A stretch of 42,240 bases of DNA from assembly GCA_021736615.1 (NCBI GenBank), contig JAIPFN010000005.1:1-42240 (forward strand), written 5' to 3'. Under the pieces are notes generated by a model. The model searched no databases and was not told where the DNA came from. It worked only from the letters and a program-made list of their open reading frames with translations. Each line of letters begins with the position of its first letter. The first letter of the stretch is position 1. The position numbers and the translations under genes were made by a program. The stretch is from Phycisphaerae bacterium. Its GTDB lineage: Bacteria > Planctomycetota > Phycisphaerae > Sedimentisphaerales > Anaerohalosphaeraceae. Shown piece by piece: positions 1 to 42,240 of the stretch.

Positions 1-177
<177 letters not shown>

Positions 178-184
178 CTAATTG

Positions 185-472
185 CTAACCAATTACTGCC
201 ATCACGGCTGACTCGTCCATGATGAGGTATTCTTTTCCGTCGAGCTTGATCTCGGTGGGGGCGTAGCTGGTAAACAGTACCATATCGCCTTTTTTGAGAG
301 TCATTTTGCTGCGGGTTCCGTCATCGAGGAGTCTTCCGTCACCAACGCTGATGACCTTGCCGCGTTGTGGTTTTTCTTTTGCTGATTCGGGCAGGACGAT
401 TCCGCCTGCGGTAACTGACTCGGCTTCGAGACGCTCGACAAGAACTTTGTCAGCCAATGGTCTGATCTTCAT
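185..472 (-). CDS. groES: Co-chaperonin GroES (Hsp10)
   Basis: This 95-residue protein has the full length and order of GroES: an N-terminal MKIRPLADKVLVERLE strand, the mobile-loop segment ESVTAGGIVLPESAKEKPQ, then GKVISVGDG, and the C-terminal EYLIMDESAVMAVIG. GroES heptamers cap the GroEL ring during ATP-driven folding in the cytoplasm. The mobile-loop GGIVLP tripeptide region that contacts GroEL is intact. A ribosome site (GAAAGGA) precedes the ATG. groEL follows immediately, so the two form the usual operon. No CIRCE operator is recognisable upstream; a 7-bp palindrome is present instead (540-559). Confidence 0.97.
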   Translation of the reverse strand: MKIRPLADKVLVERLEAESVTAGGIVLPESAKEKPQRGKVISVGDGRLLDDGTRSKMTLKKGDMVLFTSYAPTEIKLDGKEYLIMDESAVMAVIG

Positions 473-939
473 TTTGTTATCCTTTCGTACTTACTGAAAT
501 TATCGTATGATTATTTAAAGTTAATTATTACTAAATTCAAGCTGCAAGCAAATGCAGCTAACAGGCAGTTACAAGTGCAAATCCCATGCCAACTGTTCGA
601 GACACACACTAATAGAGCGTAATCCCTTTTTATTACGAGACTTACATCAATATGTCCAGTTTGACACCGTCTGGCAATATTGCAGTCTAATTCTAAAGAC
701 CTGCCAGCATGACAGTCAGAAGCGAAATTGTCTGCAAGCCAACATTACAGAAAATTGTTGCATTTTCCCGGTTACTTTATTATAATTGTTATATTGCTCG
801 ATCTGGGACGCTGCAAACAAGACTCACATTATCGCATGTTTATTGCCGGTTTTTCATCAAATCTTATGCTTTACCTGAATAATTCGTATGAATGAACCGA
901 TATATGCCCTGAAACTGTCACAATACGGAGCTATTACAA
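473..939. other. 467-bp intergenic region between divergent groES and the cNMP-binding gene
   Basis: No convincing gene is seen. An open frame at 552-785 (+) has no ribosome site and no recognisable composition, and was left out. The region must hold the divergent promoters of groES-groEL and of the gene at 940. An AT-rich stretch lies just upstream of groES. Confidence 0.5.
540..559. repeat. Short palindrome upstream of groES
   Basis: AGCTGCA and TGCAGCT form perfect 7-bp arms around a 6-base centre, about 70 bp upstream of the groES start. It has no T-run, so it is not an intrinsic terminator. An operator is possible, but it does not match the CIRCE consensus. Confidence 0.4.
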
Positions 940-1440
940 ATGAGTGAGATAAAATCGACCAAACCGCTTCTGGAAGTCAAGAAGGTTCTGCCCATCCTTA
1001 ATAATGTTTCAATATTGGCCGGTCTGAACGATGATCAGCTTTATGATATTTTTCGATTGCTGGAAAAAGCATCTTTTGTGGACGAGGAAGTGATTTTTAA
1101 GCAAGGTGACCAGCCGAGCTATATCTATATAATTAAAAAGGGTCAGATCAAACTTTTTGTCGAAAACGGCGATACTCCTTTTGAACTTGTTTCGTTTGGA
1201 GAAGGTGACTGTTTCGGCGAATCTTCGATTATCGGTATTCGTCCGCATGCGGCGACTGCCGTGGCACAGGGAGATACCGATCTTGTAGTTTTGTCGAGGT
1301 CTACTTTGATGTCGCTTTATGAGTCTGATATACACCTTTTCAGCACGCTTATCCTCAACATTGCACGTGAGGCATGCAGGCGGCTAAACGCTTCCAGCGA
1401 AACCATACTGCAATATGTCAACCAGCAGCAGCTATCCTGA
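940..1440 (+). CDS. Stand-alone cyclic-nucleotide-binding domain protein
   Basis: This 166-residue protein consists almost entirely of one CRP/PKA-type cNMP-binding beta-barrel. The order is a helix with LNDDQLYDIFRLLE, then FVDEEVIFKQGDQPSYIYIIKKGQIKLF, and a phosphate-binding cassette around GDCFGESSIIGIRPHAATAVA (about residues 90-110), followed by a C-terminal helix. There is no helix-turn-helix after the domain, so it is probably not a DNA-binding CRP-type activator. It may bind a cyclic nucleotide or serve as a regulatory subunit. The cassette has H-A-A-T where many cAMP binders have R-S/T-A-T, so ligand preference is open. A ribosome site (CGGAG) precedes the ATG. A DUF456 gene follows after nine bases and is probably co-transcribed. 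Confidence 0.85.
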   Translation: MSEIKSTKPLLEVKKVLPILNNVSILAGLNDDQLYDIFRLLEKASFVDEEVIFKQGDQPSYIYIIKKGQIKLFVENGDTPFELVSFGEGDCFGESSIIGIRPHAATAVAQGDTDLVVLSRSTLMSLYESDIHLFSTLILNIAREACRRLNASSETILQYVNQQQLS

Positions 1441-1449
1441 CCAGAACCT

Positions 1450-1965
1450 ATGATTTATGTCTGGCTTACAACTCTTGTAATCTTTAACAGCTGCTCATTA
1501 CTTCTGGTACTTTTCTCTCTTCCGGGCAACTGGCTTATCGTTTCGGCTACGGGGCTTTTTGCATGGTGGAAATGGGACGAGGGGATATTTTCGATCTATA
1601 CTCTTATCGCTATTACTGTCCTTGCCGTTATCGGTGAGATTATAGAGTTTTTCGCAGGCGCCGGCGGTGCAAAAAAAGCCGGGGCAAGCTGGCTGGCCTC
1701 ATTGAGCGCAATCGCAGGCGCATTAATCGGAGCGATGATCGGTACGGTATTTATTCCTGTGCCGATACTGGGAACGCTGCTGGGAGCATGCATCGGTGCA
1801 GGGACAGCGACTTTGGCAGTTGAGGCACTTAGCGGCAAAAAAATCGACCACTCGATAAAATCAGGACTGGGAGCAGGAGTCGGAGTATTCCTCGGAACTA
1901 CAAGCAAATTCGTGATCGGAATATTGATCTGGCTAACCGTTACGGTCGCCGCATTTTACGGGTAG
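1450..1965 (+). CDS. DUF456 family membrane protein
   Basis: The 171-residue protein has the features of the DUF456 family: an N-terminal membrane segment (about 5-40), the motif LPGNWLIV, a second membrane segment with EIIEFFAG, and a glycine-rich stretch (GALIGAMIGTVFIPVPILGTLLGACIGA, about residues 90-120) of repeated small-xxx-small spacing, then a C-terminal hydrophobic segment. It should sit in the inner membrane with about four or five helices. The biochemical role of the family is unknown. It starts nine bases after the cNMP-binding gene, so the two are likely one operon. It converges on metXW with only four bases between stop codons. Confidence 0.85.
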   Translation: MIYVWLTTLVIFNSCSLLLVLFSLPGNWLIVSATGLFAWWKWDEGIFSIYTLIAITVLAVIGEIIEFFAGAGGAKKAGASWLASLSAIAGALIGAMIGTVFIPVPILGTLLGACIGAGTATLAVEALSGKKIDHSIKSGLGAGVGVFLGTTSKFVIGILIWLTVTVAAFYG

Positions 1966-1975
1966 AATTTTACCC
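1960..1975. terminator. Small hairpin shared by two convergent stop codons
   Basis: GGGTA and TACCC pair around a six-base centre that carries the TAG of the DUF456 gene and abuts the TAA of metXW. No strong T-run follows on either strand, so it may be only a weak bidirectional terminator. Confidence 0.3.
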
Positions 1976-3781
1976 CTCATATTTTGAGGTCAGGTAAATC
2001 GCTTGCTCGGCCAGGAGGTTTGGTGCGAGTTTTATTGGGATTTTTCTTGATTTTGATATTGCAATCTTCTTTTCTACCTTAACGCCGAGTTCACTGCAGA
2101 AACTGTCGAAATCTTCGAGTGTCAGGCAGTGTATGTTCGGCGAATTGTGCCATCTGTAGGGCAACTGCCTGGTTCTTGGAGCATAACCTTTAAATAGCAG
2201 CTGCAGGCGGCACTTCCAGTGTCCGAAGTTCGGGAAACTGACGATTACTTTTTTGGCGATCCTGAGCAATTCCTTAAATACTACCTCTGGTTCTTTTACA
2301 GTCTGCAAGGTCTGGGAAAGTATCGCATAATCGAAGCTGTCTGTTGCGTATTCACCGAGGCCCTTATCGATGTCTCTATGGATAACAGAAATTCCGCGTT
2401 CTATGCAATAGATGACGAGGTCCTGGTCAAGCTCTATGCCTTCTCCGGATACGTTCTTTTCGGCAATGAGGCGAGTTAACAATTCACCGTCGCCGCAACC
2501 GACATCGAGAATCTTGCTGTCAGTATCTATAAGGGAACTGATAAGCTGATAGTCAACCCTGGTGCGTTTTGCGTAATCCTGTTTATTCATTCGGTGTTTT
2601 TTTATAGCGGATTCTTCGCCGTTCTTTGCACAGGCAGCGATGGGGTCGTAAGTGCTGTCGACGAATCCCTGAATCAGGGCGCCAAGCGTTTTCGGTTCGA
2701 GCAGAAATGCGTCATGACCGTACGGCGACTGGATATTGCAGTAGCTTACGTCCTTACCGCATGCCAGAAGTGAGTCGAGTATTTCTTCGGACTGTGAGGG
2801 CCTGTAGAGCCAGTCGCTTGTGATGCTGATAACAAGAAACCTGCAGTTTGAATTATTGAAAGCGTGTTCCAGCGAACCGTATTCCCTTGCGATATCGAAA
2901 TAATCGCAGGCCTTGGTTATATACAGGTAACAGTTGGCGTCAAAACGCTCGACAAATGTCTGGCCCTGGTATTCCAGATAAGTCTCAACGGAAAATTCGT
3001 TTTTGAGGTCATAGCCGTAATCGTCGGCACTTCTGAGCTTACGGCCAAACTTCTGATGCATTCCCTCTTCGGAAAGATAGGTGATATGTCCGATCATCCT
3101 TGCAATACCGAGGCCTTTAAGAGGCTCCGATTTGTCGTGGTACTGTCCGTCGGAAAAGCCCTGGTCTGCAAGTATTGCATTTCTACCGACGGCATCAAAG
3201 GCGATAGCCTGTGCACTAAGTCTTGGAGCAGAGGCGGCAACGACAGCCGACTTTATAAAATCCGGATATGCGATGGTCCACTGAAGAACCTGCATCCCGC
3301 CCATCGATCCGCCGATAACGCTAAGCAACTGCTCTATACCGAGTTTGTCCAGCAGTAGCTTTTGAACATTAACAACGTCACCGATAGTATAGATTGGAAA
3401 GTCAAGTCCGTACGGCTTGCCGGTTTTTGGATTGACACTGGATGGTCCCGTCGTCCCGCTGCATCCGCCGAGAATGTTAGAGCAGATCACGAAATATTTA
3501 TTCGTATCGATTGCCTTTCCCGGGCCTACCATGATCTCCCACCAGCCGGGCTTTTTGTCGTCAGGGCTGTTGTAACCGGCGACGTGGGCGTTTCCGGTAA
3601 GCGCATGGCAGATCAGCACCACGTTGTCGCGTGCCTCGTTGATCATGCCATAAGTCTCATAAGCAACATTAATCGGACCGAGGGTCTTACCGCTTTGCAG
3701 TTTTAAAGGGTCGTCGGCTGTGACAACCTGCATTGTCTTTGTTTCGACAATGCCAACAGAATTTGAGAGATGTTCTTCCAT
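1970..3781 (-). CDS. metXW: Fused homoserine O-acetyltransferase / MetW-type methyltransferase
   Basis: One 603-residue reading frame joins two proteins usually encoded by adjacent genes. Residues 1 to about 390 are MetX, an alpha/beta-hydrolase-fold enzyme that acylates homoserine for methionine synthesis. The nucleophile Ser159 is in GGSMGGMQ, and Asp323 (TSDWLY) and His356 (YGHDAF) complete the triad. HALTGNAHVAG near residue 60 is also typical. From residue 398 (MNKQDYAKRTR) to 603 it is MetW, with the SAM-binding glycine loop ILDVGCGDGELL (about 424-435). In proteobacteria metX and metW are neighbours, so fusion fits that partnership. Whether the acyl donor is acetyl- or succinyl-CoA cannot be told from motifs alone. 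The start has no clear ribosome site. The RRM gene ends 22 bases upstream. Confidence 0.93.
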   Translation of the reverse strand: MEEHLSNSVGIVETKTMQVVTADDPLKLQSGKTLGPINVAYETYGMINEARDNVVLICHALTGNAHVAGYNSPDDKKPGWWEIMVGPGKAIDTNKYFVICSNILGGCSGTTGPSSVNPKTGKPYGLDFPIYTIGDVVNVQKLLLDKLGIEQLLSVIGGSMGGMQVLQWTIAYPDFIKSAVVAASAPRLSAQAIAFDAVGRNAILADQGFSDGQYHDKSEPLKGLGIARMIGHITYLSEEGMHQKFGRKLRSADDYGYDLKNEFSVETYLEYQGQTFVERFDANCYLYITKACDYFDIAREYGSLEHAFNNSNCRFLVISITSDWLYRPSQSEEILDSLLACGKDVSYCNIQSPYGHDAFLLEPKTLGALIQGFVDSTYDPIAACAKNGEESAIKKHRMNKQDYAKRTRVDYQLISSLIDTDSKILDVGCGDGELLTRLIAEKNVSGEGIELDQDLVIYCIERGISVIHRDIDKGLGEYATDSFDYAILSQTLQTVKEPEVVFKELLRIAKKVIVSFPNFGHWKCRLQLLFKGYAPRTRQLPYRWHNSPNIHCLTLEDFDSFCSELGVKVEKKIAISKSRKIPIKLAPNLLAEQAIYLTSKYEG

Positions 3782-3803
3782 AAAAAAAGCTTATTGCTAA
3801 TTG

Positions 3804-4442
3804 CTATTCAAAGATGTTCGGTCTCATTGGTTCGTCATCAAATGTATCTTGAGGCTTTTGTGATCTTTGGGGCCTTTGTGGTCTGCCCTTTGTCTTTGGC
3901 TTTGCTTCGTTAACCTTAAGCTCGCGTCCGGCAAGTTCCTCCCCGTTCAGGGTTTCGATGGCTTTTAAGGCCTGTTCCCTGCCGTACATTTCGACAAATC
4001 CGAAACCCTTGGGCCTGCCGCGGTCCTTAATGATCTTAATCTTTTTGATCTCGCCAAAACCAGAGAAAGCAGTCTGCAAAACGGTCTCGTTAGCCTCGGG
4101 CGAAAGGTTTCCGACATATATAATGGTCAGATCACTTTCTGACTGACTGCCGCCGGTCGGCTTTGAAGAGGCCTTTTTCGGTGCCGGTTTAGATTTGACG
4201 GCGGGTTTTGCTGGTTTTGCCTTTGGCTTACCTGAAACCGGCTTGCCGCTTGCAGCCGATGTCGGATTTCCACATTTAAGCGAAAGGATTATAAGCAACG
4301 GGCCAGTGAAAAAAGCCAGACCGATCGAAAACATACCAATGGCTTTTTGGCCACTGTCAAGAGAAACGAATCCACTAGCCAAACAAAACAAAAACGCCAA
4401 AATCCCGCAAATTACCCCAAAAACCTTCAAAAATTTACTCAT
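3804..4442 (-). CDS. Membrane-anchored RRM-domain RNA-binding protein
   Basis: The 212-residue protein begins with two hydrophobic segments (about residues 6-26 and 34-54). A basic Lys/Ala/Pro linker follows (about 60-100), then one RNA-recognition motif (about 105-182). Both RRM signatures are present: RNP2 as IYVGNL and RNP1 as KGFGFVEM. A short basic tail rich in RPQ follows. Bacterial RRM proteins are usually small soluble cold-shock-like proteins; membrane tethering is unusual and would hold bound RNA at the inner membrane. A ribosome site (AAGGA) lies about ten bases before the ATG. The gene ends 22 bases before metXW, so they may share a transcript. RNA targets are unknown. Confidence 0.85.
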   Translation of the reverse strand: MSKFLKVFGVICGILAFLFCLASGFVSLDSGQKAIGMFSIGLAFFTGPLLIILSLKCGNPTSAASGKPVSGKPKAKPAKPAVKSKPAPKKASSKPTGGSQSESDLTIIYVGNLSPEANETVLQTAFSGFGEIKKIKIIKDRGRPKGFGFVEMYGREQALKAIETLNGEELAGRELKVNEAKPKTKGRPQRPQRSQKPQDTFDDEPMRPNIFE

Positions 4443-4798
4443 TAAACAAATTCCTTATTACTCAAAATAGATAACAGGGCTTAAATGCCCCTTTAGCTGT
4501 AAATCAAACGGTTCATTATAGCTACTTCGGTAATTTTTGCAATATAATTGTGAATTTGATTATTTTACTGAGTGTAAATTGTCATTTTTCGGCCTTTTCG
4601 TGCAAAATAACGTGTATTTTTGCACGAAATTGCTTTTTACTGCAAGAAAATGGCTGGAAAATGCAGATTAAGTGTTATTAGGGTTGATTAATCGCAGAAA
4701 ATCTATTAAAAAGGTTAACTTGTAATGCTGACATGTGGAAATGGCAGCGTCTCAAATGAAAATAGTAAATAAATCATTTATTCAAGAGGTGCGTTAAA
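4443..4798. other. 356-bp AT-rich divergent promoter region
   Basis: No gene is seen. This region separates the divergent RRM gene and corrinoid protein gene and must hold both promoters. It contains one strong inverted repeat, listed separately at 4596-4629. Confidence 0.5.
4596..4629. repeat. Inverted repeat in the corrinoid-gene upstream region
   Basis: TTTCGTGCAAAAT pairs with ATTTTTGCACGAAA around the seven-base centre AACGTGT, with one extra T in the right arm. It lies about 170 bp upstream of the corrinoid protein start. The length and symmetry suit either an operator for a dimeric regulator or an RNA hairpin. No T-run follows. Confidence 0.5.
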
Positions 4799-5428
4799 AT
4801 GGCAGATATGGAAGCTCTTAGTCAGGCAGTCATCAAAGGTGACCAGAAAACCGCGGTAGAAATCACACAGGCAGGTATCGATGAGGGTATGGATCCCAAG
4901 GCGATTCTCGAAGAAGGCCTTATCGGCGGCATGAATTATATTGGCGTTCGTTTCAAAGCCAACGAAGTTTATATCCCGGAAGTACTCATCGCCGCTCGTG
5001 CCATGAAAATGGCAATGGAAATCCTCGAACCGAAACTCGCCGAAGCGGGCGTTGAACCTGTCGGCAAAGCTATGATCGGTACCGTTCAGGGCGACCTGCA
5101 TGACATCGGCAAGAACCTGGTTATCATGATGCTAAAAGGTGCAGGCTTTGAAGTTACCGACATTGGCGTTGACGTAGCCGCCGAAACTTTCGTCGAAAAG
5201 GCCAAAGAATGCGGCGCACAGGTCGTCGGACTCAGTGCACTTTTGACAACTACAATGCCGGCTATGGAAACCGCGATCAAGACGATCAAAGATTCCGGTA
5301 TCGGCGTTAAGACAATGATCGGCGGAGCACCCATCACACAGGCATATGCCGACAAGATCGGTGCAGACGGTTACTCAGCTGATGCTGCAAGTGCAGTTGA
5401 CACAGCGAAGAGCCTTCTCGGCCTGTAG
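4799..5428 (+). CDS. Corrinoid (B12-binding) protein of the methyltransferase type
   Basis: The 209-residue protein is a complete methyltransferase corrinoid subunit resembling MtbC/MttC and the MetH cobalamin module. A helical cap spans about residues 1-85 (EGLIGGMNYIGVRFKANEVYIPEVLIAARAM). A Rossmann-like B12 domain follows, with DLHDIGKN at about residue 100, whose His is the expected lower cobalt ligand. It then has SALLTTTMPAM and IGGAPITQAYADKIGADGY. Such proteins carry a methyl group between a substrate-specific methyltransferase and an acceptor such as tetrahydrofolate. No methyltransferase or reactivase gene is nearby, so the substrate cannot be named. The ribosome site AGAGGTG precedes the ATG, and a strong terminator follows, so it appears to be a single-gene transcript. 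Confidence 0.93.
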   Translation: MADMEALSQAVIKGDQKTAVEITQAGIDEGMDPKAILEEGLIGGMNYIGVRFKANEVYIPEVLIAARAMKMAMEILEPKLAEAGVEPVGKAMIGTVQGDLHDIGKNLVIMMLKGAGFEVTDIGVDVAAETFVEKAKECGAQVVGLSALLTTTMPAMETAIKTIKDSGIGVKTMIGGAPITQAYADKIGADGYSADAASAVDTAKSLLGL

Positions 5429-5452
5429 TGTAGTAGAGCTATTTCAAATATG

Positions 5453-5487
5453 AAAAGCAGCGTTCAATAACGGACGCTGCTTTTTTT
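5453..5487 (+). terminator. Rho-independent terminator of the corrinoid protein gene
   Basis: AGCAGCGT and ACGCTGCT form a perfect 8-bp stem with a 10-base loop. Seven T residues follow and A residues precede it. It starts 24 bases after the stop codon. Confidence 0.92.
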
Positions 5488-5636
5488 ATGCGCTATCGCC
5501 ATTTCTCAAAAATATCTTAAGCTGCATCCTTAATTCTGCAAGCCTGTTTGGTACATTCCGGGGTATCTGCTCTTGGGTAGAAATACACAATAAGGTTTTA
5601 GTTAGCCCAGATTTAATAATCTCAATACCAAGCAAG

Positions 5637-8150
5637 TCAAGGAATAGTAGTCTCCAGCCATTCTAGTGCCAAGAGAGAAATGTCTGCTAAATCAATGGAA
5701 CAGTCGTTGTTTATATCTTCTGGAATCTGCGTGATTATGTCGTCACATGAAGCTTTGGCAGTAGTGGTTGCTACTAAAAGTGGATTATCATTTGGGTAAG
5801 TAATAAACTCGCGAGAACGGAACGTCACGGCGTTGAACGAAGTGCCACCTGTTGGTAGAAATGACAGTATGATAAAGCCGTAGTTCTCCCAACTTCCATC
5901 AAGCCAATTAGCTATGGCTTTTTCAAAACCAGGAATAAACTTATCACCTGGTCCTTCGTTACCTTCGTGAACAAAAGTGGCAAAAGCACTACTGTCATAT
6001 TCAATGCCCTCTCTAAGACCATTTAGAGTGCCATAAGTATCATCTTCGGACCACGGAACAAGCATGCGATGAAACTTCCAGCCGTGGACTCGCCCGCTAA
6101 CATTAGTATCTCCGTTGTGTCTGTAATCATTAACATGAACAAAGAGAAAAGCCTGTTGTACTTGAACCGTTATGCTTGGATCAATACAGGTAATGTCAAA
6201 CATCATAAGACTGCAACGTTTTTCATTTGAACCGCTGTTCCATATATAATTTGTTAGCACCGTTGCCGTACTTCCATCGTTTGTGTAAGGCCACACTGTT
6301 GAATCAAACGTTGTATCGTACCGAGGTTCAATTATGTACGAACGGTTTGTCGTGTAATCTGTCAGGTTTTCACCCCACATCGCCGAAACTGCCGCAACAT
6401 CTTGAAGATTAACTTTGCAGTCTTTATCAACATCTGCAACGCTGTAACGGGTTCCAAAATCACCACAATACGCTGGTGTCGGGAACGAATCCGAGAAAAT
6501 CGAATTCGGATCCTGATCTGTCAACGCCTGCCATGAGCTGAAATCATGATAATCCGATTCTATGTGAAATACATTCACTTCATTTGTGTGAAAGTAATAA
6601 TTATCATCCGACAAAAAAGTTGTTAAGAATGGCGTAAAATTTGGGCAATAGATAAGGTTTTGTTGATCAATGCCACTTCCGCCAACAATATTATAATAAA
6701 AAGACAAGTCTCCCGTGTCCAAAAATCCTGCAGGCTGCTCAAGATACCAATCAGTCAAATACTTTGATACCTGGCTACTACTGACCTCTAGCTGGAATAA
6801 AACATTGCCTGTAATCTGAGAATTTCGTACAGTAATCTCTCTGTTAACATGAAAAAGTATTCCAGACCTTGAGTTATCGCAGATATAGCAGTTGTCAACC
6901 AGAATCGGCCCCTGACAGACTTCAAATTTTAGTCCATCAACATTTTCACTAAGGTTGCAATTTTCTACTAATATATTATCGGCATCTGTATCAAACCATA
7001 TGCCCCGGGCGTGATTACCAACAGAAGTGTGTCTGCGCAAGATCGCATCATGCATTAAATAAAACCGTGTGCCGGTCCACCCCCACGTTAGATTAGCAAT
7101 AACTCCACGCCAATTATTATAAGAAGTCACGTTATCCTCAAAAAGAGTATTACGCGTCAGATGAGTTTTCGCCCCCGCAATACCATTGTAATTGGCAACA
7201 TTGCGCCTAGCCGTTATTCGCTCACAAGGATAATAATGCAGTGGCCCTCCGCCCGAATTAACTGAGTTACCTTGAAAGGCCCAACCAATGCCATTACACC
7301 ATTGAACTACATTGTCTTCAAATACTATATCTTCAGACTCCTCAAAATGGACTGCCCCATTGCCAAAAATTACATTTGTAGCATGTTCAAATTTCAGACC
7401 TCGTACCACTAAACTTCTATTTCTATATGTTCTGAAAATATGCATCCGCTCGGCCCCCTCGACCGAAAGGGCATTGACGTTCGTACCAGAAGTCAAGTGG
7501 ATATAAACCAGATCATTTCCTTCATCAACGAAAAAACTATTTTCAAGCTGCTCCAACTCACTGTAATTAAGGGCTTGAGCCAATAACTCTCCATCCACAA
7601 AAAACATCTCACGGCGCCTCAGGATTGGATTGTTCAGAAAAATGTCCTTTTCGTATTGAGCCCCACCTACAGGTATGTCGACCCACAATCCCCAGTCATA
7701 AGCCCAACTATGACGATAAACATCCGCCTCTACCTGCTGCCAGTCAGAATATACTTCCGATGCTGAAATTGTTACCGTTCCAGACACATACGGCTCAAAA
7801 ATTATAGCGGCGCCTAAAGAAACAGTTACAGGGTACTTAATTAAAGCATCAATTGTTTCACGATAGATACCGGGATGAATTATTATTCTGCTGCCTTCGT
7901 TGTTTTGCTGGTATTGGCCCGCTAAATCAGCAGCTTTATTGATAGATAGCAAAGGAAGGTCCAAGGTGCCGGGATTATTGTCATTACCATCTGTACTAAC
8001 GTGCAAGACGTGAGCAATATTGTTCTCATTGACATATGCGCCGGTCACGCCGTTGACGTCTGGCAATGCTGCAGAGACAGTTATACTGTAAAAAACAACC
8101 ATCAGAAAAAATGATAGATTGTATATCAATCTTCTGAAACTCAAACTCAC
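5637..8150 (-). CDS. Secreted right-handed beta-helix protein with DNRLRE-like domain and two dockerin-like segments
   Basis: The 837-residue protein starts with a signal peptide (about 1-27, cleavage after TVSA). Next is a DUF1565-like start (VSTDGNDNNPGT, about 51-62) and a right-handed parallel beta-helix up to about 500, of the kind found in pectate lyases and other polysaccharide-active proteins. A dockerin-like calcium loop sits at about 572-593 (DVDKDCKVNLQD). A DNRLRE-type beta-sandwich spans about 600-797, and a second dockerin-like segment (about 810-832) closes the protein. The start is GTG with AAGGA very close; a TTG two codons later is an alternative. No cohesin is seen here. 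The substrate is unknown, but an extracellular carbohydrate-related role is likely. Confidence 0.8.
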   Translation of the reverse strand: MSLSFRRLIYNLSFFLMVVFYSITVSAALPDVNGVTGAYVNENNIAHVLHVSTDGNDNNPGTLDLPLLSINKAADLAGQYQQNNEGSRIIIHPGIYRETIDALIKYPVTVSLGAAIIFEPYVSGTVTISASEVYSDWQQVEADVYRHSWAYDWGLWVDIPVGGAQYEKDIFLNNPILRRREMFFVDGELLAQALNYSELEQLENSFFVDEGNDLVYIHLTSGTNVNALSVEGAERMHIFRTYRNRSLVVRGLKFEHATNVIFGNGAVHFEESEDIVFEDNVVQWCNGIGWAFQGNSVNSGGGPLHYYPCERITARRNVANYNGIAGAKTHLTRNTLFEDNVTSYNNWRGVIANLTWGWTGTRFYLMHDAILRRHTSVGNHARGIWFDTDADNILVENCNLSENVDGLKFEVCQGPILVDNCYICDNSRSGILFHVNREITVRNSQITGNVLFQLEVSSSQVSKYLTDWYLEQPAGFLDTGDLSFYYNIVGGSGIDQQNLIYCPNFTPFLTTFLSDDNYYFHTNEVNVFHIESDYHDFSSWQALTDQDPNSIFSDSFPTPAYCGDFGTRYSVADVDKDCKVNLQDVAAVSAMWGENLTDYTTNRSYIIEPRYDTTFDSTVWPYTNDGSTATVLTNYIWNSGSNEKRCSLMMFDITCIDPSITVQVQQAFLFVHVNDYRHNGDTNVSGRVHGWKFHRMLVPWSEDDTYGTLNGLREGIEYDSSAFATFVHEGNEGPGDKFIPGFEKAIANWLDGSWENYGFIILSFLPTGGTSFNAVTFRSREFITYPNDNPLLVATTTAKASCDDIITQIPEDINNDCSIDLADISLLALEWLETTIP

Positions 8151-8512
8151 CTTCCTTCATAGGACCTGCAAATGGACATGAATGCAATAGCTCACAGCTT
8201 TACCCGACATTTCCCATTTAACTGTTCTCTAAACATTACTCTACCTTTTCAATGCAAATAATTTTACCAAATTCAACTTGAACTGTCAAGATCATTTTTT
8301 TCTGAGTCGACTTTCCTGTGAATTCATACCAAAGACCAGATTTTTAGCCCCGTAGCCCTATACCATCAAAATTCTGTTTCTTTGTCACGGTTTAGTTGGG
8401 AAATCCGGGCTTAACATTATTGTCATTACCGCAGCATGTCGCGTCGCCCCGTCGCGTCGAAGCTCCAGCGAAGACGGAAGCATAGCGTAGACGGAAAGGC
8501 GGGAATCTAACG
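8151..8512. other. 362-bp intergenic region with short direct repeats
   Basis: No gene is seen between the beta-helix gene and mfd. Near mfd the sequence GTCGCGTCG occurs twice (8438-8446 and 8451-8459). AGCG-A/T-AGACGGAA also occurs twice, 17 bp apart (8467-8479 and 8484-8496). These look like a local duplication or a fragment of a dispersed repeat just after the mfd stop codon. Confidence 0.5.
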
Positions 8513-11500
8513 CTACGTTAGTATTTTTCTAAGAACAGCAAGCATGGTATTCTGCTCAAAGTAGTTTTTTGTCAAACGGAGGAGTACTGTTTTTTTGTCG
8601 GGGATTCTTACCTGGCCCGGTGCTCTTGCGAAAAGGTCTTTTACTCCTTCGTGTGTTTCGAATGTGAAGATCAGGTCGAGGTCGCGGGCTATCAGCGACT
8701 TTATGTTTTTTCTCGATGCGCGTATTCTGATGTCGGCGATATCCAGAAGCGTTTCTACCTGGTCGGGTACTTTGCCGTAGAGGTCGTTTAGTTCTTCCCG
8801 CATAAGCTTGAGATCGACTGCTTCTCTGGTCACCGAAATTCTTCTGTAAACATCCATCCGCTGACGGTCCGAAGCGATGTAGCTTTTGGGGATATAGGTT
8901 GACAACCCAAGATCAATTATCGCGGTCGGCGGTTTTTCTATCGGTTCGTTTTTGTGACGCTTGACGGCGTCTGCGAGAAGTCGGCAGTACATTTCGTATC
9001 CGACTGTGTTGATGTGGCCGGACTGCTGGGCGCCGAGAATGTTGCCTGCACCGCGGATTTCCAGGTCACGCAGAGCGATTCGGAATCCCGCACCGAGTTG
9101 CGAATATTCTTCTATAGCTTTAAGTCGTTTGGCGGCGATGGGTGTTATCGACCGTGTTGCCGGGAGAAGCATGTATGCGTAGGCACGGTGTTTGTATCTG
9201 CCCACGCGTCCGCGAAGCTGGTGGAGCTGGGCAAGGCCGAAACGGTCGGCGTCGTTTATTATCATCGTGTTGGCGTTTGGAATATCGAGACCGGATTCAA
9301 TAATCGTCGAGCAGACGAGTATGTCGGTTTTGCCTTTGACGAAATCGACCATCGCTTTTTCGAGTTGACTCTTTGGCATCTGTCCGTGACCGATAGCGAT
9401 CTTTACTCGCGGGTCGTTTATCATCTTTGCTATTTCGCCAGCCATCCGTTCTATAGATTGGACGCGGTTGTGCAGGAAGAAGACCTGTCCCTGGCGGTTC
9501 AGTTCGTGCATTATCGCTTTACGTATCGTCTCTTTGTCGTAGCGGCAAAGTTTTGTTACGATGCTTCGCCTGTCCAGCGGCGGGGTGCTTAGCGAACTTA
9601 TATCGCGCAGACCGAGCATAGACAGATGAAGCGTTCGCGGGATGGGCGTCGCCGTCATTGTCAGTATGTCGACGTTTACGCGGAAATGTTTCAGACGTTC
9701 TTTGTGAGCGACTCCGAAGCGTTGTTCCTCGTCGATGATCAAAAGCCCAAGGTCTTTAAATCCTACATCCTTGCTGAGCAGCCGGTGGGTTCCTATCAGT
9801 ATATCGACTTTGCCTTGTCTGGCTCGCTGGGTGACCTCTTTTGCTTTTTTGGCGGTTACGAACCGGTTGAGGACCTCGATGTTAACGGGGAAGTCTGCAA
9901 AGCGTTCGTTAAATGTTCGGCCGTGCTGGACGCATAGAACTGTAGTAGGCACGAGGACGGCGACTTGTTTTCCTGACTCGACAGCTTTGAAGGCCGCTCG
10001 CATTGCCAGTTCTGTTTTGCCGTAACCGACATCACCGCAGAGCAGCCGATCCATCGGGCGGGGCATTGTCATGTCTTCTTTGATCTGATCAATCGATGTA
10101 AGCTGATCTGGGGTTTCCTGGTAAAGGAACGAGCCGTCGAATTCTTTTTGCCACACAGTATCCGGCGAAAAAGCATAGCCGCCGAGTTTTTCACGCTGAG
10201 CCTGAATATTTAAAAGCTCCGAAGCAAGTTCCTCGACGCCCTCTGCGACATTTAGCTTTTGCTTTTCCCACTTTTTCGTTCCAATCGTGCTAAGGTTCGG
10301 CCGTTTCGGCAGCGAGCCGATGTACTTGTGTATAAGGTTGATGTTATGGACGGGGACGTGGATGAGTACTTTTTTTGCGTACTCGAGCGTCAGGTATTCG
10401 GTTGTTGTTTCTTTTTTCGTGATCGTCTCTATGCCGATAAATTTGCCGATCCCATAAGAGACGTGAACGACGTAATCGCCCTTCTGCAAATCGATAAGAC
10501 TTTCGACCGGCGAAGTGCTGCGTATCTTGCGAATCCTTCGACGGGTGGCGTATTGACCAAAAATCTCATGATGGCTGATGACAATAGTATTCAGCGAATC
10601 GACGATAAAACCCTGTCGGATAAACCCGAGAGGGAGTTGGAATTTTTTGGGAACCTTTTTGACCGAGTCGGTAATTATCTCAGTAATGCGTTTTACCTCG
10701 GCTGAATTTTCACAGTACAAAATCACATTTCGGTTTTTCGGCGAAGCAGTTTCTTCGATTAGTTTTTCGATAACCTCCTTGCCGGACTTCCACATCTCTG
10801 TACCTTTGTGCTCGAATTGCTGAGCACTGGTAATATCGAGCGATACGGATTCGTGTTCTCCGCCGGCTGGAAACCTGCTAAGCTCCAGCGTAACAAATTT
10901 GCAGATCGCCTGGTAAACCTGCTTCCACGAATACAACCCTTCCGGATCATCGACACGTGAAAGAAACGTCTCGGATACTTCGGCGATGTCTACGGGTTCA
11001 TCCATCAAGATGATAGTATCTTCCGGCAGGAGATTAACGAGCAACTCGGTTTCGGTGAGATCCTCATGGCCGGACGGCGGAACGATAAAAGCCGAATCAA
11101 TATACTTATCCGACCGCTGCGTATCGAGATCGACAAGGCGAATGCTTTCTATAGTGTCGCCGAAAAATTCCAGGCGGATCGGCCGGCTCTGCTCGCTAGC
11201 CGTTTGGCCGATTGAGTTTAAGCCCTCGGAAGTGACTGGCGCGAAGATGTCGATGATGCCGCCGCGGTGGGCGAACTGGCCGGGTACATCGACGCTGTCG
11301 ACATGCTCGAAACCGTTGTCGACGAGCCATTCGTTTACAAGTTCCGGCTCGATGGTTGCGTTGAGTTTCAGCGACAAACCGGACTCGTTTAGCCTGCCGG
11401 GTTTTGGCACGGGCTGATTGAGGGCCTGTACGCACGTCGAAATTATCAGCGGCTCGGATTTTTGAAGTCGCGAAAGTCCCATCGCGATCTTTGTCCGCTG

Positions 11501-11797
11501 GGCGCCGATCTCATCGGTAGCGTCGGCGTATTTGTCGCGAGTTTCCCAGACGGGGAAAATGTCGATTCCTTTGCCGGCAAAAACCAGCAGGTCATCGAAG
11601 ATATTGTCGGCATCTTCGATGTTGGCGCTGACATAAAGAAGTGGCCTGTTAAGGGTTTTTGAAATGTGGTATGCCAAAAGCGGCGCAAAGGACCCCCACG
11701 TCCCGTTGGCTTTAACCGGCCCGTCTTTAGGGGCCGTCTCTGACAAACGAGAAATTAACTGACAAACAGATTTATCCCTTGAAATGTCCACTGGCAT
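8513..11797 (-). CDS. mfd: Transcription-repair coupling factor Mfd
   Basis: This 1094-residue ATP-dependent translocase pushes stalled RNA polymerase off damaged DNA and recruits UvrA. The N-terminal third is the UvrB-like module. The RNA-polymerase-interacting (CarD-like) domain is at about 438-495 (LQKGDYVVHVSYGIGKFIGIE). The helicase core follows, with Walker A GDVGYGKTE (588-596), the DEEQ box (689-692) and TATPIPRT (about 714-722). Further on are ESGLDIPNANT and QLRGRVGR. The C-terminal TRCF domain has the usual GLSTYIPKSYI region. Length and order are normal. No clear ribosome site precedes the ATG. It lies 128 bp downstream of the HzsA-like gene and is probably separately transcribed. 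Confidence 0.97.
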   Translation of the reverse strand: MPVDISRDKSVCQLISRLSETAPKDGPVKANGTWGSFAPLLAYHISKTLNRPLLYVSANIEDADNIFDDLLVFAGKGIDIFPVWETRDKYADATDEIGAQRTKIAMGLSRLQKSEPLIISTCVQALNQPVPKPGRLNESGLSLKLNATIEPELVNEWLVDNGFEHVDSVDVPGQFAHRGGIIDIFAPVTSEGLNSIGQTASEQSRPIRLEFFGDTIESIRLVDLDTQRSDKYIDSAFIVPPSGHEDLTETELLVNLLPEDTIILMDEPVDIAEVSETFLSRVDDPEGLYSWKQVYQAICKFVTLELSRFPAGGEHESVSLDITSAQQFEHKGTEMWKSGKEVIEKLIEETASPKNRNVILYCENSAEVKRITEIITDSVKKVPKKFQLPLGFIRQGFIVDSLNTIVISHHEIFGQYATRRRIRKIRSTSPVESLIDLQKGDYVVHVSYGIGKFIGIETITKKETTTEYLTLEYAKKVLIHVPVHNINLIHKYIGSLPKRPNLSTIGTKKWEKQKLNVAEGVEELASELLNIQAQREKLGGYAFSPDTVWQKEFDGSFLYQETPDQLTSIDQIKEDMTMPRPMDRLLCGDVGYGKTELAMRAAFKAVESGKQVAVLVPTTVLCVQHGRTFNERFADFPVNIEVLNRFVTAKKAKEVTQRARQGKVDILIGTHRLLSKDVGFKDLGLLIIDEEQRFGVAHKERLKHFRVNVDILTMTATPIPRTLHLSMLGLRDISSLSTPPLDRRSIVTKLCRYDKETIRKAIMHELNRQGQVFFLHNRVQSIERMAGEIAKMINDPRVKIAIGHGQMPKSQLEKAMVDFVKGKTDILVCSTIIESGLDIPNANTMIINDADRFGLAQLHQLRGRVGRYKHRAYAYMLLPATRSITPIAAKRLKAIEEYSQLGAGFRIALRDLEIRGAGNILGAQQSGHINTVGYEMYCRLLADAVKRHKNEPIEKPPTAIIDLGLSTYIPKSYIASDRQRMDVYRRISVTREAVDLKLMREELNDLYGKVPDQVETLLDIADIRIRASRKNIKSLIARDLDLIFTFETHEGVKDLFARAPGQVRIPDKKTVLLRLTKNYFEQNTMLAVLRKILT

Positions 11798-11925
11798 TTT
11801 TCAATATAACAATCGGACAAAGACATATTACAAAGGATCACATAAAACGTCAAATGTAAAACAGTAACGCGGCAGCGCAAACTGTCCGAATCACACCCAT
11901 GAAAGACCAGGCAAAACGAAAACCC

Positions 11926-14871
11926 CTATTCGGTGAGCTTGCGCTCTCGCGCTTTTGTTTCCAGCCAAATCTCGGACAGAACCGCATTAGCTCCTGCTTC
12001 GTTTTGAATACAAACCCGTAAACCTCCTTTGTTTATCAGGTCCGCCGGCAAATCTAAAAACTGTTCACCGGGCAACTGACCTTTGTTTTTATAAGCCGGC
12101 AAAACGGTCGTACTCAGAAGCTTTTTCCTTTTGCTGCCATCAATCGCAGAGACCCAAACACTCTGCTTTCGACCGGCATTATTGTAGTCCCACCACTTCA
12201 AACCGAGCTTGTACTTTTCATCTTTTTGAAACTTGTCGATATCAAACACAATTTCATTTTCCGAAAAAGTTATCTCTGCGTCTTCACAGTTTACACCTTT
12301 TATAGTCGAAGGATTACAGAACGAATACCCCTTACCAGTGCGCTGTATAATTGTCTCTTTATTGGATTGGCCGGAAGATTTGTCTATTCCGCAATTGATA
12401 TATGCTTTTATCACAGAATCGTTTTGTCTGCTAAGTTCTCTGATGCGCTGCCGATGTCTTTTTATGTCAGCTTCGGCAGCCTTTCTAAGCAACCTTACTC
12501 CAATATTTTTGGCAGTCTGCTTTTTCGGATCAGACTTTAATAAAACAATCTCGTCCCAACCGCCGTAGTACTGTGCGTTAGTATCTATCCACGCCGCAAA
12601 CGTTCGCCACTTGGCTGAATCCAACTCAACGCCATAGTGCCCCTTCTTCAAAATCTTCATCAGCTTGCTTACGCGTGAACCGGTTCCATTGACCGGCAGC
12701 GGCAGCTTTTCGCCCTGGTAACCTCCCACACGAATATAGCTGACATACTCAACCAGTTTCAAAAACGAATCCGAAACGGCATGCTGCGGGCCCTGGTCGC
12801 GGTCATAAACAGCAGGAGCCGTGACCATATTCTTTCCGCGAAGATCGAAACTTTTATCCTTGCCGACTGTTCCATCGTGACATCTAACGCAATCGCTGTC
12901 GAGGATCGGCTGAACGATCTTCTTAAAGCTAAAGCCCCCTGCTCCCCATGGCGGAGCAGCGATCTTCGACGGCTGACGTTTCATCGCCATTGGCATAGAC
13001 ATATTCTTCGGTATAAAGCCGTACGGTTCATGACAGCCGGTGCAGCTTACCGACTCGCCGGGCATGACATTCATGAAATTACGCATGCGGCGGATTTCCA
13101 GGTAGTCCTTATCAAGTGCTTCAAAAAATATCTGCTTGTACGGAGGCAGATAGAAATGTACCGAACCGTCGTCTTCGACCGGAACAGTACCGAGCACTGC
13201 TCGAACATCCCATCCACTGGACAGACCCACATCACAACGCTGCGGATTTGTACGCATAGTCTTGCTGAATGTCTCAAGTATACGAAGATGTTTAACTTCG
13301 CCGCGTTTAATGCCGTCAAGACCCTGGTAAATATCAGTAATAACAACACTGGCCGGTGTGTCTTTTGGCACACCTTTAACCCTGTCCGGAATTACACGCG
13401 GCCTGGGCCTGGGTTTTACCGGTATCGGGCTGTAGCACGAACTGTCCTTTGCCCGATAGATCAACTCCTTGTTACCGTGAATATCCATCAGGTAAAGGCC
13501 GTATCCGTTTCGAACAGCATTATTTTTCTCGAACGAATAAGATGCGAGATAATGACTTTCCGTAAGCGGATATGGAGAACCGTACCAGCCGGTACCGTTA
13601 GCTACGGTGTTCATTCCTTTATGAGCACTGACATGTTCGGCCTTGACCTCATTGAATACGCGGCTGTTTATCTCAGGATATCCGATTTCCGGGGTAACGT
13701 TGACCATTGATTCGGGTCCGCCGCGATTAAGTCTTGTATCGACTATCATAATTGGCCCGGCACAGGTATTATGATGCGCCGCTCCTGTGCAGATAATCTT
13801 GCTCGTTCCAGGTATCTGTCTTGCCTCCTGGAAAGTGATGGGGCCGACCGAAAAGGCATAGTGGTCGCCGTAGAGCAAACCGGCTTTTCGTCCGTCCGGG
13901 TTTACCGCCCACAACTGCTGGATAACGTTATAGCCTTTCATCACATAATCCCAGCGGGTGTACATGATGCGCCCGTCTTCCAGCATGCTCGGATAAAACT
14001 CACCTTCTTTCGGTTCGGTTACTCTCTGCAAATCCGAGCCGTTTGTATCCATGGTATATATACCGCACGCCAGTGCCCAGTCGCCGCACTGAACATAACG
14101 GTCATCTCGTGACGTAGTAAAAGCTATCCGGTCGTTTGGCAGATATATAGGTTCGGTGTCTTCCGTCTCGGGTCCGTTGGTAAGTCTCTTTAGCCCGCTG
14201 CCGTCAACGCCTACTTCATAAATATCATAAGCATAACACGCCCCGCCCCTGAACCCGGGTCTGTTGCTTCCGTATGGTGTCGCGGGAACACGTTTTTTGG
14301 CGAAAGGGAAAACTATCCGCTTTGCATCATAAGAAAGGTCGGGCCTGCCAATTCCGCCTTCGGTATAATCACCGGTAAGTATTTCACGAACCTCACAATT
14401 GCCGTCAAGCCCTTTCAAGACACAAAGGTTTGCTCCGGGTATCTGAGCTTCACCGACCCTGTGACCGCACTGGTGGTTCATCCACGGCCACTGACGCTTG
14501 ACAAAAAGCAACTCGTCAAAATCGATAGCCGGATTACTAAAAGCAAGCTGACGCATTGCCCATCGCACTTTGAAATACAAATCTTTATAGCTGCCGGAAT
14601 GCTTTGCCATTTCTTTCTGCATCGCTTCAGCGTAACTTATAACTCTGTCAGCTTTACTTGCGGCTTTTTCGGCACCGAGCCTACGCATATCGGCGATCAT
14701 TAACCGGCCCCTGTCAATCGCCCGGTTCAACGCCTCCGGCGAATCACAATCCAGCTTACGCGTAACCTGCTCCTGCCTGCACCAGTCGGCTTCGATTGTT
14801 TTTTTAAAATCATCTGCTCGTACCGATACAGACACAAACACAAAAGCAATAAACACGTACAAAAACTTCAT
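11926..14871 (-). CDS. HzsA-like secreted protein: beta-propeller with two CxxCH heme motifs
   Basis: The 981-residue protein has a signal peptide (about 1-19). A helical N-terminal part precedes a PD40/WD40-like beta-propeller (about 120-480; RPDLSYDAKRIVF, DGSGLKRLTNGPETEDTEPIYLPNDRIAFTT). A cytochrome-like region follows with two heme-attachment sites, CTGCH (610-614) and CVRCH (661-665), and then a C-terminal beta-rich segment. This layout matches planctomycetal proteins related to the hydrazine synthase alpha subunit. Hydrazine synthesis itself is not implied, since no other anammox gene is present. In this setting an extracytoplasmic oxidoreductase or electron-transfer role in sugar catabolism is more likely. 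The ribosome site is AAGGGA. It is the last gene of the cluster after the Tat isomerase (21-bp gap). Confidence 0.75.
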   Translation of the reverse strand: MKFLYVFIAFVFVSVSVRADDFKKTIEADWCRQEQVTRKLDCDSPEALNRAIDRGRLMIADMRRLGAEKAASKADRVISYAEAMQKEMAKHSGSYKDLYFKVRWAMRQLAFSNPAIDFDELLFVKRQWPWMNHQCGHRVGEAQIPGANLCVLKGLDGNCEVREILTGDYTEGGIGRPDLSYDAKRIVFPFAKKRVPATPYGSNRPGFRGGACYAYDIYEVGVDGSGLKRLTNGPETEDTEPIYLPNDRIAFTTSRDDRYVQCGDWALACGIYTMDTNGSDLQRVTEPKEGEFYPSMLEDGRIMYTRWDYVMKGYNVIQQLWAVNPDGRKAGLLYGDHYAFSVGPITFQEARQIPGTSKIICTGAAHHNTCAGPIMIVDTRLNRGGPESMVNVTPEIGYPEINSRVFNEVKAEHVSAHKGMNTVANGTGWYGSPYPLTESHYLASYSFEKNNAVRNGYGLYLMDIHGNKELIYRAKDSSCYSPIPVKPRPRPRVIPDRVKGVPKDTPASVVITDIYQGLDGIKRGEVKHLRILETFSKTMRTNPQRCDVGLSSGWDVRAVLGTVPVEDDGSVHFYLPPYKQIFFEALDKDYLEIRRMRNFMNVMPGESVSCTGCHEPYGFIPKNMSMPMAMKRQPSKIAAPPWGAGGFSFKKIVQPILDSDCVRCHDGTVGKDKSFDLRGKNMVTAPAVYDRDQGPQHAVSDSFLKLVEYVSYIRVGGYQGEKLPLPVNGTGSRVSKLMKILKKGHYGVELDSAKWRTFAAWIDTNAQYYGGWDEIVLLKSDPKKQTAKNIGVRLLRKAAEADIKRHRQRIRELSRQNDSVIKAYINCGIDKSSGQSNKETIIQRTGKGYSFCNPSTIKGVNCEDAEITFSENEIVFDIDKFQKDEKYKLGLKWWDYNNAGRKQSVWVSAIDGSKRKKLLSTTVLPAYKNKGQLPGEQFLDLPADLINKGGLRVCIQNEAGANAVLSEIWLETKARERKLTE

Positions 14872-14892
14872 CGTCTGTCCCTTACTGTTTTC

Positions 14893-15861
14893 TTATCGCA
14901 TGTTGACTTTATTGCAGATTCCCGGCGTTACTTTCTTACGGCAATTCAGCAGGTAATCTCGAGATTTGGAAACATTGGCCTGCGTCTCGTCGGTCGGCCC
15001 GTGTCCGTGGAGGAAGATGGAGAGGTACTGCGAATACTTCGCGTCAGCAAGGGACTGAAGCCATGGTGTGAAATCGACGGGGCCAAAGCCGGGCAGCTGG
15101 TTAACACCAAAGCTGTCTTTTTGAGTTCCTCTTTGCCATCCGTAAAAGAACTTTATCTGCGGGCCGGCAACTTTGATAAAATCTGTCATAGATATATTTA
15201 TTTTTTTGTATCCCTGCAAGTGGTACGGCGCAAAGGCTATGCCCACACGTTTTGGGTTTGGGTTCAACTCTACAAATGCCTTAAATGAATCGATAGGGTT
15301 TAAAAGGCCGCCGCCGTGGTTTTCTATTGCAATGATCGAATTGGATTTTTCAGCTAACTCGATTTCGGGTTTCAAGCCTTCAAAAAATGCCTTCATATTT
15401 TTGGTCATATCTTCCGGCTTGCTTGCCCTTGCCCTGTCGCTGCGAACTATCACGCCGCCGCCATAGTCACGGATCATTTCCCAGTAATCAGAAAACCTGC
15501 AATTCTGGTAAAGCGTAAAAGCAGCGACTTCGAGTTTATGCTTTGTCATTAACTCACGCAGACCCTTGCCGCCCAGACGTTTTTTTACGTCTTCAAGGTG
15601 GTCGCACTTAGTCTCGTAATATTTGAAAGGCCCCCAGATGTCTAAGGCGTCGAGGCCGATATTTTGCGATATCTTACAAATATCTTCGATCTTCAGCTTA
15701 TCAAACATCACCGAAGAAGTTGCAAGCTTCATATCCCAGCATGGTTTCTTAATTTTCTCTGCGGCATAAGCAGGCGAAAGCCCGCATGCCGATGCTGCCG
15801 CGACTACACCGGCAGCGCGGACAAAATCCCGACGAGTTAAATTACCATCTATTGACTTCAT
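14893..15861 (-). CDS. Tat-exported sugar phosphate isomerase/epimerase-like TIM-barrel protein
   Basis: The 322-residue protein starts with a twin-arginine signal (NLTRRDFVRAAGVVAAASACG, about 7-27), so it should be folded before export. The mature part is a xylose-isomerase-like TIM barrel. It has DICKISQNIGLDALDIWGPF, a metal-ligand type strand SIIAIENHGG and a late GWQRGT segment. Family members isomerise or epimerise sugars or act on related small molecules with a divalent metal; the substrate cannot be named. It lies between the oxidoreductase and the HzsA-like gene. A ribosome site (AGGAAGG) lies slightly far (about 11 bases) from the ATG. Confidence 0.82.
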   Translation of the reverse strand: MKSIDGNLTRRDFVRAAGVVAAASACGLSPAYAAEKIKKPCWDMKLATSSVMFDKLKIEDICKISQNIGLDALDIWGPFKYYETKCDHLEDVKKRLGGKGLRELMTKHKLEVAAFTLYQNCRFSDYWEMIRDYGGGVIVRSDRARASKPEDMTKNMKAFFEGLKPEIELAEKSNSIIAIENHGGGLLNPIDSFKAFVELNPNPKRVGIAFAPYHLQGYKKINISMTDFIKVAGPQIKFFYGWQRGTQKDSFGVNQLPGFGPVDFTPWLQSLADAKYSQYLSIFLHGHGPTDETQANVSKSRDYLLNCRKKVTPGICNKVNMR

Positions 15862-15934
15862 ATTAAACTTACCTTCCTGAACCTAAGCCGAATCATCCAT
15901 TAGACATTAGACAATAGTCATTATTCATTTCGAA

Positions 15935-17311
15935 TTACCAGACTTTCCATTTTTTGCGGTATGGGCGAGTGATCATTTTTGCCGCTTCTGCGTCGCCTAC
16001 GATTTGTTCGGTTTTCGGGTCCCACGTAATTTCCCGGCCTGTCTGGGCAGCGGTATTGACCATGTGTGCGATCGTGTCGCAGCGAATACCCATTTCGACC
16101 GGGCAGACGGTTTCTTTTGTGGATTTGACGCAGTCGATGAAGTTTCTGTGATGGTTACTGGACAAATAGACTCTTTCGTCGGTGGGTTTAAACTCTAAAT
16201 TCCAGAGTTTCTGATCGCTTGCATAGAAAGTAGGCCCTCGAAAATCTCCGATCCAGCCCTTGGTGCCTTTGAAGACAACCCCGTCACCGTCTTTCCAATC
16301 CAAAGGAAGGTCCGGGTAAGATTCCTTGACAGCACCCTTTGCGGTGTGGTGGTCCATCACGCGAAGCGTTACACCGTTTTCATATTCACACATAACATCC
16401 CATATCTCCAGCGTCCTGAAGATACCTTCTGTCGGGACTTTGCCTGTACCTTTGTATTTAACCGGGCTGGTGTGATCGGTCTTATTACCCCACTGTGCTA
16501 CGCCAAGCGGGTGGATTCCGCAGCCGGCCAGGAAGCCTAAAGATGTTTCGGGACAATGGAAGCCGCCCCATCTTGTGCATCGGTCACTGGTATAAGGTGC
16601 CATATCCGAAGGCCCCTGCCATGCGTCAAAATTAAAGTCGGCGGGAACCGGGATCTCCACGGTCGAGCCATAAGGCTTTACGTTATACTGTGCCGCGTCA
16701 TGATGTACGTTGCGGCACCACACGTCGATGTGTTTCAATTCGCCGATGTATCCGTTTCGGACAAGTTCAACCATCTGCCGATACCTCTGCTCCGAGCGAT
16801 ACTGAGTGCCGAACTGGAATACACGTTTATTATCGTTAACTGCTTTCCTGAGCAGTTTTGTGCGTCCCAGGTCCAACGACAGCGGTTTCTGACAGTAAAC
16901 ATCTTTACCCGCGTTAGCCGCGGCGATAGACATCGGAGTATGCCAGTTGTCGTGTGCGGCGACGATCACAGCGTCAACATCCTTGCTGGCCAGCAGTTCG
17001 CGAAAATCTGCGTAAGGTTTGGTAATATTCTTGCCGCCGTAATGCTTATTAAAAAACGCGGCCATCTCATCGCGGCGACTCTTAAAGGCATCGCAGGTAG
17101 CTACGACCCGCACATCTTCCAATTTCTTGAGGTTGTTTTTATGCATCCAGTTGCCAATACTACCGCATCCGATCTGTCCGACGTTAACCCGGTTGCTCGG
17201 TGCGCCGGCTCCGAAAACCGTACTCGAAACAATAGTAGGAACACTCAACACTGCCGATGCCGCGACTGTGCTTTTAATTAATTCACGCCTGCTTATGTTT
17301 TTTTTCTTCAT
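15935..17311 (-). CDS. Tat-exported Gfo/Idh/MocA family oxidoreductase
   Basis: This 458-residue NAD(P)-type dehydrogenase has a twin-arginine leader (NISRRELIKSTVAASAVLS). A Rossmann fold begins with NVGQIGCGSIG (about 43-53), and YCQKPLSLD stands in place of the family's EKP motif, followed by FGTQYRSEQRYRQ. Such enzymes oxidise or reduce sugars and sugar derivatives; planctomycetes carry many exported versions. The Tat signal suggests the cofactor is bound before export. The C-terminal domain has a tryptophan-rich planctomycetal style (GFHCPETSLGFLAGCGIHPLGV). GAGGTAA precedes the ATG. It is co-directional and closely spaced with the PmoA-family gene (47-bp gap) and the isomerase. Confidence 0.9.
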   Translation of the reverse strand: MKKKNISRRELIKSTVAASAVLSVPTIVSSTVFGAGAPSNRVNVGQIGCGSIGNWMHKNNLKKLEDVRVVATCDAFKSRRDEMAAFFNKHYGGKNITKPYADFRELLASKDVDAVIVAAHDNWHTPMSIAAANAGKDVYCQKPLSLDLGRTKLLRKAVNDNKRVFQFGTQYRSEQRYRQMVELVRNGYIGELKHIDVWCRNVHHDAAQYNVKPYGSTVEIPVPADFNFDAWQGPSDMAPYTSDRCTRWGGFHCPETSLGFLAGCGIHPLGVAQWGNKTDHTSPVKYKGTGKVPTEGIFRTLEIWDVMCEYENGVTLRVMDHHTAKGAVKESYPDLPLDWKDGDGVVFKGTKGWIGDFRGPTFYASDQKLWNLEFKPTDERVYLSSNHHRNFIDCVKSTKETVCPVEMGIRCDTIAHMVNTAAQTGREITWDPKTEQIVGDAEAAKMITRPYRKKWKVW

Positions 17312-17358
17312 TTCATTACCTCAAAAAATTCTGATTGATTAAATATTTTTAAGTTATT

Positions 17359-18294
17359 TTATTTTTTTGATTTCATAGGTTTGGCCCACTTTTGATAAGC
17401 CTTTTCAATCACTTCTTTGCTCTGCATACCGTCCCATACAACAACGCCGTATTTCAGATTCAGCTCTTCTTTGGCTTTGAGCACAAACGGTTTCTCATGA
17501 TATCTCAGAGTTGCCGACAAATACGAAAACGGCTTAAGCATTGTAAACCACGTAACCGGCCTGAAGTTTTCCGGATGATCAAACATCGCAACGGTAACCG
17601 GTTTGCCGTCAACAGCAGACTGGTACGCACACCATTTCGAAGAGACAAGCCTTTCAGTTCCACGGAAGATTTTCCCTTCCTTACCGGTAGCATTGATAAA
17701 CGTACCATTAGTATCCATACTCTCAACAAAACGCATCCCAAGCCCGAAGTAATGCGAACCACCGATCTTAACCTGCTCAACACCTTCAGAAGTTTTCAAG
17801 ACAGTTTGCCAGGTCATGACAGCAGCATTATCCGATTGCGTCAGCGATATATTACGGTTTTCTTTCACTATTACTTTTTGGGTATCAAACGAGGTCCAAT
17901 CAATTACATCAGTAAAAATTGCCGATGAGTTTTGGCCTTCTGCTGAAACACAAACATTATCAAAACTCTGATGAACCTGATATCCGCAATTTGCAAACTC
18001 TGACCAGAAATCAGTCGCATCGATCTTCAATGCAAACATCAACCCATGATGATGCAAATGATCATGCGGCGCATCCCTCAGGATGTTAATACCGCCCGGA
18101 GTAGTAAGACTTCTAATATATGGCTTAGCAGGAACCGACCGATACGCATAAACCATATCGCTCCTGCCGCAGGAAATAACCAGCTTATCTTTGCCGACAG
18201 ACATCTTCGGCTCATCAGTGCCCTTGGCAAATACAGGATTGCAAACAATAAAGCACAATGCAGCCGTAACCAAAAATTTTGTTTCCTTAAACAT
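17359..18294 (-). CDS. PmoA-family (DUF6807) secreted protein
   Basis: The 311-residue protein has a signal peptide (about 1-23, cleaving after PVFA). It shows the hallmark segment YRSVPAKPYIRSLTTPGG and the His-rich DAPHDHLHHHGLMFALKI (about 78-95), characteristic of the DUF6807/PmoA group. Despite the group's name these proteins are not membrane methane monooxygenases; they regularly accompany Gfo/Idh/MocA dehydrogenases and isomerases in planctomycete sugar loci. The His cluster could bind a metal or carbohydrate. The function is not established. AAGGG precedes the ATG. It lies upstream of the oxidoreductase in the same direction. Confidence 0.85.
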   Translation of the reverse strand: MFKETKFLVTAALCFIVCNPVFAKGTDEPKMSVGKDKLVISCGRSDMVYAYRSVPAKPYIRSLTTPGGINILRDAPHDHLHHHGLMFALKIDATDFWSEFANCGYQVHQSFDNVCVSAEGQNSSAIFTDVIDWTSFDTQKVIVKENRNISLTQSDNAAVMTWQTVLKTSEGVEQVKIGGSHYFGLGMRFVESMDTNGTFINATGKEGKIFRGTERLVSSKWCAYQSAVDGKPVTVAMFDHPENFRPVTWFTMLKPFSYLSATLRYHEKPFVLKAKEELNLKYGVVVWDGMQSKEVIEKAYQKWAKPMKSKK

Positions 18295-18350
18295 CGCTAA
18301 CCCTTCAAAGAACTAATCACTAATAGCTTCGGCCGAAAGGCGGGTTTGAG

Positions 18351-19193
18351 TTAAATTCCGCAGCTCTTAAGATACTCCGCACTCTTTTTGAGAACATCAG
18401 CAGAACCGATAATTTCCAGTGTACCACTTTCGATATTAGCATCTTTGAGAACATCGCAAACACCCTTAATATCGATCACCCCGTCACCAAGAGCGATAGT
18501 CGAAAACCCACACCCAAACATCGTACCGCGTTTCGGCTCCCACTCGGCTTCGAGGTCCTTCCAGTGAACGTGATGGATTTTATCTTTGAAAACCTTAGCC
18601 ATCTCGACAGGGTCCGCCCCGCCGAGCCATGAGTTACCGGTATCAAGATTGACCCCAAGCGAATCCGGATTGCCTAGTCTGTCCATAACATCCTGCAAAC
18701 CCTGGATGCTGTCGGTGATCGGGCCGTGAGGTTCAAGCAGAATACGTACACCGTAGTCGGCTGCCATCTTGACCGGGACACAAAGTTTTTCGGCTATTGT
18801 AAAGACGCACTCTTTATACGAAAGGCTCCTGGCCCACTCTGACCGTGGATCGGTGTCGGTGGTGACAATATCTTTAATTCCGATAGCCGCCGCGAATTTA
18901 ACCGCCTTCATTATCTCTGCCGTTCCATACGTGCCGGGATTACTCGGTTCAAGCAGTCCGGCATGGGCACACACCGTCGAAGGAGTCATCCCGTACTTTT
19001 CAAAAAGACGCTTAACCTCAAACGGGTTTTCGTCAAGACTGACAGTCGGCGAAAAACCGGCAGTGCCAAGCATGCTGCCGCCTGCGTTGGTATCGGTAAT
19101 GTCGGCATGGGTAAACCCCATTTCCTTTGCATGCTCAAGCTGCTTTTCTACACTTGCAAACGGCTCAATCAGTAAAAAAACTCCAATATTCAA
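18351..19193 (-). CDS. Cytoplasmic sugar phosphate isomerase/epimerase (TIM barrel)
   Basis: This is a xylose-isomerase-like TIM barrel without an export signal. Metal-ligand type strands include GVRILLEPHG, LGVNLDTGNSW and HHVHWKD. It probably isomerises or epimerises a sugar produced by the neighbouring exported enzymes. I place the start at the TTG at 19191-19193: AAGGAG lies six bases upstream, and the protein then begins MNIGVFLLIEP (280 residues), the usual form. An upstream in-frame ATG at 19217 has no ribosome site and would add eight residues. The first gene of the sugar cluster, it follows the terminated prepilin gene and precedes the PmoA-family gene by 56 bp. Confidence 0.87.
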   Translation of the reverse strand: MNIGVFLLIEPFASVEKQLEHAKEMGFTHADITDTNAGGSMLGTAGFSPTVSLDENPFEVKRLFEKYGMTPSTVCAHAGLLEPSNPGTYGTAEIMKAVKFAAAIGIKDIVTTDTDPRSEWARSLSYKECVFTIAEKLCVPVKMAADYGVRILLEPHGPITDSIQGLQDVMDRLGNPDSLGVNLDTGNSWLGGADPVEMAKVFKDKIHHVHWKDLEAEWEPKRGTMFGCGFSTIALGDGVIDIKGVCDVLKDANIESGTLEIIGSADVLKKSAEYLKSCGI

Positions 19194-19294
19194 TTTATAC
19201 TCCTTTTCTGTTTTCAAATTTCACAGTTAAGCACTTTTATAAACGTTCGTCAGTGCTCAAATAATGCATTATATTTACAATTCCCTCAATTTTC

Positions 19295-19322
19295 AAAAAA
19301 CCAGGGAATTAACTAGTCCCTG
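19295..19322 (-). terminator. Rho-independent terminator of the prepilin gene
   Basis: Read on the minus strand, CAGGGA pairs with TCCCTG around a nine-base loop. It is followed by G and a run of six T. It starts 16 bases after the prepilin stop codon and separates that gene from the isomerase operon. Confidence 0.75.
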
Positions 19323-19337
19323 CCGCCATTGGCATTT

Positions 19338-20159
19338 CTACTTCAGCCAGGATATTTCCATATCTGGAACCCTTCTGAAATCCTTATGCCATTTAAGACC
19401 CCACAATTCTGTCAGACTGACAGGTTGTGTGCTGCCATCCATGAAAGTCATATTGATTTTCTTTTGGTGCCTGTTGATGCACACCCTTGCCATATCATAG
19501 CCCCATGACGGGCTTACAGGATTCATGTCTTCATAAAAAGTCGCACTGGGAGGTAATTTCTCTGCATTACGTTTGACATTAACATCATTGGGACTCATAG
19601 GATTGCCCCCAAACCAAACACTGTCAGAGATCATTGGAATGTCCGATGCTCCTGTGGAGGTAGACCTGACCCAGTGAAGTTTTGGAAGGCCCATCCAGCA
19701 ACCTGTGTTAGCACTATTTATCCACAGATTCGTCCCATAGCTTCCGGAATTTTTTGTTACTTCCGGGCCGAAACCATGAGCAACCATTAGAGGCCCCGGA
19801 CCCCATTGTTTAAACGTTGTGCCAATTCCACCGACAGACCCATTCGGTTTATTAGCCGACGGGCAAAAACGAAATTCGTCAACGTCTCCATAAATATCAG
19901 AAAGCATTGGCATCCATTTGCCTTGAGTATTGCCGGGACCGGACCTGTAATCTTCCCAGAACCTTTCATCGTTGTCCTGTGTATACATCAGGAATATCAT
20001 TCCCCACTGTTTCAAATTGGCTTTACAAACCAAAGCCTGAGCCTTCTTTTTGGCTATTCCGAGCGAAGGCATAAGTATAGCCAGAAGCAATGCGATGATC
20101 GCAATAACCACCAATAGCTCAATTAGCGTAAACGCTTTTTGGGTTTTTGTAATATACAT
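19338..20159 (-). CDS. Prepilin-like secreted protein (type II pseudopilin N-terminus)
   Basis: The N-terminus KAFTLIELLVVIAIIALLLAIL is a class III prepilin signal and membrane helix processed by a prepilin peptidase. Ala replaces the usual Gly before the cleavage site. The rest, with KANLKQWGMIFLMYTQDNDERFWEDY and a C-terminal HQKKINMTFMDGSTQPVSL, belongs to the large family of such proteins in Phycisphaerae, whose role is not established. I chose the ATG at 20157-20159 because AAGGG lies just upstream. An upstream in-frame TTG at 20198 would push the processing site inward. It has its own terminator. It is divergent from the AraC regulator (142-bp gap), which may control it. Confidence 0.85.
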   Translation of the reverse strand: MYITKTQKAFTLIELLVVIAIIALLLAILMPSLGIAKKKAQALVCKANLKQWGMIFLMYTQDNDERFWEDYRSGPGNTQGKWMPMLSDIYGDVDEFRFCPSANKPNGSVGGIGTTFKQWGPGPLMVAHGFGPEVTKNSGSYGTNLWINSANTGCWMGLPKLHWVRSTSTGASDIPMISDSVWFGGNPMSPNDVNVKRNAEKLPPSATFYEDMNPVSPSWGYDMARVCINRHQKKINMTFMDGSTQPVSLTELWGLKWHKDFRRVPDMEISWLK

Positions 20160-20301
20160 AATAACCCTTAAATACTTAGCCAAACTTATATCAAACAAAA
20201 TTATTTACCAATATATTGCTTCTGACAAGCACTTATGGTATCATAACGAGTGTGTAAGTCTTTCAAAATTTACCAGTGAAGAATATTGAACATGAAAAAT
20301 C

Positions 20302-21306
20302 ATGGAAAATCTGCCCTTTTTCTATAAAGACCAGGACACAACCTTTACCGCTGATCGCTGCAATTCTTTGATCAATGCAGTGAAAGATGGCAAAATCCGC
20401 CTTCAGGCGATGGCCCGGGATGGCTATCCGGGCGACGAGCTTAACAAGACCGACCTGCCCGGCGTACTGTCGGTGGGGCATTGGGATGCGGCCGGCAAAC
20501 AGGATTGGGGACTTGCCACACACCGCAACGAAGGGATTGAACTGACATTTCTGGAGCGGGGCAAGCTTGATTTCACGGCTGATGATCGAGATTACCTGCT
20601 AAAACCAGGTGATATGACCATCGCACGACCATGGCAGCCGCACAGTCTAGGCAAGCCGAATATTAGCTCGTGTCGTCTGCACTGGATTATTCTCGATGTT
20701 CAGGTTCGGCGGCCTCATAATAAATGGCAATGGCCCGACTGGCTGATCCTTACAGAAGAAGACCGCGGCAGACTTACTACCCTTTTAAGTCATAATGAAA
20801 CGCCCGTATGGTGTGCCAATAAAGAAATCAAAAGCTGCATCATGCAGATCGCCCAGGTATTACAGGCAAAAGACAAAACGTGCAAAATATCCCGGCTGGC
20901 CCTGCTGATCAATCAGCTGTTTCTTTCTTTACTGGAGATGCTCAGCAAACATGAGATCAAGCTCGAACCGAAATTATCCAGTACCCAGAGAACCGTCGAA
21001 TTGTTCCTGGAAAGCCTTCGGAACAATAACTCGCTGCTCAAGCGGCAATGGAACGCAGAAACTATGGCCAGACATTGCGAGATCGGCTTGACCCGGTTCA
21101 ACAACCTTTGCAAAAAAGTCACCAACATGACGCCCATTCAGTACCTCAACTTCTACCGAATAGAAATGGCCGCCGAAATGCTTAAAAACAACCCGGAACT
21201 GACCGTTACCCAGACCGCTTTTGCCTGCGGTTTCAACTCTAGCCAATACTTCGCAACCGCCTTTAAACAACTAAAAGGCAGCACCCCAAGAGACTACAGA
21301 AAATAA
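20302..21306 (+). CDS. AraC-family transcriptional regulator with cupin sensor
   Basis: The 334-residue protein has an N-terminal cupin-like sensor (about 65-125; GIELTFLERGKLDFTADDRDYLLKPGDMTIARPWQPHSL). The C-terminal AraC DNA-binding domain (about 235-333) has two helix-turn-helix units, the second as TVTQTAFACGFNSSQYFATAFKQLKGSTPRDYRK. Such proteins switch on sugar-use genes on binding a sugar. It is transcribed away from the prepilin gene and the sugar cluster at 11926-19193, which are its likely targets. The ribosome site is weak. The inducer is unknown. Confidence 0.92.
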   Translation: MENLPFFYKDQDTTFTADRCNSLINAVKDGKIRLQAMARDGYPGDELNKTDLPGVLSVGHWDAAGKQDWGLATHRNEGIELTFLERGKLDFTADDRDYLLKPGDMTIARPWQPHSLGKPNISSCRLHWIILDVQVRRPHNKWQWPDWLILTEEDRGRLTTLLSHNETPVWCANKEIKSCIMQIAQVLQAKDKTCKISRLALLINQLFLSLLEMLSKHEIKLEPKLSSTQRTVELFLESLRNNNSLLKRQWNAETMARHCEIGLTRFNNLCKKVTNMTPIQYLNFYRIEMAAEMLKNNPELTVTQTAFACGFNSSQYFATAFKQLKGSTPRDYRK

Positions 21307-21316
21307 GTATATTTTC

Positions 21317-21346
21317 TTGACAAAGTCTACTTTTGCGGACTATGAT
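21317..21346 (+). promoter_or_regulatory. Sigma70-type promoter for the small membrane protein gene
   Basis: TTGACA (21317-21322) and TATGAT (21341-21346) are separated by 18 bases, close to the ideal vegetative promoter. Transcription would start near 21353. This rules out in-frame start codons at 21333 and 21342 and favours the ATG at 21381. Confidence 0.65.
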
Positions 21347-21380
21347 TAGTAGTGATTGTTTAATTGTTTTTTTGGGTTAC

Positions 21381-21878
21381 ATGAATATGAATGTTAAGAT
21401 AGACGATTACTATCAAACTGACGTGGAGTCTAATGCCCTGGAGGGACGGGATAAGTACATCATGGACAGATGGGACCAGCTCTTTGCGCATCTTAGAGAG
21501 GGTTTCAACAACATGATAAACTACCTGCTGCTGATAAACGGCGCAGGCTCCGTAACGACCTTGGCCTTCATGGGAGCATCACCGGCAGCTAGAAGCATGA
21601 CTTCCCTGAGACTTTCGGCATTTTTCTTCTCTTTGGGAATTATCTTTATCGGCGTACTCCGGGCGATAATAGTCCACCGGGCCGCGGGGTTTTTCAACGC
21701 CTGGCGAAGGGACGTAAAGAAATATCACTCCGAGCAAGTGGCCTTTTCAAAGATGACCGCAAACGACGACAACAGAACCCAGACAGCACCAATAGAGTTC
21801 ATCGCCGGATACGCCTGTGGCCTGTCTTTTATAATAGCCTCCATCGCTGGAGCAATAAGCCTGTTCACATTCAACTAG
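21381..21878 (+). CDS. Small membrane protein of unknown function
   Basis: The 165-residue protein is not recognised. A soluble N-terminus (MNMNVKIDDYYQTDVESNAL, about 1-45) precedes three hydrophobic stretches: NMINYLLLINGAGSVTTLAFMG, LRLSAFFFSLGIIFIGVLRAII and a C-terminal YACGLSFIIASIAGAISLFTF. A basic loop lies between the second and third. The start at 21381 is chosen because the promoter at 21317-21346 lies over the earlier in-frame starts; a second ATG two codons later is possible. It converges on the zinc-ribbon/PH gene with three bases between stops. No partner genes suggest a role. Confidence 0.65.
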   Translation: MNMNVKIDDYYQTDVESNALEGRDKYIMDRWDQLFAHLREGFNNMINYLLLINGAGSVTTLAFMGASPAARSMTSLRLSAFFFSLGIIFIGVLRAIIVHRAAGFFNAWRRDVKKYHSEQVAFSKMTANDDNRTQTAPIEFIAGYACGLSFIIASIAGAISLFTFN

Positions 21879-21881
21879 CCT

Positions 21882-22634
21882 TTATTCAAGGTGGATGACG
21901 CCCTGTCTGGTATCGGCGTCGAGGCTTGCTTTTTTAAGGACGTTGAATATTTTCCTGGGGTTTCTGACCTTATAGAAATCGAATTCCGGGTCAGTCTCGT
22001 CTTTCGTAAAAAGAGTAACAGTTCCTATCCCGATCAGACAGTCTGTTATCGACCGGTGCAGTTTCATATCCACAACGCGGAACATATCGACATTGTCAAT
22101 CTTGCGATTAAAAAGACCCCGCTCCCACTCGATCCTGTCTGGGGTAACCTCGTAAGCAGTGCTTTTAAGGATAATTATTTTGAGAGCGAAGATCAGCACC
22201 GCAAGGATAGCAACGACAACCGCCGCGAGTATCCGGTAGCTGGAAAACATGATATACTGGTTTTCAGTAAACTCAAATCGGTCAACGGCGAAGTCCTTTA
22301 CATATTGTTCGATGCGCACATTATAAAGTACCCCCGAAAGACCAAATAAAATCGCAGTCTTAAAAAACAACCCGATAGATGCAAACATCGAGGGCCTCAC
22401 CCGAAAAAGAACATCATCATCCTCTCCCTTAAGTTCCTCGTCCAATTCTTCGTCATTATATTCAAGCTCCTCATCTTCCTCAGTTCCATCGTCAACAGCG
22501 AGGTTATCAAGAGCTGGGTGACCTTCCGGGTACAGAAACTCCGAGCAAAAACGGCATTTGACCGCGGCAGCGAGAATAGTCTCCGCACAAAATGGGCACT
22601 TCTTAGTTTTTTTCTTAGTAATCGTTTCGGGCAT
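21882..22634 (-). CDS. Membrane protein with N-terminal zinc ribbon and bacterial PH-like domain
   Basis: Residues about 13-34 carry two CxxC knuckles (CPFC and CRFC) of a UPF0547-like zinc ribbon. A strongly acidic linker (DDGTEEDEELEYNDEELDEE) follows, then two membrane segments (about 85-105 and 130-152). A bPH2/DUF304-type domain ends the protein (STAYEVTPDRIEWERGLFNRKIDNVDMFRVVDMKLHRS). bPH2 proteins are membrane-associated and of uncertain function. No clear ribosome site precedes the ATG. The zinc ribbon, acid linker and PH domain in one 250-residue protein are seen directly; a role in membrane sensing is inference. Confidence 0.8.
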   Translation of the reverse strand: MPETITKKKTKKCPFCAETILAAAVKCRFCSEFLYPEGHPALDNLAVDDGTEEDEELEYNDEELDEELKGEDDDVLFRVRPSMFASIGLFFKTAILFGLSGVLYNVRIEQYVKDFAVDRFEFTENQYIMFSSYRILAAVVVAILAVLIFALKIIILKSTAYEVTPDRIEWERGLFNRKIDNVDMFRVVDMKLHRSITDCLIGIGTVTLFTKDETDPEFDFYKVRNPRKIFNVLKKASLDADTRQGVIHLE

Positions 22635-22769
22635 ATCAATAATATCGTAAATTAACCCCGTAATACATGAAAAAACGGTTCTACTGCTGCCTTATATCTG
22701 ACAAATACACTTAAATTACCTATCCTGCTAAAAAAGACCCGAAAGGTCATTTCGTTACTAAGACCACCC

Positions 22770-22804
22770 AAAAAAACCCCGCTATGATATTTTATCATGC
22801 GGGG
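22770..22804 (-). terminator. Rho-independent terminator of the ParA-CBM48 gene
   Basis: On the minus strand CCCCGCATGATA pairs with TATCATAGCGGGG (one bulged base) around AAA, and seven T residues follow. It begins 34 bases after the stop codon of the gene at 22839. Confidence 0.9.
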
Positions 22805-22838
22805 CGTTTATGGTTTTAAGCAAAGTGTTAGTTTGATA

Positions 22839-24221
22839 TCAGTGAACTTCGAGTACCGAATTGCATTCCCCGAACGGGTTCATTTCTGTTGTTTCGTTGT
22901 AGGGGTCCTGCTGCCAGTGACCATCGACAACGAGCCTGTAACGGTACTTGCCTTTGGCCAGCGGCAGTTTGATCTGCCACAGACCCTTTTCGGTCATCTT
23001 TTCCATCTGTAGTTTGCCCGGCTGCCAGTTGTTGAAGTCGCCTGCGATCTGGACGCTTTCGGCACGCGGATAGAGACTTACGAACATTACGGCGTCGTCG
23101 ACCTGGCGAACACCATAGAAATCGGCGATCTTCTGATCAATAGTCTTTGCAACGGTTTGCGGCTTAGCCTTCTGATCAGGAGCAGCCTCGGCGACAAGTT
23201 CTACCGTTGCCGGTTTTTCTTCGGCAACTATCTCTTTTTCGACAACTGTTTCTTCTATTACAGGTACTTTAACAATAATCGGAGGAGCCGGTTCGACCAT
23301 TATCTCGCCGGAGGCAACGAGATCTGTCCGGGCAATTTCGGCTTTAGTCTCATTATCCAAAGGCTCTACAGAGGAGAGGAGTTCGTCGGCACTTGCGCTG
23401 ATGGCGTCAAGTTTGGACTGCAATGCCTCAACGGCCTGAGCACGCTGCGAATGTGCATCGGTGCTTACAAGTTCTTCGGCGAATTCCTGAAAATCCTTAA
23501 AGCCCTTACTAGCCGGGTCGTATTCGCTTACGGGCTGACCAAGGCTTGCCGCCTCTTTCAGTTTGGTATTGAAATTGATAACAGACTTGAACATGCGGTC
23601 TGAGAAGTGCTTGCGAAGTTCGCTGAGTATTTCGCGGCCCATCTTAGTACGAATATCGTACATACTGGCAAGAACCATGACGTTAATGTCCTGTCCGCAC
23701 TGGTCGCAAAGAACATTAAGCGTGGCAAGCTGCTTGCTCAGGCCATGTAGAGAGAAGTACCCTGTCTCGACCGGAACAATAATATCGGTAGACGCACGGA
23801 TTGCATTGAAAGTAAGCAAACCGACCGATGGGGGACAGTCGATAATGACATAGTCATAATTGCGTTTAACAGAATCAAGAACCTTCTTAAGGCACATCTC
23901 ACTGTCAATAAGGCCGGCCATCTGCTGCTCGAAAGCGGCAAGGTCGATACTGGCAGGAGCAAGCTCGAAATTCTCGGAAATCTTCCACATGATCTCGGTA
24001 AGCCGAATAGCTTCGCCTCTGCTGTGGCTGACAAGAATGTCGTAAATGCTCTGTTCGATCTGTTCCTCGGGAACAGCGAGGCCAACTGCACAATGCGATT
24101 GAGGATCCATATCAACCAGCAATGTCCTGTGTCCCCTGACGGCAAGAGCACTTGCCAGGTTAATTGAAACGGTTGTCTTACCGCAACCGCCCTTTTGATT
24201 TATTATTGCAATCGTTCTCAT
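22839..24221 (-). CDS. ParA/MinD-type ATPase fused to a C-terminal glycogen-binding (CBM48/AMPK1-type) domain
   Basis: The 460-residue protein opens with a ParA ATPase (about 1-250). It has deviant Walker A KGGCGKTT (10-17), switch LLVDMDPQ (about 34-41) and Walker B VIIDCPPS (125-132), with the family segment DIIVPVETGYFSLHGL. A Glu/Val/Pro-rich linker (about 255-365) leads to a beta-sandwich (about 377-460) with AESVQIAGDFNNWQP, GLWQIKLPLAKGKYRYRLVVDG and HWQQDP. These are the starch/glycogen-binding signatures of AMPK-beta and CBM48. ParA ATPases position plasmids, chromosomes, carboxysomes and chemotaxis arrays; here the cargo could be an alpha-glucan granule. No parB is adjacent. The ATG at 24219-24221 follows GGGAG; an earlier in-frame ATG at 24308 is less likely. 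A terminator follows the gene. Confidence 0.9.
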   Translation of the reverse strand: MRTIAIINQKGGCGKTTVSINLASALAVRGHRTLLVDMDPQSHCAVGLAVPEEQIEQSIYDILVSHSRGEAIRLTEIMWKISENFELAPASIDLAAFEQQMAGLIDSEMCLKKVLDSVKRNYDYVIIDCPPSVGLLTFNAIRASTDIIVPVETGYFSLHGLSKQLATLNVLCDQCGQDINVMVLASMYDIRTKMGREILSELRKHFSDRMFKSVINFNTKLKEAASLGQPVSEYDPASKGFKDFQEFAEELVSTDAHSQRAQAVEALQSKLDAISASADELLSSVEPLDNETKAEIARTDLVASGEIMVEPAPPIIVKVPVIEETVVEKEIVAEEKPATVELVAEAAPDQKAKPQTVAKTIDQKIADFYGVRQVDDAVMFVSLYPRAESVQIAGDFNNWQPGKLQMEKMTEKGLWQIKLPLAKGKYRYRLVVDGHWQQDPYNETTEMNPFGECNSVLEVH

Positions 24222-24526
24222 TATCTGCTCCCTGCGTCCGTTCCGGAAACTGATTATATTATTATTACAGGAATCCCTAACAATCCTTTTTGGCGATAAA
24301 CGATACATATCGCTGCAAATAACGCCAACTTAGAGCTTCCACTATGAAAATACAACTTTCACTTATAGGAAAATCGACAAACGACAAAAAAAACTTTAGT
24401 TTTTATAGGACAATTTCACAAAAAACGCAAATATTAACATAAATATTGCGTATATTTTCGGAACTACTGCCGAAAAACCGGATTCAAAAGGAAAATACGC
24501 CCCTGCTTTTCAGCGTTATTAAACAT
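24222..24526. other. 305-bp AT-rich region upstream of the ParA-CBM48 gene
   Basis: No gene is seen. The region lies between the E2 gene stop and the ParA start on the same strand and probably carries the ParA promoter. No clear operator or hairpin was found. Confidence 0.4.
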
Positions 24527-25609
24527 TCAGGAAAAATTATCGGCTGCTTCCAGTGTCTTTTTTATGTAATCAAGAAACTGTCCGGCACTTGCACCGTTAG
24601 CAACCCTGTGATCGACGGAAATTGACATTTTCATGATCTTCCTGATCTCTACGTTCTTTTTGTGCGGAACACAGGTTTCGGTGCTTCTTCCAAGCCCAAC
24701 TATGCTGCACTGGCCGGGAATCACCACCGGAATAAACATCTCCACTCCGCAAGGCCCCATATTGCTGAGCGTTATACAGGCCCCTTGGAGATCTTCGAGC
24801 GTAAGTTTTTTATTGGCTGCCTTTTTGGCTAAGTCGGCTCTTTCGGCGGCAATAGCGATAACAGTCTTATTATCGACATTTTTTATTACCGGTGCGACCG
24901 CTCCCCCAGGAACTTCCATGACCAGCCCAATTCCGATCTCGTCGCTTAATACGATATTTTCCCCGGAAATCTGGCCTGTCATTTCGGGGTATCTCACCAG
25001 GCACTGTGCCATAGCGAGCATCACAAAATCGTCGATTATAACATTAGCATCTTTCTGTGTATTCATTTTTTCTATCAACTCGGCGATTTCAGTAACATCA
25101 ACCTTTATCGTTAGATAAAAACACGGAATGTGACGTTTGCTCTGGACCATCCGGTCGCCAAGAAGCTTCTGGAGCCTGCCAAGGGGAATAGTTTTTCCCG
25201 GCCGGCAGGTGGACTCATCGGGCCAATCACCATCTGCGAGACTTGAGCAAATATCACTGTTATTGACCTGCCGTATCTCGGTATCATGGGTATGAATGTA
25301 TTCAATTTCTTTGCGAAGAGCATCCTTTTCGGCGGTCAACTCCTTTAAGAGATCGGCGCAGACAATTTCTTCCTCTGTGCCAAAGACTGCAAGCGGGGTG
25401 TTGACGGCAACTGTTTCGCAATCGCCGATGAGTATGTGTTTTACAAAACCGCTTTCGGGGGACTCGACTTCGAGGGTCGCTTTGTCGGTCTCGACCTCAA
25501 ATATGATGTCTCCCTTGCTGACCTTGTCGCCTATTTTTATCATGGCATTTACGATGGTTCCTTCTTCCATCGCCTTGCCAAGTTTCGGTAATCTAACCGC
25601 TATTGCCAT
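24527..25609 (-). CDS. Orphan lipoyl-E2 acyltransferase (2-oxoacid dehydrogenase E2-like)
   Basis: The 360-residue protein has one lipoyl domain (about 1-78) with attachment Lys43 in ETDKATLE. A Lys/Glu-rich, possibly coiled segment (about 85-105) precedes a catalytic acyltransferase domain (about 135-357; PCFYLTIKVDVTEIAEL, TLSNMGPCGVEMFIPVV, SVDHRVANGASAGQFLDYI). The usual E3/E1-binding domain between the two is not recognisable. The catalytic His334 is present, but the motif usual as HRxxDG reads HRVANG, with Asn338 for Asp. No E1 or E3 gene is in the window. It may work with a complex encoded elsewhere, or be a divergent acyltransferase. GGAGCAG precedes the ATG. Confidence 0.85.
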   Translation of the reverse strand: MAIAVRLPKLGKAMEEGTIVNAMIKIGDKVSKGDIIFEVETDKATLEVESPESGFVKHILIGDCETVAVNTPLAVFGTEEEIVCADLLKELTAEKDALRKEIEYIHTHDTEIRQVNNSDICSSLADGDWPDESTCRPGKTIPLGRLQKLLGDRMVQSKRHIPCFYLTIKVDVTEIAELIEKMNTQKDANVIIDDFVMLAMAQCLVRYPEMTGQISGENIVLSDEIGIGLVMEVPGGAVAPVIKNVDNKTVIAIAAERADLAKKAANKKLTLEDLQGACITLSNMGPCGVEMFIPVVIPGQCSIVGLGRSTETCVPHKKNVEIRKIMKMSISVDHRVANGASAGQFLDYIKKTLEAADNFS

Positions 25610-25932
25610 TTACTGCTCCGTCTTCAAACCGACCTGTCGCCTGCTTGAAATGTCTATTGAAAAATTCAGCCCGTCTTAATAAATCATCCGGGTACTTTTG
25701 TTTAATTTAGCTTATTGTATATACTATTGGTGCCGTTGCAAGGATGAAAATCCTGATTATCAGTATCATAAACAAAATTTAACGCCGCCGCCGCTATAAT
25801 CTTATAGTAAAATACTCACTTTTGAAAAAATTATCTTTATCCCCCCCTTTGTTGAACCGATATTATACAAGTATAAGAAGAAATAAAACCTTAGGGCATA
25901 GTTTTATCTTGCCCGAAACAGGAGATAGTAAA
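25610..25932. other. 323-bp divergent intergenic region
   Basis: No gene is seen between the E2 gene and the small gene starting at 25933. The frame of the small gene stays open upstream to 25822, but the ribosome site places the start at 25933. Confidence 0.4.
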
Positions 25933-26115
25933 ATGAATGAAAAAGAGATTATGGACTGGATGCAAAATAAGGTAAAAGAGGGTGAATTCAGCGATCCGGC
26001 AAGCCTTGCAAGGGAATTTCTGCGCACTCACAAGATCACAAATTCTCTCGATCCGGATTTCTCCAAGGCTCTCGATGCCGGTTTTAAAGTAACCCAGGAA
26101 ATCTACGACCTCTAA
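25933..26115 (+). CDS. 60-residue hypothetical protein
   Basis: This short protein (MNEKEIMDWMQNKVKEG... to ...FKVTQEIYDL) is not recognised. It looks soluble and largely helical, with charged helices and a short FSDPASLAREFLRTH segment. The ATG at 25933 is chosen because GGAGATAG lies just upstream; the 37 codons further upstream have no ribosome site and look like leader sequence. It converges on ccdA with a 45-bp gap. A real gene is favoured by its ribosome site and amino-acid composition. Confidence 0.6.
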   Translation: MNEKEIMDWMQNKVKEGEFSDPASLAREFLRTHKITNSLDPDFSKALDAGFKVTQEIYDL

Positions 26116-26160
26116 AAGAAGTTCTTGAAAAGGATTCCGGCGGCGGCGGTTGTAGGTCGG

Positions 26161-26847
26161 CTATTTCGCGGTGTAGATCAAATATAGTCCAAAAATTATG
26201 ATCAAAACTCCGCAAATCCGCTTTACGATAGTCGCTGTGTTTGTTTTATTGTTAAAATTTATATACCGCTGGCTGAGCTGACCGAAAGTGCCGGCAAGAA
26301 CGATCACCCCGCAATGCCCCAGCCCGTAAAGAACCACCAGCGACACTCCATAGGCCGGCTGAAAAGTTACCACTGCAAGAACAGGTGCCATAAACGCGAA
26401 AGTACACGGCCCCAGTGCGATTCCGAATATCAAGCCCAGCGATAATGCACCAAGCAGGTTCTTGCGATTAACATTCATCTTACCGGCCCCGGACCATGGC
26501 AGCGTAATAACTTCCAGAAGCACAAGTCCAAACACAAAAAAGACGGCTGCGACGGCGTAGTTTGCCCATGGGCCTACATGCCCTGTTATCCTGCCTGCCG
26601 CATGCGTTACCGCTCCGATGGATGCGATACTGAAGAATATACCCAGCGAAAAAAACGTCGATATCCAGAACGCCCTTTTTGTGGTGATCTCTTTTTGTTG
26701 ACCGACATATCCGACCACCAGCGGAATACTCGCAAGATGACATGGGCTAAGAACCACGCTAAGAACACCCCATGCGAACGCGACGCCTAAAGCGAGTAAA
26801 GCCTGCCCTTCAAGAGCATTGCTCATATATGTAAAAAGATGCTGCAT
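26161..26847 (-). CDS. ccdA: CcdA/DsbD-type transmembrane thiol-electron carrier
   Basis: The 228-residue protein has about six hydrophobic segments. Two conserved cysteines sit in LSPCHLASIPLVVGY (about residue 35) and LGPCTFAFMAPVL, the pattern of CcdA. CcdA passes reducing power from cytoplasmic thioredoxin across the inner membrane to an extracytoplasmic thioredoxin. That partner is encoded directly upstream: the thioredoxin gene's TAA overlaps this ATG by one base (TAATG), so the two are translationally coupled. It is the last gene of the redox/permease cluster. Confidence 0.9.
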   Translation of the reverse strand: MQHLFTYMSNALEGQALLALGVAFAWGVLSVVLSPCHLASIPLVVGYVGQQKEITTKRAFWISTFFSLGIFFSIASIGAVTHAAGRITGHVGPWANYAVAAVFFVFGLVLLEVITLPWSGAGKMNVNRKNLLGALSLGLIFGIALGPCTFAFMAPVLAVVTFQPAYGVSLVVLYGLGHCGVIVLAGTFGQLSQRYINFNNKTNTATIVKRICGVLIIIFGLYLIYTAK

Positions 26848-27377
26848 TATTTAGCCTCTGACAGATCTACGCCAAGTTCCTTCCATTTCGCCAGGATGTC
26901 TTCTTTTGGGAAAAACCCGACATGCCTGAAAAGTTCCGTGCCGTCGGATGCGAAAAATATTTGAGTCGGGATAGTCTGAATTTTGTATTTCCTTCCAGCC
27001 GACTCATCGGCCCAGACGTCGATAAACTCAACCAGCATCGAACCTTCATACTCGATCGTTAACTCGTCGATGATCCGCTTCATCATCTTACAAGGTATGC
27101 AGTTAACCGAACCAAGTTCCAGCAGCCGGGGCAATTTAGCCGCAGCCAAAGCCTTTTCGCTAATTGCCTCCGCGGCGGCTTTGTCCGGATTATTTACCAC
27201 AACTGCTTGAAGGTCTTTGGATTTGGTACCAGTTTCGCTGCCCAGAGGTTCATCAATATTTTTATTTATCGTAACGTCGCCATCAGGTTTGGGTTCTATT
27301 GTGGACCTTAGCTGCTTTGTAGCGACGACCGCACCAATCGCTATAAGCAAAACTACTACTGTCAGAACATTCTTCAT
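26847..27377 (-). CDS. Membrane-anchored thioredoxin-fold protein
   Basis: The 176-residue protein has an N-terminal signal anchor (about 3-20) and an Ala-rich linker. A thioredoxin fold carries the active site NCIPC (Cys93 and Cys96), with the family's cis-proline strand as IQTIPTQIFF. It should face the periplasm and take electrons from CcdA, whose gene overlaps its stop codon. Thioredoxins with CxPC sites next to CcdA usually reduce cysteines of secreted or metal-handling proteins. A paralogue with CPPC lies at 29795; it also ends in a WKELGV segment, so the two probably arose by duplication. Confidence 0.88.
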   Translation of the reverse strand: MKNVLTVVVLLIAIGAVVATKQLRSTIEPKPDGDVTINKNIDEPLGSETGTKSKDLQAVVVNNPDKAAAEAISEKALAAAKLPRLLELGSVNCIPCKMMKRIIDELTIEYEGSMLVEFIDVWADESAGRKYKIQTIPTQIFFASDGTELFRHVGFFPKEDILAKWKELGVDLSEAK

Positions 27378-27439
27378 TTGCCTGGCCTTTCGTTTCTTCT
27401 GTTATTACTGTTAGAAAAGTTGTTGGCTGGAAGCTCACA

Positions 27440-27673
27440 CTACGCCAGCATTTCTTTAATCTCGTCAACCTTTGGCACCTTGCCGGAAATCTTCACCTGG
27501 CCGTCGATAACCAATGCAGGTGTTACCATCACGCCAAACTTCATTATCTCATTAATATCGGCTACTTTTTCAAGTTCGTACTCAATCCCCAGTTCTGTTG
27601 CAGCAGCATTAGCATTTTCTGTCAATTTTTTGCATTTCGGACAGCCAGTTCCAAGTATCTGAATCTTTATCAT
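27440..27673 (-). CDS. Small redox-active disulfide protein (MTH895/TM0996 type)
   Basis: The 77-residue protein is a minimal glutaredoxin-like fold starting MIKIQILGTGCPKCKKL. Its active site is CPKC (Cys11 and Cys14), and it has MVTPALVIDG as the cis-Pro strand. This family often sits beside UPF0718/ArsP-like permeases, as here. AAAGGAG precedes the ATG at good spacing. It probably relays thiol electrons within the same system as the neighbouring thioredoxin and CcdA. Confidence 0.9.
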   Translation of the reverse strand: MIKIQILGTGCPKCKKLTENANAAATELGIEYELEKVADINEIMKFGVMVTPALVIDGQVKISGKVPKVDEIKEMLA

Positions 27674-27831
27674 TTTTTGTCTCCTTTGATATAATTATTA
27701 AATATGGCTCTCATCCAGTAAAGTTGGTGATGTCATCGTTTGAAATCACCATAAACCCTTACCTTTTAAAGCCTTACTAGTGCATAAAGTCATTACTATA
27801 TTTCATGTCGATACTGATTCGCTTTTTGCCA

Positions 27832-27846
27832 TCCGCCAAAGGCGGA
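27832..27846. repeat. Palindrome TCCGCC-AAA-GGCGGA
   Basis: Perfect 6-bp arms with a three-base centre. It lies within a larger imperfect hairpin whose outer arms are CTTTTTGC and GCAAAAAAG. It looks like a dispersed intergenic repeat. Confidence 0.55.
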
Positions 27847-27939
27847 CTTCGCTTAACTCAGCAAAAAAGAGGAAAAGAGAGGGCCACAGAGATTGATAAT
27901 AATGTTCTTGTCTTATCTCTCTTGTATTCTCATTTTCCG

Positions 27940-27964
27940 GAGCCTGCCCTGAGCTTGCCGAAGC
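27940..27964. repeat. CCTGAGCTTG-type dispersed intergenic element
   Basis: The stretch reads GAGCCTGCCCTGAGCTTGCC followed by GAAGC. It resembles a short sequence seen in the intergenic regions of many environmental bacterial genomes. Only one copy is seen in this window. Confidence 0.45.
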
Positions 27965-28040
27965 GCGGCTAAATAACCGTATAATAACCGTAAAAGCTGC
28001 CAATCATCAGATCGGCCCGGAAAAAATATTTTTGCTTTAT

Positions 28041-28075
28041 AATTTGTCATTTTCATTTTTACATTTTCATTTTTG
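28041..28075. repeat. Solo copy of the AT-rich repeat that flanks the four-helix-bundle gene
   Basis: The stretch starts AATTTGTCATTTTC and continues with ATTTTTACATTTTC. It matches the reverse complement of 40293-40324 over about 34 bases with only a few differences. Here no gene is attached. Confidence 0.6.
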
Positions 28076-28222
28076 ATTTATCTGCCAATTTTCAACAACT
28101 TTATTGGAGTTGAACCTTAATTATTATCCTTCAAAGCGTTCCTTAATTCAAGCCGAGAGTTTGTCGCGCCTGCTTCGGAAAACTCCACTTCAATTGTTAT
28201 ATTTCTCATTGGATACTGGATT

Positions 28223-29206
28223 CTATAAGAAATTAATCATATTAAAAATCCAGCCAACCGAGGTGAACATTACCAGCAGCAGCAAAAAGAAAATCAACAA
28301 TAATTTCGGTTTCATGACCTGCTTTAGCATCATAAACTCAGGGAAACTGGCTGCCACAGTACTCATCATAAACGCCAGTGTTGTCCCAACCGGTAAGCCC
28401 TTTCTCAACAATGACTCGGCAACGGGAATTACGCCGCTGGCATTGGAATACAGCGGAATACCCATCAGCGTCGCCAGGGGAACGGTCCACCATTGACCGG
28501 CACCGAGATATTTCGCCACAAATTGTTCCGGTACAAATCCATGCAGAGCCGCACCCAGTCCCACACCGATCAATACCCATTTCCAGACACGGCTGAAAAT
28601 CGTTTTTAACTCATCCCGGGCAAATTCATGACGATCATGGAATGTCATTTTGATTCTTTTTCTATCTGAAACACCTGCCTTAACATTAAGTTTGCGAGTT
28701 GAGGCGACTAATGCCGTCAGATATTTCTCTGCTTTGATAAGGTCTATAAATGCCCCGCCGATAACTCCGGCACCAATTCCCACCACAATGTAACTGATTG
28801 TAAACTTCACGCCCAACAGACCGCCCAGCAACACAATTGCCACTTCATTAATAATCGGTGAAGTAATCAAAAACGACATCGTAATTCCAATTGGGATGCG
28901 GGCTTGTGTAAAACCCAAAAACAATGGAATGCTCGAACAAGAGCAAAAAGGCGTAACCGCACCAAATGCTGCAGCAATAACATAGCCGAATATACGGTGT
29001 TTGCCGCTCAGATAGTCCCGTACACGCTCAATATCCAGAGCGGCTCGTACCCAGGCGATCACATAGATCATCACGATCAGCAAAGCAAAGATTTTCGTAG
29101 TATCTTCAATAAAAAAATGTAGACTTCCTGACAGTTGTGAATCCGGCGACATGCCGAACAGACGATAGATAATCAAATCTGCCAGTTTTGTAAAAATCGA
29201 TAACAT
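28223..29206 (-). CDS. UPF0718/ArsP-like permease
   Basis: This membrane protein has about eight helices in two halves. It has the family hallmark TPFCSCSSIPLFLGF, with the vicinal cysteines CSC, followed by FLITSPIINEVAIVLLGG, and a matching second-half motif with IPLYSNASGVIPVAESLL. A basic cytoplasmic loop lies between the halves. Members export metals, metalloids or organoarsenicals. The adjacent ArsR regulator and thiol-redox genes favour a thiophilic substrate such as arsenic or a heavy metal, but the ion is not proven. I chose the ATG at 29204-29206 over a TTG at 29218; neither has a strong ribosome site. Confidence 0.87.
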   Translation of the reverse strand: MLSIFTKLADLIIYRLFGMSPDSQLSGSLHFFIEDTTKIFALLIVMIYVIAWVRAALDIERVRDYLSGKHRIFGYVIAAAFGAVTPFCSCSSIPLFLGFTQARIPIGITMSFLITSPIINEVAIVLLGGLLGVKFTISYIVVGIGAGVIGGAFIDLIKAEKYLTALVASTRKLNVKAGVSDRKRIKMTFHDRHEFARDELKTIFSRVWKWVLIGVGLGAALHGFVPEQFVAKYLGAGQWWTVPLATLMGIPLYSNASGVIPVAESLLRKGLPVGTTLAFMMSTVAASFPEFMMLKQVMKPKLLLIFFLLLLVMFTSVGWIFNMINFL

Positions 29207-29227
29207 ACAAATACCCAATAAAAATAT

Positions 29228-29345
29228 GTACCGCCAGCATCTTGCAGGCTTTGTTCCTGTAGTGTCGGCATCCTGCCGACATCGTTTTTATTATGTAGGC
29301 TTCAAGCCTACATTACATACTGCAAAAGCTACGGGCTTCAAGCCC
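29228..29345. repeat. Cluster of palindromic intergenic repeats between permease and arsR
   Basis: Three perfect palindromes lie in a row: GTCGGCA-TCC-TGCCGAC (29264-29280), TGTAGGCTT-C-AAGCCTACA (29294-29312) and GGGCTT-C-AAGCCC (29333-29345). A degenerate related piece, GTACCGCCAGCATCTTGCAG, starts at 29228. The first palindrome is nearly the reverse complement of 32260-32280. They could fold in the arsR-permease transcript. Confidence 0.7.
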
Positions 29346-29355
29346 CTGCTACTTG

Positions 29356-29691
29356 TTATTTTTCAATATGCTCAAGCAACTGCATTTCATCCCGAAGCTG
29401 CTCGGCAAGAACCTCGGTAACGCACGAAATAAAATTCAGCACGCACGGTGTCTTCAGCCGGTATATCATCTTCAAACCCTCCTTGCGCGAATCGAGCACG
29501 CCGGAACTGACCATCACAGACAAATGCCTGGAAACATTCGACCGTTCGGCACCGATAAAGTCAGCAATATCGCAAACGCACTGCTCACCATCCTTAAGAA
29601 AATCAATAACAGCAATCCGCAAAGGATGTGCAATAGACTTAAAAATCTCAGCCTGCTTTTCAAACAAAATCCGCTTTTTTTCGTCCATCAT
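29356..29691 (-). CDS. ArsR/SmtB-family metal-responsive repressor
   Basis: The 111-residue protein is a winged-helix ArsR member: KQAEIFKSIAHPLRIAVIDFLKDGEQCVCDIADFIGAERSNVSRHLSVMVSSGVLDSRKEG. The CVC pair at the start of the recognition-helix region matches the thiol site used by ArsR-type arsenite or cadmium sensors; further Cys are in TPCVLNFISC. It likely represses the permease operon until a thiophilic metal binds. AAAGG precedes the two tandem ATG codons. It is the first gene after a terminator and heads the permease, redox protein, thioredoxin and CcdA genes. Confidence 0.92.
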   Translation of the reverse strand: MMDEKKRILFEKQAEIFKSIAHPLRIAVIDFLKDGEQCVCDIADFIGAERSNVSRHLSVMVSSGVLDSRKEGLKMIYRLKTPCVLNFISCVTEVLAEQLRDEMQLLEHIEK

Positions 29692-29742
29692 ATTAAACCT
29701 TTATTAAGTTACTGCGTGACCATATACTCACATAATAACAAA

Positions 29743-29782
29743 TAAGAAAACCGGATGCAAGAAAAAAAATCATGCAACCGGT
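29743..29782 (-). terminator. Likely rho-independent terminator after the thioredoxin gene
   Basis: On the minus strand ACCGGTTGCA pairs with TGCATCCGGT (one mismatch) around a T-rich loop, followed by TTTTCTTATT. It lies 13 bases past the thioredoxin stop and would isolate it from the arsR operon. Confidence 0.65.
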
Positions 29783-29794
29783 AAAATTTTTTAT

Positions 29795-30208
29795 TTACTC
29801 TTTGATTACGCCTAGTTCTTTCCACTTGTTCAGGATTTCTTCTTTTGGGGTGTATCCTATGGTTCTGGCCAGTTCGTTGCTGTCTTTATCGTAGAAGATC
29901 AGCGTTGGAGCTGCTTGTATGCTATATTCCCTCGCAAGATCAGGATTAACTACCGTGTCTATGTAAGCAATTGCAAAGTCTTCCGAATACTCTTTATCCA
30001 GTGATTTAAGGATAGGTTTCATCATTTTGCAGGGCGGGCAAGCCTGAAAACCGAACTCAACGAGCATCGGCAAACCGCGATTCTTGGCCTTTTCAAAGTC
30101 AAATTTCTCGACAAAAGCATTGTGTTTGAAATAACTGTTGATAAATATTGCGACAAAAACCAATATAATCCCGGCGGCGATTAATAGGTTTTTTTGACCT
30201 GATTTCAT
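29795..30208 (-). CDS. Membrane-anchored thioredoxin-fold protein (CPPC)
   Basis: The 137-residue protein has an N-terminal membrane anchor (LLIAAGIILVFVAIFINSYF, about 8-27). A thioredoxin domain follows, with FGFQACPPCKMMKPIL as the active site and IQAAPTLIFYD as the cis-Pro strand. It ends TIGYTPKEEILNKWKELGVIKE, resembling the protein at 26847. It probably acts on the outer face of the membrane. The ATG at 30206-30208 follows GGAGAATAG; an earlier in-frame start would read back into the PLD gene. It follows the PLD-like gene by 55 bp. Confidence 0.88.
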   Translation of the reverse strand: MKSGQKNLLIAAGIILVFVAIFINSYFKHNAFVEKFDFEKAKNRGLPMLVEFGFQACPPCKMMKPILKSLDKEYSEDFAIAYIDTVVNPDLAREYSIQAAPTLIFYDKDSNELARTIGYTPKEEILNKWKELGVIKE

Positions 30209-30263
30209 ACTATTCTCCAATTTTGAGTAATACAACAGTATCGACGGCAAGGACTGACTGGCC

Positions 30264-31835
30264 CTACCACGACACATAACCCCACTTTTCACCGTCGAGC
30301 CACTTGCTCATCCCGGCGTGTTTTTCGTATTTCCCCTCATACTTAATTGTATAGACCAGACCATCGGAGTTGGTCCAGAATTTATCAAAAATTCCGTTAA
30401 ATTTGCCGCAAACACCCTTAGCATCCTTTAAACTGACATTTGACTCCATGTTAATATCTTTAAGATTCTTTCCCGTCCAGTTAGCCGACCCCGTTATGAC
30501 CTCATACTTATCGGCTTTTGGGTTGGTTATCGACATAATTTTTGCGTGATTTTGCTCGCCATGCGTATCATACCAGCGAATTTCGATGTTTAGACCTAAG
30601 TCTTTTTTCTTTTGCATCAAATACGCGGCAACCTGACGATTCGGCGTTCCATCTTTGATCTTGCCGAAAGCGTCCTTACTGGGATCCAGAATCAGCCGAA
30701 CGGGTTTCTTGACCCTCCCCGCCGCATCGGCAATTGCGTCAACAACCTCTATATCAGACAGATAGAACATTTGTATGCGAATCTCATCATCGTCTTTGGC
30801 GGCCGCTAATAATCGCAAAATCTCGCGACGAATCTGCCCTTCGGTGATATAACGAACCCCAATCGGCGTTTTTTTACTCTTGAAACCCGCCAAATATGAG
30901 CTTGTCTTAAAAGCAGGAAGCTTATCTTTAAGAAAACTCTCCCTGTACTTGGCCGATGGGTCCGACCAATAGGCATAATCGAGCTTGATGCTTAGCTCTA
31001 CATCGGCGCGGATATTCATATAGATATATTTTGCAAAGTCGCCCTTTACCGAGATCGAATAGTTGGCAGAGCCGGCGCTGGCATTATGCGGATTTGCCGA
31101 TGAGACCAGGGCCTCATAAGTATCACCGGAGTCGGTTACCAGGAGTTTTCGATGATTAGCTTTGATCGCGGCGGCGTTCCAGAGTGCTTCGATGGATATT
31201 CCATCCTCGTCGAGATCGTTCTTAATGGGGATTTTAGGGCTGGCAACAACGCTAAGCACCTTGCTGACGACCCCGAAGGACAAATTATCAGCTAGCCGCA
31301 AACCATCGCGCAACGTCTCGCCAACACCAAGGGCGGTTGCACTATTGGTCGAGACCAGATCGGAATAAAAAATATCGGCTCCGCTAGCCGACAAACGCTT
31401 GACCGCAGGTCCGCGACGGTTATTGTATGCCCTATTAATAGGATCGAGCATGATAACCACGGAAAAATCCGGATTTTCACTTCGTTTTTTCACCAGCAGA
31501 TCGGTCAGCTTGGAGACAATGTCCATCTCCGGTTTGCCCTCTGCGTAAAGGACATCGAATAAAAATACCGAAGCGAGGACGACCTCATCGGCGTTTTCGA
31601 TCATATCAAGGGCCTTTTCACCGATGGAGAGCTTTGCGATACGTTTTTTTTGGGCAGGGTCAAAACCGCAATATGAGGCCTGCAGATCGATGTCGGTGGG
31701 GGAAACATAATACCACGGTGAGCAAACAGCAAGGCGGCTGGGGACAAAATCAACCTGCTCGGAATCAGCCGAAAAACACACTGCCCCTACCGCGAGCAGG
31801 AAAATGGCAACCAATATATATCTTCCCTTTTCCAT
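30264..31835 (-). CDS. Secreted phospholipase D-like protein with two HxK motifs
   Basis: The 523-residue protein has a signal peptide (about 1-23, cleaving after CFSA). Two PLD half-sites are present: HRK at 228-230 with Asp235, and HAK at 430-432 followed by GSANWT (about 449-454). The second lacks the usual Asp, so full catalysis is not certain. PLD-superfamily enzymes cleave phosphodiesters of lipids or nucleic acids; the substrate here is unknown. The start is the ATG at 31833-31835, before the signal peptide; the frame stays open upstream to 31973 without a signal. It is followed by a thioredoxin gene on the same strand. Confidence 0.85.
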   Translation of the reverse strand: MEKGRYILVAIFLLAVGAVCFSADSEQVDFVPSRLAVCSPWYYVSPTDIDLQASYCGFDPAQKKRIAKLSIGEKALDMIENADEVVLASVFLFDVLYAEGKPEMDIVSKLTDLLVKKRSENPDFSVVIMLDPINRAYNNRRGPAVKRLSASGADIFYSDLVSTNSATALGVGETLRDGLRLADNLSFGVVSKVLSVVASPKIPIKNDLDEDGISIEALWNAAAIKANHRKLLVTDSGDTYEALVSSANPHNASAGSANYSISVKGDFAKYIYMNIRADVELSIKLDYAYWSDPSAKYRESFLKDKLPAFKTSSYLAGFKSKKTPIGVRYITEGQIRREILRLLAAAKDDDEIRIQMFYLSDIEVVDAIADAAGRVKKPVRLILDPSKDAFGKIKDGTPNRQVAAYLMQKKKDLGLNIEIRWYDTHGEQNHAKIMSITNPKADKYEVITGSANWTGKNLKDINMESNVSLKDAKGVCGKFNGIFDKFWTNSDGLVYTIKYEGKYEKHAGMSKWLDGEKWGYVSW

Positions 31836-32230
31836 ATACAAATAATACCACAAACAATAGCGAATTACCAGCGCGAGCAAGTTTTTTGATTCATTCAAAT
31901 AGTTCCATTTTAGTTGTGCGGGCATTGTAGATTCGTCGGTTAGGGTTTGCTGATCTTCATAAGAGAATGACAATGAGTGTTTTTCGTGGGTCTGTACAGT
32001 TAACGCCTCGAAAAACTTTACCGTTGCTTTACCGTTATTATACCACTTTTGAGTTTGTGCGACTTAGAATGCCCGTATTGTCTTTTTGGTACTGCGATTA
32101 GTGGCTTTTGGCGGGGCTTTCCTAAAACTACAAACTAAGTAGGCCTATTATTTATGTTTTTTCAGCATATCCGTAAAACCTCAAAAGCCAAGGATTATTC
32201 TGGTAGGTGAACCCTCGTTTCATTACATTG

Positions 32231-32275
32231 TTCTTCGGAGATATTGCCCGAAGAAGTCATCGGCAAGATGCCGAC
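32231..32275. repeat. Two adjacent palindromes upstream of purC
   Basis: TTCTTCGG and CCGAAGAA (32231-32255) have perfect 8-bp arms around nine bases. TCGGCA-AGA-TGCCGA (32260-32274) follows at once. The reverse complement of the second, with flanks, reads GTACTGTCGGCATCTTGCCG, nearly the same as the palindrome at 29261-29280. Confidence 0.65.
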
Positions 32276-32291
32276 AGTACAGAGTTGGCTC

Positions 32292-32320
32292 TTGACATGG
32301 CTTCTATATCATACTAATAT
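32292..32320 (+). promoter_or_regulatory. Sigma70-type promoter of purC
   Basis: TTGACA (32292-32297) and TAATAT (32315-32320) are separated by the ideal 17 bases. The purC start codon is about 40 bases downstream. No purine operator or riboswitch is recognisable in the short leader. Confidence 0.75.
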
Positions 32321-32362
32321 AGTCGGCTGATATTTTAACTTATATAGTTTTAGGAGATAATG

Positions 32363-33262
32363 ATGGCAAACGTAATTTTGCAAACAGAAATACCGGGTGT
32401 TGATGTAAGACACGGCAAGGTTCGTGACATCTATGATCTTGGCGATAAACTGATCATCGCGGCATCGGACAGGCTTAGCGCTTTCGATGTTATAATGAAG
32501 ACGGGCATCCCCAACAAGGGTGTTTTGCTTACGCAGATTTCGAAGTTCTGGTTTAAGTATCTTGAGGGCACGGTTGAGAACCATCTTATCTCAGATGATG
32601 TCAGCGAGTTTCCCTCTCCGTTCTGCAATTATAAAGAGCAACTGCAAGGCCGCAGCATGCTCATCAAAAAGACCGAGGTTCTTCCCGTTGAGTGTATCGT
32701 AAGAAGTTACATCACCGGTTCCGGATGGAAGGAATACCAGCGCGAAGGTACGATCTGCGGAATCAAACTACCGGCAGGCCTAAAGCAATGCGAAAAACTC
32801 GCAGAGCCGATCTTTACCCCTTCGTCAAAAGCCGAGCAAGGTGAACACGATGAGAACATCAGCTTTGAAGAAAGCATTAATATCATCGGCCGCGATGCAG
32901 CTGAATATGTTCGCGACAAGAGCATCGAGATTTTTAACAAGGCCAGTGCCTATGCCGAGAGCAAAGGCATCATCCTCGCCGATACAAAATTCGAGTGGGG
33001 CGTTATCGACAACAAGATCATCCTGATCGACGAAATATTTACACCGGACTCTTCACGTTTCTGGCCTGCCGACAAATACGAAGCCGGCCGCGATCAGGAC
33101 AGCTATGACAAACAGTTCGTACGAAACTACCTTGAAGAGATCAACTTCGACAAGAGTGGACCTGGCGTGGAACTGCCGGATGAGATTGTCGAAAAAACAC
33201 TGGAAAAATATGTAGAAGCATACGAAGTACTGACCGGGAAAAAATTCGTACCAGTAAGATAA
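32363..33262 (+). CDS. purC: SAICAR synthase (phosphoribosylaminoimidazole-succinocarboxamide synthase)
   Basis: This protein of about 299 residues joins aspartate to CAIR in an ATP-dependent step of purine synthesis. Family segments are in order: GKVRDIYDLGDKLIIAASDRLSAFDV, PVECIVRSYITGSGWKEYQREGTICG, FTPSSKAEQGEHDENISFEE, KFEWGVIDNKIILIDEIFTPDSSRFW and SYDKQFVRNYLEE. This is the longer class also found in yeast Ade1. AGGAG lies before two tandem ATG codons (32360 and 32363); spacing favours the second. It has its own promoter and is followed by a long inverted repeat. Confidence 0.97.
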   Translation: MANVILQTEIPGVDVRHGKVRDIYDLGDKLIIAASDRLSAFDVIMKTGIPNKGVLLTQISKFWFKYLEGTVENHLISDDVSEFPSPFCNYKEQLQGRSMLIKKTEVLPVECIVRSYITGSGWKEYQREGTICGIKLPAGLKQCEKLAEPIFTPSSKAEQGEHDENISFEESINIIGRDAAEYVRDKSIEIFNKASAYAESKGIILADTKFEWGVIDNKIILIDEIFTPDSSRFWPADKYEAGRDQDSYDKQFVRNYLEEINFDKSGPGVELPDEIVEKTLEKYVEAYEVLTGKKFVPVR

Positions 33263-33291
33263 TACGACAAAACCACAGAGATGTGTTTTTC

Positions 33292-33444
33292 AAATCCGAA
33301 GCACGAAATCCGAAATACGAAACAAGTACGAATATCAAAATTCAAATGTTCAAAACCTTTCTGACTAAGTCAGGATGAGGTTTTGAATTTCCGAAATTTG
33401 GATTTTGAATTTGTTTCTGATTTCGATATTCGAGTTTCGGATTT
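33292..33444. repeat. Long imperfect inverted repeat (two 66-bp arms)
   Basis: The left arm (33292-33357) begins AAATCCGAAGCACGAAATCC and ends TTCAAAACC. The right arm (33379-33444), read on the other strand, begins AAATCCGAAACTCGAATATC and ends TTCAAAACC. The centre has a small hairpin CTGACT-A-AGTCAG. Seven T residues follow on the plus strand. It may act as a strong hairpin after purC or be a MITE-like repeat. Confidence 0.8.
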
Positions 33445-33461
33445 TTTTAATGAGATGGAAA

Positions 33462-34247
33462 ATGGCTGAACATGTAATACAACTGAATAATGTTTCTTTT
33501 CTGCGAAAGGAGCGGTGTATCCTAGGTAATATTTGCTGGAAGATAGAATCCGGTGAGCACTGGGCGCTTCTTGGGGCTAACGGTTCGGGGAAGACTTCGC
33601 TGCTTCGGATCATTACCGGTTACGAATGGCCATCAAGAGGAAGCGTCAATGTTCTGGGCAACGAGTTTGGCAAGTGCGCGATCTCGGGCCTTCGAAAACA
33701 CATCGGGTATGTAAGCTCCGCAATGAATATAAATCTGCCGGAAAATGACTCGGCGACGGACATCGTACTTTCCGGGATTGACGCGACTATCGGTTTGCAC
33801 CGGCATTACTCCGACGATGAATACGAACAATCATTCACGGCAATGAAAAAAATGAGCGTTGACCAATGCAAAGATCAACCTTATTTGATTCTATCGCAAG
33901 GCGAACGCCAGCGAATTCTCATCGCACGGGCAATAATAAACCACCCGGACATTTTGATACTAGACGAATCTTGCGCCGGACTCGACCCGGCGGCGAAAGA
34001 ACATTTCCTTAGCGATCTGGAATTCCTAACAAATCACGAAAACGCACCGACAATAATTTTTGTAACCCACCACATCGAAGAAATATCTCCGTGGATTACA
34101 AATGTGTTTATCCTTAAAGACGGTGTCTGCCGGGCAAGCGGGAAAACGGGAGACCTGTTAAACAGTGAAACTTTAAGCGATGCTTTCGAATGTGAGTGTA
34201 CGGTAAAAAAAGAAAATAGCCGATATTACCTCCAGGCCCGAACATGA
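33462..34247 (+). CDS. ABC transporter ATP-binding protein (ModF/YlmA-like)
   Basis: The 261-residue ATPase has Walker A GANGSGKTS (38-46), a signature LSQGERQRILIARA, Walker B ILILDESCAGLD and an H-loop VTHHIEE. The spacing resembles the YlmA/ModF branch, and no membrane or binding subunit is next to it, so its partner and substrate are unknown. Start codons at 33450 and 33462 are in frame; the latter is better placed after GATGGAA, and the former abuts the inverted repeat. Its stop overlaps the MFS gene start by four bases (ATGA), showing translational coupling. Confidence 0.87.
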   Translation: MAEHVIQLNNVSFLRKERCILGNICWKIESGEHWALLGANGSGKTSLLRIITGYEWPSRGSVNVLGNEFGKCAISGLRKHIGYVSSAMNINLPENDSATDIVLSGIDATIGLHRHYSDDEYEQSFTAMKKMSVDQCKDQPYLILSQGERQRILIARAIINHPDILILDESCAGLDPAAKEHFLSDLEFLTNHENAPTIIFVTHHIEEISPWITNVFILKDGVCRASGKTGDLLNSETLSDAFECECTVKKENSRYYLQART

Positions 34248-35449
34248 ACAAATCAAACGACACACTAAAGACTCAGTGGGCCAAACTGGTCGGCATAACG
34301 ATAGTCCACTTCCTGACCGACACGTTAGCCGGCATGTATCCCGCGGTAATGCCGGATATTCAAAACGCGTTTAAATGGGATCTTGCAAAGGCAAACATGG
34401 TTTTCAGTATTCTGATAATTGTTTGCAACGCAGGCCAGGTATTTATCTGTAATTTGCGTCAGCACAATTCCAAACCGTTCTTTCTGCAATTCGGAATATG
34501 CGCGGGGGCGGCAATATGCTTTCTATGTTTCCTGACGGGCATTCCAGGGGCGTTCTATATCATGTGCGCCCTTGCCGTCATTACCGGTTGCGGTATAGCA
34601 TCTGCTCACCCCGAAGGCCTCCGCGCAGTGCATGACCTTGACTTAATACCTTCGCCTATCAGCACTGCCGTATTTATGACAGGCGGAGCTTTCGGATTCG
34701 CAAGCGGCGGACTGGTGGGCAGCTTTTTCGTAACACTGTTCGGATTGAAAGGTTTGCTGTGCTTTATCATACCGGCGATTGTGTCGGTCATAATCGTGTA
34801 CATGCTGAAAATTCGACTCGCCGTCGAGCCTGCCTTAAAAGAAAATGCCGAACAACGCGAAATCACCAAAGACAAAACCGCCATGGATTTCTGGCCGATC
34901 CTCTGGATGGCGGTCTCTTCTACAACGGCGTCTGTGATCCTGGTCTTTCTACTGCCGACAAGGCTTCAGCAGCTTGGCTTTGATCGTAACTTCGGAGGTT
35001 TTTCAACTATGATGTTCGGAATGGGCGGAGCGGTCGGTTCACTTGTATGGTCGGTTGTCGCAAACAGAAAAGGGCAGATGCTTGTTGCCTCGATTTCCTT
35101 TTTCCTGGGCGTTCCTGTTTTGCTTGGCTATATGCTATTGAAGGAACATCAATCGGCCGTCTATTTGCTTTTTGCGTCGGGTTTCTGTTCGTGGGCAGGT
35201 TTTCCGCTTCTGGTTTCAATGTCAAGAAAAGCGTGCGGACCTACGCTTGGGATGAGAATGGGGCTGATGGTCGGCGGAACCTGGGGGATTTCTGCGGTGT
35301 TTGAAATGCTGCTGGTTTATGCAGCGAAACAGTTTGACATTACTGTCAACACGATGCTGTATTTTACGCCAACATGTTTTACAATCGCTTCGTTCATGGG
35401 GCTGATGATAATGCTCGGCCGAAGTAGAAAAGGACTTACGCAAATATGA
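34244..35449 (+). CDS. MFS transporter (fosmidomycin-resistance-like)
   Basis: The 401-residue protein has about twelve membrane helices. It starts with a helix containing IVHFLTDTLAGMYPAVMPDI and has the segment SAHPEGLRAVHDLD, recalling the HPEG motif of the Fsr/fosmidomycin-resistance branch of the major facilitator superfamily. It is likely an inner-membrane drug or sugar exporter; substrate unknown. It is coupled by ATGA overlaps to both the ABC ATPase upstream and the PHP gene downstream, so the three are one operon. Confidence 0.88.
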   Translation: MNKSNDTLKTQWAKLVGITIVHFLTDTLAGMYPAVMPDIQNAFKWDLAKANMVFSILIIVCNAGQVFICNLRQHNSKPFFLQFGICAGAAICFLCFLTGIPGAFYIMCALAVITGCGIASAHPEGLRAVHDLDLIPSPISTAVFMTGGAFGFASGGLVGSFFVTLFGLKGLLCFIIPAIVSVIIVYMLKIRLAVEPALKENAEQREITKDKTAMDFWPILWMAVSSTTASVILVFLLPTRLQQLGFDRNFGGFSTMMFGMGGAVGSLVWSVVANRKGQMLVASISFFLGVPVLLGYMLLKEHQSAVYLLFASGFCSWAGFPLLVSMSRKACGPTLGMRMGLMVGGTWGISAVFEMLLVYAAKQFDITVNTMLYFTPTCFTIASFMGLMIMLGRSRKGLTQI

Positions 35450-36201
35450 TAAACTATGACCTGCATATACACACAGCCTACTGCGGGCATGCGCCGGGGA
35501 TGAGTATCGAAGCGATAATAGCCGCCGCCGAGGAAAAACAACTTGAGACAATTGCGATAACCTCGCACATCTTCAAAGAAGACGATCTGCAGTTGATACC
35601 AAAAATACAAAAAGAAGTCGCCGCCATTAAGACAGATGTAAATGTAATAGTCGGCGTAGAAGTTGACGCCGACGGAATGCGAACCGACGGAAAACTTATT
35701 ACCGAAAATCTTGACGACATCCCCTACGTTCTCGGGAGCATCCATTACATTCCGGGCACAGGCATTTACCCGGCATCGGCGCATGACAACCCGCTGAGCG
35801 GCGAGGAGTTTTTTAAGGTATGGCAGTCAACACTGATCGGGCTGGTATCAAACCCGAGATTAGACACGCTAGCCCATCCGGGAAGACTAGCCGCCTGTTT
35901 CTGCGACATGGATATCTACTTCGAGGATATGCTTGGCATTTTTCAGCAAGGGGCCGAACTTTCCGTAAGGAACAATATCTGCTGGGAATTAAACGATCTA
36001 AACGAAATAAAGGTCCCGGCCCAGTACCACGAAAGGTGGAACGAAATCTACAAGATCGCGATTGACGCCGGGGTAAAACTTATATACGGATCGGACGCCC
36101 ACAAACCCCAGGAGATATGCAAGCAAACCTTTACCCAAAAGACAATCGAAGCATTAGGCGAACAAGACATCGAAACACCTCAGACGCTCGGCCTGATCTA
36201 A
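35446..36201 (+). CDS. PHP-domain phosphoesterase
   Basis: The 251-residue protein is a PHP-fold metal phosphoesterase. Metal-ligand motifs appear in order: YDLHIHTAYCGHA at the start, AITSHIFKE, GVEVDAD, GSIHYI, LAHPGR and GSDAHKP. Members include histidinol phosphatases, other phosphatases and polymerase-linked proofreading domains. The lone domain and its place after a transporter suggest a small-molecule phosphatase, but not specifically HisK. The ATG overlaps the MFS stop by four bases. It converges on the DUF6485 gene with four bases between stops. Confidence 0.9.
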   Translation: MINYDLHIHTAYCGHAPGMSIEAIIAAAEEKQLETIAITSHIFKEDDLQLIPKIQKEVAAIKTDVNVIVGVEVDADGMRTDGKLITENLDDIPYVLGSIHYIPGTGIYPASAHDNPLSGEEFFKVWQSTLIGLVSNPRLDTLAHPGRLAACFCDMDIYFEDMLGIFQQGAELSVRNNICWELNDLNEIKVPAQYHERWNEIYKIAIDAGVKLIYGSDAHKPQEICKQTFTQKTIEALGEQDIETPQTLGLI

Positions 36202-36205
36202 GCCA

Positions 36206-36400
36206 CTACAGATTCCATGCCTCCGCGAATTTCTCGAAGCTTCTGTCGTATGTTTTTTCGGCATCTGGCGGGAAACAGCAGCCGGGGAGTTGGCGGCTCT
36301 TTAGATGATACTGGATGCAGTCGCAGCAAACGCCGCGTTTTCCGCAACTGGTATAAGTACAAGCACAACTTTTTGAATTAGCCTGCTTTTTACATTCCAT
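36206..36400 (-). CDS. DUF6485 small cysteine-rich protein
   Basis: The 64-residue protein reads MECKKQANSKSCACTYTSCGKRGVCCDCIQYH at the start and CFPPDAEKTYDRSFEKFAEAW at the end. It matches the pattern of DUF6485, with eight or more Cys that could bind a metal or Fe-S centre. The function is not known. It is the last gene after leuB on the same strand, but the leuB terminator lies between them, so it may depend on read-through or its own promoter. Confidence 0.85.
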   Translation of the reverse strand: MECKKQANSKSCACTYTSCGKRGVCCDCIQYHLKSRQLPGCCFPPDAEKTYDRSFEKFAEAWNL

Positions 36401-36420
36401 TTTTATAACTCCTTGAATTG

Positions 36421-36452
36421 AAAAAAACGCCGCCGACCCATTAGCCGGCAGC
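36421..36452 (-). terminator. Rho-independent terminator downstream of leuB
   Basis: On the minus strand CGCTGCCG pairs with CGGCGGCG (one T-G wobble) around a ten-base loop, followed by six T. It closes the leu operon before the DUF6485 gene. Confidence 0.85.
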
Positions 36453-36484
36453 GTTGATTTTTATGCAATTTTAATCTATCCGGA

Positions 36485-37570
36485 CTATTCGGTAAGCTTC
36501 CGGGCGACGAGGTCACCTACTTCGCTGGTCGAATACCCCATGCGACCGGCTGCGAGCGATTTTAGCTTTTCGCCGGTTACCCATCTGACGGCCTGCTCGA
36601 TTTCCTTGGCGGCCTGCTCTTCGCCAAGCGTGTCGAGCATCATGCCCATTGCACAGATCGCCGCGAGCGGATTGATGATTCCCATGCCTGTGTACTTTGG
36701 AGCGCTTCCGCCGATCGGCTCGAACATGCTGACGCCTTCGGGGTTGATGTTGCCGCCGGCTGCGATACCCATGCCGCCCTGCGTGATTGCGCCGAGGTCG
36801 GTGATGATGTCGCCGAACATGTTGCCGGTAACGAGCACGTCAAACCACTCTGGGCTTTTGACCATCCACATGCAGGTCGCGTCGACGTGGTAGTAGTCAC
36901 GACGGATATCGGCAAAATCTTTCTGACCCATTTCATGGAAGGCTCTTTCCCACAAATCGTAAATGTATGTAAGAACGTTGGTCTTACCGACGAGGCCGAG
37001 GGTGTTTTCTTCGCCGACGCCGCGGGCTTTTTTACCGTGCTTCTGTGCATACTCGAAAGCATACTTCAGGCAGCGGTCAACCTGGAAGCGGTTGTAGACA
37101 GAAGACTGAACGGCGACTTCGTTGGGAGTACCTTTAAGGGTAAACCCGCCCGCACCGGTATACGCGTCACCGGTATTTTCACGGACAACGACATAATCGA
37201 TGTCTTCGGGCTTTTTGTCTTTGAGCGGACAATCAACGCCCGGGAAAAGTTTAACCGGACGCAGATTGATATACTGGTCAAGCTCGAAACGAGCCTTGAG
37301 TAGGATACCTTTTTCCAGGATACCGGGCTGGACATCGGGATGGCCGATAGCGCCGAGCAGGATCGAATCGAACTGACGGAGATCTTCGACGCCGCTATCG
37401 GGCAGAGTCTCGCCGGTACGCTTGTAGCGTTCCCCGCCGAAATCGAAATCGGTCTTTTCGACTTTAAAACCAAATTTGGCAGCAGCGGCATCCATTACCT
37501 TAACAGCCTCAACAGTAACCTCTGGGCCGGTTCCATCACCACCCATAACAGCAATCTTGTACGTTGACAT
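36485..37570 (-). CDS. leuB: 3-isopropylmalate dehydrogenase
   Basis: This 361-residue NAD-dependent beta-decarboxylating dehydrogenase makes the leucine precursor 2-oxoisocaproate. Family segments are IAVMGGDGTGPEV, the Arg-bearing NLRPVKLFPG, VVRENTGDAYTGAGG, GLVGKTNVL, HVDATCMWMV, and MFGDIITDLGA with EPIGGSAPKYTGMGIINP. The close relative tartrate dehydrogenase is possible from sequence alone, but its place with leuA, leuC and leuD decides for LeuB. AAAGGAAAG precedes the ATG. The gap to leuD carries the GxxExxY cassette. Confidence 0.95.
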   Translation of the reverse strand: MSTYKIAVMGGDGTGPEVTVEAVKVMDAAAAKFGFKVEKTDFDFGGERYKRTGETLPDSGVEDLRQFDSILLGAIGHPDVQPGILEKGILLKARFELDQYINLRPVKLFPGVDCPLKDKKPEDIDYVVVRENTGDAYTGAGGFTLKGTPNEVAVQSSVYNRFQVDRCLKYAFEYAQKHGKKARGVGEENTLGLVGKTNVLTYIYDLWERAFHEMGQKDFADIRRDYYHVDATCMWMVKSPEWFDVLVTGNMFGDIITDLGAITQGGMGIAAGGNINPEGVSMFEPIGGSAPKYTGMGIINPLAAICAMGMMLDTLGEEQAAKEIEQAVRWVTGEKLKSLAAGRMGYSTSEVGDLVARKLTE

Positions 37571-37599
37571 CTAACTTTCCTTTCTATTTTCAAATTTTT

Positions 37600-37628
37600 A
37601 ACCGCGGATTACGCGGATTACACGGATT
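37600..37628. repeat. Left inverted repeat bounding the GxxExxY cassette
   Basis: AACCGCGGATTACGCGGATT plus the following nine bases form a 29-bp unit with an internal nine-base period (GCGGATTAC). The stop codon and last residues of the GxxExxY gene lie inside it. The reverse complement of 38033-38061 matches with two mismatches. Confidence 0.85.
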
Positions 37629-38007
37629 TTTCTTTTATAAATCTTTTGTATTTCAAAGACTTCTCACCGAAGTTAAATAACAATCCCACTTTTAAGCCTG
37701 TTGCTTTTAAATAATTTAATGTTTGAGCATATTCGATATCTGTCAACTGTTTCAAAGCTTTTAGCTCTACTATAACTTTGTCTTCAACTAAGATATCACA
37801 AATAAATTGTTTTATTTTCACTTCTTTATAAAAAACATTTATATCTTTTTGTCTTTCAAATACTAAATTGCGTATTCCAAGCTCAACTACCAAAGCCTCT
37901 TCATATACACTTTCTAAAAAACCAGGGCCAAGATTAGAATGCACTTCCATCGCTGCACCAATAATCTTTCCCGTGAGATCAGAATAAAGCAAACCAGCCT
38001 CTGCCAA
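37618..38007 (-). CDS. GxxExxY family protein
   Basis: The 129-residue protein carries the family's naming motif as GPGFLESVYEEAL (about 28-40) and the later IVELKALKQLTDIEYAQTLNYLKATG and GLLFNFGEKSLKYKRF segments. The fold resembles small PD-(D/E)xK-type nuclease-like proteins, but no activity is established. It is common in planctomycetes. The start is a TTG at 38005-38007 with AAGGG about seven bases upstream. The C-terminal residues and stop are encoded by the left inverted repeat, and the matching repeat lies upstream of the start. It sits between leuD and leuB, whose products it does not resemble, so it is likely a cassette insertion. Confidence 0.9.
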   Translation of the reverse strand: MAEAGLLYSDLTGKIIGAAMEVHSNLGPGFLESVYEEALVVELGIRNLVFERQKDINVFYKEVKIKQFICDILVEDKVIVELKALKQLTDIEYAQTLNYLKATGLKVGLLFNFGEKSLKYKRFIKEKSV

Positions 38008-38032
38008 AACAATACCCTTCTTTTTATTTTTT

Positions 38033-38061
38033 AATCCGCGTAATCTGCGTAATCCGCGGTT
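38033..38061. repeat. Right inverted repeat bounding the GxxExxY cassette
   Basis: AATCCGCGTAATCTGCGTAA continues to CCGCGGTT. It is the inverted partner of 37600-37628, in 29 bp with two differences. It lies between the leuD stop and the ribosome site of the GxxExxY gene. Confidence 0.85.
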
Positions 38062-38064
38062 AAA

Positions 38065-38544
38065 TTATTTTTTGCTTATATGTTTTAAGAGTCCGCCGTC
38101 TTCGATTATCTCTACTGCGAAGTCGGGCAGCGGGTTAAAGCTTATTTCTGTTCCCTGCGTCTTGTTATTTATAACACCGGCCTTGTAGTCTATCTCTATG
38201 TCGTCACCATCGTTTATCTTTTCGGGTGCGTCTGGCAGTTCTACGACGTAGAAACCGCAGTTTATGCAGTTGCGGTAAAAGATGCGGGCGAAAGTCTGGG
38301 CGATTATCGCGCCGACTTTTGCGCCTTGTAAGGCCCAGACGGCATGTTCGCGGCTGGAGCCGCAGCCGAAGTCGTCTCCGGCGACGATGATGTCGCCTTC
38401 GCCGCATTTATTGACAAACTCAGTGTCAAGGTCTTCCATACAATGAGTTGCAAGCTCGGCCATATCGTCAGTATTTAAATAACGAGCCGGGATAATCTCA
38501 TCTGTATTAACATGATCACGATTATAAACATGTGCTTTTGACAT
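38065..38544 (-). CDS. leuD: 3-isopropylmalate dehydratase small subunit
   Basis: The 159-residue protein is the swivelling small subunit that completes the aconitase-type active site of LeuC. Family segments are [63 protein letters not shown]. The short length matches the archaeal/HacB-like group, as does the size of LeuC here. AAGGAATAAAG precedes the ATG. It is separated from leuC by the 118-residue unknown gene and a repeat, and from leuB by the GxxExxY cassette. Confidence 0.96.
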
Positions 38545-38564
38545 TTTCTTTATTCCTTTTTTTT

Positions 38565-38602
38565 AACCGCGGATTTCGCGGATTACACGGATTACACGGA
38601 TT
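38565..38602. repeat. Third copy of the CCGCGGATTAC repeat, between leuD and the unknown gene
   Basis: AACCGCGGATTTCGCGGATT continues with two more GGATTACAC-type nine-base units. It is in the orientation of 37600-37628 and abuts the stop codon of the unknown gene at 38603. No matching inverted copy of full length is seen; a short AATCCGTGGTT piece lies at 40747. Confidence 0.75.
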
Positions 38603-38959
38603 TCACTCTTTGATTTTGACTTCATATCCCATACTGTTTAACTTTTCTAATATAATGTCATGTATATAAAAGTACTGATCAAGTCCTTCGGGATTAAATT
38701 CTACTGTAGCTATAGACAAACATAACTCGAAAAGATCAGTTGGATAGCCTTCTTCTTCTAATAATTTGTTTATTTTAGCCTTTTCTTTCTTGGTGCATTT
38801 AAATAGTCTATTGAATCTTCCCAAAAAGAGTTCTTCGCAGATTTCTGATTCATTCATGTTTAGATTCTTAGCTGTAATAGCATCATATAGGCCATATTGA
38901 GATTTTACTATTCCCTCAATACTTCTTTTAGCTATCCAATTACGAACAATAGAAAACAT
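38603..38959 (-). CDS. 118-residue hypothetical protein between leuC and leuD
   Basis: This protein is not recognised. It is soluble, largely helical and charged: MFSIVRNWIAKRSIEGIVKSQYGLYDAI..., then a KKEKAKINKLLEEEGYP segment and DQYFYIHDIILEKLNSMGYEVKIKE at the end. No catalytic motif is visible. GGAAT lies a few bases before the ATG, 16 bases after the leuC stop, so translation from the leu transcript is plausible. Its stop abuts a CCGCGGATTAC repeat. Composition is more AT-rich than leuC and leuD, consistent with an inserted gene. Confidence 0.7.
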   Translation of the reverse strand: MFSIVRNWIAKRSIEGIVKSQYGLYDAITAKNLNMNESEICEELFLGRFNRLFKCTKKEKAKINKLLEEEGYPTDLFELCLSIATVEFNPEGLDQYFYIHDIILEKLNSMGYEVKIKE

Positions 38960-38975
38960 ATATTTTATTCCAAAT

Positions 38976-40241
38976 CTAATTTAGGTAATTTCTTGGGTCT
39001 GCTAGTTTTCCTTCTATTGCACTTGCTGCTGCTGTTGCTGCGCTTGCCAGGTATACTCCGCTTTTTGGGTGGCCCATTCTGCCTGTGAAGTTTCTGTTTG
39101 TTGTGCTTACGCATTTTTCGCCTTCTGCGAGTATTCCCATGAAACCGCCGAGGCATGCTCCGCATGTTGGGGCGCTGAATACGCAGCCTGCGTCGTAGAA
39201 GATTTCTGCGAGCCCTTCGTCGATGCACCCTTTCCAGATGTCCGGGGTTGCCGGAACAACGATAGTACGAATCGCTACTTTTTTGCCCTTCATTATTTCG
39301 GCGGCTATACGCATGTCTTCTATGCGGCCGTTGGTGCAGCTTCCTATATATGACTGGTCCATCGCTTCGCCTGCGCAAACGCTGATCTTTTCGCCATTAC
39401 TGGGCAAAGACGGTTTTGCGACCATTGGCTCTAAGGCAGAACAGTCGATCTCTATAGTCTCAACATAGTTTGCGTCCGGGTCGGATTCGAGAACTACGTA
39501 ATCTTTCTTGTCCTTGAGGTGGGCGTCTAAATATTCTTTGGTTATTTCGTCGAAAGCGATGATGCCGTTTTTGCCGCCTGCTTCGATAGCCATGTTGGTG
39601 ATGGTCATGCGGGCTTCCATCGACATGTTCTTAAGGGCCGGGCCGACAAATTCCATTGCGCGGTACAACGCACCGTCGGTTTTGACGATACGGATCGCTT
39701 CGAGGATAACATCCTTACTATAGACACCTTTATTAAGCGAACCGTTAAGCACGAACTTCATGGACTCCGGGACCTTAAACCAGAGTTGGCCGGTAGCGAT
39801 AGCCGCCGCAAGATCGGTCGAACCGATACCAGTACTGAACGCACCGAACGCGCCGTACGTACAAGTATGCGAATCGCCGCCGACAATCACTTCGCCGGGG
39901 CGAATGTGGCCTTGTTCCGGAAGCAGTGCGTGACAGACACCGGCTTTGCCGACCGGGTAGTAATGTTTGATGCCTTTTTCTTTGGCCCACGTATCGAGGC
40001 GCTTGTGCAACTCGGCACTTTTGATGTCTTTTGCAGGCTGAAAGTGATCCGGTGTGACAACGATCTTGTCAACATCGAAAACCTTATCGATGCCATTGGC
40101 CTTAAGCATAGAGATCGCCGGGGGAGTAGTAACATCGTGACACATAACAATATCTATATTTGCATTGACAAGGTCGCCGGCTTTGACACTATCCTGACCG
40201 GTCGCCTTAGCAAAAATCTTTTCAGTAATAGTCATTGACAT
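38976..40241 (-). CDS. leuC: 3-isopropylmalate dehydratase large subunit
   Basis: This 421-residue aconitase-family protein converts 2- to 3-isopropylmalate with LeuD. The iron-sulfur ligands are visible in [11 protein letters not shown] and PTCGACLGG. Other segments are [33 protein letters not shown] and [26 protein letters not shown] length near 420 places it in the shorter archaeal/HacA-like group rather than the 465-residue proteobacterial type. It is the second leu gene, after leuA and an inserted four-helix-bundle gene. The ATG lies within ATGTCAATGACT. Confidence 0.96.
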
Positions 40242-40287
40242 TTTGTAAAGTCCTTCATTTATTTAACTGTCTTAAATATTCGATAAT

Positions 40288-40335
40288 TTAAAAATTAAAA
40301 TGCAAAAATAAAAATGACAAATTAAAAATCAAAAA
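40288..40335. repeat. AT-rich repeat downstream of the four-helix-bundle gene
   Basis: The stretch contains TTTAAAAATTAAAATGCAAA and AATGACAAATTAAAAATC. It reappears inverted at 40699-40743 on the other side of the gene, and in a solo copy at 28041-28075. Confidence 0.65.
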
Positions 40336-40347
40336 TATCATGCCGTG

Positions 40348-40719
40348 TCATCTTTTACCTTTTAGGGTTAAAATGCTTGCCGCGAATATTTTTGCGATTT
40401 CATCAAGTTCACTCAGAAACCAATTAGCCTCTAAAGCTTCGATTCTTTTACTATCCCTAAGAAGGGCCAGCCAAACTTTACTTTCGTTAGCTGATTTCAG
40501 ACTGTGATTAAAATAATTCGTATAACCCTTTTTACTACTGGCAGACTGACCTTCAATATAGTTGCCTAAAATACTGGTTCCGCTACGCAACAACTGGTCT
40601 CCTATACGTCTCGAAACGTTATCATTAGGCTGCTTGTCCAGCAATTCAATCAATTTCAATGCAAAACTATAGAGACGCCGCTTTGTTTCCTTTTTAAATT
40701 TTTCTTTGTCATTTTGCAT
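40348..40719 (-). CDS. Four-helix-bundle protein (S23/IVP-like)
   Basis: This protein of about 123 residues has the typical four-helix-bundle pattern: RRLYSFALKLIELLDKQPND, VSRRIGDQLLRSGTSILGNYIEG, GYTNYFNHSLKSANESKVWLALLRDSKRIE, and LDEIAKIFAASILTLKGKR. This family was first met in intervening sequences of 23S rRNA genes in spirochaetes; its role remains unclear. Two in-frame ATG codons exist, 40746 and 40719. The first nine residues of the longer form (MVKLKIKIK) come from the AT-rich repeat, so 40719 is preferred, but neither has a ribosome site. It lies between leuA and leuC and is flanked by inverted AT-rich repeats. Confidence 0.88.
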   Translation of the reverse strand: MQNDKEKFKKETKRRLYSFALKLIELLDKQPNDNVSRRIGDQLLRSGTSILGNYIEGQSASSKKGYTNYFNHSLKSANESKVWLALLRDSKRIEALEANWFLSELDEIAKIFAASILTLKGKR

Positions 40720-40743
40720 TTTAATTTTGATTTTTAATTTAAC
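40699..40743. repeat. AT-rich repeat upstream of the four-helix-bundle gene
   Basis: Read on the minus strand it has TTAAAAATCAAAATTAAAAT followed by GCAAAATGACAAAG. It overlaps the possible start codons of the four-helix-bundle gene. It shares a core with the inverted copy at 40288-40335. Confidence 0.65.
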
Positions 40744-40765
40744 CATAATCCGTGGTTAAGTTTTT

Positions 40766-42240
40766 TTACAATTCTAAATTTATTTCTTCGTTTCCCAGGT
40801 TCTCGGCTGAGACCATTCTGTTTATCGCGTCGACGTATGCCTTTGCGCTTGCTTCGATAATATCAGTCGATACCCCGCGTCCGAGGAACGCGCGGCCCTT
40901 ATCGCTAAGAATTCTAACAGTCGCTTCGCCGAGCGCTTCTTTACCCTCTGTTACCGCACGTATCGAATACTTCTCGATCTTTGGGTCAAGCCCCGTTGCT
41001 TCACGAATTGCCTGGTAGGCCGCATCGACCGGCCCATCACCGTCGGTTGCTTTCTGGACGGTTCCGTCTTTGGTCTTGATTTTGACACTGGCAGTCGGAA
41101 TAACTCCGGTCCCGCAAGACACATGCAAATACTCAAGTTCATAATAATGCTCGACATCACGGACCTGGTCGCTGATGATCGCGATAAGATCGTCGTCGAA
41201 AACTTCTTTTTTCTTATCTGCGACAACAAGGAAACGCTCGTAAATTTCCTCAAGCTCTTCCTTGCTGAGCGTATACCCAAGCTCTTCAAGGCGATGTTTA
41301 ACGCCATGGCGGCCGGTTCGGGCCGTAAGGACAACCTTGCTCTTTGGCGAGCCTACATCTTCGGGCTTCATGATCTCGTACGTCTCGCGTTTCTTGAGGA
41401 ATCCGTCAACGTGAATACCCGAACTATGCGCAAAAGCGTTCGATCCGACGATAGCCTTGTTGGCGGCGACCTCGAAGCCGAGCATCTCGGCGACCATCTT
41501 GCTTGTACGATAAAAATGCTTCGTATCAATACCTGTCTCGATGCCAAAGAAATCCTGACGTGTCTTTATCGCCATTACAACTTCTTCCATCGCCGCGTTT
41601 CCGGCACGTTCGCCGACACCGTTGATGGTACACTCAACCTGCCGGGCACCGTTGAGGACGCCGGCAAGCGAATTAGCAACAGCCATTCCCAGATCGTCAT
41701 GGCAGTGAACGCTTATAATAGCCTGGTCGATATTGGGAACCTTCTTGCCGATGCTCTTAATAAGTTTTCCATATTCAGCCGGTATGGCATATCCGGTCGT
41801 ATCGGGAATATTTAAAACGGTAGCGCCTGCATCAATGACGGCTTCGAGCATCTCATAAAGATACTCTGGGTCTGCCCTGCCGGAATCTTCACTATAAAAC
41901 TCTACCGAATCGGTAAAACTGCGGGCGAGTTTGACAGCGTCGACGGCCATCTTGATAGCGGTCACTTTTTTCTTAGCCAGTGTGAGCCCATACTTAGAAT
42001 CGCCGAATTTACCGGCGATATGAATATCCGAAACACCCAGCCCGGTATGGATCCGGCTGTTCTTTGCTTTTGCAAGTGCTTTGCCGCACGCCTCGATGTC
42101 AGCGACAACGGCACGCGAAAGCGCACAGATCGTCGCCCCTTCGATCTCCCGGCTAAGCAGTTCAACCGCCTCGAAATCCTTGGGAGAAGAAACGGGAAAA
42201 CCGGCCTCGATGACATCGACGCCAAGCCGCGAAAGCTGAC
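40766..42240 (-). CDS. leuA: 2-isopropylmalate synthase, N-terminus cut by the window edge
   Basis: This enzyme condenses acetyl-CoA with 2-oxoisovalerate, the first step of leucine synthesis. The frame stays open to the window edge at 42240, where it begins [19 protein letters not shown], so only about the first 30 residues are missing. The TIM-barrel metal site is visible as [18 protein letters not shown] and [14 protein letters not shown], with [15 protein letters not shown]. The C-terminal regulatory domain ([40 protein letters not shown]) is complete, so leucine feedback is likely. It is the first visible gene of the leu operon. Any upstream leader peptide or promoter lies outside the window. 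Confidence 0.96.

What the first reader, a model, noticed from the sequence alone, without database searches (positions are those of the whole stretch)
22839..24221. ParA-type positioning ATPase fused to a glycogen-binding domain
The same frame holds a complete ParA ATPase (deviant Walker A at 10-17, Walker B around 128) and, after a 110-residue linker, a CBM48/AMPK1-like domain with AGDFNNWQP and KYRYRLVVDG. ParA/MinD proteins are known to position plasmids, carboxysomes (McdA) and chemotaxis arrays by gradients on the nucleoid. A built-in glucan-binding domain suggests the cargo is a glycogen granule or another alpha-glucan body, which would make it a self-contained partitioning system for storage polymer. 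No ParB-like adaptor is adjacent, consistent with the domain replacing it. The positioning role is inference; the fusion is seen directly.
Basis: partly seen in the sequence, partly recalled or inferred. Interest (0 to 1): 0.88.

Follow-up and report, generated by a model that had tools for sequence, protein, structure and literature searches.

The report
ParA motor fused to glycogen-binding domain
A bacterial positioning ATPase of the kind that moves chromosomes and plasmids carries a built-in sugar-polymer-binding domain, conserved across much of a class of environmental bacteria, which suggests (but does not yet prove) that these cells hold or share out their glycogen stores on the chromosome.

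Summary
The fusion is real. It lies on the minus strand (24221 down to 22839, 460 aa): a complete Soj-like ParA ATPase (1-255), a long helix, a disordered linker and a C-terminal AMPK-beta/CBM48 glucan-binding domain (377-460). It is no oddity of one contig: 95 of 149 sampled genomes of the class, and 69 of 78 of the order, hold an orthologue. ATPase residues are invariant in 165 of 165 sequences; the glucan-contact tryptophans are kept in 160 and 158 of 161 domains. Most of these genomes carry glycogen-metabolism genes. Glucan binding is therefore likely. Nucleoid-based holding or partitioning of alpha-glucan particles is the best reading, but inferred.

"No ParB adjacent" means little: in six relatives the strong ParB gene lies beside no detected ParA. 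And the protein is not self-contained across the class: 55 of 84 sampled loci carry an undescribed same-strand gene directly downstream, a Walker-less FlhG/MinD-like pseudo-ATPase, not found in the window's own lineage. Five loci with a damaged or lost glucan domain keep ParA and partner, so glucan binding cannot be the module's only role. Ten paper searches listed nothing on the fusion.

The parts
22839..24221 (-). CDS of the ParA-CBM48 fusion, 460 aa, start ATG at 24221
23457..24221 (-). ParA/Soj-type ATPase domain, residues 1-255
24171..24200 (-). deviant Walker A, residues 8-17 NQKGGCGKTT
   Evidence: K10 and K15 invariant in 165 of 165 orthologues
23370..23507 (-). predicted long helix, residues 239-284, partly conserved (RAELV..LQSKLDAISASAEELLSSV in the consensus)
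   Evidence: model, alignment A1 of 34 proteins
23142..23369 (-). disordered, length-variable linker, residues 285-360
   Evidence: mostly pLDDT under 50; gappy in A1; 26-193 residues from 255 to the next motif in 144 orthologues
23103..23138 (-). conserved short motif IDQKIADFYGVRQ, residues 362-373, just before the CBM
   Evidence: A1; loose pattern found in 144 of 161 fused orthologues
22842..23093 (-). CBM48 / AMPK1_CBM glucan-binding domain, residues 377-460
   Evidence: contact residues W399, R429, W436, F450, N454 aligned to AMPK beta-1 W100, K126, W133, L146, N150 (AMPK residue numbers and roles recalled)

Best explanation
It is a ParA-family ATPase whose C-terminal domain binds alpha-glucan, joined by a helix and a flexible tether. 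Proposed cycle: the ATP-bound dimer sits on nucleoid DNA non-specifically while the CBM holds a glycogen or other alpha-glucan particle; ATP hydrolysis releases the DNA grip. Glucan particles are thereby kept on or spread over the chromosome and inherited by both daughters, instead of being pushed to a pole. In many other lineages of the class a co-directional gene directly downstream encodes a FlhG/MinD-like pseudo-ATPase that probably acts as regulator or adaptor. In the window's lineage that gene was not found and the fusion would work as a one-protein tether or positioner. SHOWN: the two-domain fusion; conserved ATPase and glucan-contact residues; one fused copy in each of six chromosome-level relatives; co-existence with glycogen genes; the adjacent partner gene. 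INFERRED: DNA binding, glucan binding, the ATP cycle, the cargo, the partner's role.
For: Catalytic residues K10, K15, D37, D39, D128 are invariant in 165 of 165 orthologues. The two basic residues that I align to B. subtilis Soj R189/R218 (named for DNA binding in a legend passage of PMC3778016) are R191 in 147 of 165 and K or R at 220 in 153 of 165. Glucan-contact positions of 161 CBMs: W100 160, K126->R 160, W133 158, N150 152, L146->F/Y 153. Of the 95 class genomes with an orthologue (of 149), 82 have a glucan phosphorylase and 88 have a GDE_C debranching enzyme or a GlgB over its cut-off. GT3 glycogen synthase is in 70 of all 149. The nearest relative has adjacent GT, GH57 and GDE genes plus a DUF3417-type phosphorylase. 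Of 86 orthologues read, 6 have a lost or Trp-less CBM; 3 of those 6, against 1 of 80 intact ones, lack phosphorylase, GDE and GlgB (Fisher 0.0008; not corrected for kinship). Precedents: PhaF joins PHA-granule binding to non-specific DNA binding and drives granule segregation (passages); AlgP spaces polyphosphate granules and is proposed to tether them to the chromosome (passages); E. coli csrA mutants accumulate glycogen at old poles and such cells end without a chromosome (passages).
Against: No glycogen gene near it: GT, GH57, GDE and phosphorylase of the nearest relative have no tblastn match within the window plus L001-L164, 1.8 Mb (GlgB and GT3 were not in that search). 54 of 149 class genomes lack a match at E <= 1e-60, yet 51 of 54 have phosphorylase and 51 of 54 have GDE, so the pathway does not predict the fusion. 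The CBM-loss/pathway-loss link rests on 2-3 independent pairs, too few for a test that allows for kinship. Nine orthologues in genomes without detected phosphorylase keep an intact CBM; eight of these nine still have GDE or GlgB, and one (G087) has none of phosphorylase, GDE, GT3 or full-scoring GlgB. G087, G106 and G139 do have GlgB-like matches under the cut-off. One CBM loss (G070) is in a genome with phosphorylase and GDE. ParA and partner persist where the CBM is damaged or lost (L151, L156, L158, L159, L164). In known systems cargo is linked through a partner that stimulates release (passages of PMC10241942); no such activator is seen in the window.
Confidence: 0.5

Rival explanations
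1. Glycogen sensor: the CBM reads the glucan store and the bound state changes ParA's ATPase or DNA binding, so that reserves control chromosome segregation, replication or division, as the AMPK beta-subunit CBM links glycogen to a kinase. No particle is moved.
For: Same CBM type as AMPK beta; ParA core closest to chromosomal Soj, known as a segregation and replication regulator (relatives; role recalled); long flexible tether; near-universal in the order (69 of 78 genomes).
Against: Each of six chromosome-level relatives also has at least two other ParA paralogues and one strong ParB, so the fusion is an extra protein; no recurrent neighbour of cell-cycle type was recognised among the neighbour clusters.
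Confidence: 0.22
2. The CBM is a protein-protein module or a secondary anchor, and the ParA plus its pseudo-FlhG partner position some other cargo (envelope, appendage or metabolic complex).
For: ParA and partner remain adjacent in L151, L156, L158, L159, L164, where the CBM lost key Trp residues or is gone; partner is FlhG-like, a family that places flagella (passages).
Against: In the other sequences the glucan-contact side chains are nearly invariant, hard to explain if only a protein surface mattered.
Confidence: 0.2
3. It places or activates a glucan-synthesising enzyme, in the way BcsQ, a ParA relative, serves bacterial cellulose synthesis.
For: BcsQ models match the ATPase domain.
Against: Such matches are shared with many ParA-superfamily models, and the BcsQ model is far under its cut-off (89.7 vs 157.85 bits); the nearest relative's GT has no counterpart nearby.
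Confidence: 0.08

Closest known systems
Soj/ParA of chromosomal ParABS (8ray, T. thermophilus 1wcv, H. pylori 6iub, SOJ-NRDR model 9a6n)
   Same: ATPase fold and residues; up to 42% identity over 245 aligned residues; DNA-binding basic positions mostly kept
   Different: adds a C-terminal CBM48 and tether; not beside parB; one of several ParA paralogues per genome
McdA/McdB carboxysome positioning
   Same: ParA-family ATPase that places a non-DNA metabolic body on the nucleoid (abstract and passages)
   Different: McdA is a weaker sequence match (6noo E 5.1e-9) and in known systems a separate partner, McdB, links the cargo
PhaF phasin and AlgP (PHA and polyphosphate granules)
   Same: one protein touches both a storage granule and DNA (passages)
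   Different: histone-like, disordered DNA binding, no ATPase; other polymers
AMPK beta-subunit carbohydrate-binding module / CBM48 of branching enzymes
   Same: domain and contact residues
   Different: fused to a ParA ATPase instead of a kinase complex or glycosidase
FlhG/FleN (for the downstream partner of other lineages)
   Different: no Walker A in any of 55, extra linker and C-terminal domain, adjacent to ParA-CBM

Membership tests
ParA/MinD (A/D) ATPases | deviant Walker A KGGxxGKT, Walker A' Asp, Walker B Asp | tested here: met
   K10, K15, D37, D39, D128 in 165 of 165
ParA/MinD (A/D) ATPases | ParA fold | tested here: met
ParA/MinD (A/D) ATPases | non-specific DNA binding by the ATP dimer | not testable with these tools
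   only residue conservation checked: R191 147 of 165, K/R220 153 of 165
ParA/MinD (A/D) ATPases | cognate partner protein, usually stimulating ATPase through its N-terminus | tested here: inconclusive
   none found in the window; adjacent candidate in 55 of 84 orthologue loci; its N-terminus is net positive in only 13 of 38 scored
Chromosomal ParABS | parA next to parB | tested here: not met
   neither neighbour, nor any of the 14 window ORFs scanned, is ParB; in 6 chromosome-level relatives the strong ParB lies far from the fusion
McdAB | McdB encoded alongside McdA | tested here: inconclusive
   no McdB model was searched; the partner's central fold is FlhG-like
CBM48/AMPK1_CBM | profile match over curated cut-off | tested here: met
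   48.1 vs 26.8 and 38.7 vs 22.4 bits
CBM48/AMPK1_CBM | glucan-contacting Trp/Lys/Asn | tested here: met
   W, R (for K), W, N present in window and in 160, 160, 158, 152 of 161; residue roles recalled
CBM48/AMPK1_CBM | binds alpha-glucan | not testable with these tools
   needs protein
FlhG (downstream partner, other lineages) | MinD-like fold | tested here: met
FlhG (downstream partner, other lineages) | Walker A ATP-binding motif | tested here: not met
   0 of 55 partner sequences

The most novel reading that the evidence does not exclude
A dedicated partition machine for a storage polysaccharide: ParA has acquired its cargo receptor in cis, so that glycogen particles ride the nucleoid. The ancestral form may be a two-gene system with a pseudo-FlhG regulator, reduced to a single gene in the window's order. 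It would be the first ParA system known to me whose cargo is a polymer recognised directly by the ATPase.
Probability: 0.33. Interest if true: 0.87.

Novelty: new variant of a known kind. Interest (0 to 1): 0.71.

Why it matters
How bacteria place and share carbon reserves at division is, to my knowledge, largely open. In E. coli csrA mutants glycogen collects at old poles and the chromosome is excluded (PMC4836754, passages). A conserved ParA with its own glucan receptor, near-universal in one order, makes the question directly testable with one gene and two tryptophans. It also gives a rare A/D ATPase whose cargo can be guessed from sequence, and it brings with it an undescribed pseudo-ATPase partner family.

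Tried and rejected
Chance or mis-assembly of the fusion: rejected (80 of 80 loci L001-L080 fused). ParB-replacement argument: rejected, since ParB is not adjacent to any detected ParA in six chromosome-level relatives. Linkage to glycogen operons: looked for by tblastn with four proteins, none. 'These bacteria lack glycogen synthesis': considered when the GT5 profile gave one strong hit, two at 1e-32 and otherwise 1e-11 to 1e-23 in 149 genomes; dropped after GDE, phosphorylase, GT3 and the GT-GH57-GDE cluster were found. GH57 was not surveyed across genomes. Window neighbours as partners: the acyltransferase family recurs within seven genes in 11 of 74 anchored loci (directly upstream in 8), and the zinc-ribbon/bPH_2 gene downstream is shared with L001; neither is general. 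Partner versus ParA by profile-profile comparison was not significant (probability 0.5%); the FlhG link came. A resemblance of the partner's N-terminal motif to the MinE N-terminus and to the IADFYGVRQ motif is recalled or by eye only and is not claimed. The 'charged N-terminus' idea was scored and is mixed: 13 of 38 net positive. CBM decay versus pathway loss: nominal p 0.0008, but no power once kinship is allowed for. The VIA-align list for the fusion model covers residues 1-260 only, so the CBM fold was not tested there. Structure models: fusion mean pLDDT 65.9, partner 76.0. Limits of the genome searches: only up to 11 and 5 candidates a genome were scored; genomes without a match at the threshold were not all read (9 of the 54 class genomes were, through L170-L172 and L175-L180: plain ParA without CBM); G202 (E 5.6e-58) was left uncounted. 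Papers: ten searches listed none on a ParA-CBM48 fusion by title and abstract start; the library holds open-licence PMC papers only, and supplements were not open to me.

Full report

HOW WIDESPREAD. The 119 protein hits listed besides the query carry both domain sets in the table. Of 238 encoding loci in named genomes the best 80 were fetched; their titles are Planctomycetota/Phycisphaerae MAGs, apart from two 'uncultured bacterium' records, and all 80 are fused. Among 149 genomes of the nearest relative's class, 95 have a best match at E <= 1e-60. In its order it is 69 of 78 at E <= 1e-100. In 292 genomes of the phylum 33 match at E <= 1e-62, 30 of them genomes already in the class set; how many of the 292 belong to the class is not told. 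Six chromosome-level MAG records each hold one fused copy plus at least two other ParA paralogues at 32-40% identity. In a tree of 117 ParA domains the 18 sampled plain paralogues are one supported group (SH-aLRT 100), with the 95 fused proteins and 4 CBM-less kin on the other side. This fits one fusion followed by a few losses, but the root is not fixed.

IS IT A WORKING ATPASE AND A WORKING GLUCAN BINDER? K10, K15, D37, D39 and D128 are invariant in 165 of 165 orthologues. The basic positions aligned by me to B. subtilis Soj R189 and R218 (named in a PMC3778016 legend passage) are R in 147 and K or R in 153 of 165. In 161 CBMs the residues aligned to AMPK W100, K126, W133 and N150 (roles recalled) are W 160, R 160, W 158, N 152, and the L146 position is F or Y in 153; T148 is not kept (E 111, G 28, D 18, Q 4). 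This is strong conservation of the binding face, not a measurement of binding.

IS THERE GLYCOGEN TO BIND? The classical GlgA (GT5) profile gave only one strong match in 149 genomes, and GlgB passed its cut-off in 16, with weaker GlgB-like matches in 53 more. But phosphorylase is in 133 of 149, the GDE_C debranching enzyme in 129 and GT3 glycogen synthase in 70. The nearest relative (G007, 85% identical fusion) has a GT with glycogen-synthase-like N-terminus, a GH57 enzyme and GDE side by side, plus a DUF3417-type phosphorylase. Of the 95 orthologue genomes 82 have phosphorylase and 88 have GDE or GlgB over cut-off. Of the 54 without a match, 51 have phosphorylase and 51 GDE, so the pathway does not predict the fusion.

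A NATURAL EXPERIMENT, WEAK. I read the fusion in 86 of the 95 genomes (84 fetched loci, L001 and L002; the other nine were not fetched). Six have a lost or Trp-less CBM: W133 is replaced in G088, G155 and G139 (G155 also at W100), and no CBM is found in G151, G106 and G070. A seventh (G108, L140) has the CBM in another frame and is counted as intact. Three of the six, against 1 of 80 intact, lack phosphorylase, GDE and GlgB (Fisher 0.0008); for phosphorylase alone it is 4 of 6 against 9 of 80 (0.004). Five of the six sit in one part of the tree, beside the intact G129, so only 2-3 independent pairs exist and no significance can be claimed.

MECHANISM. Known A/D ATPases bind a matrix as ATP dimers and are released by a partner that links them to cargo (passages of PMC10241942). 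Here the cargo link appears to be in cis. With the partner, the pair could form a full cycle: ParA on DNA, CBM on glucan, partner as activator or brake. Without it, as in the window, a tether with intrinsic hydrolysis is the simplest model; it would keep glucan on the nucleoid, as PhaF does for PHA (passages) and as AlgP is proposed to do for polyphosphate (passages). The alternative that glucan state signals to ParA is nearly as economical. The persistence of ParA plus partner without CBM says the module has, or can take, another job.

NOVELTY. ParA ATPases, CBM48 and storage-granule tethers are known kinds; this combination, and the partner family, turned up in none of my ten paper searches (listed under Tried and rejected; open-licence library only, and none of them was made for the partner family itself). 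I file it as a new variant of the A/D ATPase kind, not as a member of ParABS (adjacency tested, not met) and not as McdAB (untested).

Noticed in passing
L089:5521-6972 and 54 further loci in L081-L164: Undescribed pseudo-ATPase family, FlhG-like without Walker A, directly downstream of ParA-CBM48; short N-terminal motif and an uncharacterised C-terminal domain.
   Followed up: partly
window 11926-14871 (-): 981-aa protein with a match to the hydrazine synthase alpha middle domain (PF18582, E 3.5e-21) in a lineage where no anammox role was examined.
   Followed up: no
window 21882-22634 (-): Zinc-ribbon plus bacterial PH domain protein directly downstream, same neighbour in L001.
   Followed up: no
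L165:3971-5700 and L169:3023-4777: Two plain KGGCGKTT-type ParA genes in tandem, 265-283 aa, members of a second ParA group without CBM.
   Followed up: no
L181:4248-9158: GT, GH57 and debranching enzyme side by side in the nearest relative; GT3 glycogen synthase strong in 70 of 149 class genomes while GT5 GlgA is nearly absent.
   Followed up: partly
G001-G006 (chromosome-level MAG records): The strong ParB gene is not adjacent to any ParA match in six of six genomes.
   Followed up: no
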